From the NCBI RefSeq assembly GCF_019393635.1, contig NC_057862.1, positions 410,110,169 to 410,174,168 on the forward strand: 64,000 nt of DNA. The letters are read 5' to 3'. Source of the stretch: Dromiciops gliroides (lineage: Eukaryota > Chordata > Mammalia > Microbiotheria > Microbiotheriidae). Shown one piece after another: positions 1-64,000 of the stretch; positions within the stretch are counted from its first letter, which is position 1, and each line of letters opens with the position of its first letter. The position numbers and the translations under genes are program-made. The notes under the pieces were generated by a model. The model worked only from the letters and a program-made list of their open reading frames with translations, searched no databases and was not told the origin of the DNA.

Positions 1-442
1 AGAGATAATAATTGTATTTGCGTTACATACATAGCTATTTTAATGTTTACTCTCTTTTCAGATGAATATTCCTATAACATTCTTTACCACCTGTTATTTT
101 GTATGACTGTTAAATAAATGGCATGATTATTTCAGAAAGAAAATAGCTTTAATCATTCTACATAGATGAGGATGAGAGCTCTTGTTATCAGGAGTGCTAT
201 ATTTTTCAGGGTTGGATTTCTTTAAACCCAGTTGGATTTGGGCCACAGTCCTTGAAACTATGCCAAATTTCTTGACTTGGAGATTAGAACTGTGGTCTCA
301 ATCTAGTTGGGTGAATTATATATGGATATCCATTACATGAAAGGAGTAGATAATTGAGAATGGACTACATCAGTGAGGGAGTTTTCCTTTCACCTCCATT
401 TCGTTGTGGCTAGAGAGACTTTCACTAAGAGTAAAAGCTATG

Positions 443-665
443 AGGGGACAGCTAGGTGGCGCAGTAGATAAAGCACTGGCCCTGGATTCAGGAAGACCTG
501 AGTTTAAATCCGGCCTCAGAAAATAAATGAATGAATGAATGAATGAATGAATGAATGAATGAATGAATGAATGAATGAATGAATCCGGCCTCAGACACTT
601 GACACTTACTAGCTGTATGACTCTGGGCAAGTCACTTAACCCGCAATGCCCCATAAAAAAAAAAG
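443..665 (+). repeat. Marsupial poly(A) SINE with internal (AATG)n expansion
   Basis: Starts GGGGACAGCTAGGTGGCG and ends in an A-run. The body is split by a tetranucleotide array at about 521-583, and the 14 bases AATCCGGCCTCAGA occur on both sides of it. Confidence 0.9.
521..583. repeat. (AATG)n microsatellite
   Basis: About 15 units of AATG inside the SINE, starting from an AAATAAATG seed. Confidence 0.95.
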
Positions 666-787
666 CAAAAGCTATGAAATCTTGGTTACTATTTCTTTTG
701 TGGGTAAATTAAATTGATTTCAGGGGGAGGGTTGAAAAGTAAGGTCTGACCATTTTGTTCTATATTTGATATTTAGGGTTTTTTATT

Positions 788-902
788 TTTTTGGTTGGAC
801 AATGAGCGTTAAGTGACTTGCCCAGAGTCACACAGCTAGTAAGTGTCAAGTGTCTGAGGCTGGATTTGAACTCAGGTCCTCCTGAATCCAGGGCCAGTGC
901 TT
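788..902 (-). repeat. Marsupial poly(A) SINE, head truncated
   Basis: Reverse copy from the T-run through the tRNA-related body, stopping before the GGGGCAGCTAGG head. Confidence 0.85.
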
Positions 903-1357
903 TACATTTGGTTTTGTAGCATTTTAATCATTTCATCAATAAGTGGACCTGCACTTCAGACCTCTATCTGGTATATACAGAGTACTATAATAGGCACTAT
1001 GGGGACTATCAAGTATATAGGAAGTTGGCCCTTTCTTCAAAGAACTTAAAGTCTAGCTCTAGGCAAACTGACAGATTTGCATAAAAATTTACCTGGTCTG
1101 TGATGCATCAGTTTTCTTAAGGCTTATTCTCTTAAAGTGATATCCATTAGCATAAATCACTTTCTGGTGGGGGGGGGGCGACAAAGAAATCACCATTTGA
1201 GTGCCTACACTGCTACTATATTATCCTTACTTCTTCTTCCCCTTGAAATACAAGAGGCAAATGATTTTAAAACCAGTTTTTCTAATTATTTGCCAGAGTT
1301 TGCATGTAAGTAAAGGAAGAAAAAATGAGCAAGGGGAGAGGTTGGTTCCATTTTTAG

Positions 1358-20877
<19,520 letters not shown>

Positions 20878-21697
20878 AGAGAAGAAACACAGACACACTG
20901 TACTTTTTTTTCATTTACATACAGTATGTTTTTTTATTATGCTAGATTATTTCCCTCCCCATAGATTGTGCCTTTCAGAAATGCCAAGTTAGGTTATCTT
21001 TCTCTTATCTGTGATATATTTTATTCAGCACCTCCAGACACTCACCTTCAGGACCTTAACAAATTAATTCAATTCACAGGTATTCAAGTTGGGTCATCAA
21101 ATGTCTGTCTGATCATCAGAAATAGCATGATTGAATTGTTTTTTCTTTTTAAAAAAATTCCTCTTATCTTCAAGTCTCTTCTTTCAGCTATTAATCTTTT
21201 CCTTTTCTGTTTTTCTTCACTGTTTGTTGTTGTTTCTGTAATTTTATTCAGTCCTTAGGGATTACTAACCAGGAAGTGGCTAGTGCTGTCTGTCTTTGTA
21301 TTCTATAGTTCATCTTGATTTTTACAAGAGATTTGATTTGGGGGTGGGAGGGTTATTGTACGTTGAATTCAGCTTGAGCTTTTCTTTAAATGCAAGACAA
21401 GGCTATGTGTAATATTTCCCCTAAAACTAGAGTATATTAATGCATGTTTGAGAGTTTAAAAGCACCATGGTTAAAACCAGAAGTTTATATTTTGCATTTT
21501 TGGACATCCACTAGGGGCCTATACTCTTCACTGGGCATATTTATCAAGGAAATTTTGTTCTAAGTCGTATAAAAATAGAAATTGTGATCTATATAGTTTA
21601 TGTATAACCTTCATTATTGTAAATTTAGGGGAAAATGCATTACACAAGTATCATGATTTTGCACCAGTGAAACAATAAAATTGCTATAACAATTTAA
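20878..21697 (+). other. VPS35: VPS35 3' UTR
   Basis: AT-rich non-coding sequence from the stop codon to the poly(A) signal, about 0.8 kb, free of the SINEs that crowd the flanks. That absence supports it being transcribed and constrained. The short open frame at 20968-21258 inside it has no recognisable product. Confidence 0.75.
21674..21679 (+). terminator. VPS35: VPS35 poly(A) signal AATAAA
   Basis: A canonical AATAAA lies about 800 bases after the stop and is followed by a GU/U-rich stretch (GTGTTTGTCTTTTTCC), the usual downstream element. Cleavage is expected near 21690-21700. Confidence 0.8.
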
Positions 21698-21910
21698 AGT
21701 GTTTGTCTTTTTCCTTTTGTATTTTTTTACTTGAAGAAAAACTATTAACATCCCTAATATAGTTGAGAAAGTGGCTTAAGGGTACTTATACACTTATCTG
21801 GTTCTTAAATAGCAGTCTTGGCAAACCATTGAAATATAATTCCAGCCTTATGCTACTTTACAAATAGATATTATAGCCAGCTGTGAACTAAAATGTAGGG
21901 TCTAATGCAT

Positions 21911-22053
21911 TTTTTTTAAGTGAGGCAATTGGGGTTAAGTGACTTGCCCAGGGTCACACAGCTAGTAAGTGTTCAGTGTCTGAGGCCAGATTTGAACCCA
22001 GGTAATCCTGACTCCAGGGCCAGTGCTCTATCCACTGTGCCACCTAGCTGCCC
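21911..22053 (-). repeat. Marsupial poly(A) SINE
   Basis: A full reverse copy just downstream of VPS35, with target duplication TCTAATGCATTTTTTT. Confidence 0.95.
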
Positions 22054-22982
22054 TCTAATGCATTTTTTTTAACTGTTAAATCTTGAAAGAACAATCAGAT
22101 GTCATCCCAAGATTAGCAACATTTAAAAATCTCATCAATTGCCATTTTAACCTTCCTCAAACCCACCTGAGTGAGCCTTTAGTGTTTGAAAGATTTACCT
22201 TAACTAGATTTGCTATGGAAGATATCTGTTTGAGTATGGATTAGGTATAACATGCATTTTTTTTATTCATGGAAATTTATCTAGAAGAATAGGAAGATGG
22301 CTTGGTAAGGTAGTGAATGGCTTTGGTGATTCAGAGAGTGAGTTGGGGCTGGAACATACAATGAATTATAAGGTACCTCGGAGGTCATCTAGTGCAACCC
22401 ATAACTGAAGCAAAAATGATGGGAGCATAGTGTGGTACATGTAAGATGAGATGAAAGATTTGGCCAAATCTTCCTTCCCCAATATTCTAAACTTGAATAT
22501 TTATGGATAATTCAAATGAGTCATCATAATTTATTCATAGTACCTTAAGTAAATCCTTTTGCTTATTTTTACTCAGGAGTCTAATTTTTTACCAGCATCA
22601 TTCTTCTGCATTTGTGAGGTAGCTGGGGCAGTGGGAAATCACTGTTGAGGTTCACAAATGACCTAAAATTCTGGAGATCATACATACTCAAAGGTAGTCT
22701 TCTGGAAAGTGGTTTGACCAGATGGCCGTGTCTCAGTTTAGGACGCCATGACTACAGTAAGTCCATGCAAAGTTCTCTGACAGCTTTAAAAAAGTTTATA
22801 ACTGCATAAAGGAGGTATTGATATCCATCTGCTTTACCAATAAAGGACATTTTCCAGAAAAACCTGTAATTGCCCCAGCTTTATCACTTAACTAGCTCTG
22901 TATAAATAATAACTTTCTTGATGTCTCTGGGTCTCAATTCCCTCTTCTATATAATGAGGAGGGTTAGACCTTGATTATTTCT
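22054..22982. other. Spacer between VPS35 and next repeats
   Basis: No gene seen. A MIR-like trace (AAGGTACCTCGGAGGTCATC) lies near 22370; the rest is unidentified. Confidence 0.4.
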
Positions 22983-23136
22983 CTCTTTTTTTTTTTTTTT
23001 TGTGAGGCAATTGGGGTTAAGCGACTTGCCCAGGGTCACAAAGCTAGTAAGTGTCAAGTGTCTGAGGCCGGATTTGAACTCAAGTACTCCTGACTCCAGG
23101 GCCACTGCTCTATCTACTGCACCATCTAGCTGCCCC
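22983..23136 (-). repeat. Marsupial poly(A) SINE
   Basis: A full reverse copy with a 17-base target duplication, AGACCTTGATTATTTCT. Confidence 0.96.
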
Positions 23137-23784
23137 CAGACCTTGATTATTTCTAAACTTTCTTCTAGCTCTAAATCCTTGGGCCTAAACCTGCATGATA
23201 GTGAAGAATGAAATTAATCTTATCAGAGGCTCCTAGGTAAGGATTGACATGTGCAAAGTCTTTTGTTTGAAGAATTATTCTGTTTTACAAATAAGATAAG
23301 GGTCCTTGACTTCCTGCTTAAAAAAAAAAACAAAACACAAAAACAGCTATCCACCCACTCCTGAGTTGCAAACTGTCCAAGTTCTGGGAAGGTTGTTGGA
23401 TTCTGAACTGAATTGTCTTTCATTTAAGGCCAATTAAGGATATCAAAAGTTGGCTGCTTCATTTTCAGTGAAATTCTATCTGATTATACCCTGTGGAAAA
23501 GCCCTCTTAGCTAATTTTTTTTTTATTTGCAGTGTGGTTGTGAGAGTTAAATACAGTAAGCTCTTGAATTCATGCACTAGGAGTATTAAGTATTGACTCA
23601 TTTTCCTCAAAAGGTGGCATTTTATCAACTACTTGAAGGATCTCTTAAGTGTTTGGGGACTTTATGTTAATCTATGGCACTGTGATCCTATTTTCTTTTA
23701 TGCTTGATGTAAGTATTTAATAAAAATTCAGAATTATGAATTCTATATTATTTTTGGATTGTGGCATTATTTGCCAGGTATATC

Positions 23785-24260
23785 AGAAAGAGCATTAGAC
23801 TTGGCATCAAGAGACTCAGGTTCACATTCTGACTCTTACTCTATGTGTGACTATAGTGGGCCTTGGGTCAGTGCTAAGCAGCAAACATGCCTCAAGGGTA
23901 CAAAGAAACTAGGCACAATACAAATCGATTACAGGAAGCCAGATACGCATATTGTTTAGAACTAGGAGGTGGAGATGACCCAGGAGCTCAGGAATGTAAA
24001 CACAACTGTTTGAAAAAGCTGTAATTTTCCATTTTCAAGTCTCCTCCACCTACCCCCTATGAAGGCATTGTCTTATGGCTTGGAGAGGATGAGGTCTTAA
24101 ATTTCTCTTCCAGACCACATCCTTTTGCACCAAATAAAACCTTATGCTATCTCTGAAATGTGTGCCTATCTAATTCTTTAACTGAGGCTATCCAAGAACC
24201 AGCCCTCCTGTGACATGACTTTGGAAAAACTACTTCTCTTAACCTCTTATGAGGATAATG
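23785..24260 (+). repeat. MIR split by a ~357-bp insertion
   Basis: The MIR head (AGAGCATTAGACTTGGCATC) runs to TGTGAC at 23846-23851 and resumes after a second TGTGAC at 24209-24214 with ATGACTTTGG and CTACTTCTCTTAACCTCTTA. The insert (23852-24208) has AATAAA near 24135, but its ends do not show a recognisable family. Confidence 0.6.
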
Positions 24261-24451
24261 TTTGTACTACTTCCCTCAAGTCATGGGAAAAGTACTTTGT
24301 AAACTTTAAAGAACTATATAAAGGTGAATTTTTTTGTGCTGTTTAAAAATTCACTTGGTTTGCACTATAAATAGGTTTAAAGTGTGTGTATGGAATTGGA
24401 ATGAGAATAATTTGATGACATAAGTGGAAAAGAGCTAAAATTCTCTAGAAC

Positions 24452-24606
24452 AGTGGTTCTCAAACTTTGAGGACCATTTGAATGAGCACGAAGCACCCTT
24501 TTGGACTACTCATATCAAACAAAATTTTAACAATGGAAGAATGGTGCTGCTTGCGATGATGAAGCTACCAGTGTGACTTCAGATAACTAATGTTGAGAAT
24601 CATTGG
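24452..24606. mobile_element. hAT (Charlie-like) MITE
   Basis: CAGTGGTTCTCAAACTTTG at the left and GTTGAGAATCATTGG at the right form imperfect terminal inverted repeats about 155 bases apart. Confidence 0.6.
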
Positions 24607-24796
24607 TTATCTATAGGAAAAATTATGTCTAATTCATACCAGACAGGTTAGAATTTGGCTCACTCTTGCAAAAGATATTCATAGAAGGAGATTTTGTTTT
24701 GTCTTTTTACTACTTATTCATTCCAGTATTTATATTTCATGGCTAGAAATTACCTCTAGCTAGTCTTTCAGCTTATGGTTTAAATTGAATTCACTT

Positions 24797-24972
24797 GAGG
24801 GCAGCTAGGTGGTGCAGTGGATAGAGCACCAGCCCTGGATTCAAGAGGACTTGAGTTCAAATCCGGCCTCAGACACTTGACACTTACTAGCTGTGTGACC
24901 CTGGGCAAGTCACTTAACCCTCATTGCCCTGCAAAATAATTAAATAATTAAATAAATAATGCTTCAGCATTC
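24797..24972 (+). repeat. Marsupial poly(A) SINE
   Basis: A forward copy with an AATAATTAAATAATTAAAT tail and target duplication TAAATTGAATTCACTT. Confidence 0.96.
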
Positions 24973-25099
24973 TAAATTGAATTCACTTATCTTCTCTCCT
25001 TGCAAGAGATGATAATTGCATTCAAGGAAGCTGTGTTTTGTTTTGACTTGATGATTGTTAAATATGATTTCTTATATTTGAGTTTTTAAAAGTAGTACT

Positions 25100-25105
25100 T
25101 TTATT
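25100..25105 (-). terminator. Candidate poly(A) signal of HRH3-like gene
   Basis: TTTATT on the + strand reads AATAAA on the gene's strand, about 400 bases after the stop. It is the first such hexamer downstream in this orientation that I found. Its use is inferred only. Confidence 0.4.
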
Positions 25106-25511
25106 TATCCATATTTTATAAATATGCATCGGTTTGAACTAAGCCTCATAGAATATAGTACTATACAAGCATCTGATGAATATTCACATTGTACAAATAA
25201 AAAGAACATATGGTACACTTATTACTTAAGAAAAAAATTAATTTTTCTGTATAAATATAGTCAAATGAACTCAAACTCCAATCATTTTTAAATCTCATGA
25301 AAGTCTTTCCTAAAGAAATAAATTTTAAAATGATTTTTCCCTCCTGGGTAACTCATCCCCCTCCCAGATAGAATGTTAAACTTGGAGTAATACTTGCAGT
25401 ATTTTTCATTTGATGCTTTCACTTTTTGGTAGTCACCAAGTGGACTCCATGAACCCCACTTTGCAGACAAATGAAGGGTTTTGTTGATCCTAGCCACAGA
25501 CATCCTTTTCT

Positions 25512-26381
25512 TCACCTAAAAATATGTGGGTGAATTTTGGCTTTGCCAGGACATAGCAGCTTGATGAAAGCCTTCCGAAAGCTCATGTGACAGAGTGGGT
25601 ATAAAGCAGGATTGATGGCTGAATTTAGCCAAAGTAGCCAAAAAGAGAACTCATAGAAAAAATGCTGGACACATGTCCCGTGACACATAGCTCTGATGAT
25701 CATGAGCAGCGTATAAGGTGCCCAGCACAGCCCAAATACACACACGATGATGGCCAGAGATTTAGCCACTCTCTTGTCCCGAGAGAGACGGAGGCGGTTT
25801 GCCATTGTACTGGCAATGTCCGGGTGCCTTGTGGTATTGCAAATATTTTCTGTGGCTTCATAGACTTGGCCTGGTTTGGTTTTCATTTCAATTTGCAATG
25901 GAGGCAGATCTTGTTCACCCTGGATGTCCAAGGAGGAGGGGCTATCATTCTTGGGACCTAGGGGCCCACTGGGGAAGAGGCCATGGTCTTTCTTCTTGTT
26001 CCTGTTCCACTCAGCTGGCTTAACAAAAAATATGACATGTCCCTTTCTTTTCTCCAGGAAGTTCATTTCACTATTCTCTCGACTAGAGTCCAGATTGTCA
26101 ATTCTCAGGAGCGTGCGCTTTCTGATGCTGACATAGATGCTCAGGTTAAAGTAGGAGACACTGATGAAGGGAGTGAAGAATTCAATGGTGGAAGCAATCA
26201 TCAAGAAATACCAATTGTAGTAGAACTCAGCATAACACTCTCCTCGGGGCAGGATGCTTTTTCTGGCAATGTACTCCCAGCAGATGATGGCAGGACCATA
26301 AAGGAGGAAAGCTGCTAACCACACTATGACCATCTTGAAGATAGCATTTCTGGTCATTCCTTTTTGAGCCCTGTAAGTCAC
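25512..26381 (-). CDS. HRH3-like exon 3: TM4 to C-terminus
   Basis: Begins [12 protein letters not shown] after acceptor TCTCTGTAG. TM4 is [18 protein letters not shown]. The block [12 protein letters not shown] and [19 protein letters not shown] is close to H3. The intracellular loop 3 (about residues 230-340) is Lys/Ser/Pro-rich and unlike HRH3. TM6 starts after [18 protein letters not shown]7 has [13 protein letters not shown], and the protein ends KIHPHIFR with TGA at 25514-25512. Confidence 0.94.
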   Translation of the reverse strand: MTYRAQKGMTRNAIFKMVIVWLAAFLLYGPAIICWEYIARKSILPRGECYAEFYYNWYFLMIASTIEFFTPFISVSYFNLSIYVSIRKRTLLRIDNLDSSRENSEMNFLEKRKGHVIFFVKPAEWNRNKKKDHGLFPSGPLGPKNDSPSSLDIQGEQDLPPLQIEMKTKPGQVYEATENICNTTRHPDIASTMANRLRLSRDKRVAKSLAIIVCVFGLCWAPYTLLMIIRAMCHGTCVQHFFYEFSFWLLWLNSAINPALYPLCHMSFRKAFIKLLCPGKAKIHPHIFR

Positions 26382-29300
26382 CTACAGAGAAGAAAAATCA
26401 ACGCAAAGGTGAAAAGGGGAAAGTCCAGAAACAGGATGCAGTTTCATTGGTTCATCTGAGGTTGATTAATCAACTGTTCTAACACCTGATAAATGACCAT
26501 CGATAAGTCACTTTATATCTCAGGACCTCAGTCACCTCATCAGCCAAATGAGGAGACTACCACTTGTCTACCTCATAGGAGTGTCATGAAGAAAGTACTT
26601 CTTTTTATTCAGCTAACATTAGGCACCTGCTGTATGCAGAGCACTGTACATGACACTTGTCTGGTGGGAAGATATGACAAGAAACAAATACTTATAATAT
26701 TTAATATTGTAGCTGAAATTTTTAGAGAAGTATAAAGTCGAAAATAAGAACCCCTACCTGGGGTTGATGGGGGAGATCATTCCCAAATCTTTAACACTAG
26801 AAAGGGAGAAGTTATTGTGAGACAATGTCTCCCTCTGCTGGTGCTTATTAAAGACAATAACACACAAAATACATTTGAATATTTAGTGTGAGAAGAACTG
26901 AACATGAAGTTCATAGAAGGAAGAAATCACATGACTTGGGGAAAGAAATCAGGTGAGGCTTTATGGAGAAGGTGGCACTTGAACTGTCTTGCATTAGAGA
27001 TGACTTGAACAGATATCCCAGAGGCAATAGAAAGTCACTTAATAAGTTCCAGTGACTTCTTATTGCCTCCAGGAGCAAATACAAAATGCTGTTTGGGAAG
27101 GGGTGTATTTGGAAATGAAGATGATATGATATAATATATATATGTATTTTTTTTCCTTAGAAGATGCATAGAAGATGGATGCAGGAGCAAGTAGCAAATA
27201 CAAATGTGTTCCCTGATCCTGTAAGAATAGTGTTCATAGTGCTGAAGCTCAGAATGAACTGAAGCTAGTGAAGATTGCTAAGGACAACAAAATGGTTTTT
27301 GTTTCTCTGTTAATTTGGGAGGAGAATAAGGCTAAGCATTTAGCATGGTGCTTGGCACATAAGAGTTGCTTTATAAATGCTTGTTAATTAAAAAAAGGAT
27401 AGTACTATTCAGGATGGATGAGATGATGATAATGGAAGGAAGGGAGAACCATTCAGTTAATTGGCTTGTGTTTTCTATACCCTTTGAATTAGAACAAAAA
27501 TAGCTAATAGGGAGTTTAAACTCAAATAAGTAAAGAGAAATAGGACCTAGCAGCTTTTGATGAGATCAAGTCACCAAGCCCAGTTGAATTACATTCTAGA
27601 GACCTGAAAACAAACAAAAAATGGGTAAATATGATTGCTGAGCCACCATCAATTATGTTTGATTATTATGAAGAACAAAAGTATATTACAAAAATGAAAA
27701 AAAAAAGCAAATACCCTGATTTTCCAAACAAGACCATGTTCTAGTTCAGTCATTTCAGTCATGTCTGACTCTTTGATGACCGCATTTGGGGTTTTCTAGG
27801 CAAAGATACTGGAGTAGTTTGCCATTTCCTTCTCCAGCTCATGAGGCAAACAAGGTTAAGTTACTAGCCCTTGCTAAGTGACTTATAGCTAGTGTCTGAG
27901 GTCAGATTTGAACTCAGGGAGAAGAGTCAACCTGACTCCAGGCCCATTCTACACAGTGGGCTACCTACATGCCCTGGAGGCCAGAGGCCTGCAAAGTGCA
28001 GACCAGTGAGCTTGACATCTGTCATTGCCAAAATGTTAGATTATTAAAGGGAAAGTTAATGAATGTCTAGAAAAGGAAATCAGAAACACAGAGTCAATAT
28101 AGCTTCTTCAAGAGTAGAGCATGCTAGACTAACTCTCTTTACTTCTTTTGGATAGGGTTTACGGAACTGATAGACCAGGAGACTGATATAGGTATCATTT
28201 ATATACATTTAGTAAATCATTTGACAAAATCATGCTTTTCTTGTGGGAAAGATAAAGATATGCAATATAGTCATCATAGGCATTTTTAAGTCTCTACTCT
28301 GTTCCACAGTTTTAGGGCACAGGGGATACAAAGACACAAACAACAATCCCTAACCTCAAGGAACTTACATTCTAATGGAGGAGACAAATATATATTTAAA
28401 TATATTAAGTATATCTAGAATAAACAGAGTAAATATAAATACAAGGTAGTTAGGGAAGGAAGGCACAAGCAATTAGAGAGATCAAGAAAGAGTCATGAAG
28501 AAGGTATTGCTTGATCTTTGTCTTCAAAGAAGAGGATTCTGTAAAATCTGATGTGGGAGTATATTCCAGATTTGGGGGACAGTTGATGCAAAAGAATGGA
28601 GATGGAAGATGGAGTCCTACTTGACATGGTCAACTTGGCTGGATAATAGAGTGCAGGAAGAGTAGTAATATGCAATCAATCTGAATAACATGTAATAAAT
28701 ACAATATACAATGAATCTGAAAAGACAGATTGGGACAGGTTAAGGACTTAAGGCTAAAGGCTAAAGAAAAGAATTTAAATTTTTGTCTTGGAAGCGATGA
28801 GGAATCAGTGGATTTTGAATAGGGGAGTGATAGTCATATCTATACCTGAGGAAAATCATTATGGCAGAAGTATGGAAGATGGACTGGAGTAGGGAGAGAT
28901 GTTAGGGAGGAAGATCAATTAGGAGGTCATGACAATAGTCCAGTCAAAAAGTAATAAGAGCCTGAACCAAGGTGGTGGCGGTTTGAGTCAAGAAGAGTCA
29001 AACATGAGATATGTTGTGGAGGTAGAAGTGGCAAGATTTTGCAAATTATTGGATATTTGGGTTGAAAGAGGGTTAGGAGTTGAGGTTACTACTAAGGTAC
29101 ACATGTGGGGATTGGAAGAATGATGTTGTCCTTGACAGAAACAGGGAAGTTTGTAAGAGGGTTGGGTTTATGGGGGAAAGAAAATGAGCTCTGTTTTGCA
29201 CATATTGAATATGAGATATCTTTGGGACATCCAGTCCAATAGGGTTGGTTGGATATTCAGATTTGTCTCCCATCTACATAGAGATAATCAACTATGGGAG

Positions 29301-32300
29301 ATAATAACATCAATGAGAGAGAACGTAGGACAGACTCTTAACACTCATAATGTGGCATGATTTGGTTGATGAGCCAGCAAAGGAGACTGAGGGAAAGTCA
29401 AATAAAGGGTTACCAGGAGAAAGTAATGTCATGAAAATTCAGAGGAGAGAATATCCAGGAAAAGAACAAGGTCAGAGAGATCCAGAAGGATGAGGGCTTT
29501 TGAAAAACCATCATATTGGGTGATTAAGAGGTTTCATTGGCTAACCTATTGACTCATTGGTAACTTTGGAGAAGAGCAATTTCAGTTGAGTGATGAGATC
29601 AAATGCCAGATTACAAAAGACTGAGGAGCCAGAGGAAAGGAAGCAGAGACAATGAGCACACACATTTTCTAGGATCTTGGCTGACAAAGAAAAGAGGAAT
29701 ATAAAACAGTATTTTGGGATGTTAGAATCTAAGGAAGGTTTTTTTAAGGATGGGGAGACAGGTATGTTTTTATGGTAGTAGGGAAGGAACCAGTAGCTAG
29801 GGAGTGGATGAAGATTTAAAAGAAGGGGAGGATGATCAAGGAGTCAATCTGTTGAAAAAGATGGAAAGGTATAAGGTAAAAGGCACATTTAGAGAGGGGT
29901 TGGCCTTGGCAAGGAGAAGATTTAGATCATTATATGACACTGGGGGAAGGGAAGAAAAAATAAGGATTCCAAAATGAAAAGAAGGGAAGAAGGCCCTCAT
30001 GGCGAATGGCTTCGATCTTCTCAATAAAGTAAGATATACAGTCTTTAGGTGAAAGGGAGTGGGGAAGAGGAAGGAAGCTTGAAGACAGGAAATGGACCCA
30101 AATTGTAGTTATCAGTGGTTTGATGTCAACTTGGAGGATCTCTTATTAGAGTTCCCAACGATCTTGGTTCTGGGCAGTTTGACATTTTGATCAATGACTT
30201 GTATAAAGCTATAGATAGGTATAATCCAACCCAAACATCATTTATTAAGCACCAGTTATGTGCAAGGCAATGCTTTCAAGTCTGCAGATGATGCAATACT
30301 AGGAGGAATAACTAACCCTTGGGACAATCTGGATCCAAAAAAAATCTTAGGCTGGAACATTGGCTCAGTCTAATAAGGTGAAACTCAATAGGCATAAATA
30401 TAATGTCTTACACTTAGGTTAAAAAAAATCAACTCCATAAGTATAAGATTGGGGGACCACACCTAGAAAGCAATTGGTTTGAAAAAAGATACAGAAGTTG
30501 TAGTAGAATGCTAGCCATATCAGTGAACTCTGAGCTACGGAAGCCTAAAAAAAAAAGGGCATCTTAGAGGCCAAATTAAGGGAGGCATAGAATCCAAGAT
30601 GAGGGAGGTGATACTATACTCTGCTAAGGTTAGACCACATTTGGAGTACTGTGTTCAATTCTGGGTGTCACACTTTAGGACATTTACAAACCGAAGAGTA
30701 TCCAAAGGACAGCCACTGGTATGGTGAAGGGCCTCCAGATCATGCCATACAGCAATGGTGTCCAACTCAAATAGAAGCAGAGACCATTATACTACATATA
30801 AGGAACCCTGCAGGCCACATTTTTTACTTAGAAAACCACACATTAACGTTATCTGTATTCTATTGTATTTGTATGTATTTTGTCCGATGCCTTTCGATTA
30901 TATATATATATATTTTTTTGTGAGGCAATTGGGGTTAAGTGACTTGCCCAGGGTCACACAGCTAGTAAGTGTTAAGTGTCTGAGGCCGGATTTGAACCCA
31001 GGTACTCCTGACTTCAGGGCCAGTGCTCTATCCACTGCGCCACCTAGCTGCCCCTTTCGATTATATTTTAATCTGTTTTGGAAGCACTCAGGAGTGTCTC
31101 AGGCTGTGTTTGACACCTCTGCCATAGAAGGCTGAATGGAGGAACTGTGGACATTAAGCCTGGAGGAGAGAAGCTTTAAGGAGGAACATACTAGCTGTCA
31201 AAGTATTTGAAGGGTTGTCAGATAGAAGAGGCTGAAGATTTGGTCCCAGTGGGAAGAACTAGGAATAATAGGTTAAAGTTACAGGAGGCACCTTTAGGCT
31301 CCCTGAAAAGAAGCACTTCAAGGCAGCTGGGTGGCTCCACAGTGCACAGAGTGTCAAAAAGACTCATCTTCCTGAGTTCATATTAGGCTAGACACTAGCT
31401 GTGTGACCCTGGAAAAGTCTCTTAACCCTGTTTGCCTCAGTTTCCCCATATGTAAAATGTTCTGGAGAAGGAAATGGCAAACCACTCCAGTAAATTTGCA
31501 AAGTAAACCCCAAATGAGGTCATGAAGAATCAGATACAAGTAAAAAACAACTGAACAACAATAAAAGTTGCAGAAAAGTTGAATGGGCCTTAGGAACTGG
31601 TGGGTTCTCCTGCCTAGAGATCTTCAAGCAAACTATGTCCACTTCATAGAAACCCTCTCTTCCTTCAAGCACTACTTTCCACATGAAGCTTTTCCAACCA
31701 GTACAAGGTAACTTGCATTTAATTATTCTGTATATGTTTTGTTTATTACTTTGTGTTGTATATATTTTTACATATACTTGTCACTCCCCCAAACCCCCAT
31801 TAGGATGTAAGCTCTAGAGAGCAGGGATTGTTTCATTCTCTATACTTGTGTCCCCAGTCCTAGCAAGGTGACCAGCACTTAGAGGCTTAATATATATTTG
31901 TTGAGTGATTTATTGGATAATTGCTTGTCTAGTATGTTTTAGAGTTGATTCTTATTCAGATGGGCTGCACGACATGGTCTCTGACTTCCCTTCCAACTCT
32001 GTGATAATGAGAGAGAATGTAGATGGCCGAATGTGGCTCATTCTCATTACTGGGGAAAGGATTCAGAATCCATCCCCTGCTTAATGTACCCATCCCCACA
32101 ATCAGCAAAGCACTGCCCTGAATTTTGATTTATCAGTATCTGTAATTTAAATATATTTTAATTTTCCTGTCTGCTAGTGTAACAGCAATACTGTGCCTAT
32201 TGAGAGTATGAAGTCCTTCCCTCTGTAAATGCAAAAATGTCTGAAAGAATTCTGCTGCTCCGTCTTTCAGTCAGGAAGAAAAGTATGAACATGGTGAAAG

Positions 32301-34606
32301 TTAATGGTGGGGGATGAAAGAATCTTAGTGATTTGATATATTTTTCCCCCTCACTTTGTTCTAGATTAATCCAGGCCCTTTTGAAATTTGTGTTTCACCT
32401 AAACAGAACATTCAGTTCTGCACATCAAGCTCAGCTCAGTGAGCAATTAGCTAAGAGATTTCATTGTACCTATAGCTAGAATAAAGCCATTAATCAGTAA
32501 GAATGAAACTAATTACCAGAGAAGGTTCTCAGAAGATTGTACCCATGGTATATGCTTTTTCTGAGTTCCTAGTAATTTATAAAACACCACTCTGGGCAAT
32601 AGTTTATAGTTTAAGAAATCGATTGTGGTCAAATACAGTTAAGAATTTAGAAAAACAGAGCAACAGGATGGAACCACAAGGGAAGTGCTCTACAAAGAAG
32701 TTAAATTAATCTGATAATAAGCCATTCTTATAGCACTTGAAATGCACTTTAAACACAGTTTCTTCACATAAACCCTATTGTATTTGGATGCTTTTTGAGT
32801 TTGTGACTTGCTCAGGATAATCAAAACTGCAACTCCAGCCCAAGTTTTCAGATCGTAAATTCCTCTAAACATTATACTATCATAGTTTGAGCACCAAAGG
32901 ACACATAGAGATTGAGGGGGCTTATTAGAGGTATTAAATGCCAAGAAGAAAGCCCCCTCAGTGCCCTATTTCTCTCCTCCAAGACCTTTCCTCTCTCTTG
33001 GCCTTTTGGAGGCAGTAGAGGTCTAAGGAAAAGAGCCTGGAGCTGGAAGTGTCCTGGGCCATTTGTTTAACTTCTTTGTGTGTGCAAATGTAAAATGTTC
33101 AGTCATTTTTCAGTTGACTCTCTGTGATCCCGTTTGTGATTTTCTTGGCAGAGATACTAGAATGGTTTCCTCATTTTACAGATAAGGAACTGAGGCAAAT
33201 GGGGTTAAGTAACTTGCCCAGGGTCAGCGCAGCTATTAACTGTCTGAGGCCAGATTTGAACTTGAGAAGATGAGTTTTCCTGGCCCAGCACTCTATTCAT
33301 TAATTCACCATTTTAAAAGGTTGCTGGTATCCTAATTCAGACATGAAGGCTGTCCCCAAACATAAGCAGGCTTATTTCACTTATGCCCTCAAATGGGAAA
33401 TCAACCCAAAGCCCCCAAGGATCCTTTAGAGGGAAACCCTTAGCTCTTCTTACCGCTCTGGTGACAGAGTTGAACCTGTCGAAACTGATGAGGACGATGT
33501 TGAAGACAGAAGCAGTACACACCAGGTAATCCACCACCAGCCACAACTTGCACAGCCCCTTCCCAAACTTCCACTCTCCGGTCAGGACATAAGGGATGTA
33601 GAGAGGAATGCAGAATCCTCCTGCAGTTAGAGAGCTTTCAGTGCTGTGGCTGAAGGCAGGAGCCCTCATACTCTTACTCCAACACAACTTTTTGATCTAA
33701 TGCCCTGGAGGCTCAGAGAAGGCGAAGAGAAGCGAGGAGGGGTGGGTAGTAGGAGCACGACCATTCAGTTCTCAAGGCTTTACTTGAGATATTCTCCTCC
33801 TTGAGAGATATCAAAGCTCTTTATTTAATTAATAACAATAATAAAAAGTTCTGAAGTAGCTGTTCCCGTGTCCAGTCTGGAGTAGGGATCATGATTTCCA
33901 ATCAGAAAACCCACCCACCCTACCACTTTACTCTTCTGAATCCCTGCTTCCTATCCCCACCTCCCATCTGAAGTCTTGTCCCTTCTTTGATCATGTAGCT
34001 GAAAGTAACCTCAGTGACCCCGTCCTTATTTCACAGAGGAGGAAACTGAGGCCAAGCGAGGGGAAGTGAGTTGCCCAAGGTCAACGAGTGGTAAATTCTG
34101 GATTCGAACCCAGGACTTATGACTCCACATTCCAAGGCTCTTTTCACTATACCGCGCTGCCTCATCTCTCTCTCACACATTCCTCAAAGTCCTAGGTAGG
34201 TAAGGGATTCAGTTATTCTACCCTGGGAGTCACTTAAGGGCCTTTAGCCCCTTTTGTTCAAAGATCAAGTGCTAACCGCTTGATAGCCCGCCCCTGGGCT
34301 GTCTCCGCCTCAGTTCTCTTACTTACCTACCAACAGGTCGGCGATGGCCAGGTTAAGGAAAAAGAAGTTTCCCTGCGTGCGCAGGCTTCGGTCCACCACG
34401 AAAGCTAGGATGACCAGAGCGTTGCCCAGCACCGTGGTCAGCACCAGCAGCGCCATGAGCGTGGCCAGTAAAGCTGCCACCGGAGCAGAGAACCTTCCGG
34501 GATGCAACCCGGGATAGGGTTCCGGTCCGGGTTGTGACTCCTGTATCTGCTCTAGTTCTGGGGCGCACGAATTGCCTGAGGAATTGAATACTATCTGCGG
34601 CTCCAT
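25512..34606 (-). CDS. Histamine H3 receptor-like GPCR, three exons, 438 aa
   Basis: A class A aminergic GPCR of the histamine H3/H4 group, expected at the plasma membrane and coupled to Gi/o. Joining 34606-34327, 33620-33454 and 26381-25512 gives 438 residues (human H3: 445). Visible features are an N-linked sequon at N8, N62 (1.50), D90 (2.50), C117-C198 for the disulfide, D124 (3.32) that binds the amine, DRF at 141-143 as in H3, W170 (4.50), E216 (5.46) as in H3/H4 histamine binding, P220 (5.50), CWAP around 368-371 and NPALY at 406-410. Both introns fall where human HRH3 has them, and exon 2 is 167 bp. The middle of loop 3 and the tail differ strongly from HRH3. Human HRH3 and HRH4 are on chromosomes 20 and 18, whereas VPS35 is on 16, so this is probably a separate paralogue. 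The coordinates give the span; the exons are listed separately. Confidence 0.9.
26480..26600 (+). repeat. MIR-type fragment
   Basis: AAGTCACTTTATATCTCAGG, CTCATCAGCCAAATGAGG and CCTCATAGGAGTGTCATGAA are a degraded MIR 3' half, in HRH3-like intron 2. Confidence 0.5.
27047..27395 (+). mobile_element. L2 LINE 3' pieces
   Basis: CCAGTGACTTCTTATTGCCT at the left and GGTGCTTGGCACATAAGAGT at the right are two parts of an L2 3' end, with unidentified DNA between. Confidence 0.5.
27741..27976 (-). repeat. MAR1-type CORE-SINE
   Basis: TCAGTCATGTCTGACTCTTT, GGGGTTTTCTAGGCAAAGAT and TTGCCATTTCCTTCTCCAGC, then the reverse body. It is inserted in the CR1 fossil. Confidence 0.9.
28290..30120 (-). mobile_element. 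L2-type LINE fossil inserted in CR1
   Basis: The reverse strand reads degraded CR1-clade reverse transcriptase, for example [17 protein letters not shown] near 29590, matching the L2 STETALSKVTND block. The + strand shows the familiar ATACAAAGACACAAACAACA and GGAACTTACATTCTAATGGA. Frames are broken; the short open frames over this region are not genes. Confidence 0.7.
30914..31054 (-). repeat. Marsupial poly(A) SINE, GTACTCCTGACT subtype
   Basis: A full reverse copy with target duplication CTTTCGATTATAT, in the 3' part of the CR1 fossil. A (TA)n run at about 30899-30914 adjoins it. Confidence 0.96.
31320..31565 (+). repeat. MAR1-type CORE-SINE
   Basis: GGCAGCTGGGTGGCTCCACA head, CCTCAGTTTCCCCATATGTA CORE, GGCAAACCACTCCAGTAAAT, and an AACAACTGAACAACAATAAA end. 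Confidence 0.92.
31650..31930 (+). mobile_element. L2 LINE 3' end
   Basis: CACATGAAGCTTTTCCAACC, GGATGTAAGCTCTAGAGAGC, GTGTCCCCAGTCCTAGCA and AATATATATTTGTTGAGTGA, the ordered L2 3' end. Confidence 0.75.
31931..33095. other. HRH3-like intron 2, no recognised element
   Basis: About 1.15 kb between repeats. A MIR-tail-like stretch lies near 31985; otherwise nothing coding or repetitive is recognised. It ends about 360 bases downstream of exon 2, with a SINE in between. Confidence 0.4.
33098..33310 (-). repeat. MAR1-type CORE-SINE
   Basis: TTCAGTCATTTTTCAGTTGA, GATTTTCTTGGCAGAGATAC and GATAAGGAACTGAGGCAAAT, then the body; it ends about 140 bases from HRH3-like exon 2. Confidence 0.88.
33454..33620 (-). 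CDS. HRH3-like exon 2: TM3 region
   Basis: A 167-bp exon between acceptor CTAACTGCAG and donor GCG/GTAAGA. It encodes [16 protein letters not shown], then [12 protein letters not shown] with the amine-binding Asp, then [11 protein letters not shown]. By eye about four fifths of residues match human H3; H4 differs much more. Confidence 0.92.
34000..34170 (-). repeat. MIR/THER-type SINE in HRH3-like intron 1
   Basis: GAGGAGGAAACTGAGGCCAA, GTTGCCCAAGGTCAACGAGT and CTTTTCACTATACCGCGCTG form an almost complete reverse MIR-type copy. Confidence 0.8.
34327..34606 (-). CDS. HRH3-like exon 1: N-terminus, TM1, TM2
   Basis: The start ATG at 34606 sits in a strong Kozak context (GCGGCAATGG). The open frame continues upstream only through a GTG, so this is the first usable start. 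It encodes [10 protein letters not shown], a Pro/Glu-rich extracellular tail, then TM1 with [12 protein letters not shown] and TM2 with [10 protein letters not shown]. The donor is G/GTAAGT, phase 1, as in HRH3. It is GC-rich compared with the surroundings. Confidence 0.9.
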
Positions 34607-34730
34607 TGCCGCACGCCTCGACACTTGGTCAGTAACCGACGGAGAGCGGGGAGTCAGCCAGTTGTGGAGGGATGCTGAGGAACGAGCAAGAGTAAGAGAG
34701 TAAGCGAAGGGAGACGGTCTGAGAATGAGA
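34607..34730 (-). promoter_or_regulatory. Probable TATA-less 5' flank of HRH3-like gene
   Basis: Read on the gene strand, the 120 bases before the ATG are pyrimidine-rich, with several CpGs near the ATG and no TATA box. It may be 5' UTR and/or promoter; the transcription start cannot be placed from sequence. Confidence 0.35.
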
Positions 34731-34985
34731 TGAGAGAGGAGGAGAGTTGGGAAGAGAAGAGGAAAGGAGAGGAGTGGCAGAGGGGGAGGGAGAGAAGAGG
34801 ATTGGTAGAAGTGGAGAGAAGAGAAAGGGGGAGAGGAGAGAGAAAAGGGGAGAAGAGAGAAGTGGTAAGAAGAGAAAAGGGAAATGCTTGTGGCCGGAGG
34901 AAGGAGGAAGGATCGACTAAGCCTGGGACAGCCCCTAACTTCGTAAAGAAGAAGAGGAAGAAAAAAAGGAGTGAGAAAGCACTGG
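34690..34985. repeat. Long polypurine (GA-rich) tract
   Basis: About 300 bases that are nearly all A and G on the + strand, beginning about 100 bases upstream of the HRH3-like start codon. The open frame at 34730-35104 (Arg/Glu/Lys-rich) is a product of this composition, not a gene. Confidence 0.85.
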
Positions 34986-35099
34986 AGGGAAGAAGTAGGC
35001 TAGAAATTGAGAGTTATTTCCTCCAATCGCGAGGAGAGGGTCCTTTTCATTCCATTCCCCACTCTTCCTCGCTTCACCCTCTTCCCTGCCCCGTGGAAG

Positions 35100-36716
35100 T
35101 TTGAGATTTGCCAAAGGAGAGGTTTGGGATAGGGGCTTCTCCCTTTTAAGTTTTAACTCTTAAGCAACTTCGAGGTTTTTTTTTTTAATCTGTTTATTAT
35201 GTGATGTTTCATGGAAAGAAAGAGGGATTCGGAACATATCAGAAGATGTCTTGGAGGGTCATTTCCGTGTCTCAATGTGCCGTTAGTGATGTGTATGTCC
35301 TTATTACTGTATGACTTGATGTGGCAATAGCTATACAGATAATGTGAAGAGCTGATCCATTATCTGATAAAACAGATTGATTAAATGCAGCTAGCCAAAT
35401 AAAATCATTCAGACTAGAGAGAGACAGAGAGACAGAGACAGAGAAAAGGAAAGAAGGAGAGAGAGGGAGAGAGAGAAAGAAAGAGACAGAGACAGAGAGA
35501 GACACACGAGAGAGGAAGGGAGGGGCTGAATATGAGAGACTTTCAGAGAGAAATATGGCAAAAGCCTAGTGGACAGGGAGAGTAGGCTAAGGGCAGAGAG
35601 TGAAAACTGGGAGAGAAGGAGAAAGTTATCATAGGTCTTGCCTGCTGATTGGGAAAGTGTTCCAACCTCTAGGCATTTGGCAGTAAGGCTGAGGGTTCTC
35701 AATACAATAAAGTCTTTCCCTCTACAAATCACCTGCCTGAATGGCTGTATACTTTTTATCTTTAGATCCTTTACTAGTTAGGAACCTGACAGAAAAATTC
35801 AAAGTACTTGACTCAAAATGACTTTTAGGGGAGCTGAAAAGGACCAATTAAGGAAAAAAGGAAACAGGTCAACACATCTCTTTTCTCTTTTCCTGCTTTT
35901 CTCTTCTTTCCTCAGGATAAAAAAAAATCCCTTTTTGGAGCAGATCATATGCTTCTTCACTATTAATTAGGATTAATTACCAATAAGCAATATCCTGATC
36001 AGGTGGTAGTGGGAGGAAATTACTAGGAAAGCAACTATGTGGTGACCATGGAATTAAGGCAGTATAGAATCTCTCATCTATGCTGTAGTATTGTAGATGG
36101 TCAGAAGATGGGCACACTTCCCTCCACCCCTCTGACCTATTTCTTGGAGCTGGGGTAAAAAGAGAGGGTGTGCAGAGGAAGTCTTTCCCTTCTCACTGGT
36201 TCAATTTATGCCACCTTGTGCTATGTATGAACTGTATTCCTCACCCTCTGCAAGAAAGGGTATTTATGAAAAAGAGACTGTCCCATTCTGACCAAAGGAT
36301 GCAGCATTTCTGACTGCAGTCAATCAAAGGAGGCTACCTCTACCCAAGTGATGGGGGACACAAGGAGCTTCCATGTCAATCGATCTGGGCCTGAACAAAT
36401 AATCCCAGTTATATTTACAGCCCAATAACATTTCATTACATTCATGTACTACAATATGTTTAGTCATTCCCTAATCAATGGAGTCCTGTTCACTCTCTCC
36501 TCCTCTCCCCCAAGTTCTCATTTGCTGGATTTTTCAGAGTATACCATAGAGCAAAGAGAATAATCCCTGCCTCTGGGTTAGAGAAAGAAAGGATTACTTT
36601 CCTGATTTTAGGAGCTTTGAGTTTGTTAACTTTCATTAATAATTGGTTTAACTAAGTTTCCTGAAACAGCAGGGAAAAAGAACTATGTGAACCCATAGGG
36701 CCAAACACCTTAAACA
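35100..36716. other. Intergenic, no gene recognised
   Basis: Upstream of the HRH3-like gene. Apart from the GA-rich tract at 35413-35512, I see no gene, no open frame with a family signature and no SINE. Confidence 0.45.
35413..35512. repeat. GA-rich microsatellite (AGAGAC/GAGA)n
   Basis: Imperfect repeats of GAGACA/GAGA/GAAA. Ser/Leu-rich reverse frames over it come from the composition. Confidence 0.85.
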
Positions 36717-36864
36717 TTTTTTTTTTAAAGTGAGGCAATTGGGGTTAAGTGACTTGCCCAGGGTCACACAGCTAGTAAGTGTTAAGTGTCTGAGGCTGGA
36801 TTTGAACTCAGGTACTTCTGACTCCAGGGTCGGTGCTCTATCCACTGTGCCACCTAACTGCCCC
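36717..36864 (-). repeat. Marsupial poly(A) SINE, GTACTTCTGACTCC subtype
   Basis: A full reverse copy with target duplication CCAAACACCTTAAAC. Confidence 0.96.
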
Positions 36865-37750
36865 CAAACACCTTAAACTTTAAAGAAAAAACCTGTAATC
36901 CTATATTGAGCTCTCTAGTGACATCTAGTGGCATCACATGATTACCATCTTTTCTTATTTTTATTATTATTAACTTATGTTGTAGGAGTAGCCAACAGCC
37001 TAGCATTCCATGATCTGGATTCACATGGACTGGGTCTAATCTTGAGGACTACCCCAGAAGATCACCTTATTATCCCTTACCCAAAGCTAACAATGGGAAA
37101 ATCACCAAATAGAATTTGTTCTCCACAGATGTGGGTAAATGGTTCCTTGCCTCCCCTACAAGCTCTCAAGGCAACATATGTATTTATCAGGTAGGCTTGA
37201 TTCTGTCTCTATAAACATGCTGCCAGCTAATGTAAATTTCCAGTTTAGAATATAATTGAGACAAATGGAAAGATACTATCTAATACAAGCTAATATATGA
37301 TGGGTTAAACTGGTGGCAGAGAGTAATAATCTTAGATGGCTATAGAGGTTTGAAAAAGTAGCCATCACTGTATGGTAGAGTAATCAGTAAAGACTTCATT
37401 GAGAAGAGGTGTTGAGCTGAGTCGTGAAGAATGAGTAGGATTGAGATAGATGAAAAAGAGATGAAATAATAGTGTAATCAAAGGTAGGAAGGTACAAGGT
37501 ATTCAGTCATTCATCCATCCAATGTATTTGGTTCCTCTGCCTTAGGAGGGAATCCATGGTTCAAATGATTCTTTTAAACATTCACTTGTAAAGAAAAATC
37601 TACCTCACTTTTTGCTAGGGGTGAGTTATGTTGTAGATGAGAGCTCTCAACCCTTCTCTATTGTTATTCCCCATATTATTTGCTATCAAAGAGTCATACT
37701 TTATGTCCTTGCTTATCAGAGGGAATTCATTAATTTGGTCCTATGATGAG
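36865..37750. other. Intergenic; one 88-codon open frame without support
   Basis: The frame 36928-37194 begins with a hydrophobic stretch but matches no family I know and has no conserved motif. A chance frame is the simpler reading. Confidence 0.35.
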
Positions 37751-37754
37751 AGCA

Positions 37755-37935
37755 AGAAATACTTTTTCCCTTTTAAATAGTTGTATTGATATCTTTTATT
37801 TATAGATCACTTTCATTTCCCACTACATCCTCCCCACCAACAGAACCATCTCTGTAGACAAAGAATAAAAAAGAGAAAAAACCAATTCAACAAAACTAAC
37901 CAACATATCAACCAATGCTGACATTAAATGTCATA
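37755..37935 (-). mobile_element. L1-like LINE 3' fragment
   Basis: TTATAGATCACTTTCATTTC and AACAAAACTAACCAACATAT resemble the reverse L1 fragment at 15690. Confidence 0.4.
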
Positions 37936-39160
37936 GTCCTTGGCTCACTTGGGATCAAACTTGGTCATTATAATCTCACAGCTTTCAGTTTTTATTGTTT
38001 TATAAGAAATTACTCTAGCTTTGGCTAGGGAAGATTCTATAGACAGTATTTCTCTGCATGTAATAATGATAAACCATTATGGCTTCATAAATTATTCTCT
38101 CTTCACAAGTTATTAAGCTGATAGACTTTAATGACCCTTTCTTAGTCATCTGTCTGGTGTGTCACTCCACCTGCCTCACTCCAAAAATCTGTTGCCAAAA
38201 ACCCATTATGCAATTAAAGTAAATAGAAAAATGTTCTTTTTGTTGTTGTTGCTGTTAATTCCATAATTCTGCCTGTGTTGTTCTTTCTAATCTATCATCT
38301 CTTACTCTAGGTACATTATTATTACTTCTCATGCTCTGCCACATCAGGCAGAGATGAACTTGTTCATAAAATTAGAACCAAGCCACACTATAGAGATACT
38401 TTTCTGTATTAATTCATTTAAAAATAATTACTCTTTGAGGATATCAGAGCCCTGCAGGGCACTAGCATATGATCTTAGGTCATTGATATCAGGAACAAAG
38501 GATCCTTAGAGATTTTATATTCTATACATCTCATTTTTCAGGGGAGGAAATTTAGGTTCAGAGAAGTTACCACTTGCCAAAGGACTCTCTGGCAATAGAT
38601 ATAATAAAATTGCATGACATGAAGGTGAATATGACCTTTATACAACGATGACATGGAAATTCTGGAAGCATTTCACATTTTTTTGTGTTCTCCCCTTCCT
38701 AAAATTACCTTTTTAAAAAACCTGTTTGTATTATATGTTGCATTCCCTCAGTAAGCTACTTGAAGGCAGAAGGCTATTTCATTTTTGTCTCTGCATCTCC
38801 TAGATGCCTAGAGCATCTTAGGCACTTGATCTGTTGAATTGCACTGACTCTAGATCTCCAGAATCATAGTAGATGATATCCTCTATAGTATGCCCAGATA
38901 TTTTATATTACTTATAAAAGTATATTATTCACACACCAATCACCATCTCAAAAGTTACTTTCAAGTATACTGAAAAAATCTAGACAGTACTCTGATGAAT
39001 TATTTACTTTGTTAATATCCAATTGGCTTTACTTGCATGCATACCAACAGGGAAAACCTGTGAATCTATAGAAGGTCACATAAGTAATTAAGCTGAAAAA
39101 CACCTTAGAAATTACCCAAATCAACCTTAAGCCTTCAACATTTTCCTACTCTAGAGAAGG
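37936..39160. other. Intergenic, nothing recognised
   Basis: AT-rich sequence with MIR-like traces only (for example GGGGAGGAAATTTAGGTTCA near 38545). Confidence 0.4.
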
Positions 39161-39179
39161 CTTAAGAATGGGCAGCTCT

Positions 39180-39331
39180 GGGGCAGCTAGGTGGCGCAGT
39201 GGATAGAGCACTGGCCCTGGATTCAGGAGGACCTGAGTTCAAATCCAGCCTCAGACACTTGACACTTACTAGCTGTGTGACCCTGAGCAAGTCACTTAAC
39301 CCCACTTGCCTCACTAAAAAAAAAAAAAAAA
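39180..39331 (+). repeat. Marsupial poly(A) SINE (first of an inverted pair)
   Basis: A full forward copy with target duplication AAGAATGGGCAGCTCT, facing the reverse copy 20 bases away. Confidence 0.96.
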
Positions 39332-39350
39332 AAGAATGGGCAGCTCTTCT

Positions 39351-39503
39351 TTTTTTAAAAATTTTTTTGCAGGGCAATGAGGGTTAAGTGACTTGCCCAG
39401 GGTCACACAGCTAGTAAGTGTCAAGTGTCTGAGGCTGGATTTGAACTCAGGTGCTCCTGAATTCAGGGCCGGTGCTTTATCCACTGTGCCACCTAGCTGC
39501 CCC
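39351..39503 (-). repeat. Marsupial poly(A) SINE (second of an inverted pair)
   Basis: A full reverse copy inserted in the right-hand target repeat of the preceding SINE, so GGCAGCTCT now occurs three times. Confidence 0.96.
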
Positions 39504-39514
39504 AGGCAGCTCTT

Positions 39515-40155
39515 TTTTAATGGGTGCCTCATATCCATCCCAACACTGGTTCTTGTGGAAATAAGCTAAGCAGATAAAGCAGGGAGATTTAAATAGCTCC
39601 AGATGTTCAAAGTGGAGCTTCATTATTGTGACTTAATTTAATTCCCAGCATGCTAAGCATACCATATCCAGTCTAAATACAAAGCCATGTATCAATTATT
39701 TTTGGATTGTTTGCTAGTTTGTATAGTTTAGACGTCTGCTCTTTTCCATTCCAAGGTTGACTGAGATGCACTTTTTTGTAATGGGGTAAATCTTTTCATA
39801 GATACCCTTGTCTTTTGTGAATTTTAATTTCTGCAGCAAACATTTCATTTGCAAGGCTTTACAAACTGAATATAGTCTATAAATAGTTATACTGAATCTG
39901 ATTGAAATCCTCTTGATATCAATGTCTCCAGCCTGTTTTGTATGCAATGTAGAGTTGAGAGGCATTTTTCTGTGAGCTCAACTTATCCTAAGGTGCCCTG
40001 AATAGTGAAGGTACCTTTAATTGTTATTTTCATGTCTCTCACCTTTTCCCAAGAACATGTGTGCTTTCATTCCTGCCCCACCCCAAGCAGAATCAATTAG
40101 TAGAGTCTCTAAAACATTCTTCTTTAAAATTCATTCCTTTTTCAGTTTCAAGGTG
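39515..40155. other. Intergenic, nothing recognised
   Basis: AT-rich sequence without a supported element. Confidence 0.35.
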
Positions 40156-40161
40156 ATCTAG

Positions 40162-40290
40162 AGCAGTGGCCTCCAAACTTTTCTATTCACATAGTAAAAC
40201 ACTTGGGGACACCCCCAATATTCATACATTTATTCACAAGTTTAATACATGTACTAATAAGCCACTCAATTTGTCCAATCACAAACAAAA
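40162..40290 (+). mobile_element. Possible hAT element end
   Basis: GAGCAGTGGCCTCCAAACTT resembles the common hAT/Charlie start. No matching right end was found. Confidence 0.35.
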
Positions 40291-40788
40291 CAAAACCCAA
40301 AAAACCAGGAATGTGTGTGACTGGGAGGGAGGATTAGGGTTCTGGCCAGTCATTTATTTAATTAGAGTGTAGAGCCCACTCTTTGAAGGTATCTGCTGAT
40401 GTCACCAAGTGACCTGGGCATCAGGAGGTGGTTGGTGGGAGATTTTTTCAATATCCCTTGTTCAGCTGCTGCTGTTGTTGTCCAGGTGTCTGTCAGGTGA
40501 TAATTTCAGTTGAAAGGAGTGTGTGTGGAGGAGTTTTAGGAGATAATGAATAAAATCTAGTGTGGTTTTATTGGAGATGAGTTATTCCAGGGAGAATGGG
40601 ATTCAGCCCATCTTCCTACAGTCTGATTGGTTGATCACATACCTGTTGAGTGCCAGCTCCTCTAAAGGGCCTCAACCCCACTTTGGAAACATTATCTAAA
40701 GGGTAAGGGAAGCATAAGAGCAGTTATGATTCTTGTAAATGGCCTCATCCATTTGGGTTTAATAATATCAATTCTACAGATTTCTTTC

Positions 40789-40938
40789 CTTTTTTTTTTT
40801 TAAGTGGGGCAATGAGGGTTAAGTGACTTGCCCAGGGTCACACAGCTAGTAAGTGTCAAATGTCTGAGGCCGAATTTGAACTCAGGTCCTCCTGAATCCA
40901 GGGCTGGTGCTTTATCCACTGTGCCATCTAGCTGTCCC
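40789..40938 (-). repeat. Marsupial poly(A) SINE
   Basis: A full reverse copy with target duplication TCTACAGATTTCTT. Confidence 0.96.
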
Positions 40939-41189
40939 CTCTACAGATTTCTTAAACACAGTTTATACCTGCGCCATTACTCATACCTCAACTAACTAAA
41001 GGTCCTTTCGTTCCTTTTCTTTAGAAGGTTTGGTATATACTTGTATCTGGATGTCAGCCAATATCCATGGGTGCTGGAGATTCTGCTAATGCACATTTAT
41101 CTCCAGTCCTAAAAACTGCTCATTTATTTTATTGGGGCTCTTTGCAGGAAGTGGAGAGAGAGGGAAGGAGGGAGGGAGAAGAGAGACAA

Positions 41190-41320
41190 TAGAAGAAGAA
41201 TCACAAAACATCAGAGCTGGAAGGGACCTTGGAGATAATTCAGTCCATTCCCCTCATAAGTCAGAGAAAGTGAGTCAGAGTGAAGGGAAGGAGCCAACTC
41301 CATCCAGACCCTGTCATCAG
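41190..41320. repeat. MIR-related fragment
   Basis: ACATCAGAGCTGGAAGGGAC then CCTTGGAGATAATTCAGTCC, a common MIR/THER flank sequence. Confidence 0.5.
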
Positions 41321-41895
41321 TAAGTCTGTTTTTAGACCGTTACATTTCTTTCTCCCTGGGAACAGAGGAATTCAGGACATTTGAAGGAAAAACTTGGGTG
41401 TGATCTTTGGCAGGACAGCACTCACTTTCAGGGACTATTCTGAATGCCTGGTGAGTTAATAATTTCCTTTAGCTTTCTTATTTAGCAGGAATCAAAAACT
41501 CAAGTCTAACTTTAAAAAAAAAAAGGTGAATTTGAGTTAAAGAAAGACCAGAAAGAATGGGGAAATGTGATCTACATGGCTTAGGAAAGAGATATATTTT
41601 AGGAAAATGCTAAAAATTCTCTTTTATGTAAACAGAACATTCTCATGTGGTTGAAGAATTTCCATCCCATACACAAAAGTTACTCTAAGTCCTTCCCCTC
41701 CATGCAAGAAAAATCCCCTTTTCACTAATTACAGGGGGACAGAATTCCCAGGTATGATGTTGAACAATTAATCAATCAATAAACAATCCCCTTCTACTTC
41801 CAAGCTCTGTACTAGGAACTGGGTGATGACAAAAGACAAAAATGAAGTAATCCCTGCCCTCAAAGAGTTTAAAGACTATTCAAGGGGAATAAAAT

Positions 41896-41896
41896 G

Positions 41897-41968
<72 letters not shown>

Positions 41969-41998
41969 AAGAAAGAAAGAAAGATAGAAAGATAGATG
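41896..41998. repeat. (GATA)n microsatellite
   Basis: About 17 GATA units, then GAAA/GATA variants. Confidence 0.97.
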
Positions 41999-42242
41999 AA
42001 AGTTATAGAGACCAGACCTGTGATCTCACTGGTAGAGGAATCTCCCTGATGAGGAAATTCCTTTACAAATTCTAGTTGGCACCCCCTCAACAATTTGTAG
42101 TCTTAATTGCTAGAGCAGAGGTGTCAAAAGCTCCTGGCCACATGCAACCCACAACACTCCCAAATTCTGAGTGCCCTGGAACCAGATTAAAATGTAATTG
42201 AGAAATATTTAACAAAATAAATAAAAATAAAAGAGCTAGATA

Positions 42243-42488
42243 ATTTGTTGTTGTTATACAGTTTTGTCGAACTCTTAGTGACTGTGTTTGAGATTTTCTT
42301 GGTAAAGATATAGGAGTGATTTGCCATTTTCTTCTCCAACTCATTTTACAAATGAGGAAACTGAGGCAAACAGGGTTAAATGACTTGCCCAGGGTCACAT
42401 AGCTAATAAGTGTCTGAAGTCAGATTTGAACTCCAGTTTTCCTGACTCCAGGCCTGCCACTCCATCCACTGCACCACTGAGCTCCCCA
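42243..42488 (-). repeat. MAR1-type CORE-SINE
   Basis: TTTGTTGTTGTTATACAG start, GATTTTCTTGGTAAAGATAT, ACAAATGAGGAAACTGAGGC and a degraded head, CACTGAGCTCCCC. Confidence 0.92.
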
Positions 42489-42515
42489 GATAATATCACA
42501 TTTAAAACTAAGCTT

Positions 42516-42673
42516 AGGGGCAGCTAGGTGGCGCAGTGGATAGAGCACCAGCCCTGGAGTCAGGAGTACCTGAGTTCAAATCCGGCCTCAGACACTTAAC
42601 ACTTACTAGCTGTGTGACCCTGGGCAAGTCACTTAACCCAAATTGCCTCACTTAAAAAAAACAAACAAACAAA
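42516..42673 (+). repeat. Marsupial poly(A) SINE, GAGTCAGGAGTACC subtype
   Basis: A full forward copy with target duplication AAAACTAAG and an AAACAAACAAACAAA tail. Confidence 0.96.
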
Positions 42674-43054
42674 AAAACTAAGTTTATATGCCACCCACAG
42701 GGATCTTTACATATGGCTTAGTGACCCCACTTCTATTTGAGTTTGACACCATTGTGCTAGAGCATGAGAGGCTAAGTGACTTTCCCAGTCACACAACCTT
42801 TAATGTGTCAGGAGTAGAATTTGAACTTGGATCTTCCTGACTTCACAGTCAACTCTCTGGCCCTGTGACAAGCTGCCTGTCATACAGATTAGTTGGCACT
42901 AGTAATTCAAATAAGCTCCTGGGAGGTGAAAAGGCAAATACTTTCTCCAGACTGACCTCATATTTTTACAGAGAAATAGAGGCTATTTACCATCACCTTT
43001 TCTCCCCTACTCTACTTCTCAAAACCCTTTGACATTATCCTTCATTCTCTCCTC

Positions 43055-43515
43055 TGTGTAATTAAAAATTCTAAATGTGGGTTCTAATCTGTTCCCCCAG
43101 TTTTGGGGGAAACTGACTGAAATCACTGATAAAATGAATTTAGGTTTTTAAGGGTTTATTGAAAGATAGAAAGAAAAAGATTGAGAACAGAATTCCTACA
43201 GCCTGGCAATCCTATCTTTCCTCAATTTTCCTGTGAAGTCCTCTGGAGTCTCTCTCCTCCACCACGGTGAAGCCAGGAACCCAAAGAGAGCGAACTCCTC
43301 CCCCAGCGCCTGCTTCCTACTTCGTGTGTTCCTCCCAGAAATGGGAGGCTCCTCAAGTTGATTGGCTGGTAGCCTTGATAGACAGTACCCATGAGCAAAC
43401 ATCACTTCCTGACCCCAAGGAAAAGCTGCTTGGCCTTGCTCTCAGAGGCATTCTCCTCATGTTGGAGCTTTCCTATAATAATTCTCCAGCAGGTGGCGTC
43501 ATTCCAATCATTACA
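43055..43515 (-). mobile_element. Solo LTR of an endogenous retrovirus (ERV1-like)
   Basis: On the - strand it begins TGTAATGATTGGAATGACGC and ends AATTACACA. CCTC flanks both sides (43051-43054, 43516-43519). The start matches the LTR at 4638. It has a reverse AATAAA near 43157. No internal part remains. The open frames here are LTR-derived. Confidence 0.78.
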
Positions 43516-43670
43516 CCTCCTTTGTTCCAGTCTGATGAAGAGGTGGTCCTTCTCCTCACCAGAGTCAACATCTCTGTAACCTTCCCTCCCATCCCCTCCT
43601 TCAGTTTGTCTGAACAAGCATCTCTTTAAATCTTCAGTCTTGTCCTATTTACTGGCTCCTTTCTAGCAAC

Positions 43671-43770
43671 ATGTATGTATGTATGTATGTATAAATATTT
43701 GTGTATATATACACATAGGCATACACATGCATACGAATACATACACATTCATGTATACATACATACATAT
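43671..43770. repeat. (GTAT)n/(CATA)n microsatellite
   Basis: ATGTATGTATGTATGTATG followed by CA/TA-rich alternation. Confidence 0.9.
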
Positions 43771-44067
43771 CCTAAAAACAACAAACAAAAAACTTCACTT
43801 AACCCTACCATGCTGTCAAGCCATTGGCTCTCCTCTCTCAAAGCCAAACTCCTAGAAGAGGCTGTCCTTTCCTCTCAATCATGTCTCACCTCCTTGGCTT
43901 TGGACCCCATTACCCAACTGAAATTGCTCTCTTCAATTAATTTTCCTACAAGTCTGATGATATCTATTCCATAAACTCCAGTGGCTTCCTATTGCCTCCA
44001 GTATCAAATATAAAATCTTGTTTGTCTTTTAAACCCCTTCATAATCTGATTCCTACCTACTTTTCTA

Positions 44068-44573
44068 GTGTTATGGGCCTAGCATCCCAGAAGTTCTCTG
44101 GGGTAAATCAAAGAACCTTCTCTGTGAGAAACTAAACCAAAGGACAGACACACCTAACCAGTCTCCCCCACCCCTTGGGGAGATAAGATTGGGTGTGGCT
44201 GTGCTGCCTTTGTGGTGTGAGGAGCCCAGAGTGGGTTTGAAAGATCCAGAGCCACCCTTCACCCACCACCAGTGGGGGATGGTCCTCCCCCAATAAGGGA
44301 ACTTTCCACAGTCAGACGATTACTTCATCGAACCACCATCGGACCTCTATAAAAGTACCTGCCTGTCTCCTACTCAAGGAGATAGGTATCTCAGAGCCAC
44401 GCTCTGTGCCATTCCTTCTCCCCATGAGAAGAAGTCCAAGGATTTTTCTCTTGGTTTCCCTTCCCTAGCCCCTAAATAAACTATTATCTTATTCTATTGG
44501 ATTTGTGTGCAAGAGGGTGTAATTCTTTAAGGAGGAATTCGTAAGAACCCCTACCCCTATCCCAAACCCCCAC
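44068..44573 (+). mobile_element. Solo LTR inserted in L2
   Basis: From GTGTTATGGGCCTAGC to AACCCCCAC, with TCTA on both sides. It contains a TATA box (CTATAAAAGTA at about 44347) and AATAAA at about 44475, the usual U3-R-U5 order. Retroviral, probably gammaretrovirus-like. No internal region is present. Confidence 0.7.
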
Positions 44574-44862
44574 TCTATTTCCCCTTAGCACTAGTCTTCA
44601 CTCCTCCCTGCATATTGTTCAGTTCAGTGACACTGCCCCTCTTGGGTTCCTCAAACACTCTGCTGCATCTCCAGATTAGAGTGCTTTCGCTGGCTGTGCC
44701 CTTTGCCTGAATTTCTCTCCCACTTGATCTCCACTTCTTAGCTTCCCTGGCTCCCTTCAAGCTTCATCTAAAGTCCCACCTTCTAGAAGATACCCTTCTC
44801 CAGGCCACCTTAATCTTAGTGCTCTCCTTCTGAGACAAGACCAATTTATCCTGTACATATCT

Positions 44863-45011
44863 TTTTTTTTTTTTTAGTGAGGCAATTGGGGTTAAGTGAC
44901 TTGCCCAGGGTCACACAACTAGTAAGTGTTAAGTGTCTGAGGCCGGATTTGAACTCAGGTACTCCTGACTCCAGGGCCGGTGCTCTATCCACTGCGCCAC
45001 CTAGCTGCCCC
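44863..45011 (-). repeat. Marsupial poly(A) SINE, GTACTCCTGACTCC subtype
   Basis: A full reverse copy flanked by ATCCTGTACATATCTT and ATCCTATACGTATCTT. Confidence 0.96.
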
Positions 45012-45205
45012 AATCCTATACGTATCTTACTCGTACATACTTGTCTTCATGTTGTCCACCTTCACCCTACCCCTCCAAACTAGATTGTGAGCTCCTTGAG
45101 ATCAGTGATTGGTTTTTTTGCCTTTCTTTGTATTCTCATCACTTAGCATAATGCCAGCACATAGTAGGTCCTTAATAAATTTATTTAACTGACTGACTGA
45201 CAGGA

Positions 45206-46440
45206 GAGAGAACCCTGACAAGGTGGTAGTCTTTTGAAGACTAATACTTAAAGCATTCACTGTTACCCATCTACCACCAGTCTTTATCCTTTTAGCAGGG
45301 ATACACAAACCAACCTGCAGGCTAGTGCCCAGAGGTTTACACTGTGAATCCCTCCGTCCTTCCCCTCACACTTTCTGATCATTACCCCCTTGCAGAGAAT
45401 ATCCTAAACCTGGCACAACTCCACCTTCTCCATTGACTTAACCCTCACCATATCAGTGAGATCCTGATTCTGGCCAATCATGTGAAGAAATGGAAGAAGT
45501 GGGCTACCTTCTGCCTAAGGTGACTCTGTTTAAGGGGCCTGGGAGGCTGTGGAGACTGTTCAGAATACCCTCTTTGAGGAAGACATGAATTCAGCCTGGC
45601 CAGAAAAGAAAAGGATGAGAACAAAGAGGAGAATTAGAATAGGGGTCCAGGATGAGTGGCTATACCAGATTTGAATAAAAGGGGACAGATACCAGTCTGG
45701 GAGTAGTCCTCATCCTTCAGAAGCTACTTAAAGTAGGGATGGAAGCCTGCAGAATGTAAATCCCCTAAGAAGTCTGAGGGAGCTTTGTAGTCTATCCCTA
45801 GAGGTACACCCATCAGGAATCCGAAAGTGCATTGGGGTTTGGACATAAGGAAAAAAGGTTGAAAAACAAAAGATTTCTAAAAGGAAGAAAATTAAGATAA
45901 AAACCCTAGATCACAAGCAGATAAATCAACAGAAAGGATCCTAAAATTAGAAGGAAGGATGAGCACCAAAACTTTAAGGGGAAATACAAAATTTCACCTG
46001 TCTATACCCCATCCCCTTCCCCCTCTTCCCCTTCCTTTCTCCTTACAACCCACAGTGTGGGAGGGTGAATGAGAGCTGGGGCCGCCTTCTTCTCTTCCCT
46101 CTCCCACTGTACCCTTCCTTCATTCCCACTTTTAGTTGGTGTTCAGCCTCATCTCAGGGAGAATCTAGGGCTATGGGCTCCACCAACATATTTTTATAAA
46201 ACAGTGCTCTAATGTGGCTGATGGGACAGACTCAGTAAAGCATCAAATCTTTGTAAGACTATCTCCATTGCAGCTCTAGAAAAGCACAAGATTGTGTTCT
46301 CAAATTATAGAATCTATACCACTTTCTACAAGAATTACTGAAAGATGGGGATCTGCAGTTCCGAGAGAGAATATATGAAAAGCAACTCTGCAGCAACCTT
46401 GCCAGAAGATCTTGCTCAGAATCTTCAAACTTTGTGGAAC
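45206..46440. other. Intergenic, nothing recognised
   Basis: About 1.2 kb of mixed composition; no frame, SINE or LINE signature that I can support. Confidence 0.4.
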
Positions 46441-46454
46441 TCTTGTTTTGGTGG

Positions 46455-46562
46455 TGTTGTGTGGTTGTTTTCAGTTATGTTTGACTCTTTGTGACCCCAT
46501 TTTGGGTTTTCTTGGTAGAGATACTGGAGTGGCTTGCCATTTCCTTCTCCAGCTCATTTTAG
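46455..46562 (-). repeat. MAR1-type CORE-SINE, 3' part only
   Basis: TTTGACTCTTTGTGACCCCA to TTCCTTCTCCAGCTCATTTT; the tRNA-like head is absent. Confidence 0.85.
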
Positions 46563-46667
46563 CATCATATAAATACTGATTCCCTCACCTTCCTCATCTC
46601 TACCAGTTGTTGACTAACAGATAAACTTCATATGCACCTTTCTTTGTTGTATCTAACTGTAGGCTGA

Positions 46668-46874
<207 letters not shown>

Positions 46875-46974
46875 TAAAGGAATTTTACAAAGCTCTCTTA
46901 ACAAAGGCTCTGCCCTGTCTAGCTTTTTAGGAGATAAAGATAACTACAAAATGGGCAGAATATGCTCACTGGTA

Positions 46975-47128
46975 GGGGCAGCTAGGTGGCGCAGTGGATA
47001 AAGCACCAGTACTGGATTCAGGAGGACCTGAGTTCAAATCTGACCTCAGACACTTGACACTTATTAGTTGTGTAACCCTGGGCAAGTCACTTAACCCTCA
47101 TAGCCCCTCACCAAAAAAAAAAAAAAAA
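46975..47128 (+). repeat. Marsupial poly(A) SINE
   Basis: A full forward copy flanked by GAATATGCTCACTGGTA and GAATATGCTAACTGGTA. Confidence 0.96.
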
Positions 47129-47539
47129 GAATATGCTAACTGGTAGGAGAACTAAAGACCAGGAGAACTGGGACAGGGATGGGGAATTGGTAGTTGGGAA
47201 GATTAAAAACATAGGCAGGTAAATGTTTAAAAGCTAGCTCTCTGGAAGGAAAATGTATATATGACATAATTTTAAATTTAATGTGAATCTTAAGTCTAGA
47301 CAAGCAACAAAACCATAAATCAAGCCCAGACTTATAGCACTTACTAATTTCTGTGGTGTAAGTGCTCACACTGAAAATTTAACATTTGATTTCGGAACCA
47401 ATATAGTTGGATCCGGCTTACTCCTGAGTGGAAATCTGAGAAGAGTCTCAAAGACAATTTTTGTTATGATTTTTGCCAAGGAAAGACCCTGGCTTCAGTG
47501 GAAAGTTAGGTCCCTGACTTCTTCTACCTCAATTTGGTG

Positions 47540-47690
47540 ACTTGATGATCTCTGACATGGGTTATCATCTAAAGTCTGTTGTGTGACCTTGGGCAAGTCA
47601 CTTACCCTCACTGGGCCTCAGTTTCCTCATTTGTAAAATGAAGGCCTTCTAGCCCTAGATCTACAACTCTTTGATGCTAGGATTCCTGGA
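47540..47690 (+). repeat. MIR SINE
   Basis: GTGTGACCTTGGGCAAGTCA and CCTCAGTTTCCTCATTTGTA, the MIR core. Confidence 0.85.
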
Positions 47691-47929
47691 GCTGTGTTTG
47701 CAGAGTGTATCTCTTCTATGAGTCCTACTCCCAAGGCCCTGACTCATACTTAGGCTGTCTCCATCTGCCTAAGCTGGCCTGTGTTTCCAAGCAGCCCTGT
47801 CCCCAATAAGGGTGGGTGGGTTAGAACAAGTTCAATAATACAAAAAGGTTCCCAGAGTGGGAGTAGGCAGATGGTTCTTCAGTAGCTTAGAACCATGGGA
47901 TGTCTAAATTGAAGGGGAATTTAGAATAC

Positions 47930-48040
47930 ATATTGTCAGAGGTAGAAGGAAACTCAGAGATGTCAAACCAAGCTTTCCCACATTGCAGAGGAAGAAAATG
48001 AGGCCCAGAGAGTGACTTGCCCAAACTCATAACTAATTTT
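47930..48040 (-). repeat. MIR SINE fragment
   Basis: AGAAAATGAGGCCCAGAGAG then TGACTTGCCCAAACTCATAA. Confidence 0.65.
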
Positions 48041-48394
48041 TTGATGGGCCTATTGTTTTTGCATGGTAATGAACTCTCTACAGACCTCTGGGCAGCAAAC
48101 TAGAAGGGCCTGAACACAATGTAGGAGAAGATGGGCCAGTGTTTACTGTGGTAATTTAAAAGATACTAGAGGCCTCCAGGGAATCATCAGCTGACTCCAC
48201 AAGAGTCAGAATACAGCCAGCACTTGATTCACAGAGTGAAACTTTGCCTTTCCCCCTATCTTACTGTGATGGTGGAGGTATAAGAGGTGAGGAGAAATGA
48301 GCCTCTGAGAACACTGGCTCCTTTGGGAGGAGTCCAGCCCTTGCTACTCTTAGATTATCTTGGCAAGAATAAATGGGTCAACCCAACCATTGAA

Positions 48395-48530
48395 CTTCTC
48401 AGCTCAATGGAATCAGGAAATCTTGGATTCAAATCCTGCCTAAGGCACTTACCAGTGCTGTGATCCTGAACAATTAATTTCTTGGTTTTATTTTCCTTTT
48501 CTCTAAAATAGGAATAATTCCTCCCTTACA
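48395..48530 (+). repeat. MIR-type SINE, 5' piece
   Basis: TCTTGGATTCAAATCCTGCC to AAAATAGGAATAATTCCTCC; the SINE at 48533 interrupts it, and its end resumes at about 48835. Confidence 0.7.
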
Positions 48531-48532
48531 AG

Positions 48533-48833
48533 GTTAGCTAGGTGACACAGTGGACAGAGTACTAGCCCTGGAGTTAAGAGGACCTGAGTTCAAATCTCAC
48601 CTGTGTGACTATGGGGAAGTCACTTAACCCCAATTGCCTTAAACATCCAAGGCCATCTCTAGTCATCCTGATGTATATGTTGCCACTGGACCCAGATGGC
48701 TCCGGAGAAGAGGCTGATGTTGCGTGACCTTGCATAGCCCTTCCTCACTTAAATCCAATTCAGTGTAAGTCATGACATCACCCCAATGTCATGGTCCTCT
48801 TCAAGAATGAAGGACAAATAACAACAACAACAA
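48533..48833 (+). repeat. Marsupial SINE with third tail class
   Basis: Common head (GTTAGCTAGGTGACACAGTG), then a different 3' part: CCATCTCTAGTCATCCTGAT, CACTGGACCCAGATGGCTCC, GTCATGGTCCTCTTCAAGAA and ACAACAACAACAA. The tail probably belongs to the LINE that moved it. Confidence 0.8.
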
Positions 48834-49210
48834 TTTTGTGAAGATCAACTAGGACAACATATATAAATCCCTGTGTGAACCTTAAAGTGCTATATAAATG
48901 ATAGTTATTATTATTATTTCGGCTGATCCTTTTTACCAGCTCAGTGAACAGCATTTGAGAATCTCAAGACTATATTCTATTATCTTTCAATTTTTTCCAG
49001 TAAATGTACCTAAATTATAATGTGAGTATGTTTTTATTTTGGGTCATAAAAGGCTGAAATGGCAATAGGAAACTTAATAGGGAATTACTTCGTGAGCTAT
49101 ATTTAGAGATTTTCCCTAGAAATCTGTAGGGGGGTGAGACACAAGCCAAATTGGTGATAGATCTATGAAATATTACATGCACAAAATTCTTTTTCATTTT
49201 AAAATCCTAC

Positions 49211-49406
49211 ACCAGGGTTTTTTAACCTTTTTTTGGGTCATGCACCTTTGGTAGACTGGTAAGGCTTATGAATCCTTTCTCATAATAATATTTTAAATAC
49301 ATAACATAAAATATATAAGATTATAAGGAAAACCAATTATACTGAAATAGAGTCATCGAAATATTTTTTAAACAACAAATTCACCAACCTCAGGTTAAAA
49401 ACTGCT
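49211..49406 (+). mobile_element. hAT-type MITE, near full length
   Basis: Left end CAGGGTTTTTTAACC and right end GGTTAAAAACTGCTCC form terminal inverted repeats; the body is shared with the copies at 10800 and 55404. Confidence 0.75.
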
Positions 49407-49449
49407 CCCTAGAGGAACCAGAGATCAGGTTAGGGAATGTTGTTTGTTA

Positions 49450-49885
49450 CAATTAAGACAACTTCCTAACTAGCCCATCACTGGATCACAGGGTACATGG
49501 AGGGGAGGAAGGAGACACTAGCCTCCTGACTGTTCCTTACACAAGACTCCCCACTCCTCTATTCTGTAGCTTTTCACTGGCTAGCCCCCATTCCTGGAGT
49601 TCTCTTCCTCTTCATCTCCATTTCCTAACTTCCTTCGAGTCTCAACTAAAATCTTCTGCAAGAAGCCTTTCCAACCCTCCTTAATCTTAGTGCCTTCCCT
49701 CTAAAATCATCTCTGATTTATTCCATAAATATCTTGTAGTTGTTTATATGATGTCTCTCCCATTATACTTGGAGCTCTTTGAGAGCAGGGACTCTTTTTG
49801 TCTTTCTTCATATTCCGAACACTTAGCTTGGTCCCTGGCATGTAGTAGATGCTTAAACAATATTTATTGACTCATCTTGCCTTAT
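49450..49885 (+). mobile_element. L2 LINE 3' end
   Basis: AGAAGCCTTTCCAACCCTCC, GAGCTCTTTGAGAGCAGGGA and GCATGTAGTAGATGCTTAAA, in L2 3' order. Confidence 0.8.
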
Positions 49886-49904
49886 TTTCAAGAAGTTGAT
49901 ATTC

Positions 49905-50045
49905 TTCTTTTTCATTTATTTAGAATTGTATTTTTCCCCAATTACATATAAAAACAATTTTAATGTCCATTAAAGAAACTTTGTACTCTAAATTCTCTTC
50001 CTTTCTGCCTGCTCCCATGAAGGCAAGCTATTCAATATGTTATAC
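49905..50045 (-). mobile_element. L1 LINE 3' end fragment
   Basis: CCCCAATTACATATAAAAAC and TTCAATATGTTATACATATA match the reverse L1 3' end at 57945. Confidence 0.7.
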
Positions 50046-51340
50046 ATATATAGTTATAAGAAGCTGATATTCTAAAGAGAGAGACAACACATACAATATA
50101 GAGTTGTGGCCAGGAAGTAGAATTTTGCTTTGGAAAACTACAGGATGGTGAGTAGAGCCATAGAAAGACAGAAATACACAACCTTTCCAGTAACAAGAGC
50201 AGCACTGATTTGATTATGGTTCCAGAACTGATGGTATTGGTACAGAGGGTAGGTAGGTGGCAGCAAGGAAGTGGGTAATAAGATGAAGCATGATGTAGTG
50301 AACCTTGTGAGGAATTCATCAATCAAGATAGCTGGGTGGGGGTGGGGAGGGCATGCCAAGGGCAGTTAGTCTTCTAGGGAATGGTTTCTAGTCTAGACTA
50401 GGCTTCAAGGTAGCTAGTGAAATGACCAGGGAGTAATATGAAGCATAGCTGAGGCTTTCTTGATACTTGAAGGCTGTTCAGTAAGAGTCGATCCCTGGGA
50501 GACTGGGACCAGAATCATCCTCAGGCACTAGACTGAGAGGCAGGAGACCTGGATTTTGGTCTTGGCCTCATTGTGTGATCCTGGACAAACAGCTTCTGGG
50601 GCATGAGAATAAGGGAAGTGCCCTTTGCTGCACTCCGGTAAGAAGTCTATGGGCTCTGAATAAGCCCCTTGCTTCAGGAATCTCTCCTCCCTTTCAATGA
50701 TCAGGGGTAGCTTATCAGTGTCCCTATATCCATCCTGCCTCAGCACTGCCCTAGCTGGCAAGATCACTGCTGGGCTATTCTCTTGAGCACCACAATCTCA
50801 TCATGGTCTGGAGTCTACTTTCATCCTTCATTATGTGTTTCCAAGGCCATTAGAGAGAGGCTTGAGTCTGAGTGACAAATTGAAGGGCAGAGTGCTTAGA
50901 GATACAAAGAGACTTAGCTCAATATCAGGCAAACAGGTAGAGACAAATTATTTTTGTTCCATTCTTTTTCCCTTATGGAAAATTAACTTGCTTAGTAAAG
51001 AAGATAAGGAAGGGGCTGTCAGGAGGATGTGAGGAGGTTAACAGGTTGGAGGTTAGTGGGGGTGGTGGTGATTGAAGGCCCAGAAAACCTACACCCAGGA
51101 TGTACTTGTGGTTCTTCGCCGGATAAGCTGGACTCACCCAGAGGAGGGTGACTAGGATGGGGAGGGAAATCAAGCCCATGTCATTTGAGGACTGACTGCA
51201 GGAATGTTTAGCTTGAAAAAGAGAAGACTTTGGTGGTGGGAGTTGGGAAGGGGGAGGGTTGGAGAAAAAAAAATCTCTGTCTTCAAGTATTTTCCATAGT
51301 AATGATGAAAATTCTTGTTTGAACTTTACAAAGCACCTTC
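50046..51340. other. Intergenic, no gene recognised
   Basis: Contains a MIR trace (AGACCTGGATTTTGGTCTTG near 50545) and unidentified sequence. The open frames at 50032-50359 and 50973-51347 lack any family signature. Confidence 0.4.
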
Positions 51341-51349
51341 TTTGCAATA

Positions 51350-51420
51350 GCCTGTGAGATGTGTAATAGGAGTATTATTGTTATTCCCATATTGCAGATG
51401 AAGAAACTGAGGTTCACAGC
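51350..51420 (-). repeat. MIR fragment
   Basis: ATTCCCATATTGCAGATGAA then GAAACTGAGGTTCACAGCTA. Confidence 0.65.
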
Positions 51421-51514
51421 TAGGATGAGAAGTACTCAAAAGATTTATGGAAGCCCTTAAAAATCTACAGAAAACATTTGCAGTAGCTCCCCTCCCACCC
51501 TAGACCATTATACT

Positions 51515-51763
51515 TGTGTTGTTGTTGTTATTGAGTCATTTCAGTTGTATCTGGCTTTTTGTGACCCTATTTTGAATTTTCTCAGTAGTGATACTGGAGT
51601 GGTTTGTCATTTCCTTCTCCAGCTCATTTTACAGATGAGGAAACTAAGGTAAGCAGGGCCAAATGACTTGTCCAGGGTCACACAGCTAGTAAGTGTCTAA
51701 GGCCAGATTTGAACTGAAGAAGAGTTTTCCTGACTCTCTATCCAATGTGCCATATAGCTCCCC
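51515..51763 (-). repeat. MAR1-type CORE-SINE
   Basis: GTTGTTGTTGTTATTGAGTC, TTTGTCATTTCCTTCTCCAG and GATGAGGAAACTAAGGTAAG, ending GCCATATAGCTCCCC. Confidence 0.93.
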
Positions 51764-51885
51764 TTTGCATTGCACTCTAGACCTCCAGAATCCATGCCTC
51801 TAATCTCTTGAGAAATTAATTTGCTTATTATTTGGCTTTATCATTATTTATTTATTATTATTTGTTGGGGGGGGGGAGTGTGGGG

Positions 51886-52182
51886 ACAGATTGGGTCTCA
51901 TCCAGGCTGAAAGTATTGTAGCCACTCATGGGCCCAATCCCACTACTGATCAGCACTGAAACTTTGACCTGCTCCATTTCTAACTTGGACCAGTTCATTC
52001 TTTCTTAGGCAGTCTGGTGGTCCATTGTACCAAGGGTTTCACTATATGGGTGCCAGACCTAGCAAAGGCACTCAGTTGGCTTTAGCCTTACCATAGCTCA
52101 AAGTCCCCAAGCTCAAGTGATTCCCCAGCCTCAGGCGCCCCAGTAACAGGGATTACAGAAGTGCACCACCATGCCTGGCCAC
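51886..52182 (-). pseudogene. 7SL (SRP) RNA pseudogene, near full length
   Basis: Read in reverse, it follows 7SL RNA from its 5' end (GGCCAGGCATGGTGGTGCAC) through the S domain (CTAAGAAAGAATGAACTGGT, AGCAGGTCAAAGTTTC, CTGATCAGTAGTGGGATTG) to the 3' end (GCCTGGATGAGACCC). About 300 nt, with many substitutions and no clear A-tail. It resembles a primate Alu locally only because Alu also derives from 7SL. Confidence 0.9.
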
Positions 52183-52391
52183 TCCATTCATTTTTGAAGC
52201 TTTCACGCAGCTATCTTGGTTCATGGCTGAGTGCAAACCATCCCACTTGGCCCAGTATATCTATTAGCTGGCCTTGGATTCCTAAACCATGATTTGCCAT
52301 GATTCACCTTCACATCTAATCTCTTTTAGACCATTTTTCCAGCTGCCTTCTCTGCTTCTGGAAAGGATATGTCCATTGATTGCACTGTGTA

Positions 52392-52541
52392 TTTTTTTTT
52401 TTTTTGTGGGGCAATGAGGGTTAAGTGATTTGCCCAGGGTCACACAGCTAGTAAGTGTCAAGTATCTGAGGCTGGATTTGAACTCAGGTCCTCCTGAATC
52501 CAGGGCTGGTGCTTTATCCACTGCGCCACCTAGCTGCCCCC
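52392..52541 (-). repeat. Marsupial poly(A) SINE
   Basis: A full reverse copy with target duplication ATTGCACTGTGTATT. Confidence 0.96.
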
Positions 52542-52544
52542 AAT

Positions 52545-52680
52545 TGCACTGTGTATTAACCTTGGGCAAGTCATTTGACTTCCCAGGGCCTTGGTTTCCT
52601 CAACTACAAAATGAAGGAGTTGGTCTAGATGTCCTCTAAGGCCCCTTCCAGCTTGAAACCTATGATCCTATGGACTTCCA
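52545..52680 (+). repeat. MIR SINE, 3' part
   Basis: CCTTGGGCAAGTCATTTGAC, GGTTTCCTCAACTACAAAAT and GGCCCCTTCCAGCTTGAAAC. Confidence 0.8.
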
Positions 52681-52770
52681 GGACCAAATAGGACCCTGGG
52701 CCAGATCTTCCTTCCCTGGCCACCACTCCCCTTTCTATATTGTCTTCTCCTTTTAGAAAATAAGCTTCAG

Positions 52771-52920
52771 GGGCAGTTAGGTGGCGCAGTGGATAGAGCA
52801 CCAGCCCTGAAGTCAGGAGGACCTGAGTTCAAATCCAGCCTCAGACACTTAACACTTACTAGCTGTGTGACCCTGGGCAAGTCACTTAACCCCAATTGCC
52901 TCACTTAAAAAAAAAAAAAA
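52771..52920 (+). repeat. Marsupial poly(A) SINE, GAAGTCAGG subtype
   Basis: A full forward copy with target duplication AAAATAAGCTTCAG. Confidence 0.96.
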
Positions 52921-53164
52921 GAAAAAATAAGCTTCAGTGCCTGGAGCTCAGTAAGTGCTTAATAAATGCTTTTTTATTCATTTATTCAATCACTCCCCTC
53001 TGAAGGAAATAAACTCATTGTTATCTCTTCCTTTATATTTTCTTTAAATCATTCAGGCGAAAGTCATCTATTCTCATATTTCTCATAGCTTTTTCCATTG
53101 CTCTCCCAAGTATCATAATTATGTGTGAATTTGTTCCTCCCCCTCTTCTATTCTAATAGTAGTC

Positions 53165-53440
53165 CTAACTAGAGCCTTAAAGTTTGCAAAATCTTTTACA
53201 TACATTGTTTCATTTGAGTCTTCACATAGCTAAGAACTGCAGATTTATCACCATTTTACACATGAGGAAACTGAGGATCACAGAAATTAAGCAGCCAACT
53301 GGCTTCAAATACAAATCTCTGTAACTCAAGGATATCAGGGCCTTTGTTATATACCTTTGTATCCCAATGACTAATACAGAGCCTTGCACATAGTACTTAA
53401 TAAATGTTAGTTGAATTAAATTGATGTTCCTTTAGGTCTT
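53165..53440. repeat. MIR (-) followed by L2 3' tail (+)
   Basis: TTTACACATGAGGAAACTGA belongs to a reverse MIR. GCCTTGCACATAGTACTTAA and TAAATGTTAGTTGAATTAAA are an L2 tail. Confidence 0.65.
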
Positions 53441-55400
53441 CAAATGCTTTGGTCACAGTGGCTGTATTAGTATAGTCCTGGGCAACCCATGACAGATGAT
53501 AAAGGACGATGGGTTGATATTGTCCCTTTTCCAACCCATCCCTGCTTAACTCCACAATATACATATCTCTTTCCTCTTTCTTTTAACTTCAAAGTTTCTC
53601 CTCTGTTCTTGTATGAAGGTGTGGGTAAATTAAGAGAGATGAGTCTCTTCCTCTGTCTCTGTTTCTCCCTGCCAGATATATGTGTTCCAAAAGAAGGTGG
53701 AACATGTTTCTGTGTGGGCTATCATCTGTGTGTATAAGAGGATAGGGGGTCTAAGAAGGAACTGAGGGCAATATGGTGAGGTCTCTGAAGCCTTCTTTGA
53801 GGGAGCTCAGAGAGAAGTCAGCTTTCTGGAATACAGAGGAATTGTTGGTTCAACAACTGTTTGAGCTTAGGATCATCACCAGTATTATTAGAATGTCGCT
53901 AGGGGCCTCTATTGGCTTCCTAGATCCAGGCATTGCACCTTCGTATTTCTTTTCTTTTATTCCCCAATTAACAAAAGTTTATGTTCCTTCTCTTCTACTT
54001 CCCTCCCCTACTGGAAAAACAAACAAACCATAGTAACAAATGAGCATAGCCATACCAAATTAATTTCCATGCTAGGCATGTGCCAGAATCTTGTCTCATT
54101 CTGCATCTTGAATGCATCACCTCTCTGTTTGGAGAATGGTAGCCTGCTTTGCTTGGATGTTGTGTTGATCAAAGTTTTTAAGAATATCAAAGCTTCATCT
54201 TAGATACTGAAATGTATCTGGTAGGCTCTGTATGTTTAAGCATCAGAGCCAATAGGTTGAAAATATGTAAGTGTTTTTAGTCATCTAGAGTCACTGGCTT
54301 CTTTGGCATCCAGAATTCCATGATGATCACCTATGATCAGAGTTGAGAGGAGGGGGGATTGGATTAGAATAGACTTTGTTATTCCCCATTTAGGGTTACA
54401 AGATAAGGGTAATATTGGGGTGAGGCGTTAGAGTGCTGATGCCATTGCAAATAGTTGTTTGTTCATATGAAATTTAAGTCTTGCCAATCAACCATTGCAC
54501 TCATCAATTGAACAAAGACCTATCTGGTTTGAAGCCAGAATTGGAGACTAAATTTTGTTTAGGGAGATCTAATCTTTCTTATGTATACTTTTTCTGTCTG
54601 TCTGTTTCTCTGTCCCTCATGGTTTCTCTTTGTCTTTGTTCTGTGTCTGTCTCTTTGTAAATATCCATATGCCTGTGTTTCCTTCTTACTCTTACTTTCT
54701 CCTAAATAGGCAACTGTTAACTAGTATTTTGACTTCAGTGTTTGAAGTGGACTTAGTATTTTTCGTTTTTTATTTTTTAAAGAAAACTTTGCACTTCCAA
54801 GGCATGACTCCTAGAGAAGCATTTTGAGGGGTTGCATACAGTATTTACTCCCTCAAATGAGATAGAAGCCTAAAGTGTGTTTGAAAATTGAAGCGAAGAA
54901 GGAAATTTTAGACTAATACTGTATAATTCTGCATGAAAGTTGCAGGAAACTACCATACAGATGGGAAGATTGAGGTTTAATGGGGCCCAATATTTGATTA
55001 CAATAGATTCCTGGTTGTCATAGAAACAGAATCACTCTCCTGAAAAAGTAACTGTTGGGAGGGACAGATATGTCTTCTTTTTCTTCTTCTTCTTTTAAAG
55101 AGAGAGAAAGAAATAGAAAAGATAGCTCCAAATGGCAATAAATGCTTCTGAAATTACCGGTGTCTGGCTGGCTGAACACCAAAAGTAGAGATGAGGAACT
55201 AGGATAAAAGGGTAGGACATAATTTTGACACCAAATACAAGCTCATTAGAAGCAACTTCCACATCACAAAGGGAAAAAAGTCACTTGAATCTTGAAGGGG
55301 AGGAAAATTCTCCTATTGTGATCAGATTGTGATGTTATCTTTCTTTTGGGGCTGAGGGGTAGGGTGGTCCTGGAATTGGAGAGGGGGTCCTAGGTCTCCA
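53441..55400. other. Intergenic, no gene recognised
   Basis: About 2 kb with several short frames and no family signature. Not obviously repetitive by eye. Confidence 0.4.
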
Positions 55401-55403
55401 CAG

Positions 55404-55496
55404 CAAGGGTTCTTAACCCTTTTTGGTGTCATGAACCTCTTTTGCAGTCTGTTGAAACCTATAGAATTCTTAGAATACTTTTTAAAAATGTTTTGT
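55404..55496 (+). mobile_element. hAT-type MITE, left part, cut by SINE
   Basis: CAAGGGTTCTTAACCCTTTT and TTGCAGTCTGTTGAAACCTA match the 49211 copy; the right half is missing beyond the SINE. Confidence 0.7.
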
Positions 55497-55639
55497 TTTT
55501 TTGGGTTGTGCAATGAGGTTTAAGTGACTTGCCCAAGGTCACACAGCTGGTAAGTGTTAATTGTCTGAGGCTGGATTTGAACTCAGGTCCTCCTGACTTC
55601 AGGGCTGGTGCTCTATCCACTGTGCCATCTAGCTGCCCC
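55497..55639 (-). repeat. Marsupial poly(A) SINE
   Basis: A full reverse copy, somewhat more diverged than most. Confidence 0.93.
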
Positions 55640-56009
55640 CCTTGATTGCTTCTAAAGGGAAAAACTAGCCGTTATGGTTGGGACTTTCCAGTTTTCAAAG
55701 GTCATCCATGGTGAACTTTTAGCTTTTCATGACCTTTTGCCATGGGCCTCAACTGAATTAGTAATAGATGTTGCTCTTACACAGAGGTTAATGAATTTCT
55801 TTTGTAATATGGATTACAAATCTTCTGACTGCCAGAAGCAGGTCCCTCAGCATCTCCCAAGGGGAGATGCCACTTGAGATGGTCTAGAAACATGCTTAAT
55901 CCCCATTACACTTTTCTTGGGTCTAGACTTCTGATTTTATCAGTGTAGGGAGCATCTATCACATGGAAACTCCTTTCATACACGCAAAGCAGGAACTTGT
56001 TTGCAGTTT

Positions 56010-56150
56010 ATGATCTCAGAGAATTATATGGGACCCTGAAAAGTTAAGAGACTTATTCATGGTCATGTGGCCAATAGGCTCAAAGGCAGGATTTCAACAC
56101 AGTTCTTGAACTCAAGCCCTACCCTGTTATTCCTAATGCCAGGCTGCCTC
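56010..56150 (-). repeat. MIR fragment
   Basis: AAGTTAAGAGACTTATTCAT, GGTCATGTGGCCAATAGGCT and CCTAATGCCAGGCTGCCTC. Confidence 0.6.
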
Positions 56151-56192
56151 TGCAGAGCTTCTTGGCAGTAACTAATACTGCTGGGAGGGGGA

Positions 56193-56194
<2 letters not shown>

Positions 56195-56261
<67 letters not shown>
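56195..56261. repeat. (GA)n microsatellite
   Basis: About 33 perfect GA units, the purest array in the window. Confidence 0.98.
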
Positions 56262-56264
<3 letters not shown>

Positions 56265-56679
56265 CTTGGTTCCCTAAAGAAGACCTAGGCTTGTGATTAC
56301 CTTGGAAACAGATCTGTTTGAATTAAACATGAATGTGTTAGCGGTGTTAAGGTTAAGAACCTAATGATTAACAGCAGAGGGCTGAATTACAAGGAAATAG
56401 ATTGTGTTAATTGTATGGGTGAACTTGGTATCTCAGTATTCTGCAGATTAATCAGCCATGTGCTGGAGCTGACACCTGTCCTGATTAGTAGCAGAAGATT
56501 TAATGTATTTCCTCCCTCCCTTCCCACCTCCCCCCATTCTCCATCTCAAACTGTTTGGCCTTTGGGAGTGGAATGATGATGGATAGAATACAAATTGAGG
56601 CTTTCTTACTGAAATCTATCCAAATGATGGATCCTTGAGTCTGGGTGCATGACACCAGCCCCATCAAGCAGTGGAATGA

Positions 56680-56830
56680 ACACTGGACAGAGTCAGGAGC
56701 TAGTCCTGACTGTCATTTGATGTGACCTTGGGTAAGTCACTTCCCATCTCAGTTTCAATTTCCTCTTATGTAAAATCAAGGGGTTAGACTAGGTGATTTA
56801 TAAGATCCCTTCCTCCTCCAACATTTTACG
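56680..56830 (+). repeat. MIR SINE
   Basis: GATGTGACCTTGGGTAAGTC, TCAATTTCCTCTTATGTAAA and GGTTAGACTAGGTGATTTAT. Confidence 0.8.
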
Positions 56831-56839
56831 ATTTCCATA

Positions 56840-57390
56840 ACAAGGAAAAAATAGCCATGGTGTCAGGCTAGAAATCAAAGGACTGGAGACCCCCTTGCCT
56901 ACTGTGTTTCATAGAGTAATAGTGTAGGAGGTACTGAATTTCAAAAACTAAGCTCTTACTTCTGTTCTGTTGCCTTGGCAAGCTTGTTCCAAGCACTACT
57001 CCTCTACACCAATAATCAGTACTAGTTTAGCCTAAAAATGGAGGCAGCAGTCTGGTGGTCTGGTAATCAACCATTAATAAATGCTTGTTCAATTGATGGT
57101 TGTTTTCACTGATGACCTTTTCCAAATCATGTCTCTTCATTGGGTCTTACCTTACACTTCTATAAGATGAACGAAATGATCTCTGCCCCATCTATTTAAT
57201 AGGAATGTTGTCAAGATCAAATGAGACCACAGTGATAAAGAAAAACAGAAATCTCTTTATAGAAAATCAATAATACATACATACACCTCAATACACTATT
57301 TGCTTCCCATACCCAGTTAATGGATCCAAAACCCAAACAAAAAACCCTCAGTCAAATGATCCCTTAATTGCCAAATCTAATGATTTATTA
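56840..57390. other. Intergenic, nothing recognised
   Basis: Short MIR-like trace near 57180; otherwise unidentified. Confidence 0.35.
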
Positions 57391-57394
57391 TTAA

Positions 57395-57860
57395 TTCTCA
57401 TCCTTTTTGACCTCTCTGCAGCCTTCAACACTCTTGGTCTTCCTTGTCTCCAAGACACTCTTTCCCACTGTTCTCTCCTGCTCCTTTTTCTCCGTATCTG
57501 ACCATTTCTTTCAGTTTCCTTTGACGGATCTTTATTCTGGTTACATGTGCTAACTGTGGGCGTTCCCTAAAGCTCTGCTCTAGCCCCTCTTCTCTCTATT
57601 TCAGTTGGAGATCTCATCACTTCCCATGGGTTCAATGGTCATTTCTGCAGATGGTCCTCAGTTCTACTGAAGCAGCCCTAATCTGCTCTTGGACATTTCA
57701 TACTAAATGTCTCATAGCCACCTCAAACTTAACATGTTCAAAACATAAATGATTGTCTTTCCTTTCAAACTCACCCTTCTTCTTCATTTCCCCATTACTG
57801 TAGAGGGTATCACTATCTTTCCCAGTCACTCCATGATATAAGAGTAGGCCTGGTGTTCTT
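57395..57860 (+). mobile_element. L2-type LINE fossil (reverse-transcriptase part)
   Basis: Degraded forward coding reads SHSHLKLNMFKT near 57720, the L2 SHRHLKLNMSKTE block, after CAGCCTTCAACACTCTTGGT near 57420. Confidence 0.65.
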
Positions 57861-57944
57861 GAGACCATCTTGACAGTTTTCCCTTTTTAAAAAAAATTTT
57901 TTTAGGCACTTAAGAAATGGGGTTTTTTTTTGCTTATTTTGCCT

Positions 57945-58425
57945 TTTTTCCTGTTTAGAATTTTATTTCCCAAATTACATGTAAAAGCAAATTTTGACAT
58001 CAATTTTTAAAAACTTTGTGTTCCAACGTCTCTTCCTCCCTCCCTTCCCACCTCCACCCCAAGAACTCAAACAATTCAATATAAGTTATACATGAGTAGT
58101 CATGGAAAACATCTCTACATTAGCTAGGTTGTGAGAGAAAACAGATAAAAACAAAACTTCAGATTAAGGAATTGTCAAAAAAAAAATGTGTTTCAGTCCG
58201 TTTTCAGATACCATCAGTTCTTTCTCTGTAGATGTATTGCAATTTTCAAAAGACCTTCAGAGTTATATTGGATCATTGCCTTGCTGAAAATAACCACATG
58301 CTTCCCAGGAGATCATCTTACACTATTGCTGTTATTTTGTATACAGTACATTTATCTCTGCTTCAGTTCATGTGGGTCTTTCCAGGTTTTTCTGATAGCA
58401 TCCTGTTCATCATAATTTTTATATA
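57945..58425 (-). mobile_element. L1 LINE 3' end
   Basis: TTTATTTCCCAAATTACATG at the 3' end through GTTATATTGGATCATTGCCT and GTGGGTCTTTCCAGGTTTTT. Same family as 11770-12440. Confidence 0.75.
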
Positions 58426-58689
58426 GTACCTTAAGCTTGACAAAGAATTTTCTTCACAATAGCCCAGTAGGGTAGGTACCATACATTTTGCCATTGTAGT
58501 CAATCATCATAGACAGTTTTCCCTTTAAAGGAGGCTGTAGCTTATAGAATCTATGCATGAAGACTATTGGTATAAGATTAGGTCTCATGGTTTTAAGGCC
58601 ATCATGACAGTTTCCTCTTAAGAGAGGTTATAAGCTTAGAGAACATACTTGTGGAAAAAATACTGACAATTATATTTTTTGAAGGTTAG

Positions 58690-59212
58690 TGTGGCTGTGT
58701 CCCCCAAAATAACATTTTTTCTACCACTAGCTAGTTTTTTCTCCCTGATAACAAACATCCCAAAACAATATTTTGTCCTGACCCCTGATATGCAACTTAG
58801 TCAGTAAGTTACAGGGGGTTATCCAAAATCAGTGTTAGAATCCCATAGGAAGGCAGTTTGGAGCACCCCCTTTCTGGTCAATAGACCCATGTCTTTGTGT
58901 TCTCCAGTTCAGTGTTACCCTTATGTAAATTATAGTCTATGTTAGTATATATGCCTGAGTTGTATGTTGGGTCCCCTCTTCCTCTTTTCCCTTCCTCCTC
59001 TTCCTCATTGCTTGTAATGCAACTTTACATTGAACTGACTCCTATTGTTTCACATGTTATTCTCAGCACCTGAACTCATTATGGGGTTGTTTTGCCCAGT
59101 TGACCTACAGGCCTTTCCTTAGACATAAACTGGGTACCCAGAGAAGGACTTAACCCAGGGCCATTCAATTGGAGAAAGCACTCAAGTCCCTTAGGCCAGT
59201 GGACCTGTTACA
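58690..59212 (+). mobile_element. Candidate solo LTR
   Basis: Begins TGTGGCTGTGTCCCCC and ends GACCTGTTACA. Composition and the block ACATTGAACTGACTCCTATT near the 3' end look LTR-like. No convincing target duplication: the flanks GTTAG and CTAAC are inverted, not direct. The family is unknown. Confidence 0.45.
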
Positions 59213-59394
59213 CTAACTAGGTGCTGAGCTCAGTTGTTTCTACCTTCTCTCTAGCTCTAAAGATTCTCCCAGATGAGAGAAGGGGTGCAGTGTGAAGTTG
59301 ATTGAAGTGTACTGTCTTGCTAACTGTCATCCGATGTCTCCCATGTCTCAGGGGTTATCTCTTTATAAAACAGAACTTGGATGTACTTGGAAAA

Positions 59395-59525
59395 CTTTCA
59401 TATATGTGTATGCATATATGTATATATGTGTGTATATATGCACATATACATATACACACATACACATAAATACACACATATACGTGTGTGTGTATCTATC
59501 TATCTATCTATCTATGTATCTATGA
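59395..59525. repeat. Compound TATG/CA/(ATCT)n microsatellite
   Basis: TATGTGTATGCATATATGTA, then CACACATACACATA, then ATCTATCTATCTATCTATC. Confidence 0.95.
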
Positions 59526-60240
59526 TCTATATGCAATATCAGAAACAATTTGGTCTTGTTTTTGTTTTGTTGCAGCTCAAACCTTGCTGGTGTATTGCTT
59601 CAGGAAGCATTAAGAGACAGGCCACTGCCCTCCCTGGCTATACAGTTTCTCTAGCCAAGGTGTCGAGGCCAGATCAGGCCTTCAGTTCTGCACTCACCCC
59701 GACATGCACTGACTCAGTGACTTTGTGACTCACTTTCCTGTACAACCACTGAATCACTCACTCCCAGCTTATTCTCCAAGTTCATTTCCCATGCAACCAG
59801 AATGCACTGTCTGCTGAAACCATTCTGGATACAATTTTAGCTCTTTACATGTTGCTTCAAGTTCTGTTTTCAGGCCAGTCTCTAACCATTTACTCAACCA
59901 GTGCCATCTCTGAGCTAACATCTTGCAGTTTTTATAAATAGGAGAGTGGTGGCGGCAGGAATTGCAGATACTTGCCTCCTCACTGCACATGGCTTTTGGG
60001 ACACAGCTACCTCTTCTTTCTCTCCTCTCAATCCCAGAGCCTCCCAAGGCCCACTATAGACCAATTACCTTTCTACTCCTATGTGCTAGAGTTCTTTCTG
60101 AATGACTGGCTGAACCCCAAACAGCTCCTTTTTGGTAATAGTTTAGAATGATAATCATAGGGGAAAGAAATTGGACCTGATTACATTTGTATAGGAAACA
60201 CCTGGGTGATAAAAACTCCCTCTGTCAATGCAGGTTAGCA
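59526..60240. other. Intergenic, no gene recognised
   Basis: The 92-codon reverse frame at 59769-60047 and forward frame ending 59728 carry no recognisable domain. Confidence 0.35.
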
Positions 60241-60254
60241 CTATAGTGTTTTTT

Positions 60255-60407
60255 TCTGTTTTTTGTTTTTTAGTGAGGCAATTGGGGTTAAGTGACTTGC
60301 CCAGGGTCACACAGCTAGTAAGTGTTAAGTGTCTGAGGCCGGATTTGAACTCAGGTACTCCTGAATCCAGGGCCGGTGCTCTATCCACTGTGCCACCTAG
60401 CTGCCCC
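60255..60407 (-). repeat. Marsupial poly(A) SINE
   Basis: A full reverse copy with target duplication TATAGTGTTTTTT. Confidence 0.96.
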
Positions 60408-60657
60408 ATATAGTGTTTTTTTTTTAAGTGAACATAATATCTATTTTTATTACCAAACCATGAGATTGACATCTTTTTATTGCACTTTAAAAAAATCTAT
60501 ATTGGTCAAAATTACTTTAACATTAATTCAATTCAACAAGCATCCCTCGACTGCCTACTTGGTGCAAGGTACTGGGTGAGGTGCCAGGAGATACCAAAAA
60601 GAATAAGATCCAGTCCCTGCCCTCAAAGCACTTTATAGTCTTAAAGTGACTTAGAAC

Positions 60658-60905
60658 AGTGGCAGCTAGGTGGCGCAGTGAATAGAGTGCCAGCCCTGTA
60701 GTCAGGAAGATCTGAGTTCAACTGCAGCCTCAAACACTTACCCAGCCATGTGACCCTGGGCAAATTAATTAGCCCTGTTTGCCTCAGTTTCTTCATCTAT
60801 AAAATGAGCTGGAAATGGCAAATCACTCCAGCATCTTTGCCAGGAAAACCCCAAAAGGGATCTTGGACCAGATTGAAAGCCACTAAAACAGCAAGAATGT
60901 TACAC
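60658..60905 (+). repeat. MAR1-type CORE-SINE
   Basis: GGCAGCTAGGTGGCGCAGTG head, CCTCAGTTTCTTCATCTATA CORE and GGCAAATCACTCCAGCATCT. Confidence 0.92.
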
Positions 60906-61069
60906 TCAAAGAGAAACAGATCCCTGCTGGTTGCATGTTAACTTAGAAAACTACAAATTAACATTATCTGTATTATATTTTCATTTATTTTATTAAACAT
61001 TTACCAATTATATTTTAATCTGGTTCTTTTTGGTAATTTGCTGACCCTTGCTAACACCTCTGATGGAAG

Positions 61070-61160
61070 AGGATGGTAAATGACCTTCCCAAGGTCACAA
61101 AGTTAGTATATGACAGAGGCAGTACTTGAACCCAGCTCTTTGTCCACTACTCCATACTGC
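61070..61160 (-). repeat. MIR fragment
   Basis: TGACCTTCCCAAGGTCACAA then ACTTGAACCCAGCTCTTTGT. Confidence 0.7.
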
Positions 61161-61313
61161 TTTCCAGGATAGAGTAAGAGTAGTAGAAATAGTAGTAGCA
61201 GCAGCAGCAACAGTAGTAATGGCAGTAATGGTTAATGATAGTAAAAATAGTAGCAGTAGTAGCAATGGTAGTAGTAATAGTAGAAGTAGTAGTGGTAGTA
61301 GTAGTAGTAGCAA

Positions 61314-61460
61314 GGGGCAGCTAGGTGGCGCAGTGGATAGAGCACTGGCCCTGGATTCAGGAGGACCTGAGTTCAAATCCAGCCTCAGACACTTAACACT
61401 TACTAGCTGTGTGACCCTGGGCAAGTCACTTAACCCCAATTGCCTCACAAAAAACCAAAA
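61314..61460 (+). repeat. Marsupial poly(A) SINE (first of tandem pair)
   Basis: A full forward copy with a TTAACAC/CAATTGCCTCAC 3' half but a GGATTCAGG 5' half, a mixed subtype. Confidence 0.96.
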
Positions 61461-61472
61461 AGTAATAACATA

Positions 61473-61618
61473 GGGCGGCTAGGTGGCGCAGTGGATAAAG
61501 CACTGGCCCTGGATTCAGGAGTTCCTGAGTTCAAATCCAGCCTCAGACACTTGACACTTACTAGCCGTGTGACCCTGGGCAAGTCACTTAACCCCATTGC
61601 CCCGTAAAAAAAAAAAAG
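61473..61618 (+). repeat. Marsupial poly(A) SINE (second of tandem pair)
   Basis: A full forward copy starting GGGCGGCTAGGTGGCG, 12 bases after the first. Confidence 0.96.
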
Positions 61619-62443
61619 TAGTACTAGCAGCAGCAATAGTAATAGCAGTGGCAGTAGTAGTAATAGTAGTAGAAATAGTAGTAATGATGTGGGATGGAAT
61701 TTGGGGTCCAATTCATCATAAGTCGTCCCAAAAGAATTACAAGACTTAGTGACTCAGTTTCCCAAGTTTTATTGCAATACTGTGAGTGACCACAGGGAGA
61801 GAAACAGAATATTGGAAAAGTATCTATGGAATAGTGAAAGAAAAGACAGTTATATTTATAGTATAGATAAATTGATTATCAGTCTCATTATAATAATGTC
61901 CACCTTGGGGAGGTACAGGGGAGAGCTTATCCTAATTTGGAGTTCCTGGGGGGTCCTAAGCCAACCCCGAGGAGGGTACCTTTTTTAGTGGAGGTGTGTT
62001 TTGGGGGTTTACACATCATAAGGTGAATCTGGGGACAAATTTGGCCTTTTCTGTGCATGTCTCTTTCTGATTCCCATGGCTAGTTTCAAAATATATCCAT
62101 TTTTCATTAGAATTTCTATACTGTTGTCATTTAGTCTAAGGTCATCATGACCTCTTTCCCTCTGTTCCCATTATGGGGACTGATTTCTGTAGGTACAAGA
62201 ACCATTAACTGGGGTCTAAATCCCTTTTGGAGCTCATATCTAAATTAAAGCTTGGATCTTAGGTTTTTCTATTAACCCCTTTTTGTCTCCTACATCATTC
62301 CCCCTTTTCATATACCCTGGGAAAAAAGACGAAGATCATCTCTTCTATTACTGCTTACTGCTGAGTGGGGGCGAAGTAAGGGCCCACAGGGAGTTTATGA
62401 ATTGAGGGAAATGTAGGAACTAGTGTTACAAATGCAAGAACCA

Positions 62444-62610
62444 GGGGCGGCTAGGTGGATAGAGCACCCGCCCTGGAGTCAGGAGTACCTGAGTTCAAAT
62501 CCGGCCTCAGACACTTAACACTTACTAGCTGTGTGACCCTGGGCAAGTCACTTAACCCCAGTTGCCTCACTAAAACAAAACAAAACAAAACAAAACAAAA
62601 CAAAAAAACA
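62444..62610 (+). repeat. Marsupial poly(A) SINE in the retroviral element
   Basis: A GGGGCGGCTAGGTGGATAGA head lacking the usual CGCAGTGG, an (AAAAC)n tail, and a perfect 16-base target duplication, ACAAATGCAAGAACCA. Confidence 0.97.
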
Positions 62611-62988
62611 ACAAATGCAAGAACCACAACACAAAACACAAATGATTTACAAACAGACCAAGAGGCAACAGGGACCCTAATACAGAATAAATCTAAGAGT
62701 TCCATGAAAAAAAAACTGGATGAAGCAAATAGTTGTGAACAGTTTTAGCCATCCAGGTAATCTCTGCACGGCAGCTCAAACTTGAGGAGGTGTTCTGAAC
62801 CATACAGACTCTGCCTCAGTCCAGGACCACATTTGCCAGAGAGTTAAAGCACTCTTCCAATTCTTGTAACCCTAAACGCAGTAGAATTAGAAACTTATTC
62901 CACTACCAAAGTTAAGTTTGTAAGCATAGCTTCATGTTCAAGTCACCCAACAAAAGGAATAGTGAGAGCAGCAGTTTTCCAAACCCAC

Positions 62989-63406
62989 TGTGATGAAATA
63001 ATGGGATTTAGCAGATACTCAAAGATTAATCTAGACTGATTGAATCAAGTGAGAGTGATTGACTGCTGATTAAGCCTACTTCAAGTTAATTGGATTGTAA
63101 TCACACCTGGCTATCCCTTAAGAAGGTATTGTTCTCAGAAACTAGACTGTGAACTCAACTTGAGAACACCTTCAAAGCCAATGGATTTAGATGACGCCAA
63201 CCAATCAGCTTGAAGCAGTGTGTAAGGACCGCCTCTGTTCCAGATCTATAAAAAGCTTCCACAAACAGCTTGCTAGAGCTTTCCTGATTAAAGCAGGCTC
63301 ATGGAGGAGGACTTCAGGAAGAACCCAACCAGGCTGGAACTCTAGGCTAGACTGGTGCTGAAGCTTCTGATTTAAGAGGACCACAATTTAGATTTTAAAC
63401 ATCACA
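62989..63406 (+). mobile_element. Solo LTR nested in the retroviral element
   Basis: Begins TGTGATGAAATAATGGG and ends AAACATCACA, with CCAC directly repeated on both sides (4-bp duplication). A TATA box (CTATAAAAAGC) lies at about 63246. No internal region is present. Confidence 0.8.
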
Positions 63407-64000
63407 CCACCAAAGAAAATTATTCTAGGTTCTTCTTTTAACTCTAATATGAGAAGAGGCAGTAGCATTCTTATTCTATAATCCAAATAGCCCAAGATAA
63501 CACATGGGTTTAAACAAGTGATGGTTAACACTAAAGACTTACAATCTCCTCCTTGTTATAGAAAGGGGAAATACCTTTGGGGCACAATAGGGTTCAAGGG
63601 GACCAAGGCTAGGGTGGACCTGTGAATGGACCTGGCAACTCTGCTCTGTGATTCCCTTGTACTATGGAGTTGGTAGCATGGTGTCCTTGGCAGTACATAA
63701 CAGAGATCTGACTGGGCAGATTTATGATAAAACCTAAAATGCATAACTATGTTTCCTAGTTACCATCCTCCCTCTCATCTGCAATGGGGAGGAATTTTAC
63801 TTTCTTCTAAACCAGGAAAATACCCAGTTAATTTAACCTTATCATAATACCATGTAAGCATTAGCAGGCAGATGAAAAACCTGAATATTAATAAACCTTG
63901 TTGTTTGACATATCAAGTGACCACGCATTTAAACTGAAAACAGTAAGATCTTACATACTTGCATTGTGCTCATTTCTTCTACTGACTACTTGCTCTGATT

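Follow-up and report, generated by a model that had tools for sequence, protein, structure and literature searches.

Histamine in the H3 and H4 receptors (H3R and H4R) is held by two residues, D3.32 and E5.46. In the accessible part of the Concise Guide 2025/26 the wording is 'all 4 histamine receptors'. A further clade related to HRH3 and HRH4 was named HRH5 (H5) in one sentence of the accessible text of a 2019 study (Sci Rep 2019 9:7058; PMC6504862), where it is described in relation to HRH1/3/4 and its members come from gar, fishes, amphibian, sauropsids and four mammals, including two marsupials. For HRH5, the accessible passages of PMC6504862 name no locus, describe neither a binding pocket nor a loop motif, and do not list its placentals.

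Records bearing similar names were also considered. GGA2 is the chicken chromosome that corresponds to human chromosome 18. Chicken HRH3L, placed on GGA2 at ~103.5 Mb in the accessible part of PMC7318453, is therefore probably of HRH4 type and not an orthologue of the gene described below. Zebra finch HRH3L (PMC7599217) was set aside as a list entry only in the accessible text, and the 'HRH5' in the part seen of a chicken paper (PMC12752978) was apparently written in error for HRH2.

The receptor gene analysed here belongs to the marsupial Dromiciops gliroides and lies in a stretch of 64,000 nucleotides, referred to as the window. It is highly probable, in our judgement, that this is a complete and conserved third receptor gene of the H3/H4 group, of the HRH5 subtype, at a separate locus flanked by VPS35 and SHCBP1, for which histamine as the ligand, Gi/o coupling and H3-like drug binding are predicted. 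The gene is intact, falls in a separate clade, shares its intron positions with the HRH3 and HRH4 that the same genome carries, and has a conserved pocket. The window holds the following features:

1 to 20877, plus strand: VPS35, tail-to-tail neighbour of the receptor gene; first exons left of the window, stop codon at 20877
25100 to 25105, minus strand: candidate poly(A) signal of the receptor gene, the first AATAAA past its stop codon (motif only)
25512 to 26381, minus strand: coding exon 3 (870 nt), running from ICL2 to the C-terminus, with E216 (5.46), the ICL3 motifs VIFFVK and DLPPLQ, W369, NPALY and the stop codon
33454 to 33620, minus strand: coding exon 2, 167 nt, TM3 with D124 (3.32) and DRF; phase 0 intron next
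34327 to 34606, minus strand: coding exon 1, 280 nt, N-terminus, TM1 and TM2 to ..DLLVG; phase 1 intron next (from splice borders and join)
34251 to 35000, no strand: CpG-rich stretch, likely promoter, covering exon 1 and adjoining upstream DNA (from GC content and CpG o/e)

Joined, the three exons (minus strand, 34606-25512) give an unbroken frame of 438 residues and a stop codon with GT-AG borders at both introns, just as an earlier sequence-only reading had described, and the D124, E216, DRF, ECL2 cysteine (C198) and NPALY that it had listed are all present. A pseudogene reading was rejected, as neither the open frame nor the splice borders gave any sign of one. The whole-genome search placed exon 1 at C2:410144493-410144774. 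The GC content and CpG o/e are 0.57 and 0.75 at 34251-34750, and 0.53 and 0.68 at 34501-35000, against a window median CpG o/e of 0.10 (127 bins). The CpG-rich exon 1 and the 94% full-length identity to the tammar wallaby protein (P0001) put the gene far beyond chance. Identity to three marsupial orthologues reaches 97.7-98.0% in the core compared with 81-86% outside it, as expected under constraint.

The neighbouring VPS35 was recognised by 10 of 10 Pfam Vps35 exon matches at C2:410107025-410127692 on the plus strand, and by eight ORF stretches from the window that match VPS35 chains in the PDB (best E 1.4e-284), the last of them reaching the stop at 20877. The first AATAAA past this stop is at 21674 (plus strand), 3.4 kb from the receptor's AATAAA at 25105 (minus strand), in agreement with the tail-to-tail arrangement and the spacing of ~3.4 kb between poly(A) signals proposed earlier. 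SHCBP1 is on the plus strand at window coordinates ~123,080 to 156,268, 88 kb past the receptor start codon; the receptor thus sits inside the VPS35-SHCBP1 interval, facing left between two genes that face right. None of the 60 OSBP-family matches in the genome is near the window. Seven BRK-domain matches were considered as markers of a duplicated chromosome block: two fall within 8-9 Mb of the receptor (C2:400.9 and 402.3 Mb), but the seven carry no assignment to named CHD genes and do not decide for or against such a block.

A genome devoid of any other HRH3 had been named as an outcome that would speak against a separate paralogue. The genome-wide search found both relatives:

C2:442905550-442910471: HRH3, exons of 241/167/882 nt, on the same chromosome, 32.8 Mb from the receptor
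C1:239233512-239241683: HRH4, exons of 187/167/795 nt

Identity per exon is 88-99% between this HRH3 and that of the bilby, and 47-62% between this HRH4 and that of the mandrill. An OSBP-family gene at C2:442.68-442.72 Mb lies ~0.2 Mb from HRH3 and another at C1:238.82-238.83 Mb lies ~0.4 Mb from HRH4, which fits the human neighbours of HRH3 and HRH4, OSBPL2 and OSBPL1A. The receptor, HRH3 and HRH4 of this genome have in common both intron positions with their phases (1 and 0) and an exon 2 of 167 nt.

The search with the window protein returned, among the best 120 of 1144 proteins, an orthologue-like series of three marsupial clusters (92-94% identity), turtles, alligator, birds, lizards, snakes, tuatara, frogs, caecilians, salamander and sturgeon, together with grey and red squirrel, colugo, tree shrew, rabbit and pika. 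A squirrel-protein query (best 120 of 1294) added Arctic ground squirrel and gar, and its placental rows rank above the marsupials, except one short ground squirrel form. Four placental lineages (Sciuridae, Lagomorpha, Scandentia and Dermoptera) are therefore represented among the matches listed. The gene had been supposed absent from known placentals; this stands for human and mouse, from which the best 120 of 1294 include no protein of the clade, and fails for squirrels, colugo, tree shrew, rabbit and pika. We consequently rejected the notion that among mammals the marsupial lineage alone kept the gene, which is also common among sauropsids and amphibians and is carried by gar and sturgeon. 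The same best 120 contain no primate, mouse-like rodent, carnivore, ungulate, bat, elephant or armadillo. Judged from these matches, none of those groups is likely to have an intact, annotated copy of full length in the searched database, an absence that leaves room for fragments, unannotated genes and members inside 90% clusters (the squirrel cluster holds 20). If the absence is real, the gene would have been present in the placental ancestor and then lost several times. No monotreme belongs to the clade among the matches listed; platypus HRH3 is present in the best 120 of 1614 used for comparison.

This comparison set of 120 consists of 117 HRH3 and three HRH4 proteins. In a score test independent of any tree, every one of the 125 clade proteins was nearest to the window protein rather than to HRH3 or HRH4 of the same genome, while the 117 were nearest to that HRH3 and the three to that HRH4. 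At least 26 species (e.g., Tupaia, Alligator, Pelodiscus, Podarcis and Spea) occur by name in both the clade and the HRH3/HRH4 lists, which suggests that many species hold both genes. Database names of the orthologues are 'histamine H3 receptor' or 'H3 receptor-like', the marsupial ones being 'histamine H3 receptor-like'.

Phylogenetic trees separated the receptor from both known types. The clade, comprising marsupials, some placentals, sauropsids, amphibians, gar and sturgeon, has support of 98/93 in a tree of 58 rows, where the window protein joins wallaby, koala and opossum (100/100), marsupial and placental members unite (100/99), and gar and sturgeon are the first to branch. In a tree of 38 rows that includes HRH3 and HRH4 of the same genome, its support is 98/100, and that HRH4 pairs with mandrill HRH4 (100/100) apart from it. 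The separate H3/H4-type paralogue postulated from the sequence is upheld by these trees and by HRH3 and HRH4 lying elsewhere in the genome; a grouping inside the marsupial HRH3 or HRH4 clade, looked for in the trees, did not appear. Under the AU test, a position of the window gene with HRH3 was rejected (p 0.0027), as was a pair formed with the HRH3 of its own genome (p 8e-92). Its placement with the long-branched HRH4 rows was not rejected (p 0.206), which we put down to the long HRH4 branch being poorly placed. The branches of HRH4 and the outgroup are very long. HRH3 forms no firm clade (38/74 in the 58-row tree, split in the 38-row tree), which leaves any branching order of the three types tentative.

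The protein is a class A aminergic GPCR, with Pfam 7tm_1 (E 5.7e-56), D124 at 3.32 and NPALY, and DRF in place of DRY. Its best sequence match in the PDB is human H3R (494 bits), followed by H4R (278 bits); the muscarinic and H1 receptors, alike in their aminergic class A fold, score far lower than H3R (207 and 183 bits). Two stretches of the helical core are 71.5% and 68.6% identical to human H3R, versus 51.6% and 47.7% to H4R. A predicted structure of the wallaby orthologue, of modest confidence (mean pLDDT 61), has seven helices and helix 8; solved H3R is its best match and histamine receptors are its top matches in a fold search, and it carries weight as a fold match only. With generic residue numbers assigned by hand, D3.32, Y3.33, C3.36, E5.46, W6.48, Y6.51 and F7.39 are the same in the receptor, human H3 and human H4, and these seven columns are invariant in 125 relatives, bar one gap at D3.32. 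The receptor thereby has the H3/H4-type pocket of D3.32, E5.46 and an aromatic cage. At 6.52, 6.55 and 7.42, where H3 and H4 differ, it equals H3. At ten helix columns, at least 95% of the clade departs from the residues of human H3 and of human H4 alike.

The third loop of the clade has its own marks: a DLPPLQ-like motif occurs in 104 of 125 members and an IFFVK-like motif in 102, frequencies that follow by construction from patterns drawn from the clade members. The informative part is the absence of both motifs from all 117 HRH3 and three HRH4 proteins (best 120 of 1614), and their reach to gar, which has both, and sturgeon, which has DLPPLQ only. That a short motif is conserved while the loop around it changes fast suggests a binding partner.

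Compared with HRH3, the window gene thus has the same three exons, two intron positions, 167-nt exon 2 and pocket residues, and a core identity of ~70%; it differs in that HRH3 lies near an OSBPL gene in this genome, lacks both third-loop motifs (117 of 117 in the best 120 of 1614) and occupies a separate branch, and the window gene is placed outside both the HRH3 orthologues and the HRH3 locus. With HRH4 it shares the gene structure, D3.32, E5.46 and the aromatic pocket residues, whereas core identity is ~50%, the HRH4 branch is very long, the locus is another one, and at a 5.43-type position, 6.52, 6.55 and 7.42 HRH4 is unlike the window gene, which has the H3 residue there. Clade and locus set it apart from HRH4 as well; by the AU test alone (p 0.206), HRH4 joining at the window-gene branch is not rejected. 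HRH5 of PMC6504862 resembles the window-gene clade in the species spread given in its accessible passages, with a gar member in both. The two clades are probably the same, as judged from this spread and from gar P0123 standing in for ENSLOCP00000006664; the subtype is accordingly in all likelihood already named and not new. In the literature searched, which takes in few subscription papers, we met no mention of the gene's place beside VPS35, of its uneven retention among placentals or of the two third-loop motifs, and no functional study of the clade.

Other explanations of the gene can be weighed against this evidence. The ~70% core identity to human H3R and the database names would agree with a relocated HRH3, or else HRH4, of this lineage; this reading is practically untenable and was refuted by the presence of HRH3 (C2:442.905-442.910 Mb) and HRH4 (C1:239.23-239.24 Mb), each near an OSBPL gene, and by trees that split all three. 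The intact gene might instead be silent or heading to loss in D. gliroides, given that apparent loss in many placentals, among the matches listed, indicates that it is dispensable in some settings. We consider this very unlikely in view of the intact frame, the splice sites, the CpG-rich start and a core that is 98% identical across four marsupial sequences, one of them from an American opossum. Somewhat less improbable, yet still unlikely, is a conserved receptor of H3 type that serves mainly another amine than histamine, its pocket having been retained for a related molecule: receptors of the amine family can change ligand, and the ten divergent helix columns would suit such a change, but every compared pocket column equals H3R, including E5.46 and Y6.51, and the fold search ranks histamine receptors highest.

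The retained pocket residues and the H3 identity at 6.52, 6.55 and 7.42 lead us to expect a histamine receptor of the third H3/H4-group type with Gi/o coupling and H3-like ligands. Histamine would be bound, as in H3R and H4R, through the acid D3.32 for its amine and E5.46 for its imidazole, and the predicted Gi/o coupling would lower cAMP. Binding of H3-like drugs is predicted from a seven-helix core that is ~70% identical to human H3R versus ~50% to H4R. With less confidence, the third loop with its own IFFVK and DLPPLQ may confer regulation or partners unlike those of H3 and H4, and the genome duplications of early vertebrates may have given rise to the gene together with HRH3 and HRH4, an origin suggested by the gar and sturgeon members. 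Human chromosome blocks are the basis for proposing paralogy by duplication. The broader proposal, of a fifth working histamine receptor present since the bony-vertebrate ancestor, with loop motifs of its own, lost several times in placentals and kept in squirrels, rabbits, pikas, tree shrews and colugos, seems to us evenly poised between holding and failing.

If the receptor binds histamine, many vertebrates would possess a fifth histamine receptor. Rabbits, tree shrews and squirrels, which are used in physiology, would then have an extra H3-like target that is seemingly absent from rats, mice and people, and H3 drugs may act on two receptors, not one, in those placentals, in marsupials and in birds. 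The patchy survival of the gene among placentals offers a natural set of losses for asking what the receptor does.

The genome of Dromiciops gliroides carries intact copies of both HRH3 and HRH4, and an OSBP-family gene lies near each of them. HRH3 is located on the same chromosome as the receptor gene of the window, 32.8 Mb away from it.

C2:442905550-442910471, HRH3, intact
C1:239233512-239241683, HRH4, intact

Among the histamine receptors compared, two third-loop motifs were specific to the clade of the window gene, the group of H3/H4-type receptors standing apart from HRH3 and HRH4.

window 25945-26031 and 25868-25920 (approximate), minus strand, VIFFVK and DLPPLQ, inside exon 3 of the window gene

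The gap between the receptor gene and SHCBP1 spans about 88 kb (window coordinates 36000 to about 123000); no gene was recognised in the ORF list for the part of it within the window, and to the right of the window the search covered SHCBP1 only. A recurring repeat appears throughout the ORF lists of the window, with frames on one strand reading a common 24-residue string, and looks like an abundant interspersed element; three of its many copies serve as examples.

window 30898-31098, repeat copy
window 44846-45046, repeat copy
window 52282-52599, repeat copy

In chicken, the symbol HRH3L has been given to a gene on GGA2 (PMC7318453), which is probably of the HRH4 type; therefore the 'H3-like' names of birds probably cover at least two genes.
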